Below, piece by piece: positions 1 to 48,570 of a stretch of DNA of 48,570 bases. The notes under the pieces were generated by a model. It saw only the letters and a list, made by a program, of their open reading frames with translations. It was not told the origin of the DNA and ran no database searches. A program made the translations under genes and the position numbers. Origin of the DNA: Balneolaceae bacterium (lineage in GTDB: Bacteria > Bacteroidota > Rhodothermia > Balneolales > Balneolaceae); contig VEMX01000001.1 of NCBI GenBank assembly GCA_009711805.1, positions 1-48,570 on the forward strand, given 5' to 3'. Position 1 is the stretch's first letter, and every line of letters begins with the position of its first letter.

Positions 1-2
1 AG

Positions 3-377
3 TCTGCTTTTTATTATCCTATTAAAGGACCACCATTTGATTTAGATGAATATTTAAAGACGGCCGGTCCATTCGTTCCGGATGCTATACATATAAGAAG
101 AGCCTTTGATCAAATGGACGTAGAACTTCCTCAAACCTCTCCATTTATTAATCATATGATTATAGACGACGAAAACCGGATATGGATAGCGGTATCGGCC
201 GGTGAAAATTATGAATGGTGGATACTTAAAGAATCAGGCGAATTGCTGGCTAAGCTAATGCTACCCAAAGAGGAATCAATTTTAGATATCAAAAAAGGAT
301 TTCTATACAGCAAAGAGGTTAATGAAGAAGGTTTCGAATATGTTGTTAGAAATCGAATAGAAATTTCTAAGAAATAG
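3..377 (+). CDS. C-terminal part of a 6-bladed beta-propeller-like protein (partial)
   Basis: The reading frame is open to the left edge of the window, so this is the 3' end of a longer gene; about 124 residues are visible. The pattern 'DDENRIWIAV' followed by a short strand and 'YEWWIL' resembles one blade of the 6-bladed beta-propeller proteins (NHL-like, often lipoproteins) common in Bacteroidota and Balneolota. No catalytic motif is visible. An internal ATG at 114 could be mistaken for a start, but the frame continues upstream without a stop. The function is unknown; such proteins are usually exported and of undetermined role. Family assignment rests on a single blade and is moderate. Confidence 0.55.
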   Translation, partial: SAFYYPIKGPPFDLDEYLKTAGPFVPDAIHIRRAFDQMDVELPQTSPFINHMIIDDENRIWIAVSAGENYEWWILKESGELLAKLMLPKEESILDIKKGFLYSKEVNEEGFEYVVRNRIEISKK

Positions 378-701
378 ATCATTTTGTATTGATTAAGAAA
401 AAAATTAATTACATGGAATCCACGTAATCTGTTTAGATAGTATTTATACTGTCATTCACTAGTTCAAATCCTGATTGCTATACTATAGAGGAGTAATTTT
501 TCCCTTGTTCCGGTGCTCCGCTCCGGAACGCCCCATTGAGGCTCTGCCTCATACTTACACATTTTTCTAATACACCCTAGCCCTATACCCCTTGTACAAC
601 TAAACAGAAACAAACCCCAATACGATTATTTATACCAAGCAAATTATCTTAAGGCTCCCCGGCAGAAAACCTTTATACTTTCTTTTAATAAATAACGCGC
701 C
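378..701. other. Intergenic region with one REP-like unit
   Basis: About 320 bp without a gene. Positions 507–578 hold a 72-bp repeat that recurs at 2475–2546. The rest is AT-rich and probably carries the promoter of the AraC gene that starts at 702, but I cannot point to a convincing promoter. Confidence 0.6.
507..578. repeat. REP-like palindromic unit, copy 1
   Basis: The 72-bp unit contains two perfect hairpins: GTTCCGG/CCGGAAC with a 9-nt loop (507–529), and TGAGGC/GCCTCA with a TCT loop (537–551). An almost identical unit lies at 2475–2546, 10 bp beyond the stop of a RAYT-type transposase remnant. That arrangement is typical of REP sequences mobilised by REP-associated tyrosine transposases. 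Confidence 0.7.
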
Positions 702-1559
702 ATGAAGCATATCCCAATACGATATATGAGTTCTGCCCAAAAGGAACCTAACTTATCTGGAAGTTTTACTATCAGGAATCTGAAAGAATTACTGGATGGG
801 AAGGATATGATACAGGAGCTTCACCGGCATGACTTCTTTTTTATTCTCGCCCTGGACAAAGGTGCGGGCGAACATGAAATAGATTTTGATGACTATAATA
901 TTTGCGACCGGTCTGTATTTGTTATGCGCCCGGGGCAGGTACATCAAATAAAATTACATGCAGGGAGTACGGGCTATCTTATACAGTTCAATACCGGTTT
1001 TTATTACCCGGAAAGCCAAACTTCACGTCAGTTAATTCGCAGGGCGAGCAGTACAAACTTGTATCAATTTGAGGCAGCTAATTTCAGGAAGCTGCAGGCT
1101 GTTATGGATGGTATGTTTGAGGAATATTCGGAGAAACGGGAGAAGTATCAGGATGTAATCAAAGCTAAGTTGAAAATCTTCTTTATTGAATTAATCCGGC
1201 AGAATGACGACACGACTCTCAATCATACCTCCATCTACAAACAAGAACGCCTTGCTGATTTTATGGAACTTATGGAGAATCATGTTTCGGAGCAAAAGCA
1301 GGTATCTTTCTACACTGCTAAGCTCAATCTTTCCGCTTACCAGTTAAACGCTATTGCCAAAGAAATCCGGGGCAAAACTTCTTCAGAACTGATCAGTGAA
1401 TACATCCTTCTGGAAGCAAAACGGTACTTGCTTGCCACCACTAATCAGATAAAAGAGATTGCCTTCCATTTAGGTTACGATGATGTGTCCTACTTTATTC
1501 GTTTTTTTAAAAAACATACGGGTTTTTCACCGGAGGCTTTTCGGGATCGTTTTACATAA
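702..1559 (+). CDS. AraC family transcriptional regulator
   Basis: This 285-residue protein has an N-terminal cupin-like sensor region (about 30–130, with 'LHRHDFFFIL' and 'FVMRPGQVHQIKL') and a C-terminal AraC/XylS double helix-turn-helix (about 185–285). The second HTH carries the family signature 'IAFHLGYDDVSYFIRFFKKHTGFSPEAFR'-type pattern, with the typical G-Y-x-D-x-S-Y-F-x-R-x-F-K-K spacing. It should bind DNA as a transcription activator, with an unknown effector. It lies about 100 bp upstream of a methyltransferase gene on the same strand, so it might regulate that gene, but no operator was identified. The ATG at 702 has no strong Shine-Dalgarno, which is usual in this group. Confidence 0.9.
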   Translation: MKHIPIRYMSSAQKEPNLSGSFTIRNLKELLDGKDMIQELHRHDFFFILALDKGAGEHEIDFDDYNICDRSVFVMRPGQVHQIKLHAGSTGYLIQFNTGFYYPESQTSRQLIRRASSTNLYQFEAANFRKLQAVMDGMFEEYSEKREKYQDVIKAKLKIFFIELIRQNDDTTLNHTSIYKQERLADFMELMENHVSEQKQVSFYTAKLNLSAYQLNAIAKEIRGKTSSELISEYILLEAKRYLLATTNQIKEIAFHLGYDDVSYFIRFFKKHTGFSPEAFRDRFT

Positions 1560-1662
1560 GTGCTGTTGAATTGGGTTTTTGTCCTACCAGGGAAACTGTG
1601 GAGCAACTTACTTTGCATCCCAGCAAAGCAAAGTGTTTCAAGAATCATAAATCATTAATACA

Positions 1663-2349
1663 ATGAGTAAATCCCGGGATGAAGTCTACAAAGAGAAGTG
1701 GGACCATCGATACAGCGAAACTAACTATGCCTATGGCAAAGCACCCAATCTTTTTTTTAAAGAATGGTTGCTGCACTATGAGCCCGGCTCTATACTTATG
1801 CCCGCCGATGGAGAAGGCAGGAATGGTGTATTTGCTGCCGAAATGGGCTGGGATGTTACTTGTTTCGATTTGAGTGAAAAGGGAAAACGCAAAGCATTAC
1901 AGCTTGCAGGCGAAAGAGGTGTAACCCTCAAATATGACGTTGGAGACCTTGAGGAGCTCTCATATGAACAAGGTGCGTTTGATGTGATAGCCCTTATTTA
2001 CGCTCATTTCTCAGCAGAAAAGAAATCATGGTATCATGAAAGATTAAGTCAATTTCTAAAGCCGGGTGGTATTTTTATACTGGAAGCCTTTAGCAAAAAA
2101 CACCTCAATTATGTAAAGGCTAACCCGGATGTAGGAGGGGCTATGGATTTTGACATGCTTTACTCCAAAGATGAAATACGGGTTGACTTTGAAAATTATA
2201 AACCACTTCTGTTAACAGAACAAGAAGTGGATTTAAATGAAGGAAAATATCATCTCGGACAAAGTTCGGTAATACGATTTGTGGGCAAGAAAGAGATACC
2301 CAATCATATCCAACTGCGAAGCAGTACAACCTTGAATAACCCCCGGTGA
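1663..2349 (+). CDS. Class I SAM-dependent methyltransferase (TehB/thiopurine-like)
   Basis: The 228-residue protein has the class I methyltransferase fold signature. Motif I is at about 46–56 ('MPADGEGRNGVF'), followed by an acidic residue at the end of strand 2 (D69), and 'FDVIALIYAHF' and 'LKPGGIFILEAF' mark motifs II/III. It resembles the tellurite-resistance TehB or thiopurine methyltransferase-like group found beside many housekeeping genes; the substrate is unknown. The natural protein probably ends near 'VIRFVGKK'. The last 18 or so codons come from repetitive hairpin sequence (ACTGC/GCAGT at 2313–2325 and CCGGT/ACCGG at 2343–2356), which suggests that repeat insertion replaced the original stop. 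The domain should still be intact. Confidence 0.85.
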   Translation: MSKSRDEVYKEKWDHRYSETNYAYGKAPNLFFKEWLLHYEPGSILMPADGEGRNGVFAAEMGWDVTCFDLSEKGKRKALQLAGERGVTLKYDVGDLEELSYEQGAFDVIALIYAHFSAEKKSWYHERLSQFLKPGGIFILEAFSKKHLNYVKANPDVGGAMDFDMLYSKDEIRVDFENYKPLLLTEQEVDLNEGKYHLGQSSVIRFVGKKEIPNHIQLRSSTTLNNPR

Positions 2350-2400
2350 AAACCGGAGGAGCTCGTCAATCCAGCTAACCAACCCCAGATGGGGTTGAAC
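2305..2400. repeat. Cluster of short hairpin repeats at the 3' end of the methyltransferase gene
   Basis: Three perfect small hairpins lie side by side: ACTGC-GAA-GCAGT (2313–2325), CCGGT-GAAA-ACCGG (2343–2356) and AACCCC-AGAT-GGGGTT (2381–2396). Such dense small palindromes are typical of repetitive extragenic elements rather than coding sequence. The methyltransferase stop codon (2347–2349) falls inside the second hairpin. Confidence 0.5.
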
Positions 2401-2474
2401 TAAGGTTTCGTTGAAGAGATGGCAGGGCAAGAATCGCTTTCCAAATCACATCCTTTCTATCCGCTTTTTTCCTC

Positions 2475-2546
2475 GTTCCGGTGCTCCGCTCCGGAACGCC
2501 CCATTGAGGCTCTGCCTCATACTTATATACTTTTCTAATACACCCT
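2475..2546. repeat. REP-like palindromic unit, copy 2, beside RAYT remnant
   Basis: Near-identical to the unit at 507–578 over 72 bp, with the same two hairpins. It sits just beyond the stop codon (2556) of the RAYT fragment on the minus strand, where REP units usually flank their transposase. Confidence 0.7.
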
Positions 2547-2555
2547 TATTGCTAC

Positions 2556-2762
2556 CTAAAATAAATGCACTGGTATTAAACCTTGTTTACCTGCATAGTT
2601 TCTTGCGGAGGAATATCTCCATTGGGCTGGGCTATCCACAAAGCCCGCAGTAACTGGGTTATAATGAATGTACTCTGAAGTGTCATTGTCCTTATCCTTA
2701 TAGTTGGAGGCAGAACCACCGACGGGCATTCCGGAGCGAGATTCACACTTATACAAAATCAA
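2556..2762 (-). pseudogene. REP-associated tyrosine transposase (RAYT, Y1_Tnp family) C-terminal remnant
   Basis: The last 45 or so codons encode 'YIHYNPVTAGFVDSP' followed by 'WRYSSARNYAG', the conserved C-terminal signature of IS200-like/RAYT transposases in Bacteroidota. The HUH domain and catalytic tyrosine region are missing. Upstream of the signature the frame runs into sequence containing TTCCGGAGCG (2729–2738), the same core as the REP units. The N-terminal part has therefore been deleted and fused to a REP end. RAYTs normally excise and insert their flanking REP hairpins as single strands. This copy must be inactive. Confidence 0.75.
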
Positions 2763-2797
2763 AATTTATTGAATGGTATATCCTTTTTTTACATGCA

Positions 2798-2852
2798 AGA
2801 CCTCCAAGGTTTCTCCCCGAATAGGTCGCTTAGCAAGAAACCTTGGAGGTCT
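2798..2852. repeat. Perfect 17-bp inverted repeat (hairpin)
   Basis: AGACCTCCAAGGTTTCT (2798–2814) and its exact reverse complement (2836–2852) flank a 21-nt loop. A fragment of the same motif, GAAACCTTGGAGGT, occurs near 48280. It may be another dispersed palindromic repeat; the T-rich sequence nearby makes a transcription-termination role possible but unproven. Confidence 0.7.
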
Positions 2853-2972
2853 ATTCCTTAATAATTAAAGTGGAAATATATCATTTCGAAATGCTTTAGC
2901 AAGCCTCCGTCCCAGACCTGCCCATATACATAATCCCCCAATTCCCGATAACCAAATTCCCAAATCTTCGTT

Positions 2973-3515
2973 TTAAACTTTGCGACGGCTTGCCAATATG
3001 GTTTGGGCCTGGGCGAGGTGCCGTTGTTCATGATGCACTATGATATCAAAAGCAGCTTCCAGTTTGTACACGATATTCCGGTTTGCAGGAGAATGAATGA
3101 CCGCATCAGATTCTATCCATTCTTTTGAGGCTTTGATCTCACTTTTTAACCTATCCTGATGGGTTGAGAAACGCCCCATGATATCAGGTGCTATATGGCC
3201 GGTTTCAGGTTCCCAGATAGAGAAAGTTTTCGATTTCTTCTTTCGATCGGGGTGTACGCCGGAAAGTACCAGCCTGCCTAAAAAAGAGGTAATAACTTTA
3301 AACCTGGCTATGTAAGGAAGCTTGAGATTGCCAGACCTTAAATCAGCCAAAATAGGGAAGTAGGACTGGTTAATGACAATCAGGTGATCGATGTTTTGAG
3401 CTATACTCCACACCTCAGGGGAGGGCTTCCAGTTTAATTCATCTTCGGTAAGCGAACCAAAAGAATGCTGAAATTCGCGGGTTGTCTGATCTATCTGGTT
3501 GATCCATTTATCCAT
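2973..3515 (-). CDS. DinB family (DinB_2-like) protein
   Basis: The 180-residue protein has the DinB/YfiT four-helix-bundle pattern. It opens with a helix containing 'W-S-I-A-Q-N-I-D-H-L' (H44) and ends with 'VHHEQRHLAQAQ' (H161, H162, H166). These give the metal-binding histidine triad typical of the superfamily. Members bind a divalent metal and often act as thiol-dependent transferases or isomerases, but the role of this one is unknown. It lies 88 bp downstream of a Crp/Fnr regulator on the same strand and may be cotranscribed with it, although a small hairpin (3584–3601) sits between them. Confidence 0.85.
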   Translation of the reverse strand: MDKWINQIDQTTREFQHSFGSLTEDELNWKPSPEVWSIAQNIDHLIVINQSYFPILADLRSGNLKLPYIARFKVITSFLGRLVLSGVHPDRKKKSKTFSIWEPETGHIAPDIMGRFSTHQDRLKSEIKASKEWIESDAVIHSPANRNIVYKLEAAFDIIVHHEQRHLAQAQTILASRRKV

Positions 3516-3581
3516 AATAAAATACCGGTTTTTGTTGATGTTGATTCGGATAAATTAAAGATCATCCTTCAGCCTGTAAAT

Positions 3582-3603
3582 ATTCTTGGTATAGACCAAG
3601 ATT
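3582..3603 (-). terminator. Small hairpin after the Crp/Fnr gene
   Basis: TCTTGGT-ATAG-ACCAAGA forms a perfect 7-bp stem with a 4-nt loop, immediately after the stop codon of the Crp/Fnr gene on the minus strand. The following minus-strand sequence is AT-rich but lacks a clear U-tract, so it may be a weak terminator or only a transcript 3' structure. Confidence 0.3.
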
Positions 3604-4164
3604 TTAAATGTGCACGCTGTTCATCAGTTTACTGAAATTGGTGGGATCCATCCTGAGATAAGAAGCCAAATCCTTTTGAGAAACCATCCGAAGTAGATGC
3701 GGGCTGCGCTTCACAAAAGCCTTAAAGCGGCTTTCGATATCAAAGGCCATTAGCTCATGGTGGCGTTGTATCATTCCCGCCAAATAATGTTCGGTCGCTT
3801 TTCGGAATAAGGTTTCAATTTCCCTGTGTTTCTGCATCAGCTTCTGATGTTTTTCGAAAGAGATTCGCAGGAATTTCGAGTCGGTAATAGTTTCCAGGTA
3901 ATATTTGGAAGGGGTTTGCGTAAAGAAAGATTCCGGAATGCCGCTGAAGGAAGGGGCATAAGTGAAAGCGATGATATGATGTTTTTCCTCGCCCAGGTAA
4001 TACGACTTTTGAATGCCCTCAATCACATAATACATAAACCGTTCCGTCTCACCGGGAGCCGTCATAATGGTTTTTTGGGGAAGGATAAATGAGTTCCAGT
4101 GCGAGATGTATTCATGAAGAACTTCATCCTCAATCGCGTATATTTCAGATAGAAACTGGTTCAT
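3604..4164 (-). CDS. Crp/Fnr family transcriptional regulator
   Basis: The protein has a cyclic-nucleotide-binding-type beta-barrel in the first 120 or so residues ('MYYVIEGIQKSYY', 'HHIIAFTYAPSFSG') and a C-terminal Crp-type helix-turn-helix ('VSQKDLASYLRMDPTNFSKL'). I chose the ATG at 4164 because the sequence AAAAAGGTGA lies about 9 nt upstream of it; an earlier in-frame ATG at 4194 lacks such a site. The result is 186 residues, slightly short for the family. It is divergent from the SLC13 transporter gene that starts about 100 bp away and could control both directions. Bacteroidota members of this family often do not bind cAMP, so the ligand is open. Confidence 0.87.
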   Translation of the reverse strand: MNQFLSEIYAIEDEVLHEYISHWNSFILPQKTIMTAPGETERFMYYVIEGIQKSYYLGEEKHHIIAFTYAPSFSGIPESFFTQTPSKYYLETITDSKFLRISFEKHQKLMQKHREIETLFRKATEHYLAGMIQRHHELMAFDIESRFKAFVKRSPHLLRMVSQKDLASYLRMDPTNFSKLMNSVHI

Positions 4165-4263
4165 CACATATTTCACCTTTTTGAAACAGGACAATACAAA
4201 AATGTTAATGTAATAAAGTTCCGGTGAAAGAACTCCTTGGACTTTTAAAGGCTATTCTTTTTC

Positions 4264-5715
4264 TTGCATCAGCTTTTAATAAAAATAGATCGGGTGGACA
4301 GATATTTGAAACTTAGTATAGGGCCGTTGCTCTTTGTTGCTATTCTTTTGATCGGGGATGCGGGGAATGTGCAGATCCGAATGATTGGCGTAGTGGCCTG
4401 GATGCTCGGTTGGTGGATTACATCGGTCGTGCCTATCGCAGTCACAGCTCTGCTTCCCATTATTTTGTTTCCCATGCTGGGGATACTGGAGCTCCGGGAG
4501 ACAACCATCAACTATGCCAACCCGGTAATTTATTTGTTTTTTGGGGGATTTGTACTCGGCCTGTCCATCGAGAAATGGAATCTGCACCGGCGTATAGCGC
4601 TCAATATTATGAATGCGGCCGGGGAGAAACCGGTACGGGTTATATTGGGATGTATGCTGGCAACTTCACTGCTGTCTATGTGGATCAGTAATACAGCCAC
4701 CACCGTAATGATGCTGCCCATCGGGATGTCGGTGGTGTCGTTGTTGGGGGATAAACTTTCCGGCGAAAACAGTGGCCGCAATTTTGCTTTAACCTTGATG
4801 TTGGGGATCGCCTTTGCAGCAAATATCGGGGGTATCACCACCCTGATCGGTACTCCGCCCAACCTGGTGCTCGCCAGTATTGTAGATGAAAGCGGAATGC
4901 CTCCCCTGAGTTTTGCCAACTGGCTCTTTTTTGCTTTTCCGCTGGTCATTATCCTGTTCACCGTTGTGTACCTGGTTAATACAAAGGTGATATATCCGGT
5001 GAGAATGAAAAAGCTGGAAGGCATTGGCCCCCTCATCAAAGGGGAGCTTCAAAAACTTGGAACAATGGGGGTGAGCGAGGGCAGGGTGCTTATCATTATG
5101 GTAGCCACAGCAATATTGTGGATCTTCAGGTCTCAACTAACCACAATTCCTGTGTTATCGGCCTTGAACGATACTATTATAGCAATAGCGGCCTCTGTGT
5201 TGTTGTTTATATGGCCTTCAGGTACCAAAGCCGGACCACTGTTGGTGTGGGAGGATACCAAAAAATTACCCTGGGATATCCTGTTACTTTTCGGGGGAGG
5301 TATATCCCTGGCCAAAGGCCTGGAAGTCACCAATATTGTAGGTCTGTTGGGCGAGTGGATTAGCGCCAGTGTTTCGCCCAACCCGCTGGTGGTGATACTG
5401 GTGGTCTGTGGTTTTGCGGTGTTCCTTACCGAGGTAATGAGCAATGTAGCCCTGGTATCTGTATTTATCCCCGTCTCTTTTGTGATTGCACAGAGCTTTG
5501 GATTCAGCGAGCTTCAACTGGCCATCCCCTTGACTATAGGTGCAAGCTGTGCATTTATGTTTCCTATTTCAACCCCACCCAATGCGATTGTTTTCTCCAG
5601 CGGTTATATCAATATGAAACAGATGGCACGTACGGGAATTGTACTCAACATTCTCTGTATTGTGTTGATATCATTATACAGCTACTTTTTTCAGGGATAC
5701 TTTTTTGGAGTGTGA
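4264..5715 (+). CDS. SLC13/DASS family Na+-coupled anion (dicarboxylate) transporter
   Basis: This is a hydrophobic inner-membrane protein of about 483 residues, normal for the divalent anion:Na+ symporter family. It has the duplicated signature of that family: 'SNTATTVMMLPI' with 'IGGITTLIGTPPN' in the first half, and 'SNVALVSVFIP' with 'FMFPISTPPNAIV' in the second. SNT-type motifs and re-entrant loops bind sodium and the carboxylate. The second repeat has SNV in place of SNT. Likely substrates are C4-dicarboxylates or related anions. The first possible start is a TTG at 4264 (a stop precedes it in frame at 4246); a GTG at 4294 is an alternative. It is divergent from the Crp/Fnr gene. Confidence 0.9.
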   Translation: MHQLLIKIDRVDRYLKLSIGPLLFVAILLIGDAGNVQIRMIGVVAWMLGWWITSVVPIAVTALLPIILFPMLGILELRETTINYANPVIYLFFGGFVLGLSIEKWNLHRRIALNIMNAAGEKPVRVILGCMLATSLLSMWISNTATTVMMLPIGMSVVSLLGDKLSGENSGRNFALTLMLGIAFAANIGGITTLIGTPPNLVLASIVDESGMPPLSFANWLFFAFPLVIILFTVVYLVNTKVIYPVRMKKLEGIGPLIKGELQKLGTMGVSEGRVLIIMVATAILWIFRSQLTTIPVLSALNDTIIAIAASVLLFIWPSGTKAGPLLVWEDTKKLPWDILLLFGGGISLAKGLEVTNIVGLLGEWISASVSPNPLVVILVVCGFAVFLTEVMSNVALVSVFIPVSFVIAQSFGFSELQLAIPLTIGASCAFMFPISTPPNAIVFSSGYINMKQMARTGIVLNILCIVLISLYSYFFQGYFFGV

Positions 5716-5756
5716 TTAAAGCAGATTCCTTTTTTGCCAAGGAAGGTTAAATTGAA

Positions 5757-5900
5757 TTGCTCGATCAGCTGAAAGATGAAATTCGACGCAGGGATTACAG
5801 TTATCGCACAGAAAAGAGTTATGCAAGATGGATACTAAGGCTTGTTCGGTTTCATGACTTAAGGCATCCTGCCAAACTGATCGGTAAGCATACCAACATA
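5757..5900 (+). pseudogene. Integron-type tyrosine recombinase (integrase) N-terminal remnant
   Basis: About 44 codons encode 'LLDQLKDEIRRRDYSYRTE' and then 'SYARWILRLVRFHDLRHP'. This matches the SAM-like core-binding N-terminal domain of integron integrases, including the R-T-E-x-x-Y-x-x-W-I pattern and the F-H-x-x-R-H-P motif. The similarity fades after about 5880, and the catalytic domain with its R-H-R-Y residues is absent. There is no good start codon; the frame opens shortly after a TAA. This is a decayed stub left by deletion. I could not see an attC-like site nearby. Confidence 0.65.
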
Positions 5901-6065
5901 AGATCCCCAAAAACTTTGTTCCATAGGCATAATGGAATGTCCTCCTTTCGATAACTCATTAAAAAGATGGTGTCTCCTTCTTCTTTGGAGCCGGTTGTTA
6001 TTGAGATGGAAAAAACGGTCCCTTCTTGAACGTGGTCTTTCCATCCCCGGGGGGTGTCATTTTCC
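5901..6065. other. Short non-coding stretch between integrase stub and desaturase
   Basis: No convincing gene. A CCCCGGGGGG run near 6045 and overlapping short open frames on both strands look like decayed sequence. Confidence 0.4.
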
Positions 6066-7166
6066 CTATTCAGGGTTCCATTTGAAATCGGGATCACCAA
6101 AGTTCTTTAGGGTTCGGTAGTGAGAGGCAACAGCTTCCCGGAAGGTTTCATGATGATTATAGGGGATATCAAATTCGTTAGCTGTTTTTTCAACAATTAA
6201 ACTAATTTCAGGATAGTGAACACTGCATACCTTGGGGAACAGATGGTGTTCAATCTGAAAATTTAAGCCACCGATGTACCAGGAAAGCAGTTTGTTGTCG
6301 CGGGCAAAATTATTGGTGGTTATCATCTCATGAATGGCCCAGTGGTTTTCAATTACATTGTCTTCGTTGGGCTCGGGATGCATGGTTTCTTCCACTACAT
6401 GGGCAAGCTGAAAGATAATACCCAGGATAAAGCCTGCTGTAAGATGTAATGTCATAAACCCGATTAACCAATGATACCAGCTTATATCCAACAGCAATAA
6501 AGGAAGGGCAATAGTGTATCCATAGTAAATAATTTTGGTGACGATAAGGGTAACCCATTCTTTAAGCGGGTGGTTTTTGTTCTCGTAAGGCCCCAGCGGA
6601 CTTTTAAAAAAGTACCAATAGTCCTTCACAAACACCCAAAAGAACGTAGCAAAACTGTACGCAAAAAAGGCCAGAATATGCTGTAGCCTGTGGATGAATT
6701 TATACTCAGAATGGGGCGACAGGCGGATGAACTCTGCAACTTCCAGATCTTCATCATGTCCGTGAATATTGGTATAGGTGTGGTGGATGATATTGTGGGT
6801 AATCTTCCAGATATACCCATTGGCTCCCATCAGGTCGAATGTTAAGCCAAGCATATAATTGATGTTCTTGTTGGATGAATACGCTCCATGAAGCGCATCA
6901 TGTGCGATTGAAAACCCAATGCCTGCCATGCCTATGCCCATAGCGAAAGTGAAGAGCCACATGACCTCCAACGAAAATTGCCCCGATATGATGAGCGCAT
7001 AGCTCCCAAAATAAAGTGTGAGCAGCGTTAAGGTTTTGAGTACCATAGTGGCATTTGCATGCCGGGAGAGGTTGTTTTTATCGAAATATGCGGCTACCCT
7101 TTGTTTTACTGTCTGGCTGAATTCCTTATCTGTCCTATTATCAAACGTTACTTTCTGTACACTCAA
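6066..7166 (-). CDS. Membrane fatty acid (acyl-CoA) desaturase, front-end/linoleoyl type
   Basis: The 366-residue membrane enzyme has the three histidine boxes of di-iron desaturases: HDALH (89–93), HNIIHH (124–129) and QIEHH (304–308). The third box with Q as the first residue is typical of front-end (delta-5/delta-6-like) desaturases, although no fused cytochrome b5 domain is present. Four hydrophobic segments flank the boxes. It would introduce a double bond into a fatty acyl chain of membrane lipids using O2 and an external electron donor. It stands alone, with a non-coding 390 bp upstream. Confidence 0.92.
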   Translation of the reverse strand: MSVQKVTFDNRTDKEFSQTVKQRVAAYFDKNNLSRHANATMVLKTLTLLTLYFGSYALIISGQFSLEVMWLFTFAMGIGMAGIGFSIAHDALHGAYSSNKNINYMLGLTFDLMGANGYIWKITHNIIHHTYTNIHGHDEDLEVAEFIRLSPHSEYKFIHRLQHILAFFAYSFATFFWVFVKDYWYFFKSPLGPYENKNHPLKEWVTLIVTKIIYYGYTIALPLLLLDISWYHWLIGFMTLHLTAGFILGIIFQLAHVVEETMHPEPNEDNVIENHWAIHEMITTNNFARDNKLLSWYIGGLNFQIEHHLFPKVCSVHYPEISLIVEKTANEFDIPYNHHETFREAVASHYRTLKNFGDPDFKWNPE

Positions 7167-7559
7167 GATGTCCTTTCTTATTTAAGTGATTACACATCAA
7201 TTTAACCAAAATTAAGCCAAAGTCATCTTTTGTGGATTACTAATATGGACTCTGCTTCGTTGTATTACCCGGAATAACAAAAGAGCAAGGCTGCTGGGTT
7301 TTGATTTAGGTTCCCGCTGATCTTTTCAGTGTTGACCGAAGCCGGTGTTTCAAGCGGTAATAGAATAATAGCCTTTATCCTCCATCTCACCTAAATCCTC
7401 TCCCTGTGTTCGCATCCCGATCCCGAATGTTTGGGAGGAGCGGAAGGAGAGGGCTTTGCTCTCGTTACATAGCTCTGCATAATAAGGTGAATAACCGATA
7501 TTTAAATTAAAGCTCCCTCTTTTCACACGCTGGCCATTTAGTGAATGGAGACTTACTAC
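7167..7559. other. Non-coding stretch with decayed repeats
   Basis: About 390 bp. It contains a CCTCTCCCT … AGGAGAGGG imperfect palindrome near 7393–7452. Its right part (about 7511–7545, 'CTCCCTCTTTTCACACGCTG' and following) resembles 33430–33465. Both look like remnants of dispersed repeats. The promoter of the desaturase probably lies in the first 100 bp. Confidence 0.4.
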
Positions 7560-9287
7560 TCACTTATTCAGAGGAGAAGTATGCCGGGATGTTCTCAAAT
7601 ACACAATTACATCAAAGTGTTTTTTGAGTTGTATTTGATAGAACTGAGTGGTCTCCTGAGGCCTTGAACCAATTGCCCGAAAGCCGGCCGGTTGATTTAA
7701 CATCGGGATATCATCTGCTTCTCGCAGATCGAGAAAAAAGTGATCATAATCGCTTTTTGAAAAGAGATACTCATAGGTTCCCACATATGAAGGATGTACC
7801 TCATAAAATGGTTTATTTCCATAAGCAGCGTAGGTTCCTTCTTCAAAAGTAAACCCAAAACTTAGGTAATCGTCTTGGTACCAACGGTCGAGGAAAGCCC
7901 CGGTTTTACCTCCGGACTTGGTAATATGGGTATTATCCGCCGACAGAATAATCTTTGCAGTATCGGGAATGTGTTCTATAATCCACCGGATATTTTTAGC
8001 CATATATTCATCCCGGCTTCGGGCATTTTCCGTTCCAAACTGCAAAGAGATACTTTGGTTAAAAATATCCATAAAGTGGCGGATGGTTGCCAATTGGTGA
8101 GGGGTGACGTCCGGGTATTTATGAGTGTTCAGATAGGTAGAGGCTTCCCGGGTTTGCGTAAAAAGAGCTGGTGCGGCATTGCCGGTTTCAAGAGCAGTTT
8201 GGTATAAACCTTCTATGTTTTTGAGGATGGAATGCAAGGTAGAATCATAGCGAGTAGAAAATTCTGCTATGGCTCCCAGGGCAGACCATCCGTTTTGCAT
8301 ATCGTAGCCCATAAAGCTGACTTGGCGGTTGTGTTGGTTATTGTATACTCTTATCCACTCAATAATGTCGAGCATCTCCCGGCTTTGCCAGCTGGGATAG
8401 CTCAGCTTCGTAATAACTTCATCCAAATCGTCTGTTTCATTTTTTACATACTCATTGATGTAAGTGGCTTCTACTGCCGGCATCTCCAGGGCAAAAACCG
8501 AGAACTGTTTATCTTCGACAAGATGCTGAATCATGCGTAGCTTTAGCTTATAGATGGAAGCAGATCCGTGAGAATTTTCTCCCAGCGCTACTATGCGTTT
8601 ATTCTCTACTATCTTTGAAAGTTCTTTTAACTTAGTCCTTGCATCATCACCTGCTCCGACAGAAAAGGGATATACTTTATTATTCAATAATTCAATTTCT
8701 TCCTTATCGGGCTCTCTGAAATCTGGTGCGTCATTTCCATAAACGGTGTCATTTATTTTTATCCGGACGTTATCGAACCAAAAGCTTCCGCTCCCGCTGG
8801 CCATTAAAGCAATCAGCAGGTTATCTGCATTGTAGTTGGCGGGGATTGATGCTCTGAGAGTGGTTGGATTCCATTTGTTAGAAGTCATTTTAATACTTTC
8901 AGAAGCGATAATTCCACCTTCGCTGGGATTGAACAGAATAAGCTGGGCATTCAGAGAATCAGAAACCCCGGCTTTTGTGTAGCCCTGAACTCTAAGAATG
9001 TTTCCTGCGGAAATCTTTCCGGGGACGGTCAGGATGGTGTAGACTTGAGCCCGGTCCAGCCGCATAAACAAACTCTTTTTACCAGACTTGCTTATGGTAC
9101 TGTCGAGATGCGCTGAATATTTGTAGCCTTCTCCCTCTATTGCCCATTTCCTGGGTTGTGATTTATACACGCCATATTCGAAATCTGTATTCCAAAAGAA
9201 TTGAGCTTGTACTGAACCAAAGAATCCCGCCAAAATAACGGTTATTACTAAGGATACAGAGAATAAAATAAGGGATCGGATATTCAT
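7560..9287 (-). CDS. Erythromycin esterase family protein, exported
   Basis: The 575-residue protein starts with a hydrophobic signal segment (about 5–28, ending 'VQAQF'). Next comes a beta-rich region (about 30–180) resembling a carbohydrate-binding-type module, including 'FWFDNVRI'. The erythromycin esterase domain (about 215–570) carries 'VALGENSHG' (233–241) and 'FALEMP' (265–270), which hold the conserved histidine and glutamate of the family. Characterised Ere enzymes open the lactone of macrolides, but most family members, especially exported ones, have unknown substrates, so resistance should not be assumed. It lies 82 bp downstream of an AraC regulator on the same strand. Confidence 0.85.
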   Translation of the reverse strand: MNIRSLILFSVSLVITVILAGFFGSVQAQFFWNTDFEYGVYKSQPRKWAIEGEGYKYSAHLDSTISKSGKKSLFMRLDRAQVYTILTVPGKISAGNILRVQGYTKAGVSDSLNAQLILFNPSEGGIIASESIKMTSNKWNPTTLRASIPANYNADNLLIALMASGSGSFWFDNVRIKINDTVYGNDAPDFREPDKEEIELLNNKVYPFSVGAGDDARTKLKELSKIVENKRIVALGENSHGSASIYKLKLRMIQHLVEDKQFSVFALEMPAVEATYINEYVKNETDDLDEVITKLSYPSWQSREMLDIIEWIRVYNNQHNRQVSFMGYDMQNGWSALGAIAEFSTRYDSTLHSILKNIEGLYQTALETGNAAPALFTQTREASTYLNTHKYPDVTPHQLATIRHFMDIFNQSISLQFGTENARSRDEYMAKNIRWIIEHIPDTAKIILSADNTHITKSGGKTGAFLDRWYQDDYLSFGFTFEEGTYAAYGNKPFYEVHPSYVGTYEYLFSKSDYDHFFLDLREADDIPMLNQPAGFRAIGSRPQETTQFYQIQLKKHFDVIVYLRTSRHTSPLNK

Positions 9288-9369
9288 CAGTTTATAGCAA
9301 TTATTTATGATTCGGCCGCAAAGTAACGGGGAATTCTGCCTTAAAATAGAACAATCTTAATCCCTGTCA

Positions 9370-10179
9370 CTAAAGCTTTTTGTATTTCTTGGGGAGTAAG
9401 CCGGTTTGCTGCTTAAAAGTACGTGTAAAATGACTTTGGTCTGCGAAGCCACAGATATGAGCAATCTGTGTTAGATTTTGGGAAGAATTTCTAATCATAG
9501 ATAAAGCCTGCTCAACCTTAATCTTTCTCATATATTCACCAAAAGTACAGGAAAAGTATTTTCTGAAGTTTCCAGAAATTGTAACCGGATGGATTCCCGT
9601 TACTTCAGCCAGTTGCTGAAGTGAGAGTTGTTGGTTCCAGTTGTCATTGAGAAGTTCTTTTAAGGTGTTTACCCAGCTTGGAGAAGTGGTGTCAGGTATT
9701 CCCAGCTTATTGCTATGGACCAACTCCAAAAATAGCATGATGACAGAGTCTTCTGAAAGACAATCATTTATATACACTTCATTCAGGATTTTAAGAAATA
9801 AGAATTTGCTGAATGGATTCCGGTTAACGGCCTTACAAATTTGTTCTTCTTCCAGACCATATGCAGAAAGTGTGAATGGGTTTATTTCTATACTGAAATG
9901 CCTGGAAGGAAATTCCTGGTAAATATTTTGGTGAGCCTCAAAAGCATGGTAGAAGTTAATACTGCCACAGCTTCGCTGGATTTGAGAGGTTTTCCTATTC
10001 TCAATATTGCCCCCATCCATCACAAAGCTGATCATTGAATTTTCATGAGCATGCCATTGACCTGTTTCAACCGGATGTGGGTACTCCGTCATTCCAAAAA
10101 CAAAATTACGAAAGGGTATTGTTTTGGATACCGGTGCCAGGTAATGGCCTTGTTCTAAAATCGATTCAGCTACACTCAA
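9370..10179 (-). CDS. AraC family transcriptional regulator
   Basis: The 269-residue protein has an N-terminal cupin-like sensor ('TGQWHAHENSMISFV', with HxH) and a C-terminal AraC double HTH ('LQQLAEVTGIHPVTISGNFRK' region, and 'IAHICGFADQSHFTRTFKQQTG'). It probably activates the downstream erythromycin-esterase-family gene, with which it shares strand and close spacing, but no binding site was recognised. It differs clearly from the other two AraC proteins in the window. Confidence 0.9.
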   Translation of the reverse strand: MSVAESILEQGHYLAPVSKTIPFRNFVFGMTEYPHPVETGQWHAHENSMISFVMDGGNIENRKTSQIQRSCGSINFYHAFEAHQNIYQEFPSRHFSIEINPFTLSAYGLEEEQICKAVNRNPFSKFLFLKILNEVYINDCLSEDSVIMLFLELVHSNKLGIPDTTSPSWVNTLKELLNDNWNQQLSLQQLAEVTGIHPVTISGNFRKYFSCTFGEYMRKIKVEQALSMIRNSSQNLTQIAHICGFADQSHFTRTFKQQTGLLPKKYKKL

Positions 10180-10264
10180 TACTTAAACTCCTTAATGATT
10201 ACATAAATTAAACTAACAGAGAGCGCCAGAATTACAAAATCATTCGGGGTGTTCGTAAGAAGTT

Positions 10265-10301
10265 CCCTCCTTGTTGCATATACATAGCTAAACAAGGAGG
10301 G
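10265..10301. terminator. 11-bp perfect inverted repeat downstream of fabF
   Basis: CCCTCCTTGTT (10265–10275) pairs exactly with AACAAGGAGGG (10291–10301) around a 15-nt loop. It lies just past the fabF stop codon in the minus direction and could act as a terminator, but no U-tract follows. It may instead be a dispersed palindromic repeat. Confidence 0.45.
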
Positions 10302-10315
10302 GAGGCAATGGATGT

Positions 10316-11563
10316 TTAAACTTTTTTGAATATGCTGATGGCATTATGCCCGCCAAAGCCAAAGGTATTGCTGAGGGCTACATCTACATTCTTCTGCAGG
10401 GCTTCTCCGGTTATAATATTGAGTCCTTTTGGGATGGTTTCATCAATGCTGGATGTGTTAATGGTAGGCGGGACGACCCCTTCATCAATAGCTTTAATAC
10501 TGAGCACGGCTTCAATAGCGCCGGCCGCACCAAGCAAGTGTCCCGTCATTGATTTGGAGGCACTGATCGCCAGGTTCTCAGGTTTTTCGCCAAATATCTT
10601 GGTAATTGCTTTAATCTCACTCAAATCACCAACCGGGGTAGAAGTGGCATGAGTGTTCACATAGTCGACATCTTCGGGCTCAAGCTCCGCTTCATGCAGG
10701 GCCAATTCTATGGCTTTTGAAGCCCCCAGTCCTTCGGGGTGGGTAGCCGAAATGTGATAGGCATCGGCAGTCATAGAGGCTCCTGCTACTTCAGCGTAGA
10801 TAGTGGCCCCTCTCTTTCTGGCATGCTCGTAATCTTCGAGGATAAGGGCACCTGATCCCTCTCCCATCACAAATCCATCGCGTTCGGTGTCGAAGGGGCG
10901 CGAGGCTTCTTCCGGGGCATCATTCCGGGTAGACATGGCCCGCATAGCGTTGAACCCAGCTACGGAAGCTTCAGTAATAGGTGCTTCCGATCCCCCGGTG
11001 ATAAATACTTTGGCTTTGCCCATCTTGATGTAGTTGTAGGCATCCATGATAGCCGAATTACCGGTGGCGCAGGCTGAGACGGCGGTATAGTTGATCCCCA
11101 TAATTCCAAACTTAATGGAGATCATACCGGAAGCCATATTGGCAATGAACTTGGGTACAAAAAACGGATTGAATCGCGGCGGTTTATTACTTTGCACATA
11201 ATTCTTGAATTCCTCTTCAAAAGTATGCATGCCTCCCTGTCCGGTGCCCCAGATTACCCCAATATCGAAAGGAGAGAGAGAGTCGAGATCCAGTCCACTG
11301 TCTTCCAGTGCTTCGGAAGCCGCATAAAGAGCATATTGCGAGAACAGATCCGTTCGCTTGATTTCTTTGCGGTCCAGGTATTTTTGTGGTTCAAAGTTTT
11401 TTAGTTCACACGCCAGGCGGGTTTTAAACAGTTCTGCATCAAAACGGGTGATGGGAGCGGCTCCGCTGGTTCCTGCTATAGCATTATTCCAGAAATCCTC
11501 TACGGAGTTTCCAAGGGGGGTTAAGGCTCCAAGTCCTGTTACTACTACTCTTTTTTCTTTCAT
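10316..11563 (-). CDS. fabF: Beta-ketoacyl-ACP synthase II
   Basis: The 415-residue protein has the thiolase-fold KAS II signature. The active-site Cys165 lies in 'AVSACATGNS', with His305 in 'VNTHATSTPVGD' and His342 in 'SMTGHLLGAAGA'; length and motifs are standard. It condenses malonyl-ACP with acyl-ACP during fatty acid elongation and influences chain length and temperature response. Unusually it is not next to acpP or other fab genes here. It follows a TetR gene by 48 bp on the same strand and is probably cotranscribed with it. It might be a second, regulated copy of FabF; the rest of the genome would decide. Confidence 0.95.
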   Translation of the reverse strand: MKEKRVVVTGLGALTPLGNSVEDFWNNAIAGTSGAAPITRFDAELFKTRLACELKNFEPQKYLDRKEIKRTDLFSQYALYAASEALEDSGLDLDSLSPFDIGVIWGTGQGGMHTFEEEFKNYVQSNKPPRFNPFFVPKFIANMASGMISIKFGIMGINYTAVSACATGNSAIMDAYNYIKMGKAKVFITGGSEAPITEASVAGFNAMRAMSTRNDAPEEASRPFDTERDGFVMGEGSGALILEDYEHARKRGATIYAEVAGASMTADAYHISATHPEGLGASKAIELALHEAELEPEDVDYVNTHATSTPVGDLSEIKAITKIFGEKPENLAISASKSMTGHLLGAAGAIEAVLSIKAIDEGVVPPTINTSSIDETIPKGLNIITGEALQKNVDVALSNTFGFGGHNAISIFKKV

Positions 11564-11611
11564 TCTTTAATAATTTAGTAAGTAAATAAATAGATAAACA
11601 AGTGCGTGTGA

Positions 11612-12160
11612 TCACACACTGGCCATAATATTTTTTGTTATGGAATTAATAATGTTGTCGCCCGACACTCTTTTTAAAATCAAGGATGCAAGGAGTGAGG
11701 TTATGATGAGATCTGCTTTTTCTGAAACAGGTTCATCAAAGGTGAACTCACCGGATTCCAATCCCAGCTTCAGAATTTCTATAAGCCGGCCCTTGGTTTG
11801 TTTGGCCGCTTTACGCAATTCGGTCTGCATCTTTTCTGGCAGCGTCTGGTAAGCTGGCCCCAATGCCCCAACAAAACAAACATGATTATGAGCGTTGGTC
11901 TCTTCGTAGATATCAATAAATTGTTGCAGTTGTTCTTTAACACTTAGCACTTCCGCAGCCTGTGACCGATCTTGATATCGACTCATAACCCGTTCAATAA
12001 CGGCCGCACCCAAATCTGCTTTTGTAGAAAAGTGATAGTGAATGGCTGCATTCCTGATATTCAGAGGAGAGGATATATCCTTGTAGCTGAACGCATGATA
12101 TCCTTTGGTGCGAATCAGCTCCTCGGCAATGTCCATTATTTTTTCCTTAGTGTCAGACAT
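11612..12160 (-). CDS. TetR/AcrR family transcriptional regulator
   Basis: The protein starts with a TetR HTH domain ('KIMDIAEELIRTKGYHAFSY', 'NAAIHYHFSTKADLG') and continues with a ligand-binding helical domain. I place the start at the ATG at 12160 (182 residues). Longer in-frame extensions to 12259 would read through the palindrome at 12171–12190 and add residues not typical of TetR N-termini. Because it lies just upstream of fabF, a fatty-acid-related ligand is plausible, but this is inference. Autoregulation through the adjacent palindrome is likely. Confidence 0.9.
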   Translation of the reverse strand: MSDTKEKIMDIAEELIRTKGYHAFSYKDISSPLNIRNAAIHYHFSTKADLGAAVIERVMSRYQDRSQAAEVLSVKEQLQQFIDIYEETNAHNHVCFVGALGPAYQTLPEKMQTELRKAAKQTKGRLIEILKLGLESGEFTFDEPVSEKADLIITSLLASLILKRVSGDNIINSITKNIMASV

Positions 12161-12170
12161 GAACCCAAGG

Positions 12171-12190
12171 TACTTACTTGTAGGTAAGTA
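12171..12190. promoter_or_regulatory. Palindromic operator, likely TetR binding site
   Basis: TACTTAC-TTGTAG-GTAAGTA is a perfect 7-bp inverted repeat with a 6-bp spacer, centred about 20 bp upstream of the TetR start codon. Size and placement fit a TetR-family operator controlling the tetR–fabF unit. There is no recognisable Shine-Dalgarno between the palindrome and the ATG, so the transcript leader may be very short. Confidence 0.7.
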
Positions 12191-12355
12191 AGCAAACATG
12201 GATTTTGAAAAACTATAGCTGTCCAATTCAATTTCCTGCATCATCGGTAAGATCGCCATTGCATAAGCCCAAGGAGAAGTCCTATTTTCATTATCCTGTG
12301 TTTTTGGTCTTCACCAACGTCAAATTCGTCATTCAAAGCGCGGAATTATTTATTG

Positions 12356-12378
12356 TGCCCAAAGACATGCCTTGGGCA
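12356..12378. repeat. Near-palindrome TGCCCAA…TTGGGCA
   Basis: TGCCCAA and TTGGGCA arms flank AGACATGCC. A closer-to-perfect version occurs at 31528–31549 and a half-decayed one near 46649, so this is a small dispersed palindromic element. Confidence 0.5.
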
Positions 12379-12398
12379 GAGGAAAGAAATAGGATCGT

Positions 12399-12540
12399 GT
12401 GTCCCAGACATCCCCACGGGGAAGGGTCTCAAATAGACAAAAGGTCAGGTAGTATAAGGCTTGAGATCCCTCCGTGTTACCACCGATGCCTGTAGCTCTC
12501 GTGGGGCATTCGGGATAACAGTTTTTCTCTGAGCAGTTCT
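12399..12540. repeat. 142-bp dispersed repeat, copy A
   Basis: This stretch matches 16259–16398 at nearly every position, with a few indels. It includes 'CCCAGACATCCCC', 'GGGAAGGGTCTCAAATAGA', 'GAGATCCCTCCGTGTTACCA' and 'CTCTCGTGGGGCAT'. No coding potential or terminal inverted repeats were recognised. Both copies have the same orientation. Confidence 0.8.
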
Positions 12541-12680
12541 CCACCTCACCCATCCCTCAAAGAGAGGGTTTTATTCTCATAACCTCGTTTCAAACACATT
12601 TAGACCAGTAGGAGTGCCATGGCATGCGCCCCGGTTCAGGCCCCAATTTATGTTGTAATATTTTCCACCAACGCAGTCAT

Positions 12681-12914
12681 TTAACCCGGATTATTCACCA
12701 AGAAATTTAATCGTACGCAAGGCGAAGTGGAAATGGGAGGAAGGGTACTGTGGTACCCTGAGTACCCCAATTCTCACTTGAACGCAGCGTACGGGGAAAT
12801 TTCGTCGCCTAATCCGTACCTCAAAATTGGGCTATTACATAAAGCAATTCAACGGTAATATATTCAAGTATATAGATTGCCATTTTGCATCCATTCGTGA
12901 ATAATTCGGGTTAA
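12681..12914. mobile_element. TTAA-flanked MITE, full-length copy 1
   Basis: This 234-bp element starts and ends with TTAA and has terminal inverted repeats of about 18 bp: CCCGGATTATTCACCAAG, with the other end reading CCCGAATTATTCACGAAT inverted. The centre folds back on itself (CGTACGC … GCGTACG around GGGTAC-TGTG-GTACCC). It has no coding capacity. It is over 90% identical to the copy at 46769–47004, and an internally deleted copy lies at 32319–32386. The transposase that moved it is not in the window; TTAA targets recall piggyBac and possibly its bacterial IS1380 relatives. Confidence 0.85.
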
Positions 12915-13045
12915 ATCCTGAGCATTCGGGAGAAGAATCCTCTAGTGATATGCCCTTATATGAGGTGTCGATATCCGCCTAACAATTTCGCCATAAAGCA
13001 ACACTGAACGCTGATTGCTGGCAGTTAACTACTTTTACAATCTCC

Positions 13046-15727
13046 CTATTCGTTCTTTAGACTTTGAACAGGGTTTAGCATGGCTGCTTTAATACTTTGG
13101 TAGCTGATGGTAAGCAGGGAGATGGTAATAGCAACACCTGCAGCAATCAAAAACACATCTATTCCTATATCTATGCGGTACGAAAAATCTTGCAGCCAGC
13201 GATTCATTATATACCACCCGGCAGGTAAGGCTATCAGGGAGGCGATGGCTACCAGTTTTAAAAAATCTGTTGATAGTTTAGCGATAATCTGTGGAACACT
13301 TGCCCCCAGCACCTTCCTGATTCCAATCTCTTTTATCCTTCGTTCAGCATTGAACGTAGCCAGCCCAAACAACCCAAGGCAGGAGATGAGAATAGAGAGA
13401 GCCGTAAAGATCAGGAATACCCTCCCAAGCCTCAGCTCAGACTGATAGACATCATTAAAAGAATCATCCATGAAATAATAATTCATTGGCTGTCCCGGAG
13501 ATACATCCGACCAAATGTTTTCGATCTCTGCTATGGTATCAGAAAACGCTCCGGCTCTTAGTTTTACCATCATTTTATCGGGATTGTTACCAAGCACCAG
13601 GCTCATTCCATCTATTCTGTTGCGCATGGTTTCATAATGGAAGTTCTTCATTACACCTATTATCGTTATATACTTCATATTTTCCTTATCGGAGCGGCGA
13701 AAATCGTTGGTTAGCTGCATGCCAATCACTTCCTCAGGTTTCATGCCCATCATAGTTACCGCCGATTCATTCAGGATGATAGCACTGGAATCTGTTCCGA
13801 ATGACTCATCGAAACCTCTGCCGGCTATCAACTCCAGGTTCAGTGTCGACAGGTAGTCATAATCTACCCGCCAGTTACCCATAATGATTGCACTTTCAGG
13901 CTCGAGAACCTCACCCTTCAGAAAAAAAGTAACTCCATTACGAGCCGATGGTGTAGGTAAAAAACTACTCAGGGATGCATTCTTAACTTCATTCAGCCTC
14001 TTTACTTCTTCTTTGAAGGTTTGTAACTGATGACCGGCAGTGTTTACATCATCAATAACCAACACCTGGTTTTTTTGAAAACCGAGATCTTTATTCTGAA
14101 TAAAGGTTAACTGCTGATGAACAACCAATGTACCCACAATCAAAATAATGGAGATGGCAAACTGAAATACCACCAGCGAATTCCGGATATTACCTCCTCC
14201 TACCTGCGGCATATTGCTTCCCTTCAATACCTGTATAGGAACGAACCGCGACATAAAAAAGGAAGGATAAAATCCAGACAGCAGCCCAAGCACCAATACC
14301 CCGGATATAATTATTCCCCAGAAAACCGGATCAGTTAAAGGCAGCGACATTGTTTTTCCTGACAGTGCATTGAAGAGAGGGAGTGTTTCAAAGGCAATGA
14401 AGACTGCCAGCATAGACGAAAGAAAAGAAACCAATATCGATTCAGTAAGAAATTGACGAATGAGGTCGAAACGAATTGAGCCCAGTGTTTTGCGCACCCC
14501 CACTTCTTTAGCCCGTTTAAGCGACTGAGCGGTAGAAAGGTTCATGAAGTTAACGACAGCCAGCACTATCAAAAACAAACCGATTATTCCCAGTATATAT
14601 ACACTTTGAATATCACTGTTTTGGCTAAATTCACCATTTTTGTTGGGGGAATAAAGGTGAATATCGGTGAGTGCTATAGAGCTGAAACGCATATAGTCAC
14701 CGGTTTTTTCTGCAGACTCCCTGGCACTCTCTAGGGTGAGGCCGGGGACAAACGTCATGGCCCAGGGTATAATATAGCGTTCTTTAACATCACTCAAATA
14801 TTCATCAAGATGCTGTTGATTGGCGGAGGACCGGAGCTTCACAAAGGTTGGAAAGATCCAGTTGTTCCAGGCTTTGTCATCGGCTTCCTCAAAACTGGAT
14901 AGAGAAAAGAAGATACCGTGATCTCTCAAAAAAGAGTGTCGGGGCATATCACGTACCAATCCGGTAATGGTATATATTTCTCCATCACTTTTAATAAGAC
15001 TTTCCCCCATCACATTTTCAGTTCCAAAATGCTCCAGGGCTTCAGAGGTTGTAAGCACCACTGAATTTGGGTTTGCCAAAGCCGTTGCCGGATCACCTTC
15101 CAACATGGAGATACCAAACAGATTTAAAAAAGCTGAATCTGCTGCAACCACGTCTTTTTCTTTGAGGGCTATTTCGGAGTTCTCCCTTCTCATAAAAACC
15201 GTACCCATATTCATAAACCGGCTAAGCTGTTCTATGTGGGGATAATCCTGCCGCATTCTGTTAGCAAGAGGTCCGGGAGCCGCTGCATAGCTGTTAACCT
15301 CTCCCGCATTTTTGTTTTCAATATCTATCCGGTAAATCTGGTCGGCATCGGCAAACATGGTATCGTAGCTAAACTCATCATATATAAATAATGAAATAAG
15401 TATGACACCAGCTATGCCTATAGCCAGGCCAAATGTATTTAAAAAGGTGAAGAAGGGTTGTTTCCTTAGGCTTCTCCACGATATTTTGAGATCACTTTTT
15501 ATCATAGCAGGGGTAATTGAATGGTTAGTAAAGGTAAAAAATCGGATAAAGGCTGGCCTGAAATACCGGATGACGGTCCAGTTGAAGTTCCGCCTGGCTT
15601 GCCGGGGTGATTCCTCATACTGGTCTTCGAAAAGCTCTATGAGGTCTCCTTCTATCTCTTCGAGGTACTCTTGCTTGCAGAACCATCGCAGAAACTTCAG
15701 TGCTTTTTGGGGTGGGGACTTTTCCAT
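13046..15727 (-). CDS. MacB/FtsX-type ABC transporter permease with N-terminal permease prefix domain
   Basis: The 893-residue membrane protein begins with a cytoplasmic prefix (about 1–70: 'LRWFCKQEYLEEIEGDLIEL') typical of permeases that sit beside padR. Two MacB_PCD plus FtsX modules follow. Transmembrane segments appear at about 95–120, three to four near 375–510, one near 510–535, and a C-terminal group near 770–880. The FtsX signature 'KEVGVRKTLGS' and its repeat 'KEIGIRKVLGA' are both clear. No ATPase gene adjoins it, so it is an orphan permease like the duplicated ones described from Acidobacteria; the substrate is unknown. Its ATG overlaps the padR stop codon (TAATG), implying coupled translation. 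Confidence 0.9.
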   Translation of the reverse strand: MEKSPPQKALKFLRWFCKQEYLEEIEGDLIELFEDQYEESPRQARRNFNWTVIRYFRPAFIRFFTFTNHSITPAMIKSDLKISWRSLRKQPFFTFLNTFGLAIGIAGVILISLFIYDEFSYDTMFADADQIYRIDIENKNAGEVNSYAAAPGPLANRMRQDYPHIEQLSRFMNMGTVFMRRENSEIALKEKDVVAADSAFLNLFGISMLEGDPATALANPNSVVLTTSEALEHFGTENVMGESLIKSDGEIYTITGLVRDMPRHSFLRDHGIFFSLSSFEEADDKAWNNWIFPTFVKLRSSANQQHLDEYLSDVKERYIIPWAMTFVPGLTLESARESAEKTGDYMRFSSIALTDIHLYSPNKNGEFSQNSDIQSVYILGIIGLFLIVLAVVNFMNLSTAQSLKRAKEVGVRKTLGSIRFDLIRQFLTESILVSFLSSMLAVFIAFETLPLFNALSGKTMSLPLTDPVFWGIIISGVLVLGLLSGFYPSFFMSRFVPIQVLKGSNMPQVGGGNIRNSLVVFQFAISIILIVGTLVVHQQLTFIQNKDLGFQKNQVLVIDDVNTAGHQLQTFKEEVKRLNEVKNASLSSFLPTPSARNGVTFFLKGEVLEPESAIIMGNWRVDYDYLSTLNLELIAGRGFDESFGTDSSAIILNESAVTMMGMKPEEVIGMQLTNDFRRSDKENMKYITIIGVMKNFHYETMRNRIDGMSLVLGNNPDKMMVKLRAGAFSDTIAEIENIWSDVSPGQPMNYYFMDDSFNDVYQSELRLGRVFLIFTALSILISCLGLFGLATFNAERRIKEIGIRKVLGASVPQIIAKLSTDFLKLVAIASLIALPAGWYIMNRWLQDFSYRIDIGIDVFLIAAGVAITISLLTISYQSIKAAMLNPVQSLKNE

Positions 15728-16053
15728 TACGAAAAGGAAATTTTTGGGATTTTCTTGTACATGCTTGTTCGTAGCTCATACTGGTAATCCAAAATGTTTT
15801 TACCCTGAGCGGTGATGCTATAAAATTTCTTTCTTCGGCCGCCCCGTTCACTGGTAATGCCTCCAAACTTCGACTTTACCAGTCCTTTCTTTTCCAGGCG
15901 TTTCAGGACTACATGCACCGAACTGATGTTAACCTTACGCTCCAGCTCTTCCTGTAGCTTTTCGCGGATAAGTACTCCATATGCGTTGCTATTATGTGCA
16001 GCCACCACCAGCAGTACCAGTTCTTCAAACTCACCAATAGATTGTTTTCCCAT
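15727..16053 (-). CDS. PadR family transcriptional regulator
   Basis: The 108-residue winged-helix protein has the PadR pattern: 'EELVLLVVAAHNSNAYGVLI', the wing region 'RLEKKGLVKS' and 'GGRRKKFYSITAQGK'. It likely represses its own operon with the permease until a signal, often an antimicrobial or stress compound, appears. Its TAA stop shares a base with the permease ATG. The large palindrome at 16074–16115 lies 21 bp upstream of its start. Confidence 0.92.
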   Translation of the reverse strand: MGKQSIGEFEELVLLVVAAHNSNAYGVLIREKLQEELERKVNISSVHVVLKRLEKKGLVKSKFGGITSERGGRRKKFYSITAQGKNILDYQYELRTSMYKKIPKISFS

Positions 16054-16073
16054 ATTTTTTTGAATTTATTTTC

Positions 16074-16115
16074 TTAACAAACGTGAAAGTAATATATTAG
16101 TTTCATATTTGTTAA
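16074..16115. promoter_or_regulatory. Long palindrome upstream of padR, likely PadR operator
   Basis: TTAACAAA-N2-TGAAA on the left is mirrored by TTTCA-N2-TTTGTTAA on the right, over 42 bp centred at 16094/16095. This matches the size and dyad symmetry of PadR operators. It lies where the promoter of the padR–permease unit should be, so binding would block RNA polymerase. Confidence 0.65.
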
Positions 16116-16572
16116 GGAAATTATATCTATGAGAAATGTTCATTTCAGATGGGGCTATTTGCGGACAGTCAGCGATATCATAATCAGGAAAATTATACTC
16201 CTTCTGTATGCTGAAAAAATTAGTATCCGTTTATAAGATGAGCTCCAGGCTTTATTGCGTGCCCCAGACATCCCCGCGGGGAAGGGTCTCAAATAGAAAA
16301 GGGCAGATAGTATAAGGCTTGAGATCCCTCCGTGTTACCACCGATGCCTGTAGCTCTCGTGGGGCATGCGGGATAACAGCTTTTCTCTGAGCAATTCTTT
16401 CATTGGGATCGGGTGGTTGGGAACGAGCTCCAGAATAGGCGCCACTTATTAGGTTAGAGGTTTTCCCTTGAAAAATTACCGGAAGCCGTATCACAGATTG
16501 AGTCTTCTTTGAGAAGATGATCTGCTGGGCCACAAAATATTTACAATCCGTTAGATTATTACAGTATTTTCA
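16116..16572. other. Intergenic stretch with dispersed repeat
   Basis: No gene is supported. Positions 16259–16398 are a repeat; an open frame on the minus strand (16252–16533) is read through it and is not believed. Confidence 0.5.
16259..16398. repeat. 142-bp dispersed repeat, copy B
   Basis: Second copy of the repeat at 12399–12540, same orientation, 140 bp long, with a shared core of 'GATCCCTCCGTGTTACCACC'. It contains the perfect palindrome CCCCGCGGGG where copy A has CCCCACGGGG. Confidence 0.8.
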
Positions 16573-16603
16573 TTGAATCCAATAGGTCAGCTTCTTATCT
16601 TTG
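16573..16603 (+). promoter_or_regulatory. Candidate Bacteroidota-type promoter for carAB
   Basis: TATCTTTG at 16596–16603 fits the TAnnTTTG −7 consensus of Bacteroidota housekeeping promoters, with TTG at 16573–16575 about 20 bp upstream as a −33 element. It would give a leader of about 200 nt before carA. A second TAnnTTTG match (16654–16661) lacks a clear −33 element. Tentative. Confidence 0.3.
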
Positions 16604-16674
16604 ACGAACTCTTAACAAAGCTGCATCAAGACTATAAAACCGTTAGCAATTCATAGCTTTGAATTTTCGTCGAG

Positions 16675-16699
16675 TCGCAAACACAAATGGAGGTTGCGA
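16675..16699 (+). promoter_or_regulatory. Leader hairpin upstream of carA
   Basis: TCGCAA (16675–16680) and TTGCGA (16694–16699) form a perfect 6-bp stem. The 13-nt loop carries GGAGG (16689–16693), a good Shine-Dalgarno for the ATG at 16705. The hairpin may therefore affect translation of the leader peptide. Confidence 0.4.
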
Positions 16700-16704
16700 T
16701 CTTG

Positions 16705-16797
16705 ATGGCATTTCCTTTTCCCTATATCACTTTAATAATCCGGCACGATATTCGTAGTCGGATTTTTTTTGATGCTAAAGTCAACCCGAATCTATAG
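16705..16797 (+). CDS. Putative carAB leader peptide running through the attenuator
   Basis: This 30-codon frame starts at an ATG preceded 11 nt upstream by GGAGG and ends at TAG (16795–16797), 12 nt before the carA ATG. An in-frame ATG at 16687 could lengthen it to 36 codons. It reads through a pyrimidine-rich run (16711–16723) and straight across the terminator hairpin at 16737–16770. That layout matches the E. coli pyrBI leader, where a ribosome close behind a UTP-starved, paused polymerase prevents the terminator from forming. The peptide itself is probably not functional. The frame is visible in the sequence; the mechanism is inferred. Confidence 0.4.
   Translation: MAFPFPYITLIIRHDIRSRIFFDAKVNPNL
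16737..16770 (+). terminator. Intrinsic terminator/attenuator upstream of carA
   Basis: AATCCG (16737–16742) pairs with CGGATT (16759–16764), with an inner ACGA-TAT-TCGT stem and a run of eight T at 16763–16770. It sits 40 bp before the carA start and inside the leader frame, so it looks like a transcription attenuator rather than the end of an upstream gene; the nearest upstream gene is divergent. Confidence 0.6.
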
Positions 16798-16809
16798 TTG
16801 TATTAACAC

Positions 16810-17922
16810 ATGTCACTCTACCCCAGAAAAAAAGCCATCCTTGCGCTCAGTGATGGAACCATAGCTCACGGCCAGGCCATCGGTAAAGAAGGTATTACCG
16901 GCGGAGAGCTTTGCTTTAATACCAGCATGACTGGCTACCAGGAAATATTCACCGATCCCAGCTACTATGGTCAGCTTATGATGATGACCTATCCCCATAT
17001 CGGCAACTACGGAACCATCCCCCGCGATGATGAAGCCCGCAAGGTGATGGTAGCCGGTGTTATCTGCCGATCTTTTTCATGGGAATACAGTAACCCCATG
17101 GCCGACCGCAGCCTGCAGGAATACCTCGAAGGCAACGGTATTACCGGCATATCGGGGATTGATACCCGTAAGCTGGTTCGCCATATTCGCGAGAAAGGGG
17201 TGATGAATGCCGTAATATCGAGCACTGAGCTGGATGAAGACAAGCTGGTGCAAATGGCCAAAGACTGGGACGACATGAAAGGACTGGAATTGGCTTCTAA
17301 AGTGAGTCGCACCGAGGCTCAAACGGTGAACGGCAGCGATGAATTTCGCGTAGCCGCCTTCGATTATGGTATCAAACAAAATATTATCAACAATCTGAAT
17401 GAGCGTGGGTGCACGTTAAGGGTTTTCCCCGCACAGACATCAGTGGAAGAAATTAAAGCCTGGGAAGCCGATGGTTACTTTTTCTCAAACGGTCCGGGTG
17501 ATCCGGTTGCTACTGCAGAATACGCCCTTGATGCCGTGAATTATGCCAAGGAAACCGGCAAGCCCTTGTTTGGGATTTGTCTCGGACATCAGCTCATGGC
17601 TCTTAGCGAAGGCCTTAAAACCATGAAAATGTTTGTAGGGCACCGCGGGGCCAATCACCCGGTACAGAATCTTGGAACCCGGCTGGTGGAGATTTCAACC
17701 CAAAACCACGGTTTCGCAGTGGATGAAGAATCACTGGATGCTGATGTAGCTGAGGTGACACATAAAAACCTGAATGATGGTACAATTGAAGGGCTTCGGT
17801 TTAAGAACTTTCCAGGCTTTTCGGTACAGTATCACCCGGAAGCCTCTCCCGGCCCGCACGATTCATCTTATCTCTTCGACCAGTTCATTGATATGATGAA
17901 GGAAGCGAAAGCAGGTAATTAA
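16810..17922 (+). CDS. carA: Carbamoyl-phosphate synthase small (glutaminase) subunit
   Basis: The 370-residue protein has the CPSase small-chain N-terminal domain ('GEAFFNTSMTGYQEI'-type pattern, here 'LCFNTSMTGYQEIFTDPSYYG') and a class I glutamine amidotransferase domain. The nucleophile is Cys257 in 'GICLGHQ', with His342 and Glu344 in 'YHPEASPG'. It releases ammonia from glutamine and channels it to CarB. It lies 72 bp upstream of carB, the usual operon. The start ATG follows the leader peptide stop by 12 nt and has no strong Shine-Dalgarno. Confidence 0.97.
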   Translation: MSLYPRKKAILALSDGTIAHGQAIGKEGITGGELCFNTSMTGYQEIFTDPSYYGQLMMMTYPHIGNYGTIPRDDEARKVMVAGVICRSFSWEYSNPMADRSLQEYLEGNGITGISGIDTRKLVRHIREKGVMNAVISSTELDEDKLVQMAKDWDDMKGLELASKVSRTEAQTVNGSDEFRVAAFDYGIKQNIINNLNERGCTLRVFPAQTSVEEIKAWEADGYFFSNGPGDPVATAEYALDAVNYAKETGKPLFGICLGHQLMALSEGLKTMKMFVGHRGANHPVQNLGTRLVEISTQNHGFAVDEESLDADVAEVTHKNLNDGTIEGLRFKNFPGFSVQYHPEASPGPHDSSYLFDQFIDMMKEAKAGN

Positions 17923-17994
17923 GGATTTATATACCAGTACACTCAAAAGAGATATTCAAAAACCGCTCACTAACAAAATACAGAAATAAAATAA

Positions 17995-20823
17995 ATGCCA
18001 AGAAGCAACGACATACACAAGATTCTAATTATCGGTTCAGGTCCTATTGTAATTGGTCAGGCGTGCGAATTTGACTACTCTGGTTCCCAGGCATGCCGTT
18101 CTCTTCATGAAGAAGGTTACGAAATTGTACTCATCAACAACAATCCGGCCACCATTATGACGGATCCGTTGATGGCAGATGCTACTTATATGCTGCCGAT
18201 GACCACCGATTCCATTAAAGAGATTGTGGCAAAAGAAAAGCCCGATGCCGTACTGCCAACCATGGGAGGGCAAACAGGATTGAACTTAGCCCGCGACCTC
18301 GAGATGGAAGGATTCTGGCAGGCGAATGATATCAAAATCATAGGTGTGGATATTGATGCGGTAGACATTACCGAGGACCGTCAGCAGTTCCGTGACCTGA
18401 TGGATGAAATTGGCATTGAACAATGCCGAAGCCGATCTGCAGATTCTCTGCTGGACGCCAAAGAGGTTAAGGAAGAACTGGGTGGTCTGCCCATTGTGAT
18501 TCGCCCTTCTTTTACGATGGGAGGGGCCGGCGGAGGCATCGTATGGAACGAAGATGAATTTGATCGGAAAGTGCTTCGCGGACTGGAAATGAGTCCGGTA
18601 CACCAGGTGTTGATTGAGGAATGTATTTTTGGCTGGAAAGAATATGAGTTGGAGTTGCTCCGCGATGATAATGACAATGTGGTTATTATCTGCTCTATTG
18701 AGAATGTAGACCCGATGGGAGTACACACCGGTGATTCTGTGACGGTGGCTCCAACCCAGACACTGAGTGATAAGCAGCTTCAGATTCTGCGGGATGCCGC
18801 TATCAAAATGATGCGTTCTATCGGAACCTTTGCGGGGGGCTGTAATGTACAGTTTGCGGTAGAACCCGGCACCGACCGTTTTGTGGCTATTGAGATAAAC
18901 CCACGGGTGAGCCGGTCATCCGCACTGGCATCCAAAGCAACGGGATACCCGATTGCAAAAGTGGCTACCAAGCTGGCGGTGGGCTATACCCTCGATGAAC
19001 TGAAGAACCAGATCACTGGAAATACATCGGCTTGCTTTGAGCCTTCTATCGATTATGTGGTAGTGAAAGTTCCCCGTTTCAACTTCGATAAATTTATTGG
19101 AGCGGATGAAGAGTTATCTACCCAGATGAAAGCGGTGGGCGAAGTCATGAGTATAGGCCGAAACTTCCCGGAAGCATTGAACAAAGCGTGGCAATCACTC
19201 GAAATAGGTCGCGACGGCTTAGGTGCCGATGGCTATGAGGAACTGGATCGAAAAGAGGTACGGGAGCGTTTGATTAAACCGTATTGGGATCGGTCTTTGC
19301 AAATAAGGAATGCGTTTAAACTGGGGGCATCGGTAGAAGAAATTGCCGACATCACCAAAGTAGATCCCTGGTTTTTGCAGCAAATTCGGTATATGGTATC
19401 ACTGGAGAACAGAACAGAGGGAGAGTCGCTGGAGAAGATTACCAAAGAAGAATTGTTTGAGCTGAAACAAGCAGGATTTTCTGACTCCCAAATTGCCTAC
19501 CTGTTGAGCAAGAGTGGAAACAAGGTTACCGATGCTGATGTTCGGGAGCACCGTAAAAAGCTGGATATAACCCCGGCTTTCAAGATGGTGGATACCTGTG
19601 CGGCAGAGTTCCCGGCAAAAACTCCGTACTACTATTCTTGTTATGAAGGAGAAAATGAAAGTGAAGTTACCGACCGAAAAAAAGTATTGATATTAGGCAG
19701 TGGCCCCAATAGAATTGGGCAGGGTATAGAATTTGATTATTCCTGTGTGCATTCAGTGCTGGCGGCAAAAGACATGGGGTACGAGACCATTATGGTGAAC
19801 TGCAACCCGGAAACCGTTTCAACCGATTTTGATATAGCGGATAAGTTGTACTTTGAACCGGTTTATTGGGAACGTGTGCTCGATATCATTGATTATGAGC
19901 AGCCGGAAGGAGTAATCCTTCAGGTGGGCGGGCAAACAGCCCTCAAACTGGGTAAGCGTTTTGTAAAAGAAGGCATTAAGATTTTTGGTACTGCCTTTGA
20001 AAAAATTGACTTTGCTGAAGACCGGGGCGAGTTTTCTGAATTTCTGAAGAGACTGGATATTCCATTTCCTGAATATGGCACAGCTACCGATGTGGATGGA
20101 GCTCTGAAGATTGCCAATGACATCGGATACCCGGTGCTTATTCGCCCAAGCTATGTACTGGGTGGGCAAGGTATGCGCATTGCGGTTAAAGAGGAAGAAT
20201 TGAGGGGGTATGTGGAACGCATCCTGAAAACACATCCCGAAAATGCCTTCCTGATAGATAAATACCTTGAACACGCCGTAGAAGTGGATGTGGATTCGGT
20301 ATATGATGGCGATCAGCTTCATATAGCAGGAATTATGCAGCATATAGAGCCGGCTGGAGTTCACTCCGGAGATTCTACAGCGGTATTGCCTCCTTACTCT
20401 TTAAGTGACGAAGTGATTAAAACCATTGAGGAATACCAGGAACGAATAGCCGACAATATGGAAATTTTAGGTTTTCTGAATGTGCAGTATGCCGTGAAAA
20501 ATGAGAAAGTATTTATACTGGAAGCGAACCCTCGTTCAACCCGAACAATTCCCTTCCTGGCTAAAGCCACGCAGCGGCCTGAAGCTGCTATTGCTGTAAA
20601 AGTGATGCTGGGAGCCAAACTCAAAGACTTTGACCTGGAGTCGAAACTCAAAAATTGGGCCATTAAAGAGCCGGTCTTTCCATTCGATAAATTCCCCGGT
20701 GTGAAGAAAGAATTAGGGCCGGAAATGAAGTCAACCGGTGAGAGTATCTACTTTGCCGAGAATTTCGAGGATGAGCACTTTAAGAAACCGTACGAGTTTA
20801 AGAACTTGTACCTGAGTAAATAG
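17995..20823 (+). CDS. carB: Carbamoyl-phosphate synthase large subunit, lacking the MGS-like domain
   Basis: The 942-residue protein contains both ATP-grasp halves. The carboxyphosphate half spans about 1–400 ('[17 protein letters not shown]'), the oligomerisation region about 400–550, and the carbamoyl-phosphate half about 555–935 ('[16 protein letters not shown]'). It makes carbamoyl phosphate for pyrimidine and arginine synthesis. The E. coli enzyme is 1073 residues and ends with an MGS-like domain that binds UMP and ornithine. Here the protein stops at 'FKNLYLSK', about where that domain would begin, and a terminator follows 36 bp later. The loss is therefore natural, not an edge effect. 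Similarly short enzymes occur in some Bacteroidota. Confidence 0.97.
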
Positions 20824-20842
20824 CAGCTGGTTCATTTTTACA

Positions 20843-20891
20843 ATAACCACTGGTTATAAGGGGATGCCGTAGCATGGGGGCATCCCCTTTC
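20843..20891 (+). terminator. Terminator after carB
   Basis: GGGGATGCC (20860–20868) pairs perfectly with GGCATCCCC (20879–20887) and is followed by TTT. A perfect palindrome, ATAACCA-C-TGGTTAT (20843–20857), sits just before it. The hairpin separates carB from the convergent gene at 20911 and may serve both. Confidence 0.7.
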
Positions 20892-20910
20892 CAGGTGCTG
20901 GCGCAATTTC

Positions 20911-22047
20911 CTATTGATCAGCAGATTTTTCCTGGTCGGTTTGATTTATTTCATTTTTTATGTTGATTACTTTTTTAAGCAGATCGAACCAAAATGGAGC
21001 GCCCATGCTGATGGCCAGAGCTGTAATCAGCCATCCAAAAAGAGAATGCCATTGAAGCTGATGCCACACGGCAGCCCAGTATCCCCCATACTTTTGTGTA
21101 TCCCATCCCATACCCAGCGTTGTGCTGATTTCATTGATTTCGGTATTGCTCAGGTAATGAAGCCTGGAAAAAGCCGAGTCAGCTTTTAGCAGAGTGGGAT
21201 ACTTTTGCTTAAAAGCTGCGAGAGCCACAGAAGTATCTTCGGCAGATTCAGCTGCTTGTAACATGCGTTCTTTCTCTTTGGCCAGAAAGCTTGAGAGCGT
21301 GCTGGGGTTACTAAACGAAGTGTCTTCATCGGCAGCTGCAAGTACTATACGGCCGCTGTCGGAGGTGTAATAATTTTGAGTAAAACTCTCAGCTTGCTGT
21401 ACGGCCGCCGCACGGGCTTCCGGATTATTGTTCAGGGTTTGAAAAATCGCAATGGAATCAACATTAAAGAAAAAGGCCACTACGAATCCGGTTGCAAAAA
21501 GCACATATCGTAATTTTTGTTTATACCAGTCGCTGGTGTATACCATCACCTCATTATACCAATGGTCAACTTCCTTCTTTATCTTTTCGATATCCTGGTT
21601 GGCTTGATCATATAATTTCTTAAGAAAAGGGGCATGATCAAATAATTCTTTGCGGAGCTCCTCATCTTCCAAAATTTCAATGATGGCATTAGTAAAGGTT
21701 TTGGTGGATATAGCAGAAGGATCCTTCTTTTTAACTACTTTTTTATCCAGGCTGCTGGATTTCAAATCTATGCTGGATGATTGTTTCCGTATCCACCTGT
21801 AGAGCCTCCACAGAGGGGTGCCATACCAAAGGCTGGACTGGTAGCGGGCCCGGTCTATTTTTCGATTCTGATATAGAATTTTCCGAAGCTCATAGCCGAT
21901 CATCTTTTCTATGGCAAAACGTAATTCCTTTGCCCTGACATTTAATAACTGGCTGAGAAGTTCATTCAGTATGCTCACCAATAAACTGAAGAGCAGATAT
22001 ATAAATATAAGTCCAATTACAACATCTAAAGTTTCAATCCCGAACAT
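20911..22047 (-). CDS. Membrane protein of unknown function
   Basis: I do not recognise a named family for this 378-residue protein. The N-terminus is a long hydrophobic helix (about 6–30, 'VVIGLIFIYLLFSLLVSIL'). A charged cytoplasmic-looking segment with a possible coiled coil follows ('QANQDIEKIKKEVDHWYNEV', about 150–170). A second membrane segment lies at about 185–205, then an Ala/Ser/Glu-rich extracytoplasmic region (about 215–300), and a C-terminal membrane helix at about 335–355 ('LFGWLITALAISMGAPFWF'). It is convergent with carB and divergent from recQ. No catalytic motif was seen; a structural or channel-associated role is only a guess. Confidence 0.8.
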   Translation of the reverse strand: MFGIETLDVVIGLIFIYLLFSLLVSILNELLSQLLNVRAKELRFAIEKMIGYELRKILYQNRKIDRARYQSSLWYGTPLWRLYRWIRKQSSSIDLKSSSLDKKVVKKKDPSAISTKTFTNAIIEILEDEELRKELFDHAPFLKKLYDQANQDIEKIKKEVDHWYNEVMVYTSDWYKQKLRYVLFATGFVVAFFFNVDSIAIFQTLNNNPEARAAAVQQAESFTQNYYTSDSGRIVLAAADEDTSFSNPSTLSSFLAKEKERMLQAAESAEDTSVALAAFKQKYPTLLKADSAFSRLHYLSNTEINEISTTLGMGWDTQKYGGYWAAVWHQLQWHSLFGWLITALAISMGAPFWFDLLKKVINIKNEINQTDQEKSADQ

Positions 22048-22331
22048 CGTAGTATAGTTTTGTTAATGTATTTGTTAATTAGAACCCTCCTGATGGTATT
22101 AACTATATCATTGCCGCCCGTCCCCTTCTTGATAACGCTATGTTTTGTTAACAGTTGTAATTAAAACGGATATACCTTAAAAAGCAAGTGCAATATATCA
22201 GGGATTAGGCACTTGTATCGGGGTTTTCTTCCATCCAATATTTTAACCCATTTTTTCTTCAATCTAACCTTAAAGATGGATATTTTTAGAGTTCCCTATT
22301 TTCCGAAAATTTAGAATACTTATCCCATTTC

Positions 22332-24506
22332 ATGATAGAACAATCCAAGGAAGTCTTAAAGAATACATTTGGATACGACAATTTCAGACCCCTTCAACAA
22401 GAAGTGATAAATCAGGTGCTTCAGAAGAACGATGCCCTGGTTATCATGCCTACCGGCGGGGGTAAATCTATATGCTACCAAATACCAGCCCTGTTATTTG
22501 ATGGATTGACCATTGTAGTATCTCCCTTGATTTCTCTCATGAAAGATCAGGTAGAACAACTTCGGCAGCTGGATGTAAATGCTGTACACCTCAATAGCTC
22601 GCTCTCGCCAGAGGCCTATGGTTATAATGTGCGGCAAGTGAAAAAGGGAAAGGCCAAGCTTTTATATGTAGCTCCCGAAACACTGATGATGGATCGTACC
22701 CAGGAAATGCTTTCCAAAATAAAGGTAGATTGTTTTACCATTGATGAAGCTCACTGTATATCGGAATGGGGGCACGATTTTCGCCCTGAATACCGGCAGT
22801 TGGCTGAAGTTAAAAATCAGTTTCCTGATGCAGCTTGCCTGGCTCTTACTGCAACGGCAACCCCCCGTGTTCGGGAAGATATTAAAAAAACGCTGGAGCT
22901 TTCCGACACCGAAGAGTTTATCGCCAGTTTCGATCGCGACAACTTATTTTTAAAGGTTGCCGATAAAGAAGATCCACTAAACCAGGTGCTGGATTTTCTC
23001 TATACCCGAAAGAATCAATCCGGGATTATTTATTGCCTTTCGCGTCGCCAGGTGGATGAACTCGCTTTTGAATTGGAGCAGGAAGGTTATTCGGTGAAGC
23101 CCTACCATGCGGGGCTGTCGAGCCGGCAGCGAGCCATTAACCAGCGGGAATTTATCCGGGATGATGTATCCATTATTGTAGCTACCATTGCATTTGGTAT
23201 GGGGATTAACAAGCCCAATGTTCGTTTTGTGATGCATTATGATATGCCCCAGAATATCGAATCTTATTATCAGCAGATTGGGCGTGCAGGCCGCGATGGG
23301 CTCCGTTCAGACTGTGTGCTTCTGTTCAGCTATTCCGACACCCAGAAGGTGAAGTATTTTATCAGTAAAAAGGAGGGGAATGAACAGAAGGTGGCAGAGA
23401 AGCACCTCGACGCCCTGCTGAAGTTTCTGGAAACCAGGGAATGTCGCCGTATTCCACTGATGAGTTACTTTGGTGAGAAATATCCTAATGAGGAGTGCGG
23501 AATGTGTGATAATTGCCTTTCTGTAGATGATAATGTGGAGGACTTTACCATCCAGGCCAAGAAGATGCTGGCTTGTGTTAAGGAAGCCGGCGAGAGCTGG
23601 GGTAAAACTCATATCATAAATGTGTTGAGGGGTTCCAAAGCTCAAAAAGTATTAGAGAATGAACATGAGAAACTGGAAAGCCACGGTTCCGGCAAAGAGT
23701 GGGCCAAAGGGCAATGGGACCAATTGATCCGAATGCTGATACGCCAGGATTATTTGAGTAAAGGCGAGCATGGAGTCCTTCAGATTGAGCAGAAGGCGGA
23801 AGGAATTCTTAAAGGAAATGAAAATATATTTGGAACCCTCGACCGAACCAGTACTACGATGACAACTGAAGAGGAATCGAGAGTAGGTAGTGAAGTAGAG
23901 GCCAATTATGATGAGGGATTGTTCGAAGAACTTCGCAAAAAACGCAAAGAAATTGCAGATGAGAAGGGGATACCTCCCTATACTATTTTTCCAGATACAA
24001 CTCTGCTGGAGATGGCGTACTACTATCCCAAAGAGAAAGAGCATCTGATTGCTTTATATGGGGTAGGTAAAGTTAAACTGAAAAAGTATGGGGCGCTGTT
24101 TATCGGTGTTATTAAGAACTACACGCGGGAACATAGTATCAAAGAAAATAAAGGGTCTATAGAAGAAAAAGTAAAAGAACATGCCGAGATAGAAACATAC
24201 ATTCAGGTGGGTAAAGCATTTAATGATGGGCAATCTATAGAGCATTTATCTGAAGAGCATGGAGTAAAAGATGTGACAATTCTAAAGCATCTGAAGGATT
24301 ATCTGCAAGATGGCCATGAGCTTCGGATAGAAGGTATTACTGAAGCATCGTCATTGTCGTTGCGCCAACAGGATGAAGTAACCAAAATTTATGATGAGAA
24401 AGGCCCCAAGATGCTGAAAGTAGCTTACGATCGACTGAATAAGAAAATCGGCTATGACCAACTTCGCATTATGCAGCTCTACTATATGGCTTCGCAGGAA
24501 AAGTGA
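22332..24506 (+). CDS. recQ: ATP-dependent DNA helicase RecQ
   Basis: The 724-residue superfamily 2 helicase has Walker A 'TGGGKS' (41–46), Walker B 'DEAH' (138–141), and motif VI 'QQIGRAGRDG' (about 314–323). The RecQ zinc site (Cys371, 389, 392, 395) is followed by the RQC winged helix and an HRDC domain (about 535–605, 'FEELRKKRKEIADEKGIPPY'). A further C-terminal extension of about 120 residues resembles the helix-turn-helix tail found on many Bacteroidota RecQ proteins. It unwinds DNA in repair and recombination. The 284 bp upstream separates it from the divergent membrane-protein gene. Confidence 0.97.
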   Translation: MIEQSKEVLKNTFGYDNFRPLQQEVINQVLQKNDALVIMPTGGGKSICYQIPALLFDGLTIVVSPLISLMKDQVEQLRQLDVNAVHLNSSLSPEAYGYNVRQVKKGKAKLLYVAPETLMMDRTQEMLSKIKVDCFTIDEAHCISEWGHDFRPEYRQLAEVKNQFPDAACLALTATATPRVREDIKKTLELSDTEEFIASFDRDNLFLKVADKEDPLNQVLDFLYTRKNQSGIIYCLSRRQVDELAFELEQEGYSVKPYHAGLSSRQRAINQREFIRDDVSIIVATIAFGMGINKPNVRFVMHYDMPQNIESYYQQIGRAGRDGLRSDCVLLFSYSDTQKVKYFISKKEGNEQKVAEKHLDALLKFLETRECRRIPLMSYFGEKYPNEECGMCDNCLSVDDNVEDFTIQAKKMLACVKEAGESWGKTHIINVLRGSKAQKVLENEHEKLESHGSGKEWAKGQWDQLIRMLIRQDYLSKGEHGVLQIEQKAEGILKGNENIFGTLDRTSTTMTTEEESRVGSEVEANYDEGLFEELRKKRKEIADEKGIPPYTIFPDTTLLEMAYYYPKEKEHLIALYGVGKVKLKKYGALFIGVIKNYTREHSIKENKGSIEEKVKEHAEIETYIQVGKAFNDGQSIEHLSEEHGVKDVTILKHLKDYLQDGHELRIEGITEASSLSLRQQDEVTKIYDEKGPKMLKVAYDRLNKKIGYDQLRIMQLYYMASQEK

Positions 24507-24682
24507 AAAAAATTGTCACTGAACACACATTCCTAATTGAATAATTCTTAATTCTCAATTGAATTTTTCACTTCAATTCTCATTAAAAACTAAACATTTA
24601 GCTTAAACACTTTTACACCTTCAGCTTTCATTCGTAGTTTTATAGCGGTACCATAAGATTAAAATAGTAAGCGCCTGAGCCT

Positions 24683-25603
24683 GTGATTCTAAAGCCAAAT
24701 ATATTATCTAAACTTTCCTCTCTTGAGCTAAGAGCCAAGAAAATAGTTGAAGGCTTTATTTCCGGACTACATAAAAGCCCGTTTCATGGTTTTAGTGTTG
24801 AGTTTGCTGAACACCGCCCCTACAATCCCGGTGATGACTTCAAGCACATAGACTGGAAAGTATATGGCAAGAAAGAACGGTTTTATGTGAAGCAGTACGA
24901 GGAGGAAACGAATCTACGTGCCTATATCATGCTGGATACAAGTTCGTCCATGCTGTTTAAACATTTTGGGGAATGGACAAAACTTCGGTACGGAATTCAC
25001 TATGCGGCTTCGCTGATGTACCTGATGCACCGCCAGCGTGATGCTTGCGGGCTTATCCCTTTCAATTCGAAGATTGATGCATTTATACCCGCGAAGTCTA
25101 CCTATTCGCATCTGCGGCTGATATATACTGAACTGGAACGGGAATTACTGAGAGAGGAAAAGAAAAATCCTGAGAAAAGAAAGACCGCTTCGGCACAGGC
25201 TATACATGAAGTGGCTGAGCGATTAAACCACCGGAGCCTGGTAATTATTATTACAGATCTGTTTGAGAATGCTCAAAACCATGAAGAGATGATCTCTGCA
25301 TTGAAACACCTTCGCCATCGTAAACACGAGGTGTTGTTGTTTAATGTGCTGGAAGAAAAAAGCGAACGAAAGCTGGACTTCCCCAACCGCCGTTTTGTGT
25401 TTGAGGATATGGAAACAGATGCCGCAGTAGAGGTATTGCCCGCACAGGTTCGCGAAGATTACCAGAAGAAGGTGGCAGAATACACCCGGAAATTCCGTAT
25501 GGCTTGTAGTGAGTTTGAAATCGACTTTGAAGAGATGGATACTCAAAGCTCATTCGATGAATCGTTATTGGCCTACCTCAATAAACGAAGACGTCTCGGT
25601 TAG
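24683..25603 (+). CDS. DUF58 domain-containing protein (vWA-like)
   Basis: The 306-residue protein has the DUF58 signature 'FSVEFAEHRPYNPGDDFKHIDWKVYGK' (read at about 38–64) and a vWA-like MIDAS start 'DTSSSM' (89–94), with 'IIITDLFEN' later. DUF58 proteins usually act with MoxR-type AAA ATPases and vWA/TPR proteins in membrane-associated assembly complexes. Here none of those partners is adjacent, which is unusual. The start is a GTG at 24683, since no in-frame ATG precedes the conserved region. It is 176 bp downstream of recQ and may be transcribed separately. Confidence 0.9.
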   Translation: MILKPNILSKLSSLELRAKKIVEGFISGLHKSPFHGFSVEFAEHRPYNPGDDFKHIDWKVYGKKERFYVKQYEEETNLRAYIMLDTSSSMLFKHFGEWTKLRYGIHYAASLMYLMHRQRDACGLIPFNSKIDAFIPAKSTYSHLRLIYTELERELLREEKKNPEKRKTASAQAIHEVAERLNHRSLVIIITDLFENAQNHEEMISALKHLRHRKHEVLLFNVLEEKSERKLDFPNRRFVFEDMETDAAVEVLPAQVREDYQKKVAEYTRKFRMACSEFEIDFEEMDTQSSFDESLLAYLNKRRRLG

Positions 25604-25651
25604 CACACGCAGAGGGATGTAAATGTAAATAGGTGACGGTTGACGGTATTC

Positions 25652-26587
25652 TCATACCAAGTCATTTAGTTTACTCAGATCCAGCTCGGTATGTCCGTCA
25701 CGGGAGAAAAACATGGGGGCAAATACTGCATTACATACAATATCTTCAGCTACATAAGAAGTATTAGAGTGAATTTGATGATCAAAGGTGCGGTCATATC
25801 CCTCAACCTGGATAATAAATTCTGCATTCATAGCTTTAAGATCTTCATTATCGGCATCAAGCAATGGGCTCTCCTTATCAATTACATGCACAATGGTCCA
25901 GTTAAGCGGCAATAGAGCCACCTGATCCCGCTCCAGGGGCAAGGTTGAAAAGCGGCGTTTGGTTTCACCATTCTGATTTTCCTGCCAGGTCATGACCACC
26001 GTTGTTTTAACATTCGACACTTTATGATTTCTCTTATTTACGATTCGGAACATAAAGGCATTTGCCCCTTCAAAAGGACGAATAATGGCATTTTCGCTAA
26101 ACAGGATTTGGGAACGGGGTTTAGATACCCTGCCAAATAACAAACCCGTAGCCAATGCAAACGAAAGCAATCCCACCAAAGCATCCAGCGATGCTATAAA
26201 ATTGGCGGCAAAACCTATCGGATTCAGTGTTCCATATCCAACCGTTGTATAGGTTTGAATACTGAAGAAGTAGGCATGTGCGAAATCCTGCCAAAATCCC
26301 TGAGAGGGCAAGTGAGTAACGGTTTCTATGCCCAGGCTCATGAATGCAAAGGCAAAAACAATATTCAACAGTATATAACTGATCAAAATAGTAAAGAGAA
26401 ACCAGGGCCAGGTGGTTTCCATCATCCATAAATAGGGGGCAAAACTGTGATATCCGGTTCTTTTCACATTAAAAGAGCCGTCTTTATTGACCAGCCGTTC
26501 TCCCTCCCTACCCACTTTACTGCCAAAGCCAAGGTCATCTTCCGGTTGTTTTTTGAACGTTTTGCTCCTTATAAAATCTAAAGCCAT
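25652..26587 (-). CDS. Inward-rectifier (KirBac-type) potassium channel
   Basis: The 311-residue protein has two membrane helices (about 60–85 and 125–150) around a pore loop with the K+ selectivity filter TVGYG (115–119). A C-terminal cytoplasmic immunoglobulin-like Kir domain follows (about 155–305, 'SENAIIRPFEGANAFMFRIVN'). It should be a homotetrameric K+ channel. Its ATG overlaps the stop codon of the upstream SDR gene (TGATG), so the two are translated together. Confidence 0.93.
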   Translation of the reverse strand: MALDFIRSKTFKKQPEDDLGFGSKVGREGERLVNKDGSFNVKRTGYHSFAPYLWMMETTWPWFLFTILISYILLNIVFAFAFMSLGIETVTHLPSQGFWQDFAHAYFFSIQTYTTVGYGTLNPIGFAANFIASLDALVGLLSFALATGLLFGRVSKPRSQILFSENAIIRPFEGANAFMFRIVNKRNHKVSNVKTTVVMTWQENQNGETKRRFSTLPLERDQVALLPLNWTIVHVIDKESPLLDADNEDLKAMNAEFIIQVEGYDRTFDHQIHSNTSYVAEDIVCNAVFAPMFFSRDGHTELDLSKLNDLV

Positions 26588-27384
26588 CAGGTTACCTTTT
26601 GGTTTTTTAGAATTCGGTTAAGCAGGCTTGGCGAAAAGCGTTGAACCCACAGGGCAAGGCCTTCCTTAAAGCCTGTCACATAAATCTCTTCCTTTTTTGC
26701 TTTAATTTTAGGCATTACCCGGCTAACCATTTCGTCGGCAGTCATGGCATTGGAGTGGGCGTCTCCCATTTTGTCAAATTTGGTGCCGTCTCCGGTAAGC
26801 GCATTTTTACTGATATTGGTTTTGATGAAGCCCGGGCAGAGTAAAGTTACCGCCACATTGTGTTCATACATTTCCTGGCGGAGGGAATTAAAAAAACCCT
26901 GTACCGCATGTTTGCTGGCTGCATATCCAGAACGGTACTTAGTGCCAATTTTACCAGCTACACTGCTGGTAACAATAATATGTCCTGATTTTTGCTCAAT
27001 CATATGGGGGAGTACTTTTTTGGTGAGTCCCACAGCCCCAAAATAGTTTACTTCCATAAGGCGGCGAAAGGTATCCATTTCAGAATCCATAACGGTAGCC
27101 CGCTGGCTAATGCCGCCATTATTGATCAGAACATCAATTTGCCCAAAAAAAGAGAGAGCTTCTGTTGTTTTAGCGGAAAAAGAATCAGAATCCGTTAAGT
27201 CCAGAGGAAGTATGTTAACCCGGGATATGTCACCTTCCAAATTGTTTTTGATATCTGTAAGAGCTTCTTCTCTTCTGGAGGATAGAATAAGGTTGGCTCC
27301 TTCTTGGTGAAATGCGCGAACAAAAGCTTCGCCTATACCCGAAGATGCTCCCGTTATCCATACTGTTTTGCCGCTATAACTCAT
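26587..27384 (-). CDS. SDR family oxidoreductase
   Basis: The 265-residue short-chain dehydrogenase has the NAD(P) motif 'TGASSGIG' (11–18), 'NNGG' (about 90), the catalytic Ser in 'VTSSVAGK' and Tyr-x-x-x-Lys in 'SGYAASKHA'. It resembles the classical 'DltE/short chain dehydrogenase' group that acts on lipids or carbonyl compounds; the substrate is unknown. It is the first gene of a coupled pair with the Kir channel and divergent from the two-component genes. Confidence 0.92.
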   Translation of the reverse strand: MSYSGKTVWITGASSGIGEAFVRAFHQEGANLILSSRREEALTDIKNNLEGDISRVNILPLDLTDSDSFSAKTTEALSFFGQIDVLINNGGISQRATVMDSEMDTFRRLMEVNYFGAVGLTKKVLPHMIEQKSGHIIVTSSVAGKIGTKYRSGYAASKHAVQGFFNSLRQEMYEHNVAVTLLCPGFIKTNISKNALTGDGTKFDKMGDAHSNAMTADEMVSRVMPKIKAKKEEIYVTGFKEGLALWVQRFSPSLLNRILKNQKVT

Positions 27385-27565
27385 AAATGTATTTTATTTT
27401 TTGGTAAGGTAAATAAATGAACAGAATTGAACATGACGGATCTGACGGGGAATACAAAGCTATCATATATCTGAAAATCGGATTTATGCGTCTTAAATTA
27501 ATTCCATATTTTAGCCCTTGGTCGGCCAGTACCAACTATATAACATAAGACTTAATTGAATATCT

Positions 27566-28267
27566 ATGAGTAACAAACATACCATCCTGTTAGTGGAAGA
27601 CGAAGAAGAGTCCGGGGAAATGCTCGCAAACTTCTTAAGCCTGAACGATTATGAAGTGCTTTGGGCAAAAGATGGCAAAAAAGCGTTGGAACTTATCGAT
27701 TCTAATGCCAATGACATACACCTGGCAATATTGGATATAATGGTGCCACACCACGATGGGAAAGAGATTTGCCGATACATCCGGGAACACCCGGTGGTAT
27801 TTGAGATCCCTGTACTATTCTTGACAGCCAGGGATGAGGAGAAAGATGAAATTGAAGGATTGGAGCTTGGAGGAGATGATTATATCAAAAAACCTGCCAG
27901 CCTGAACCTGGTAAAAGCACATGTTGAGACACAGCTGCGCCGCAGATCTCCAGAAAAAACAAACTGGGTGCAATATGGACATGTATATCTTGACCTGGAT
28001 TCTAAAGAAATGTATATCGATGATGAACTCATTGAACTAACCCATACTGAGTATACCATTGCGGAAATGATATTCACTCATCCTAAGTTGGTGTATTCGC
28101 GTCAAAATATCTTGGAGCACATCTCTGATGAAGAAAAGTATGTGTTCGACCGTACGGTAGATGTGCACATAAAAAATCTTCGGTTAAAGATGAAAGACAA
28201 CGGTAAATTCATCAAAACATACCGTGGTGTGGGATATGGCTTTAACAAAAAGTTTCTACATAGATGA
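27566..28267 (+). CDS. OmpR/PhoB-family response regulator
   Basis: The 233-residue protein has a receiver domain (acidic E11/D12, phosphoacceptor D57 in 'AILDIMVP', Lys in 'DDYIKKP') and a C-terminal winged-helix DNA-binding domain (about 135–230, 'VDVHIKNLRLKM', 'TYRGVGYGF'). It works with the histidine kinase that follows; the genes overlap by 4 bp (ATGA). Confidence 0.95.
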   Translation: MSNKHTILLVEDEEESGEMLANFLSLNDYEVLWAKDGKKALELIDSNANDIHLAILDIMVPHHDGKEICRYIREHPVVFEIPVLFLTARDEEKDEIEGLELGGDDYIKKPASLNLVKAHVETQLRRRSPEKTNWVQYGHVYLDLDSKEMYIDDELIELTHTEYTIAEMIFTHPKLVYSRQNILEHISDEEKYVFDRTVDVHIKNLRLKMKDNGKFIKTYRGVGYGFNKKFLHR

Positions 28268-29673
28268 AAATAAGATCCAAGCTGGCGTGGACATATATTA
28301 TTTTGTTGATTATTGGCATTATCACCATTAGTGCCTATTCTATACTTACGATCCGTGCCTTTTTGCTGAAGGAGGGAATTACAAAATTTAAGCAGGATAC
28401 CCAATCTATAGCTCTGGCGGCAAGTAGTTTTAGTAACAACGAAAAATTCCCGCATAGACTAAGAAAAGAAGCAAAGCTTACCGGTTATCAGATTTCAGTA
28501 TACAGTAGTGATGGGATGCGTTTTTTGGCCATCCCTGATTCAGCTTTAGCTGCTACATCGTCTCATATGAATGCAGAATTGCTCAATACTCTTGAGGAAG
28601 AGGCAGGCCAGCCGGTGATCGTGGATGAGGGTACAGAGCAATTGGTTTCGTATGTGAAGCTGGAAGAATCTGCAAATGAAGCACAGTATTTGCGAATTAG
28701 CCAGAACAAGCAGCAGTATTATGCAGCAGCGGCCAGCATACGCCATATTATCTATGGTGGGATGTTTTTTTCGATCGGGGCTGTTGTGATTGTAAGTTTT
28801 TTGTTTGCCCGATATATGGCTAGTCCTATTCAAAAATTAAACAGGGCAGCGCTGGATATAGCCAGAGGTAATTTGGACCGGAAAATAGATTTAAAAAGAG
28901 ATGATGAGTTCGGAACGCTTGCAGACTCCCTGAATCATATGGCGAAAACCCTTCGGTCGGATAACGAACAGCTGAAAAAGCTGAATGAAAAGCAGAGCCG
29001 GTTTTTTGCTGATATCACACATGAGGTGCGTAATCCGTTGCATACTATCTCAGGAGCCCTGGAAATGCTGGATTTAAAAGGTCTCGAAGTAGAGAAGAAG
29101 CGAAAGTATATAAAGACGGCTCAGAAACAGATTAAAAGAGTAACCCGGCTGTTTGAGGATATCAAAACATTACAGCGATATGATTTTGATGAGAACTTCA
29201 TCAATGAGAAAGAATTTGATATTGCCCGAAGTATTGAAGAGACTTTTAATGCTTATTTGCCTATAGCTGAAGAAAAAGGGTTGGATCTTGAATTAGCCGG
29301 GGAACAAAGTTGCTGGGTATACGCAGATCCTGATAAGATAGAGCAAGTACTGGAGAACCTGCTTTCAAATGCCATTAAGTATACCGTGAAAGGGAAGGTG
29401 AAAATTGGAGTGCAGCTGGCAAGTGATTCTGCAGAAGTATTTATAGAAGATACCGGACTCGGTATTGGAGAAGAACATCTGGAACAGTTATTTGATCGTT
29501 TTTACCGCACGGATAAAGCCCGATCGAGAGATAAAGGAGGAACAGGATTGGGGTTGTCGGTGGTTAAAGGCATATTAAGTGCACACCAAAGTGAAATTAA
29601 GGTAAAGAGTGAACTGGGTACCGGCAGCAGGTTCTATTTTAAGCTACCGCTTTCTCCTTCTCGAAATAGTTAA
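28264..29673 (+). CDS. Sensor histidine kinase
   Basis: The 469-residue protein has two membrane segments (about 9–30 and 162–184) bracketing an extracytoplasmic sensor region. A HAMP domain (about 182–235), an HisKA domain with the phosphoacceptor H253 ('ITHEVRNPLH') and an HATPase_c domain ('NLLSNAIKYT', 'DTGLGIGEEH', 'GGTGLGLSVVKG') follow. Its partner is the response regulator upstream. The signal is unknown. Its 3' end overlaps the convergent aquaporin gene by 35 bp. Confidence 0.95.
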   Translation: MKIRSKLAWTYIILLIIGIITISAYSILTIRAFLLKEGITKFKQDTQSIALAASSFSNNEKFPHRLRKEAKLTGYQISVYSSDGMRFLAIPDSALAATSSHMNAELLNTLEEEAGQPVIVDEGTEQLVSYVKLEESANEAQYLRISQNKQQYYAAAASIRHIIYGGMFFSIGAVVIVSFLFARYMASPIQKLNRAALDIARGNLDRKIDLKRDDEFGTLADSLNHMAKTLRSDNEQLKKLNEKQSRFFADITHEVRNPLHTISGALEMLDLKGLEVEKKRKYIKTAQKQIKRVTRLFEDIKTLQRYDFDENFINEKEFDIARSIEETFNAYLPIAEEKGLDLELAGEQSCWVYADPDKIEQVLENLLSNAIKYTVKGKVKIGVQLASDSAEVFIEDTGLGIGEEHLEQLFDRFYRTDKARSRDKGGTGLGLSVVKGILSAHQSEIKVKSELGTGSRFYFKLPLSPSRNS

Positions 29674-30265
29674 AAGCCACTATAGCCAGAGCCCCCCCTG
29701 CAAAGGGAGCAAGAGTATATAATAAACTGTAATAGATAGAATTACCTTGCATCAACAGGTCAAATAAAGCAGGTCCCAAAGAGATTGCAGGGTTAAAAAC
29801 TCCTCCCGATATCTTGGTGCCGGTAATGAGAATACCCGAAAAGGTTAATCCGATAATAATTCCAAACATTGGATTATTTCTATAACGGGGGAGGGTCATA
29901 AAAGCCAATACAACCCAAACAAAAATGAAGGTGAGAGAAAGTTCAGCTCCAGCTTGTTGATAGATATTGGTGTCGTAGGGTGGTTCAACATAAAAGACAG
30001 AGCTGGTAAAATAGTAGATAACAATAGCTGCCAGAAATGCGGCAATGATTTGACTGCTGAAATACCCAAATAATTGCTTGAATGATATTTTACCATTAAA
30101 ATAAAACGCCAATGAAACGGCAGGGTTAAAATGCGCTCCTGATATATGAGCACCTACATACATTAAAGCTGACAAAATTAAGCCTACGGCAATTTCATTT
30201 CCTGTAAAACCATATACCAGTACAAGAAAAAAAGTGCCTAAAGCTTCCATTATATACTTCTGCAT
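29639..30265 (-). CDS. Aquaporin (MIP family)
   Basis: The 208-residue protein has six hydrophobic segments and the two half-helix motifs 'HFNPAVS' (NPA at 47–49) and 'VFNPAIS' (NPA at 158–160). The residue after the second NPA is Ile where most aquaporins and GlpF proteins have the pore Arg. Plant TIP1-type aquaporins also have an aliphatic residue there, which widens the pore. Transport of water or small neutral solutes is expected. The short length lacks the extra loop of many GlpF proteins. It converges on the kinase gene with a 35-bp overlap. Confidence 0.92.
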   Translation of the reverse strand: MQKYIMEALGTFFLVLVYGFTGNEIAVGLILSALMYVGAHISGAHFNPAVSLAFYFNGKISFKQLFGYFSSQIIAAFLAAIVIYYFTSSVFYVEPPYDTNIYQQAGAELSLTFIFVWVVLAFMTLPRYRNNPMFGIIIGLTFSGILITGTKISGGVFNPAISLGPALFDLLMQGNSIYYSLLYTLAPFAGGALAIVAFNYFEKEKAVA

Positions 30266-30842
30266 CCACCTAAGGTTAATCGTAAAAAATGTAAGCTAAG
30301 AGTCCTTCATTATTGCTGATAATAATAATCGGGGGAATCAGCAATTGCAAGGATATGGTTTTTTTTAATTTGTAAAAAAAAAGTAAGTGAAAATAGCCAG
30401 TATTTATTTCATTAGGCTTTTTAAGAGGATACATCTGAACAAATAGAGAAATCGCATAAAATTTTCAGATAAACTTAGAGAGCGCTGAGAAACAGAAAAC
30501 ACTTGGCAGGTTATCACCATATTAAGCATTTTTGTGTGAACTGATTCAAGGGTAACGTATATCAAAAAATATGTATTTAGGTTCCTTGGGTAACAGCAGA
30601 AGATTCGTTTTGGTTTCATCTGTTATATGGTTGGGCACTATTTCTCCATTATATCATATGATTTTACCGGGGCAGGATACCTGTTGGGACCGTTTAAGTT
30701 CTGTTGGGATTTGGCTAAAAGATAATTAATCACTCGATTTTGAGGGATCTTATTTTGTTTATATCCTCATAAAAAGTGTGAATAAAATTCACTACGCAAA
30801 GATCTTTTCAGTCTTTAGCGTAGCGGAGACTGGAAAGTTGAT

Positions 30843-31127
30843 GCTCAGGAAGTCTCCGACTTCCAACCCATGCGAATCATTAAATCAGAATCTTCTCAAT
30901 TTCCAGCAAACCTGTTTTATTGATCCCACCAGCGAACCCTTCCTGACTCTACCCTGATTATCGAGGCTTCCATCCCGAAAAAAATGTCTCCCAGCTTTTT
31001 AAGCATCCATCCAATCAACTACTTCACAGGTAATGAAATGAACTTGCTGATGATTATATATTTTGAAAACCGTCATATCTACAGATAAAACACGGTTGTT
31101 CTGATGCAAGTCGGAGACTTGCTGAGC
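30843..31127. repeat. Inverted pair of AAGTCTCCGACTT elements
   Basis: GCTCAGGAAGTCTCCGACTT (30843–30862) recurs inverted at 31108–31127 with one mismatch, 245 bp apart. Such stretches are common dispersed repeats in this group. Confidence 0.5.
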
Positions 31128-31527
31128 CAGGACTCTTAAGTCAGCGCTCGTTCTGCATTTGTTTTCGAATAATAGTTTCGAGGCTCGCTGTAAGACTTAA
31201 GAGATCTGAGCGCCCTGGATTTATAGCAGAATCGATTCTAAAAAAATCTCGAGGCCATACATGTCATCAACGCTCCATGCTTTATCGAGGGATGGGAATC
31301 AGGGCGTTGATTGGGTTCAGTAGAACAACCAACGGAATTGACATCGTGCCACTATTAGGTTTCGGCCCGGTGGTTTTCTGGGCTCTCATCTACCTGGAGC
31401 GCTACCTCAGGTGATGTTCTGTGACCCTTTCTCACGAAGTGATCCCTCCTGGAAGGGCCTGGTTTTAAACCGATTTCGAGAGACCTTATCTCGTTCATAT
31501 CTTCATAAAATGTACCCAAAACTTCGT

Positions 31528-31549
31528 TGCCCAAGGCATGCTTTGGGCA
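31528..31549. repeat. Palindrome TGCCCAAGGCATGCTTTGGGCA
   Basis: A nearly perfect 22-bp palindrome. A related copy lies at 12356–12378 and a half-decayed one near 46649. Confidence 0.6.
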
Positions 31550-31661
31550 CAATTACAGCAGTTCTCAATAAATGAGGAATCCAATGCCCACACAAATCAA
31601 CATAGGGCCAAAAATATTCGGTGTGTATACACAGAACAAATCCGAAGTTCGTATAAGCGAT

Positions 31662-32015
31662 TCAGCTATTCTTCAGTTTCTTTTTCTTTTTAACCGGTAA
31701 TTTTTCCACAATCAGATCATAAGAATGCCGAATGAGTTCAATAATAAAATCATCTTCCAGGGAACCATTGGGAACTACCGTATTCCAGTGTTTCTTGTTC
31801 ATATGATAACCGGGTTTAATTTCCTCATATGCCGCTCTCAGTTTCAACGCACGCACTGGATCACATTTCAGGTTGATGCCATCAAAAGTCTCTACATTGG
31901 TTAAGGCAAACATTTTACCCATAACTTTAAACACCAATACATCTTCGTTAAATGGGAATTCCTCAGTTACTCCCGGCAGCGACATACAATAGTTGTAATA
32001 AGTTTCAATATTCAT
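31662..32015 (-). CDS. MmcQ/YjbR family DNA-binding protein
   Basis: The 117-residue protein matches the MmcQ/YjbR (CyaY-like fold) family, with 'CMSLPGVTEEFPFNEDVLVFKV' as its opening (read at 10–31), 'GKMFAL', and 'HMNKKHWNTV' as the hallmark. It is often annotated as DNA-binding; the actual role is unclear. Its ATG overlaps the stop codon of the broken upstream gene (ATGA), which supports that gene's original end. Confidence 0.9.
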   Translation of the reverse strand: MNIETYYNYCMSLPGVTEEFPFNEDVLVFKVMGKMFALTNVETFDGINLKCDPVRALKLRAAYEEIKPGYHMNKKHWNTVVPNGSLEDDFIIELIRHSYDLIVEKLPVKKKKKLKNS

Positions 32016-32576
32016 TGATGTGCTCGTTGAAAGTCATTTTTAAATTGATCTACCAGCCCCAGTGCACCTTCGGCTATAAAGTTGGTGCAGTTTTTTGTTA
32101 TAGCGCCAACAATACTGCTATGCCAGGTAGCAGCGGAAGTGCCTGCTTTAGTCCCCAACATGAGTTGAACGGGTTGGTAGAACTGCAGTTCGGCCGTATA
32201 GGGGTAGAAACCAGGCTCAGCATACATAATGTTGATATGAAGATGCAGAATAGGAAACCGATCCGATTGGCGAAGGGTTTCATCTTTTAGTAAGGTAACC
32301 GGAAGATCTTCAAGTTCTTTAACCCGGATTATTCACCAAGTATATAGATCGCCATTTTGTATCCATTCGTGAATAATTCGGGTTAAGCATTTGAGCCTTT
32401 ACTTCAGCAGGGCTGATATCCAATTTGGTATCGCCAATGGGCTGTTCCACATTTACAACTACTCCGAATTCGAGAAGTCCATTTAAAGATTCACGTTGAC
32501 GGAGCACTTCATTTTGGGCGTTGGCTACAGAAGCTGAAATAAAAAGGGCGGCGAAGAATAGAAATAGAGTTTTCAT
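32012..32576 (-). pseudogene. Small exported protein disrupted by a 68-bp MITE
   Basis: The N-terminal part starts with a clear signal peptide ('MKTLFLFFAALFISASVANA') and runs to 'AEVKAQML', where the element at 32319–32386 begins. Past the element the same frame resumes ('LKELEDLPVTLLKDETLRQS' and onward) and ends 'NDFQRAHQ' at 32012. Removing the element plus one TTAA leaves 501 nt, exactly 166 codons plus stop, in frame. The original gene was therefore intact until the insertion. I do not recognise the family. As it stands, translation stops inside the element shortly after the insertion point. Confidence 0.85.
32319..32386. mobile_element. TTAA-flanked MITE, internally deleted 68-bp copy
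   Basis: The two ends match those of the full copies (12681–12914 and 46769–47004), but about 168 internal bp are missing. The deletion joins at a CAAG microhomology shared by the left inner end ('CACCAAG') and the sequence before 'TATATAG' on the right. It is bounded by TTAA on both sides and lies in a coding sequence. Confidence 0.9.
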
Positions 32577-32625
32577 AGCTGTACCGGTGGATTATCCTGG
32601 AGAAGAGGCAACAGGCTTCTAACGG

Positions 32626-32907
32626 CTATTCTTCTACCTTTATTCCTTTCCAGAACGCAACATGATTCTTGATTTCGGAGGCAGCTTCTTTGGGTTCAGG
32701 ATAATACCAGGCTGCATTGGGGTTGGTGTTTCCATCTACTTCAACCGTATAATAACTGGCCTCTCCTTTCCAGGGGCAGGTGGTATGGTGATCTGAATTC
32801 TTAAAATATTTTTTATTAACTGATTCAGGGGGGAAGTAATGGTTATTCTCGATTACAACGGTGTCATCACTTTCGGCTAATATTTCTTCATTCCATATCG
32901 CTTTCAT
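32626..32907 (-). CDS. DUF427 domain-containing protein
   Basis: The 93-residue protein has the DUF427 pattern: 'AIWNEEILAESDDTVVIENNHYFP', 'TTCPWKGEASYY' and 'AAWYYPEP'. DUF427 proteins are small and of unknown function, widespread in bacteria. It is 4 bp downstream of the DUF423 gene on the same strand and probably cotranscribed with it. Confidence 0.9.
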   Translation of the reverse strand: MKAIWNEEILAESDDTVVIENNHYFPPESVNKKYFKNSDHHTTCPWKGEASYYTVEVDGNTNPNAAWYYPEPKEAASEIKNHVAFWKGIKVEE

Positions 32908-32911
32908 ACTA

Positions 32912-33289
32912 TCAGGGTTTTAATTTTAATAATTGAACTCCAAGCAAGATCCACCCGGCAATTAAAGCCACGCCACCAATGGGCGTAATGGCCCCAAACC
33001 AGCCTATACCCGACAAACAGAGTACATACAGGCTTCCCGAGAAAATCAATATGCCGGCAAAAAGTAAATGAGCTGGCCATCTTAAATCAATTTGAAAATG
33101 GGCGGATATAAGCCCAATCAGAATTAGCCCCAGAGCATGCCAGGCATGGTAGCGTACGGCGGTTTCCCAGGTTTCAAGACGCTCAGGGGTAAGTATATTT
33201 TTTAAGCCATGTGCACCAAAAGCACCGGCGGCGACTGCTATTGCCAATAGAAATGAGGCAATAACTATAATAATTTTCGGATTGGTCAT
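32912..33289 (-). CDS. DUF423 domain-containing membrane protein
   Basis: The 125-residue protein has four hydrophobic helices and the DUF423 motifs 'GAFGAHGLK' (about 22–30) and 'ITPIGGVALIAGW' near the C-terminus, as in YgdD/YwdK-type inner-membrane proteins of unknown function. First gene of a short minus-strand run with DUF427. Confidence 0.9.
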   Translation of the reverse strand: MTNPKIIIVIASFLLAIAVAAGAFGAHGLKNILTPERLETWETAVRYHAWHALGLILIGLISAHFQIDLRWPAHLLFAGILIFSGSLYVLCLSGIGWFGAITPIGGVALIAGWILLGVQLLKLKP

Positions 33290-33923
33290 TGAGGGTCATT
33301 TTGTTCAAGTCGGAGGTTGAAGCCATAATGTAATAAATCACTTGTTAATGAATAAAGGCAATTACTCCAGTTGTGCTCTTTTTTTTACCAAAGCTGATAT
33401 TTCCCACCGAAAGGACTTCCCATACAGGCTCTCCCTCTTCACTTTTCACATGCTGGCCATTTTATTCATTTGAGATCCCTCGAATACCGCCAGGGGTTGG
33501 TTAATGTTGTGGTTGATTAGGGATTGAGTGATGAAGCATACATCCCAGGGGTGCATCGCATGCGCCCGGGTGAGGCCCAAACTCCTTATTTCTCGTTGCT
33601 ACTCTTAACCAGTGCCAACCCTGTCATTCAGCAATAGCGAAGAATCTTCTTATGGTCTGCACCTACACGATTTGTCGACATCGGCCCTCAAAATACCCCT
33701 AGCCCAACCTTCGGAAGAAAGCATCGGTTTAACACCATCCGGGCGAAGGTTTGTCTTTGGTGGCTTCCGTACCCGGATCACTCAAAAATATAAGGCACTG
33801 ATAGCTGTCGGCGGCTTTCCCGCAAAAATATCAGAAGCATTGAGCATTATAGTATTATCTCCTTGATTGTCTATTTCCGTTCTTGGGGTAAAGCAAATAA
33901 TAAGTCAACAAAACAACGGAGAC
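33290..33923. other. Intergenic region with decayed repeats
   Basis: No gene is supported. 33639–33713 is a repeat shared with 41758–41829 and, more weakly, with 42203–42245. 33430–33465 resembles the region near 7511–7545. The leader of the hydroxyproline operon occupies the last 100 bp. Confidence 0.5.
33639..33713. repeat. 75-bp dispersed repeat, copy 1
   Basis: 'GAAGAATCTTCTTATG' followed by 'TTTGTCGACATCG' and 'CCAACCTT' recurs at 41758–41829 with roughly 80% identity; a shorter piece is at 42203–42245. All have the same orientation. Confidence 0.6.
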
Positions 33924-34829
33924 ATGAACGTAGACTGGAATGGCATTTATCCCGCTGTAACTACCAAATTCAATGAAGATGGAACCCTGGATATCCCCAC
34001 CTTCAAAAAGAATATTGAAGCCCAGGTGCAGGCCGGTGTGCACGGCATTGTACTTGGTGGAACGCTTGGGGAAGCCAGCACCCTCAAAAAAGAAGAAAAG
34101 CTGGAACTGATACGTGCTACCCGAGAAGTTACCGGTGATGACATCCCTGTAATCGTTAATATAGCAGAGAAGACCACGGCCGCTGCCATCCAAACCGCTG
34201 CCGATGCCAAAGCTAACGGAGCTGCAGGCCTCATGATGCTGCCGCCCATGCAGTACAAAGCCGACGAACGAGAGACCGTTGCTTATTATAAAGAAGTAGC
34301 CAACTCCACTGATCTCCCCATTATGGTATATAACAACCCTGTGGATTACGGCATTGAGGTTACCCTGGATATGTTTGAAGAACTGGTAGAATGCGACAAC
34401 ATACAGGCCGTCAAAGAATCGACCCGCGACCTGACCAACATCACCCGCATGATCAACCGTTTTGGAGATCGCATCACCATTCTTTGTGGGGTAGATACCC
34501 TGGCTCTCGAAGCATTGTTGATGGGAGCTAAAGGCTGGGTAGCCGGATTGGTATGCGCCTTTCCCCGCGAAACCGTGGTTATTTATGAATTGGCGAAAGC
34601 AGGACGTTTGGATGAAGCCAGAGAGATCTACCGCTGGTTTATGCCTCTGTTGGAACTCGACATCAACTCCAAGCTGGTACAGAATATAAAACTGGCAGAA
34701 GTAGCCACCGGACTGGGGACTGAGCACGTACGCAAGCCCCGGCTGCCTTTAGTTGGCAAAGAACGTGAACAGGTCAAGGGAATCATAATAGCTGGTATAG
34801 ACAGTCGCCCCGAACTACCAACGCTTTAA
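33924..34829 (+). CDS. lhpC: DHDPS-family deaminase, likely 1-pyrroline-4-hydroxy-2-carboxylate deaminase
   Basis: The 301-residue TIM-barrel protein belongs to the dihydrodipicolinate synthase/N-acetylneuraminate lyase family. The Schiff-base Lys164 is in 'QAVKEST', Tyr136 in 'MVYNNP', and the substrate loop is 'GGTLGEAST'. I place the start at the ATG at 33924, which has GGAGA 6–7 nt upstream; a longer frame from 33867 lacks one. Its position at the head of a hydroxyproline gene set makes the deaminase that yields 2-oxoglutarate semialdehyde the best guess, rather than lysine biosynthesis. The symbol rests on context. Confidence 0.8.
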   Translation: MNVDWNGIYPAVTTKFNEDGTLDIPTFKKNIEAQVQAGVHGIVLGGTLGEASTLKKEEKLELIRATREVTGDDIPVIVNIAEKTTAAAIQTAADAKANGAAGLMMLPPMQYKADERETVAYYKEVANSTDLPIMVYNNPVDYGIEVTLDMFEELVECDNIQAVKESTRDLTNITRMINRFGDRITILCGVDTLALEALLMGAKGWVAGLVCAFPRETVVIYELAKAGRLDEAREIYRWFMPLLELDINSKLVQNIKLAEVATGLGTEHVRKPRLPLVGKEREQVKGIIIAGIDSRPELPTL

Positions 34830-34880
34830 CCCAGGTCATATTCAGGAATAATTTTCATTTGAATTTTGAAGTGAATCATC

Positions 34881-36461
34881 ATGATTAAAGGAACTAATTT
34901 TATAGGATCAGAAACATCATCGGAAGGCACGGAGGTATTGCAGGCCACTAATCCGCAGGATAATCAGAAGTTACCCGAAACATTTGCTGTAGCCACGGAG
35001 GCTGAAATACAGCGGGCTATGGAGAAAGCGCAGGCAGCTTTTCTGGAGTACCGGAACTATAGTGGAAAACAGAAAGCAACATTTCTGGATGCAATAGCCG
35101 ATGAAATCATGGGCCTGGAAGATGAGCTCATCCATCGGGCTTCTGCCGAAACCGGATTACCCAATGGCCGTTTTGAAGGTGAGCGTGGCCGGACTTGTAA
35201 CCAACTGCGCATGTTTGCGGATTTGCTTCGCGAAGGCTCTTGGGTAGATGCCCGTATCGACACTGCACAGCCTGATCGCGAACCCATCCCCAAGGCAGAT
35301 ATCCGACGCATGCTGTTTCCGTTGGGCCCCGTAGTTGTATTTGGAGCCAGTAATTTCCCCCTGGCATTTTCTACTGCTGGTGGAGACACAGCCTCGGCTC
35401 TGGCTGCAGGATGCCCGGTGATTGTGAAAAGTCATGAATCACATCCCGGGACCAACGAGTTAGTGAGTCGGGCTATATTAAGTGCAGCGGAGAAAACAGC
35501 TATGCCTTGCGGAGTTTTTAGTTCCCTGAATGGAGGGCCTGAAACGGGACAAAAACTGGTACAGCATCCCACTGCCAAAGCGGTAGGGTTTACTGGTTCA
35601 TTTGGGGGAGGTAAAGCTATTTATGATCTGGCGCAACAACGAGAAGAACCCATTCCGGTTTACGCCGAGATGGGCAGCATCAATCCTGTATTTTTGTTGG
35701 ATGAAAAACTCGAAAATTCAGCTGAAGAACTGGCCAAGCAGTATGCCGGATCAGTAACGCTGGGAGTCGGACAGTTTTGTACAAACCCGGGAATTCTTGT
35801 AGCACAGGCGGGCGAAGCGCTTAACCGTTTTTCAACAGCCTTAGCGGAGGAGTTAAGCGACTATGAGCCCGCCTGCATGCTAAACAGTAAAATTGCGGAT
35901 TCATACCGAGGGCACAGGTCAGAGCTTTTAGAGCAGGAAGGAGTGAAAGCGTTGTGTACACCCTCATCTGAAACAGGTACTCTTGGTGGTGCTGCAGTGG
36001 CAACTGTTTCCGGGGAGGACTTTCTGAAGAACGAAGCCCTGCACAGGGAAGTATTCGGCCCATCAACCCTTATTGTCTTTTGCGCAGATGAAACGCAACG
36101 CCTGCAAATAGCGCAGCAACTGGAGGGTCAGCTCACGATTACATTTATGGGGAATGATAAGGAGCTAACGGCCCGGGAAGAACTGATCAATATCTGCCGT
36201 GAGAAAGCCGGACGCATTATTTTCAACGGTGTGCCCACCGGGGTTGAGGTATGTGATTCCATGCATCACGGAGGCCCCTTTCCGGCAACAACCAATGGAA
36301 TGTACACTTCGGTTGGAACGGCTGCGGTTGAGCGGTTTGTCCGACCGATTGCCTTTCAGGATTGTCCGGATGATTTGTTGCCGGATGAACTTCAAGATGA
36401 AAACCCGCTGGATATCCTGCGGATGGTTGACGGAGTTCAAACTACAAAGAAGATAGGGTAA
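34881..36461 (+). CDS. 2-oxoglutarate semialdehyde (2,5-dioxopentanoate) dehydrogenase, ALDH family
   Basis: The 526-residue aldehyde dehydrogenase has the catalytic Cys300 in 'GQFCTNPG', general base Glu263 in 'YAEMGS', and the cofactor loop 'GFTGSFGGG'. 'FGASNFPLAFSTAGGDTASA' is characteristic of the KGSADH subgroup. It oxidises the semialdehyde made by the previous enzyme to 2-oxoglutarate. It is 51 bp after the deaminase gene and 4 bp before the epimerase gene. Confidence 0.88.
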   Translation: MIKGTNFIGSETSSEGTEVLQATNPQDNQKLPETFAVATEAEIQRAMEKAQAAFLEYRNYSGKQKATFLDAIADEIMGLEDELIHRASAETGLPNGRFEGERGRTCNQLRMFADLLREGSWVDARIDTAQPDREPIPKADIRRMLFPLGPVVVFGASNFPLAFSTAGGDTASALAAGCPVIVKSHESHPGTNELVSRAILSAAEKTAMPCGVFSSLNGGPETGQKLVQHPTAKAVGFTGSFGGGKAIYDLAQQREEPIPVYAEMGSINPVFLLDEKLENSAEELAKQYAGSVTLGVGQFCTNPGILVAQAGEALNRFSTALAEELSDYEPACMLNSKIADSYRGHRSELLEQEGVKALCTPSSETGTLGGAAVATVSGEDFLKNEALHREVFGPSTLIVFCADETQRLQIAQQLEGQLTITFMGNDKELTAREELINICREKAGRIIFNGVPTGVEVCDSMHHGGPFPATTNGMYTSVGTAAVERFVRPIAFQDCPDDLLPDELQDENPLDILRMVDGVQTTKKIG

Positions 36462-36465
36462 CAGT

Positions 36466-37467
36466 ATGGCCGCCAAACGTTTTTTCTGTATTGATGCCCA
36501 CACCTGCGGTAACCCGGTTCGCCTGGTAGCCGGGGGAGGCCCTCTCCTTCAAGGGGATTCCATGGCTGAACGCCGCCAGCATTTCCTGGAAGAATTCGAC
36601 TGGATTCGCAAAGGACTTATGTTTGAACCCCGCGGACATGATATGATGTCCGGGAGTATTCTTTACCCACCTACCGATCCGGCCAATGATATAGGAATAC
36701 TGTTTATTGAAACCAGTGGCTGCCTGCCTATGTGTGGTCATGGTACGATCGGCACGGTAACAGCTATGTTGCAGGAAGGATTGGTAGATCCTAAAATACC
36801 GGGCGAAGTGAAGCTGGAAGTGCCGGCAGGTTTGGTAACGGCTGAGTATACAGAAGAAGATGGCCGGGTGAGCTCTGTGAAGATCACCAATGTGCCAAGT
36901 TTTTTGGCAGCTGAAGGGCTGGAAGTGGATTGTTCGGATCTGGGAGTGCTGACAGTAGATGTGGCTTATGGCGGAAATTTCTATGCCATTGTAGATCCCC
37001 AACAAAATTTTGCGGGGCTTCAGGATTATACAGCCGATCAGTTAATCGAATGGAGTCGGGTACTGCGTGAACGTCTGGGCAAGCAGCATGAGTTTATCCA
37101 TCCTGCAGATGATCGTATACGGGGTCTCAGCCATGTCATGTGGACAGGAGATACCATTGATTCAACCGCCACCGCCCGTAACGCGGTTTTCTACGGGGAT
37201 AAAGCCATCGATCGCTCGCCTTGTGGGACAGGAACATCGGCTCGTATGGCGCAATGGGCGGCCAAAGGTAAACTCAGTAAGGGCGACTCATTTATTCACG
37301 AGAGCATTATTGGCAGCAAGTTCATCGGGCGGGTGGAAGATGAAGTAATAGTTGGCAATATTCCAGCCATTATTCCTTCTATTGAAGGGTGGGCTCGCGT
37401 AACAGGCTACAACACCATCGTGATTGATGATGAAGATCCATATGCGCATGGTTTCCAGGTAATCTGA
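36466..37467 (+). CDS. 4-hydroxyproline 2-epimerase (proline racemase family)
   Basis: The 333-residue protein has both catalytic cysteines of the racemase/epimerase branch: Cys90 in 'MCGHGT' and Cys253 in 'SPCGTGTSARMA'. The dehydratase branch has Thr or Ser at one of these positions. Other markers are 'DAHTCGNPVR' near the start and 'EPRGHDMMSGS'. It interconverts trans-4-hydroxy-L-proline and cis-4-hydroxy-D-proline. Context favours hydroxyproline over proline as substrate. Confidence 0.9.
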   Translation: MAAKRFFCIDAHTCGNPVRLVAGGGPLLQGDSMAERRQHFLEEFDWIRKGLMFEPRGHDMMSGSILYPPTDPANDIGILFIETSGCLPMCGHGTIGTVTAMLQEGLVDPKIPGEVKLEVPAGLVTAEYTEEDGRVSSVKITNVPSFLAAEGLEVDCSDLGVLTVDVAYGGNFYAIVDPQQNFAGLQDYTADQLIEWSRVLRERLGKQHEFIHPADDRIRGLSHVMWTGDTIDSTATARNAVFYGDKAIDRSPCGTGTSARMAQWAAKGKLSKGDSFIHESIIGSKFIGRVEDEVIVGNIPAIIPSIEGWARVTGYNTIVIDDEDPYAHGFQVI

Positions 37468-37477
37468 TGAATGTGTG

Positions 37478-38734
37478 ATGAAGAAGACAGATGTGTTAGT
37501 AATTGGTGCCGGTATTAATGGATTAAGCGCGGCTTGGTTTCTGAATGAGGCGGGTTTTAATGTCACTGTAGCTGATAAAGGTGATGGATTGAATAACTGC
37601 TCGTTTGGTAATGCCGGGATGATTGTTCCCAGCCATATCATCCCGCTGGCTGCGCCGGGTGTAATCAGTCAGGGCCTTAAATGGATGTTGAAACCCGAGA
37701 GTCCATTCAGTATCCGTCCCAGGCTAAACCGCGAATTTCTCTCGTGGGTATGGAAGTTTAAGCAGGCCTCAACACAGAAGCATGTGGAACAGTCGGCTCC
37801 GGTACTAAAGGACTTATTGCTGAAGAACCGGGAACTTTTGGTCGAGCTCGAAGAAGCTGAACAACTGGATTTTGATTTTCAAAAGAACGGTTTGTTTATG
37901 CTATGCAATACCCAAAAGGGATTTGAAGAGGAAGCAGAAGTGGCCGAGGCTATCCGGGAGCAGGAACTGCCTGCTGAGATACTGACTTCCGAAGAGGTGA
38001 GACAGCAGTTTCCGAAGGTAAAGCTAAAGATAAAAGGCGGAGTGTACTATCCTTTGGATGCACATATGCATCCCAATACACTTATGGTACAGCTTCGGAA
38101 TGCATTGATTCAAAAAGGGGTAACATTCCGCAACCAAACAGAGGTAACACATATTGACCCCTCGAAGGAGGATGAGGTGCGGGTTAAGACCAGCTCGGGA
38201 GAGGTGTTAATTGCTTCAAAAGTTATCGTTTGTGCAGGGGTGTGGTCGGCTGAATTGGGTAAAACTATTTCTGTAAATATCCCCATGCAAGCTGGGAAGG
38301 GCTACAGCCTCACCTTAGAAAATCCACCTTTTAAAACCCAGCACTGTGCCATATTCTCGGAAGCCAGAGCTACCATGACTCCCATGGGGGGGAAGCTTCG
38401 GTTTGCCGGAACTATGGAAATTGTGGGGAATAAGGAGCAAATTAACCCGGCAAAAATTACAGGGCTTAAAAAATCGATTACACACTTTCTGCCGGATATT
38501 ACAGAGCGGCATTTTCAGGGCTGTGACCCCTGGGTGGGACTCCGTCCCGTCTCCCCGGATGGATTGCCCTATATAGGAAACATAAAATCCCATAAAAACA
38601 TCTATGTTTCCACTGGCCATGCCATGATGGGCATGAGCCTGGGGCTGGTGAGCGGTAAGATCATTGCGGATTTGATCCAAAAAGGAAAGTCTGATCATGA
38701 ACATCCTCTAATTGCACCTGACAGGTATAATTGA
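37478..38734 (+). CDS. FAD-dependent D-amino acid (cis-4-hydroxy-D-proline) dehydrogenase/oxidase
   Basis: The 418-residue DAO-type flavoprotein starts with the FAD-binding motif 'VIGAGINGLSAAWFL' (GxGxxG at 10–15). It has the DadA-like 'NAGMIVPSH' and ends with 'GLRPVSPDGLPYIG' and 'TGHAMMGMSLG', which shape the flavin pocket. I chose ATG 37478, preceded directly by an in-frame GTG. It should oxidise cis-4-hydroxy-D-proline to the pyrroline carboxylate used by the deaminase. It lies 10 bp after the epimerase gene. Confidence 0.88.
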   Translation: MKKTDVLVIGAGINGLSAAWFLNEAGFNVTVADKGDGLNNCSFGNAGMIVPSHIIPLAAPGVISQGLKWMLKPESPFSIRPRLNREFLSWVWKFKQASTQKHVEQSAPVLKDLLLKNRELLVELEEAEQLDFDFQKNGLFMLCNTQKGFEEEAEVAEAIREQELPAEILTSEEVRQQFPKVKLKIKGGVYYPLDAHMHPNTLMVQLRNALIQKGVTFRNQTEVTHIDPSKEDEVRVKTSSGEVLIASKVIVCAGVWSAELGKTISVNIPMQAGKGYSLTLENPPFKTQHCAIFSEARATMTPMGGKLRFAGTMEIVGNKEQINPAKITGLKKSITHFLPDITERHFQGCDPWVGLRPVSPDGLPYIGNIKSHKNIYVSTGHAMMGMSLGLVSGKIIADLIQKGKSDHEHPLIAPDRYN

Positions 38735-38787
38735 AGGGGAGGGATAAATGGATATCCGCAGTCAAAAATAATTTAAAGAAGGATTTT

Positions 38788-40200
38788 ATGTTTAGTAGTG
38801 ATGTATATACCCGGCGAAGAGAAATACTTAAAAAAAGGGTGGGCAGCGGTATTATTCTTTTGCCGGGGAATGAAGAGTCCGGAATAAATTATGCGGACAA
38901 CCACTATCATTTCCGCCAGGATAGCACCTTTCTCTATTATACCGGCATCAATAAGCCTCATCTGGCTGTAATCATCGATATTGATGCAGACAAAGAAATT
39001 CTGTTTGGGGATGAAGCTACTATAGATGAACTGGTATGGACTGGCCCGGTTCCTTCCTGTAAAAACCTGGCAGACAGTGCAGGCCTGCATACACATCGAC
39101 CTTATGATGAAATGGAGAAATACCTGCACACATACAGAGCAGATCGGAATATTTACTTCCTGCCCCCTTACCGGCCCGAACATCTCCTGAAGCTGCAAAA
39201 AGTGCTTGGGGGGTCGAATAGAGAAATCAGGGATCAGGTGTCTGTTCCACTCATTAAAGCTATTGTAGATCAGCGATCATACAAAACAGCAGAAGAACGA
39301 TCTCTGATTGAAGAGGCGGTTAATATTACGTGCGAGATGCACGTGGAGGCTATGCGATCGGCCCGCCCCGGCATGAAAGAATATGAAGTGATGAGCCGGG
39401 TTCATCAAAAGGCATTGGAACATAATGGACAGCTTTCATTCCCCATTATACTGACAGTCAACGGACAAACCTTGCATAACCATTATTATGGCAATACACT
39501 TTCGGATGGAGATATGGTGTTATGTGATGCCGGAGCTGAAATTGGGATGGGATATGCGGGAGATATGACGCGGACATTTCCGGTGGGTAAACGATTTACC
39601 AACCTGCAGCGTGAGATATATGATATTGTATTACAAGCCCAACAGTCTGCAATTGATGCTTTAGCTCCTGGCATAGAATTCCGGGAAGTTCACCTTATTG
39701 CCTGTCGCAAAATTTTTGAAGGGCTTAAAGCCGTGGGGCTAACTAAAGGAGACCCCCATGAGGCGGTAGAAGCCGGAGCACACACCTTGTTTTTTCAATG
39801 CGGATTGGGGCATATGATGGGGCTTGATGTTCACGATATGGAAAATCTGGGGGAAGAATATGTGGGGTATACAGATGAACTTAAGAAATCGAAGGAGTTT
39901 GGATTGAAATCGCTCCGGCTGGGGCGTAAGCTTGAACCGGGTTTTGTGGTAACAGTAGAGCCGGGTATATATATCATTCCTGAACTGATTGACCAGTGGA
40001 AAGAAACGCAAAAGCATAAAGCATTTATTAATTATGACAAGCTGGATGATGTCAGGGATTTTGGCGGCATACGAATAGAAGATGATTTCATTATTACTGA
40101 AGAAGGGACGGATCTGTTAGGGAATCCTCTCCCTAAAACAGTTGAGGAGATCGAAGAAATACGCCGGGAGACGCTGCAGGAAATACAGATACATAATTAA
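38788..40200 (+). CDS. Xaa-Pro aminopeptidase/dipeptidase, peptidase M24B
   Basis: The 470-residue protein has an N-terminal AMP_N domain ('YLTGINKPHLAV'-like, here 'YYTGINKPHLAVII') and the pita-bread M24 domain. All five metal ligands are visible: Asp247 and Asp259 ('CDAGAEIGMGYAGD'), His342 ('GLGHMMG'), Glu391 ('VTVEPGIYI') and Glu431 ('GIRIEDDF'). The start at 38788 has AAGGA 5 nt upstream; an in-frame TTG at 38731 would overlap the previous gene and is less likely. It cleaves Xaa-Pro or Xaa-Hyp bonds, releasing substrate for the genes upstream in the operon. Confidence 0.92.
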   Translation: MFSSDVYTRRREILKKRVGSGIILLPGNEESGINYADNHYHFRQDSTFLYYTGINKPHLAVIIDIDADKEILFGDEATIDELVWTGPVPSCKNLADSAGLHTHRPYDEMEKYLHTYRADRNIYFLPPYRPEHLLKLQKVLGGSNREIRDQVSVPLIKAIVDQRSYKTAEERSLIEEAVNITCEMHVEAMRSARPGMKEYEVMSRVHQKALEHNGQLSFPIILTVNGQTLHNHYYGNTLSDGDMVLCDAGAEIGMGYAGDMTRTFPVGKRFTNLQREIYDIVLQAQQSAIDALAPGIEFREVHLIACRKIFEGLKAVGLTKGDPHEAVEAGAHTLFFQCGLGHMMGLDVHDMENLGEEYVGYTDELKKSKEFGLKSLRLGRKLEPGFVVTVEPGIYIIPELIDQWKETQKHKAFINYDKLDDVRDFGGIRIEDDFIITEEGTDLLGNPLPKTVEEIEEIRRETLQEIQIHN

Positions 40201-40343
40201 GGAGGGCTCTTAAGATCAGTATTGATGCAATGTTATAGAGCTGTTTGATGATTCATCCAATCTGGTCATCTCAGAATCAATTGTATTCTCAAAAATGAAA
40301 TTACTACTATAAAAGCTAACCAACCTTCATTACAATCAGGAAC

Positions 40344-41399
40344 ATGTCTTCATATAGAAATTATCTGTTTTCTTTAGCAGTGATGTTATTTACGGTCCCA
40401 CTGCTAACTGCCTGTACGCAACAACCCCAACCGCAATCCTGGGATATTGTCTATGAGCAGGAAGGACTTTCTTTCCGGGGCATCTCAGCAGTAAATGATC
40501 AGGTATGTTGGGTGAGTGGGAGCAGTGGAACCATCCTGAGAACGATTGACGGCGGAGCTTCGTGGCAACAACTTTCGATCCCCGGCACCGACTCTCTTGA
40601 TTTCCGGGATATAGAGGCTTTTGATGCCCAAACAGCTATTGCCATGTCCATTGGTTCCGGTTCTTCGTCACGGATTTATAAAACCACCGATGGCGGCAAC
40701 TCCTGGATAAAAGTACATCAAAACGAGTATGAAGAAGGTTTTTATGATGCTATTGCTTTTTGGGATAATCAGCATGGAATACTGCAGGGTGATCCGGTAG
40801 AGGGCAGGTTGTACGTGCTGGTTACTTCGGATGGGGGAGATAGCTGGCAGGAAATTCCTATAGCTGATATGCCGGATGGAAAAGAAGGGGAATATGGTTT
40901 TGCCGCCAGTGGTACACATCTCGTTGTACATGGAACTTCAACGGCCTGGCTTGGTACCGGGGGAAGTGTAGCCCGGGTGTTTAAATCGAATGATAAGGGC
41001 GCTAACTGGAGGGCCTATGATACGCCTGTTATCTCAGGAGAATCTTCCCAGGGAATTTTCTCCCTCGCCTTTAAAGATGCTACACATGGAGTAGCTGTAG
41101 GCGGTGATTACACAAAGGAAAAAGAAGGGTCACAAAATATAGCAGTAACCGAAGACGGCGGCCGCAACTGGGAGCTGGTCGATAATACCGGGGTAGACTA
41201 CCGCTCAGGGGTACGGTATGCCGATGGATATTATATAGCAGTGGGACCGTCGGGTTCAAACTATTCTTCTGATGACGGTCAAAGCTGGAAAATTATTGAA
41301 GGCCCCGGTTTTCACGCAGCCAGCGTAGGAGCGGAAGGTTTAGAATCGGTTTGGGCCTCCGGCGCAGACGGCCGAATCGGCAAGCTGGTGAGAGAATAG
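40344..41399 (+). CDS. YCF48/BNR-repeat beta-propeller lipoprotein
   Basis: The 351-residue protein has a lipoprotein signal ending 'LLTAC' (Cys24) and then repeated BNR-like Asp-box motifs: 'IDGGASW', 'TDGGNSW', 'SDGGDSW', 'NDKGANW', 'EDGGRNW', 'DDGQSW'. This is the YCF48-like photosynthesis-system-II-stability/Asp-box propeller fold, often annotated vaguely as 'oxidoreductase' in this group. Function unknown; cell-envelope location is expected. It is 143 bp past the hydroxyproline operon and may be separate from it. Confidence 0.9.
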   Translation: MSSYRNYLFSLAVMLFTVPLLTACTQQPQPQSWDIVYEQEGLSFRGISAVNDQVCWVSGSSGTILRTIDGGASWQQLSIPGTDSLDFRDIEAFDAQTAIAMSIGSGSSSRIYKTTDGGNSWIKVHQNEYEEGFYDAIAFWDNQHGILQGDPVEGRLYVLVTSDGGDSWQEIPIADMPDGKEGEYGFAASGTHLVVHGTSTAWLGTGGSVARVFKSNDKGANWRAYDTPVISGESSQGIFSLAFKDATHGVAVGGDYTKEKEGSQNIAVTEDGGRNWELVDNTGVDYRSGVRYADGYYIAVGPSGSNYSSDDGQSWKIIEGPGFHAASVGAEGLESVWASGADGRIGKLVRE

Positions 41400-42472
41400 A
41401 GGGTAAAAGTTAAAAGAGGGAGCCTCTGATTCAAATTACCAACCCTTTCAACAAATAAGATCCAGGCATTGATGGGGGAGACAGCCCCGGTTTTTTCTCA
41501 CTTTTTGGCCTTGTTACCAATCCAGTTTCCCCCTCAAAAAGGTAAAGAACTCGTTGATACTATCAGCTGGCATAAATACTGAGGATCTTCACAATGGGAG
41601 GACTTTTCAATGGTTCCCATCAAAAGAACAGAAGTAAGTAAATGATCCATGGATGGTCCTGCAAGTCCTCTCCTTCAGGAGAGGATTTAGGTGAGGTGAG
41701 ATTTTACAACCCATTGGTGCCCCTAAACCATTTTACCCATATGAAATGCCCACGGCAGAAGAATCTTCTTATGATCTACTCCTACACCGTTTGTCGACAT
41801 CGATCCTAAAAAATCCATAGCCAACCTTCGTGTTTTGATTGAAAAGGACAACCAGTCAAGCTTGCCCTGCCAACGGCCCCCTTCCTTACGAATGAATGGA
41901 TTCCGGCAGCAGTCGGAAGAAATGAAAGAGGAGGGATCTGTTTAATCTCGGTTAGATATTTTTTAAAAACGTTTAGGGCGCTAATGATTCATAATATGTT
42001 TTGTATTTGGAATTTTCAATGTAGCAAGCAATCCAAATCAAACCAATGATTCCGGGAGAGGACAGGGGGGGGCATGTCTATAAAGCCAAGAGGTCATCCA
42101 GAGTCGTTCTGCCGGGGAGCAGGAAAGCAGAGCAGTATACCGCAAACAGAACGAGCTCCCGAAGGGATGTCAAGTCAAAAGGATCTTCACAATGGGTTGT
42201 TGCTTCTAAACCGTATATCGACACCGTCCTCAAAACCCAACCTTCTGTCGAAGACACTCCTTTGGAGGAAAACAACCACAGGTTCTACCACCATCCGAAA
42301 ATGTGGGAAAGAAAAATTTTTTAGATATGGTGAATATCGGTTTTCATATTTCTTTAAGGGCATAAGTAATTTTTATATTTAGTTAATAATAAATTAAGAA
42401 TGTTTACGTATTGTGTATTGTATTACTGTACTTTAGTTATACACAAAACATCAACCCAATAAAAATCATAAC
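41400..42472. other. Non-coding region with decayed repeats (1.07 kb)
   Basis: No gene is supported. 41758–41829 and 42203–42245 are copies of the repeat at 33639–33713. 'GGATCTTCACAATGGG' occurs twice (about 41582 and 42181). A TCCTCTCCTT … AGGAGAGGA hairpin lies near 41670. Open frames at 42046–42382 cross these repeats. The last 100 bp are AT-rich and probably hold the protease promoter. Confidence 0.5.
41758..41829. repeat. 75-bp dispersed repeat, copy 2
   Basis: Diverged copy of 33639–33713 in the same orientation, sharing 'AGAATCTTCTTATG' and 'TTTGTCGACATCG'. Confidence 0.6.
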
Positions 42473-44473
42473 ATGAGTCAATCCAATTACTATATTTACT
42501 ATCTATGTACCAGGATTATACAAAGTGTTGTATTTCTTTTTTTGATATCTACAACTTTTGTAAATGCACAAGACCGAGATTTGAAAAGCCGGCCAGGAAC
42601 CGATTTTGTAAAACAACATATTCTGGATACAAAATCACTGTCAAATAAAACCCAGAGTCATGCCCGGTACCTGAAAGAAGTATCCATACACAAAAAAGCA
42701 CATATAGTCCGCCTGCCTGAACATTTGTATGAAGAGGAAAAACTAATTCTGCATGTTCAGCAGAAGAAAGACGGACTCAGGTTTAATCCCGGAAAAGGAG
42801 GAGAAACCATTGAAATTGTGCAAACACAGATTAAAATCATGTCCGATACCGTGTACTCCTGGAAAGGAGATGTTTATTTTCCAGACCGGGAAGAACCGGT
42901 TGGGGATGCTTTGTTTGTCCAGGATCATGAGGGACGAATAACAGGTACGATTGATATTGACGGAGAATTTTTTAGGATATTAAGCCTGAGAAACTCCAAA
43001 TTACACACGCTCATTGAGTTTGATAAAGAAGAACTAAGAAAACGCGGGCGTGCCGCTGCATCACAGGAGATTGATCCCAGGAAGAATATTTCTGCCCCTT
43101 CCGGAGCCAAAGAACAGCAAAAGAAGAAAACCCCACCAGAACCCCAAAAATCAGACACTGAACAACTTCCTGAAATGGTGGCCGTTTCCCCGGCCGGTGA
43201 TGCCCCTGACTGCAACACCGATTATATACGGGTGCTGGCACTGTATACACCCGCTGCTAAAAACTATGGCAACATGAGCGGTATCATTTCCTCTTCCATT
43301 GCAGAAATAAACGATGCCCACGATAACAGTCAAGCTTATTTTGTGGAAACAGAATTGGTGCACCAACAGGAGTTAAATTTCAACAATACCGGAAATATTG
43401 AAAATGATATAGAAAATTTAATTGCCAATGGTTCAGCTCAATCTTTAAGGGATCAATATGATGCCGATGTTGTTATACTTCTTACCGGTTATAACAGCTA
43501 TTACCCTGTTTCAGGTATTGCCGGCACACTTCACTTAGACTCAAATAAAATGTATGCCATTGTGGATGTGGGTTATGCTACAGCTCCCGAATATAGTTTT
43601 GCTCATGAGTTCTCACATTTACAGGCCGCCCAGCACCATCCTAATGACGCCACCACATCCGGCGTGTATAGCTATGGATATGGGCACCGCACCAGTGACC
43701 GTGCAACTATTATGGCTTATACCTGGGTTCCCGGATCAAATCAATCGTGGCCGAGAATAAAATATTACTCCAATCCCAATAAGTCTTATTCTGGAGAAGC
43801 CCTGGGCATAGCTAATCAGCGGGAAAATTACCGGGTGCTTAAAAACACCGCACCTACGGTATCCAACTTTCGCAATCCCAATGAACTGAAGGTTTCTACC
43901 ACAGTACAGGAATCTTCCGGGGATTATACCTTCACCGCCCAGCCTTGCGGCGGCACGGGCAGTTACTCCTACAAATGGTGGGCCAGTCCCACTCCCGGCG
44001 GATATAACCACCCGGTTGAATCTACCTCTTCTACTTTTTCTCCCACCCTCACCTATGGCGCCTGGTATATAAAAGTGAATATAACCTCGGGAGGAGAATC
44101 GATCGATGAATATATGAGTGTATGGGTGGATGAATGCGACCCGCAGGATCCCATGTGCCAGCAAAAACAGGTTACGATTACAGAAGGGGACCCGGGTGCT
44201 GAAAAACCGGAGGCCTTTGAATTGCTCCCGGCCTATCCCAATCCGTTTAACCCGGCAACCCGGCTGTCCTTTACCCTCCCGGAAAGCCAGCATGTAAAAG
44301 CGGCGGTCTACGATATGGCAGGAAGAGAAGTGACCGTACTGGCCAACCAGCCCTTTAAGGCCGGCGCTCATACGCTGCGCTTTGACGCCGCCGGGCTTTC
44401 CAGCGGAAACTATATGGTGCGCCTGCAGGCAGGTAAACAACTACAAACACAAACCATTACTTTAATTAAGTGA
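42473..44473 (+). CDS. Secreted metzincin zinc metalloprotease with T9SS type A sorting domain
   Basis: The 666-residue protein has a signal peptide ending near 'NAQ' (about 33), a propeptide-like region (to about 240) and a reprolysin-like domain (about 248–465). The zinc motif is HEFSHLQAAQH (378–388), i.e. HExxHxxxxxH with Ala where Gly is usual. The Met-turn is 'IMAYT' (Met414). An Ig-like region (about 475–555) and a C-terminal sorting domain (about 585–666, 'PAYPNPFNPATRLSF', 'VYDMAGREV') follow. It should be exported by the type 9 system and cleave proteins outside the cell. The FNPxT sorting form is typical of Balneolota and relatives. Confidence 0.9.
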   Translation: MSQSNYYIYYLCTRIIQSVVFLFLISTTFVNAQDRDLKSRPGTDFVKQHILDTKSLSNKTQSHARYLKEVSIHKKAHIVRLPEHLYEEEKLILHVQQKKDGLRFNPGKGGETIEIVQTQIKIMSDTVYSWKGDVYFPDREEPVGDALFVQDHEGRITGTIDIDGEFFRILSLRNSKLHTLIEFDKEELRKRGRAAASQEIDPRKNISAPSGAKEQQKKKTPPEPQKSDTEQLPEMVAVSPAGDAPDCNTDYIRVLALYTPAAKNYGNMSGIISSSIAEINDAHDNSQAYFVETELVHQQELNFNNTGNIENDIENLIANGSAQSLRDQYDADVVILLTGYNSYYPVSGIAGTLHLDSNKMYAIVDVGYATAPEYSFAHEFSHLQAAQHHPNDATTSGVYSYGYGHRTSDRATIMAYTWVPGSNQSWPRIKYYSNPNKSYSGEALGIANQRENYRVLKNTAPTVSNFRNPNELKVSTTVQESSGDYTFTAQPCGGTGSYSYKWWASPTPGGYNHPVESTSSTFSPTLTYGAWYIKVNITSGGESIDEYMSVWVDECDPQDPMCQQKQVTITEGDPGAEKPEAFELLPAYPNPFNPATRLSFTLPESQHVKAAVYDMAGREVTVLANQPFKAGAHTLRFDAAGLSSGNYMVRLQAGKQLQTQTITLIK

Positions 44474-44490
44474 TTGCAATCTATATTTTT

Positions 44491-44524
44491 CTGGCAGCCG
44501 GCACCGGCTGCCAGAATCTTTTTA
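44491..44524 (+). terminator. Intrinsic terminator after the metalloprotease
   Basis: CTGGCAGCCG-GCAC-CGGCTGCCAG is a perfect 10-bp stem with a 4-nt loop, followed by AATCTTTTTAT. Only its 3' half is repeated before the second and third lipoprotein genes, so those junctions cannot form it. Confidence 0.75.
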
Positions 44525-44538
44525 TAAAAAACAGAATT

Positions 44539-45156
44539 ATGCGAAACATACCATTTACCGTTATCATTATTTTCATACTGGCCGGCTGCAGCCTGTTTTC
44601 GGCCGACAAAAAAGAACCAGAAGATCCCTTTGAGGCCGTATTTACCGCTGAAATTAATGGAGCCCCCTTTGATGGGAGTCCGTTCAAAGAATATGCACAA
44701 GTAATAATGACTACCCAGGGAGAGTACTCACCCCAGGGAGAGTACTCATTTTTAACTATATACGCCTCTCAATTTAACGAACAACTTTCTCCTTACCATG
44801 AAAAAATAAGCATCAATCTGCTGTATGAGGAAGGCAGACAAAAGTATAAAACACGGGTAGATTCTGTTATGTATGACGAAGAGAATTACATGACAGATGG
44901 AGGAAGCTATTATGAAAAAGACGGGGATGTTACAATCTCCACTTATAAAGCCTTTGAAGACGAAGAAGGCTTTGTTACGGTCGAAATGGAAGAGCAGGAT
45001 AACGGGGAAACCGTGGTTTCTGGAACCTTTGAAATGCGGGTCATTGTAGATTACCGGGATGATCCATACAGCCAACGGGCAGACCAGGACACCTTATATA
45101 TCACCAACGGAGAATACCGCCTATTACTGGATGACCGGCGGGATGGACAGGAGTGA
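44539..45156 (+). CDS. Tandem lipoprotein paralogue 1
   Basis: This 205-residue lipoprotein has a short signal ending 'ILAGC' (Cys17). I start at the ATG at 44539, since all three paralogues then have a 17-residue signal to the Cys. 'AVFTAEINGAPFDG' follows, which recalls small Bacteroidota lipoproteins of the DUF6252 kind, but I am unsure. A beta-rich middle and a C-terminal half ending 'TNGEYRLLLDDRRDG' come next. An 18-bp tandem repeat within it encodes Q-G-E-Y-S-P twice (about 44717–44750). The C-terminal 336 bp are almost identical to paralogue 3. Function unknown. Confidence 0.8.
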   Translation: MRNIPFTVIIIFILAGCSLFSADKKEPEDPFEAVFTAEINGAPFDGSPFKEYAQVIMTTQGEYSPQGEYSFLTIYASQFNEQLSPYHEKISINLLYEEGRQKYKTRVDSVMYDEENYMTDGGSYYEKDGDVTISTYKAFEDEEGFVTVEMEEQDNGETVVSGTFEMRVIVDYRDDPYSQRADQDTLYITNGEYRLLLDDRRDGQE

Positions 45157-45203
45157 CCGGCTGTCAGATTTACCTAACCAACCATCCATTTATGAATCCT
45201 TTT

Positions 45204-45815
45204 ATGAAAAGAACATTAACTGCCATGGCTATTGCTCTTACCTTGCTTGGCTGCAGCCTGTTTTCGGCCGAAGATCAAGAACCGGAAGACCCTTTTGAAC
45301 CGGTATTTACCGCCCAAATTAATGGGAAGCCTTTTGAAGGAAGCAGCTTTAGAGGACGAGCGGGGGCAATAGCAATAATAAGTACCCGGGGAGCAAACAC
45401 CCACTTAACCATAACGGGAACTGAATGGAGTGAAAAACTCTTTCCTTATAATGGCGATATATCTATTTCTATGTTATATGAGAACGGCAAACAAAAATAT
45501 AGCACACAAACAGACTACTTTACAGATATTGACGGTCACCCCAAAAGCATAGGCGGTACCTATTATGAAAATGACGGAGATGCGCGTATTTCTGTCTATG
45601 AAGCCTATAACGATGACGAAGGGTTTATTACCGTGCATGTGGAAGAGCAGGACGATGGGCGCACCGTGGTTTCTGGAACCTTTGAAATGCGGCTCATTGT
45701 AGATTCCCGGGCAGATCCATACAGCCAATGGGCAGACCAGGACACCTTATATATCACCAACGGAGAATATCGCGTATCGCTCTTTGACTATGACCAGTGG
45801 AATGGACAGGAGTGA
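45204..45815 (+). CDS. Tandem lipoprotein paralogue 2
   Basis: The 203-residue lipoprotein has a signal ending 'LLGC' (Cys17 from the ATG at 45204; an in-frame ATG at 45192 is possible). It is the most diverged of the three, with 'PVFTAQINGKPFEGSSF' and a different middle, but its end ('EMRLIVDSRADPYSQWADQD') is close to the others at DNA level. The gene starts 48 bp after paralogue 1 stops. Function unknown. Confidence 0.8.
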   Translation: MKRTLTAMAIALTLLGCSLFSAEDQEPEDPFEPVFTAQINGKPFEGSSFRGRAGAIAIISTRGANTHLTITGTEWSEKLFPYNGDISISMLYENGKQKYSTQTDYFTDIDGHPKSIGGTYYENDGDARISVYEAYNDDEGFITVHVEEQDDGRTVVSGTFEMRLIVDSRADPYSQWADQDTLYITNGEYRVSLFDYDQWNGQE

Positions 45816-45850
45816 CAGGCTGCCAGAATCTTTTTATAAAAAACAGAATT

Positions 45851-46444
45851 ATGCGAAACATACCATTTACCGTTATCACTATTTTCATACTGGCTGGCTG
45901 CAACTTGTTCTCACCAAAAGAACAAGAGAAATCCTTTGAGCCAACATTTACCGCCGAAATTAATGGGGAACCTTTTGATGGGAGTCTGTTTGAAGGCTTT
46001 GCAAGAGCAGTAATAAGCACCCAGGGAGAACACCATCTTTTATCTATACGTGGAGTGGAGTTTAGTGAAGAACTTCCCTCCTACAACGAAATAATGGGTG
46101 TCTCTGTGCTGTATGAGGAAGGCAGACAAAAGTATAAAACACGGGTAGATTCTGTTATGTATGACGAAGAGAATTACATGACAGATGGAGGAAGCTATTA
46201 TGAAAAAGACGGGGATGTTACAATCTCCACTTATAAAGCCTTTGAAGACGAAGAAGGCTTTGTTACGGTCGAAATGGAAGAGCAGGATAACGGGGAAACT
46301 GTGGTTTCTGGAACCTTTGAGATGCGGGTCATTGTAGATTACCGGGATGATCCATACAGCCAACGGGCAGACCAGGACACCTTATATATCACCAACGGAG
46401 AATACCGCCTATTACTGGATGACCGGCGGGATGGGCGGGAGTAA
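45851..46444 (+). CDS. Tandem lipoprotein paralogue 3
   Basis: The 197-residue lipoprotein has a signal ending 'ILAGC' (Cys17). Its upstream DNA and signal are almost identical to those of paralogue 1, the middle ('RAVISTQGEHHLLSIRGVEF') is clearly different, and the C-terminal 336 bp differ from paralogue 1 at only about five positions. It starts 35 bp after paralogue 2 stops. Function unknown; all three probably face the same compartment. Confidence 0.8.
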   Translation: MRNIPFTVITIFILAGCNLFSPKEQEKSFEPTFTAEINGEPFDGSLFEGFARAVISTQGEHHLLSIRGVEFSEELPSYNEIMGVSVLYEEGRQKYKTRVDSVMYDEENYMTDGGSYYEKDGDVTISTYKAFEDEEGFVTVEMEEQDNGETVVSGTFEMRVIVDYRDDPYSQRADQDTLYITNGEYRLLLDDRRDGRE

Positions 46445-47092
46445 CAGGTAATTTTGTTTTGGTCTTGTTATATCACAGACCTGATGTTTAGCCCAATCGG
46501 TGTGCTGAGCCACCTCCTTACCGGGTGGAGTTGAGGGACGTAGATAAGGCTGCAAGCTTGAGTTAAGGTTTAAAAAAAATCCCCCTGCCCCCTCATCCAT
46601 TCACTTCATCACTTCATCACTCACCCCAAAAAAACAACCAAAATACAATGCCCAAGGCATACTACGGCACATTAACTATGATGAGGGGGATATTTGTACC
46701 ACCAATTCATTACAAACATCCTGTCCATCACATCCATCACGGTTAAACCGGGAAAGAAGAAATACGTCTTAACCCGGATTATTCACCAAGTAATTTAATC
46801 GTACGCAAGGCGAAGTGGAAATGGGAACGGAAGGGTACTGTGGTACCCTGAGTATCCCAATTTTCACTTGAACGCAGCGTACGGGGAAATTTCGCCGCCT
46901 AATCCGTACCTTAAAATTGGGCTATTACATAAAGCAATTCACCGATAATATATTCAAGTATATAGATCGTCATTTTGCATCCATTCGTGAATAATTCGGG
47001 TTAATTTTTTCTCATCATCTACCCTTCACGGTCATCTCAAAAGGTGTGCCTGGGATTGTCGTAAGTGAATGATTATCGGTAAATGTGTAGTA
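46445..47092. other. Repeat-rich intergenic region
   Basis: No gene is supported. It holds a 'CACTTCATCACTTCATCACTC' simple repeat near 46602–46622, a decayed TGCCCAAGGCAT half-palindrome near 46649, and a full MITE (46769–47004). Confidence 0.6.
46769..47004. mobile_element. TTAA-flanked MITE, full-length copy 2
   Basis: This 236-bp copy is more than 90% identical to 12681–12914, with the same orientation, terminal inverted repeats and TTAA at both ends. The inner fold-back (CGTACGC … GCGTACG) is conserved. No coding capacity. Confidence 0.85.
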
Positions 47093-48001
47093 TTAGTTAT
47101 ACCGGATAGTTCTGGGATCTGCCGACAAGTCTTCGAACCGGTTGGCGTATTGTTTGGGAGTCATGTCGGTGATACGCTTAAACTGACGGTTAAAATTTGA
47201 AATGTTATTGAATCCGCTTTCATAACAGATTTGAGACATATTCAGGTCGGTATTTCGGAGTAGCTTACAGGCTTCTGTGATGCGTACTTCGTTTAGGAAT
47301 TCGGAAAAGGTTTTACGGGTACGTTTCTTGAAAAACCGGCAAAAGGCAGCTTTACTGTAGTTTGCAACTTCTGCTATAACATCCAGCTTGATGTCTTCTT
47401 TATAATGTTCCAGAATGTAGTTGATGACATTATTGATCCGTTCGCTCTCGAAACCGGTTGGTGGGTTTTCGGCAGTGACCCCGGCCAGCTTTTTATATTG
47501 ATCGGTATTGGCCAGTTCATCCAGTATAGATAAAATCTCCAGGAAACGATCGAACCCTTTTATGCCGGTAAGTTCTTTCATACGGTTTCCAATTCGGTCT
47601 GCCACTTCGGGAGAAAATTCCAGGCTGTGGTCGGCCCGGTGAATGAGTCCCTGTATAGATTCTGTTTCTGACAGCTTAAAAAATTTTTCACCCAGGGAAT
47701 ATTCGTGGAAAAAAATGGATATGGATTCTGATATTTTCTCACATTTATCGGAGAAGTATTCGGTGTCACTTTTAAGCAGGTGACTTTGATTAGAACCAAA
47801 CAGAAAGAGGTTCCCGGCTTCAAAAGCGGTTACCGTATCTCCAACAAAAAGATTGCCGGTTCCTTTAATGATATATACCAGCTGTAGTTCCGGATGATGG
47901 TGCAGCTGATCGAAGAAATGATCCTGCTTGTCGATTTGAACAACAAAGCCTTCGTTTTCAATCTTGGGAATCTGAAAGTAAATGGATTTGGTAGAAGTCA
48001 T
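47093..48001 (-). CDS. AraC family transcriptional regulator with cupin sensor
   Basis: The protein (302 residues from the ATG at 48001; a GTG at 48019 would add six) has an N-terminal cupin ('FDQLHHHPELQLVYIIKGTG', 'GNLFLFGSNQSHLLK') and a C-terminal AraC double HTH (about 205–300, 'YSKAAFCRFFKKRTRKTFSE', 'GFNNISNFNRQFKRITDMTP'). This cupin plus AraC form often controls sugar or organic-acid use. No catabolic gene adjoins it in the window. A 15-bp perfect inverted repeat lies directly upstream. Confidence 0.92.
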   Translation of the reverse strand: MTSTKSIYFQIPKIENEGFVVQIDKQDHFFDQLHHHPELQLVYIIKGTGNLFVGDTVTAFEAGNLFLFGSNQSHLLKSDTEYFSDKCEKISESISIFFHEYSLGEKFFKLSETESIQGLIHRADHSLEFSPEVADRIGNRMKELTGIKGFDRFLEILSILDELANTDQYKKLAGVTAENPPTGFESERINNVINYILEHYKEDIKLDVIAEVANYSKAAFCRFFKKRTRKTFSEFLNEVRITEACKLLRNTDLNMSQICYESGFNNISNFNRQFKRITDMTPKQYANRFEDLSADPRTIRYN

Positions 48002-48019
48002 GGCATGAAAACTAACCAC

Positions 48020-48078
48020 TAATAGTATATTGATCTGGTAAAGGTCTGTATGACAATACCACCATCAATATACTATTA
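48020..48078. promoter_or_regulatory. 15-bp perfect inverted repeat upstream of AraC gene
   Basis: TAATAGTATATTGAT (48020–48034) is repeated inverted as ATCAATATACTATTA (48064–48078) with 29 bp between them. It starts 18 bp before the AraC start codon. It could be an operator pair for autoregulation or a leader hairpin. Confidence 0.6.
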
Positions 48079-48503
48079 ATTACCAAGGAATGAGAGTGGT
48101 AAAAAGATAAACGGCTTTAGTCTATGCATCTTTATGGAGTGTAAGTCCGGATCGATTAATTCAGGGAGTTACTGATAGCTAAAGACACTCCGCAGAGGCA
48201 CATTGTATACGCCCGGGATTGCTCCTAAAAAACACCTCCGGTTTTTTATTTGTTAAATAGTCTAATTGCCAGAGCTGAAACCTTGGAGGTTTATGAAAAG
48301 CCTATTAATTTCAATCGGGCTGGATCCCAGTTCATGGCAACACAATTTTCAACCCCAATCCTAACCCTGCACAAGCGAGACGCTTGCGCTATGTAGTGGG
48401 CTGGTTTGCATGGCTCAAGATCCCTCGCAGAAGAAGCCTAATTCATCGATCAGGTACTGTGTTAAAAATCAAGATAAATTCCTATGTTATTGCTTCAAAG
48501 AAC
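48079..48503. other. Non-coding stretch before the right edge
   Basis: No gene is supported. It contains the GAAACCTTGGAGGT motif (about 48278) shared with 2836–2850 and a CAAGCG-AGA-CGCTTG hairpin near 48373–48387. Any plus-strand transcript ending at 48569 would cross it. Confidence 0.4.
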
Positions 48504-48527
48504 ATCAGGATGCTTTTGCAGCTGATG
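48504..48527 (+). promoter_or_regulatory. Hairpin upstream of the right-edge terminator
   Basis: CATCAG (48504–48509) pairs with CTGATG (48522–48527), with an inner TGC-TTTT-GCA stem. It overlaps a 9-codon frame (48510–48539, ATG to TAG) that reads M-L-L-Q-L-M-Y-L-L. Confidence 0.45.
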
Positions 48528-48536
48528 TATCTTCTG

Positions 48537-48569
48537 TAGCCTTGCCTTCGGGCAGGGCTATCTTTTTTT
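48537..48569 (+). terminator. Intrinsic terminator with UUCG tetraloop at the right edge
   Basis: TAGCCTTGCC-TTCG-GGCAGGGCTA forms a 10-bp stem (one G·U pair) with the extra-stable UUCG loop, followed by TCTTTTTTT. It can act only on plus-strand transcription. No plus-strand gene precedes it within 2 kb, so it ends an unseen transcript or is an attenuator for a gene beyond the window. Confidence 0.8.
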
Positions 48570-48570
48570 G

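Follow-up and report, generated by a model that had tools for sequence, protein, structure and literature searches.

A short, probably IS1380-type MITE at a duplicated TTAA interrupts a conserved gene for a predicted exported protein in a Balneolaceae genome

Results

An interrupted gene and its intact homologues

The window (the whole stretch of DNA analysed, 48,570 nucleotides) carries on its reverse strand, in the direction of transcription, a DUF423 gene, a DUF427 (NTP_transf_9) gene, a gene broken into two parts and a YjbR-family gene (Table 1). The two parts of the broken gene are separated by a 60-bp element with inverted ends, flanked on both sides by TTAA. When 64 bp (the element and one TTAA) are removed, KAQML is joined to KELEDL (...KAQMLKELEDL...) and the flanks form 501 bp, that is, 166 codons and a stop in frame, exactly as a preliminary description of this DNA had claimed. 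The same description had the restored gene overlap the next one; indeed, its TGA (32012–32014) overlaps the YjbR start codon as ATGA. The 64 bp of added sequence bring a frameshift and a stop into the gene, leaving a truncated readable frame that runs from the gene into the element.

Table 1. Features of the locus and further copies of the element in the window
Feature	Coordinates	Strand	Remarks
YjbR-family gene	31662..32015	-	Downstream of broken gene, ATGA overlap; also neighbour in relatives
Broken gene, 3' part	32012..32318	-	Remainder of 166 codons and stop; aligns with C-terminal regions of homologues (best E 4e-33)
Truncated frame now readable	32319..32576	-	85 codons (63 gene, 22 element); stop is the TAA of TTAA
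Target duplication TTAA, left copy	32319..32322	.	Gives truncated frame its stop codon
Inserted element	32323..32382	+	60 bp; internal-deletion derivative of 228-bp family
Left terminal inverted repeat CCCGGATTATTCAC	32323..32336	+	14 bp
Right terminal inverted repeat CCCGAATTATTCAC	32369..32382	-	14 bp
Target duplication TTAA, right copy	32383..32386	.	
Broken gene, 5' part	32387..32576	-	63 codons, signal-peptide-like start; aligns with N-terminal regions of homologues (best E 3e-15)
DUF427 (NTP_transf_9) gene	32626..32907	-	Upstream of broken gene
DUF423 gene	32912..33289	-	Upstream; near broken gene's homologue in several relatives
Second copy of element	12685..12910	+	226 bp; TTAA both sides; outside genes
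Third copy of element	46773..47000	+	228 bp, full-length; TTAA both sides; outside genes
Covarying hairpin core of full-length element	46790..46896	+	Conserved; missing from 60-bp copy

The C-terminal part of the broken protein is encoded in 25 of 58 other genomes, in all 25 within an uninterrupted frame of 169–217 codons. The rejoined protein matched its homologues with a best E value of 2e-50. In several relatives, including Gracilimonas mengyeensis and G. amylolytica, a YjbR gene lies directly downstream and a DUF423 gene upstream, a shared arrangement that puts the window within or close to the Balneolaceae. The preliminary description had proposed looking in relatives for the uninterrupted protein and comparing its nucleotides at the junction, allowing that homologues might differ there or that the two halves might belong to different proteins. 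Such a protein was found, and the two halves align to successive stretches of the same homologues. In one homologue (L014, genome G003), the nucleotides ATGCTTAAAGA, translated MLKE, span the junction without interruption, in agreement with the rejoined gene. Because this homologue has ATGCTTAAAGAG at the position of ATGCTTAAAGAA in the rejoined gene of the source genome, a single, uninterrupted TTAA stands there. The nearest intact homologues are about 45–53% identical, with no close relative found in the collections searched, so the empty site is shown for the gene and its junction rather than for a sister strain.

No family in Pfam or NCBIfam covers the broken protein. The structure predicted for a homologue with pLDDT 88 loosely resembles periplasmic domains of the TolB N-terminal and PelC-like kinds, as well as LptE and CsgG-type domains, and, since these likenesses are loose (TM-score about 0.4), we claim no function for the protein. 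Nothing points to a toxin. The gene interrupted by the element is a conserved one, for a predicted exported protein.

The element belongs to a MITE family with a 4-bp target duplication

The preliminary description placed a 68-bp MITE in the gene. The MITE stands, but without its flanks it measures 60 bp, and it reaches 68 bp only when both copies of TTAA are counted; its inverted arms (21 nt each with TTAA counted) are 90% complementary. Across the whole genome (4.08 Mb, 99 contigs), about 90 copies were counted by their ends, against 0 for a reversed control pattern, which, together with the matching of both halves to the same homologues, argues that the arrangement at the locus is not due to chance. 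Counts are approximate because the element breaks the assembly: several contigs of the source assembly (G000) end within 228-bp copies (L073, L085, L090, L103 and L118). At 51 of 75 paired sites in the sequence stretches examined, the element is exactly 228 bp long, with 97.4–100% identity to the consensus. Related ends with other interiors were seen at L067 2459–2502 (44 bp) and L109 10–307 (298 bp), and the genome may hold more than one MITE family with such ends.

Identical 4-bp flanks border 62 of 69 well-delimited copies, the match extending over 5 bp in only 3. As TTAA on both sides could belong to the ends, most informative are the 20 copies with a left flank other than TTAA; in 15 of these the same word stands on the right (CTAA, TTAG, TTAC, GTAA, ATAA). 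Insertion thus does duplicate 4 bp of the target, and TTAA is the preferred word. The TTAA duplication asserted in the preliminary description is thus borne out, its proof coming from the family and not from the single site.

Coding frames are interrupted by 3 of the 75 copies and left uninterrupted by 72 (open-frame test). Besides the 60-bp copy, a 72-bp copy interrupts an EamA-type transporter gene (L127 917–988) and a 228-bp copy a DsrE-family gene (L078 1485–1712), further signs that the family is or was active. Two of the three genic copies are short, too weak a signal to be used for a preference of short copies for genes, an idea we dropped. With terminal inverted repeats, a target duplication, short, non-coding, near-identical copies and an empty site, the family has the features of MITEs. 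No Rfam family corresponded to the element, no match to it was found in the plasmids searched, and no match to its core pattern in the viral contigs searched. The literature searched gave no description of the element or of a conserved structured core between IS1380-type ends.

Elsewhere in the window, three consecutive, similar lipoprotein-like frames (FTAEINGxPFxGS...) lie at 44470–46444. The first and third are nearly identical over long stretches, which points to a recent tandem duplication.

The 60-bp copy lacks the hairpin core

When split at CAAG, the 60-bp copy matches the family consensus at 59 of 60 positions. CAAG borders the missing 168 bp on both sides, and these 168 bp include the hairpin core. 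The alignment marks the 60-bp copy as an internal-deletion derivative of the 228-bp element, not the family's normal form. A fairly recent insertion, as proposed in the preliminary description, is reasonable given this closeness to the consensus, the perfect duplication and the open frame in both halves. Other short copies (42, 44, 72, 84 and 105 bp) have differing junctions, mostly with 3–5 bp of microhomology, and all are without the hairpin core. Slippage across the hairpin would be the simplest cause of the 168-bp loss.

Compared with shuffled sequence, the full-length element has a much stronger fold (z -6.8). Related elements were found in 24 of 129 genomes of the order, spanning 11 genera and three families; they are mostly 226–228 bp long and have NTAN flanks and the same ends, with a sequence identity of only about 70%. 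In a comparison of 20 elements from the order's genomes, the proposed hairpin and end pairing was formed in 94.5% of cells, against 34–44% when slid. Double changes numbered 122 in these elements versus 38 in shuffles, counts that are inflated by relatedness, which the slid control retains. The inner fold appears to have been conserved through compensatory changes, seen in 20 genomes of the order and in three of its families. Alternatively, the covariation could come from the two arms correcting each other in replication, without selection on the fold.

The core occurs outside the order without IS1380 ends

Searching with a covariance model of the core brought up a single genome from another family of the class (55 bits), its copy adjoining what we take to be tuf, and, from a distant genus of the phylum, three genomes (29–39 bits). 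The hairpins of the distant genus are without IS1380 ends, and their outer stems vary by locus while remaining complementary at nearly every locus. A second covariance model, trained only on the hairpins of this distant genus, recovered the order's elements at 23–41 bits and also matched a Comamonas plasmid (109 bits) and, in Escherichia coli, an intergenic stretch that lies upstream of qseG (61 bits). Without IS1380 ends, the core is found at loci L231, L248–L276, L277 and L278, which lie in other Bacteroidota, on a Comamonas plasmid and in E. coli. The BoxC repeat was rejected as the identity of the E. coli hairpin, BoxC being a G/C-rich, 37-nt triplex motif (PMC4666352).

The Comamonas hairpin scores 40.9 bits against the Xanthomonas sRNA family sX9 (Rfam RF02228; gathering threshold 44), and hairpins from a second Bacteroidota genus reach 31–33 bits; the window's element gives no match to sX9. 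Like the element, the enterobacterial ERIC repeat is a single long imperfect hairpin with many intergenic copies (copy numbers and intergenic habit are reviewed in PMC10969869), and similar words are similarly placed in the two (AAGGCG, GGAG-TAC-loop-GTA-GTGA, ACGCAG). Unlike the element, ERIC lacks the ends and the TTAA duplication. Its scores are weak, though aligned end to end (12.7 and 15.5 bits against the free-standing-hairpin model in a 1.3-kb search, 12 bits against the order's model), and ERIC may be regarded as a lead, not as a member.

IS1380 elements of related genomes share the ends

The ends of the element start with CC(C/T) and match the ends of IS1380 insertion sequences of related genomes at 13–14 of 14 bases; like those sequences and their derived MITEs, the element has a 4-bp NTAN duplication (mostly TTAA), and it is non-coding. 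Unlike in IS1380 and its derivatives, the interior is a conserved hairpin with no shortened transposase gene, and the assembly holds no autonomous partner. Of 117 genomes of the group, 9 have IS1380 transposase genes that pass the family cut-off. One IS1380 element (G014) is 1702 bp long, has the ends CCTGCATTTCTCAC and is bordered by CTAG on each side, and a sister MITE in another genome (G067, L230) has ends identical to it over 14 of 14 bases. A truncated IS1380 element (G090) has ends CCCGGATTATTCAT, 13 of 14 as in the 60-bp element. Because the ends agree within both pairs (G014 with G067, G090 with the source genome), two end variants are common to IS1380 elements and MITEs.

The 99-contig source assembly is a draft, interrupted at repeats, and yielded no IS1380 transposase above cut-off (NF033539, PF13701). 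The two weak hits to these profiles, the transposase-like genes C66 and C50, were rejected as partners; they fall below the cut-offs, are without the element's ends and are presumably IS4-like. An IS1380 partner in the same genome is usual but not required, as the partner can be lost. IS1380-type mobilisation is likely on the match of the ends, and is offered as the best inference and not as a demonstration, since no IS1380 transposase reaches the cut-off in the source genome.

Discussion

We propose that an IS1380-type non-autonomous element inserted at a TTAA inside a conserved exported-protein gene and duplicated the TTAA, a reading to which we give a probability of roughly 0.9. An IS1380-family transposase, to judge from the matching ends, would have moved the element into the TTAA within the gene, leaving the TTAA duplicated; slippage across the hairpin would have removed 168 bp either before or after this step. 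The gene product would be lost, and the downstream YjbR gene, if translationally coupled, may be affected. That the mover was a transposase from outside the IS1380 family seems improbable. The source assembly is indeed without an IS1380 transposase above cut-off, and short A+T-rich sites are targeted by several DDE families; against this, within the order the end variants CCCGGATTATTCA and CCTGCATTTCTCAC are each shared by IS1380 elements and MITEs, and the IS1380 element of G014 is flanked by a 4-bp NTAN duplication, just as the MITEs are. Less likely still is that the two frames are separate small genes or a programmed fusion for which the element is normal at the locus. The 5' frame does run on for 85 codons, closing at the far edge of the element, and a few bacterial palindromic elements are known to add peptides to proteins (PMC10969869); yet every one of the 25 genomes with a match has a single uninterrupted frame, and the 64 bp shift and stop the frame here, on which grounds we discarded this alternative.

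Within the IS1380-type reading, the 60-bp form may have inserted as such, which would make deletion derivatives mobile, or a 228-bp copy may have shrunk in place. Insertion of the short form is a real possibility, to which we give slightly less than an even chance. The 60-bp copy retains both ends, which a transposase needs, and 84-bp copies stand at six sites that differ in their flanks. These 84-bp copies, however, have at least two junctions (AATT, AAG) and hence are not one amplified unit, and a second 60-bp copy was not found in the genome. Moreover, short direct repeats around a strong hairpin, as found at the junctions, are the textbook situation for in-place slippage.

The TTAA target recalls that of the piggyBac transposons, which are eukaryotic; IS1380 is the outgroup in piggyBac trees (PMC10813416).

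For annotation, both frames at 32012–32576 should be treated as one pseudogene. The disruption is a clean natural case of MITE insertion in which the empty site can be recognised. Genes interrupted by MITEs are commonplace; the unusual part is the structured core between IS1380-type ends. We tentatively suggest, at somewhat less than even confidence, that this core is one member of an old family of structured hairpins, mobile or mobilisable, that crosses phyla and may include ERIC and sX9, and that in this order the core was captured between IS1380 ends and kept, with compensatory changes, as MITE cargo. If so, the fold would be under selection, for example as RNA or as DNA that aids the element's copying. 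If the cross-phylum link holds, the long-unexplained ERIC-type repeats would gain a relative with visible transposon ends and, with it, a testable route of movement.
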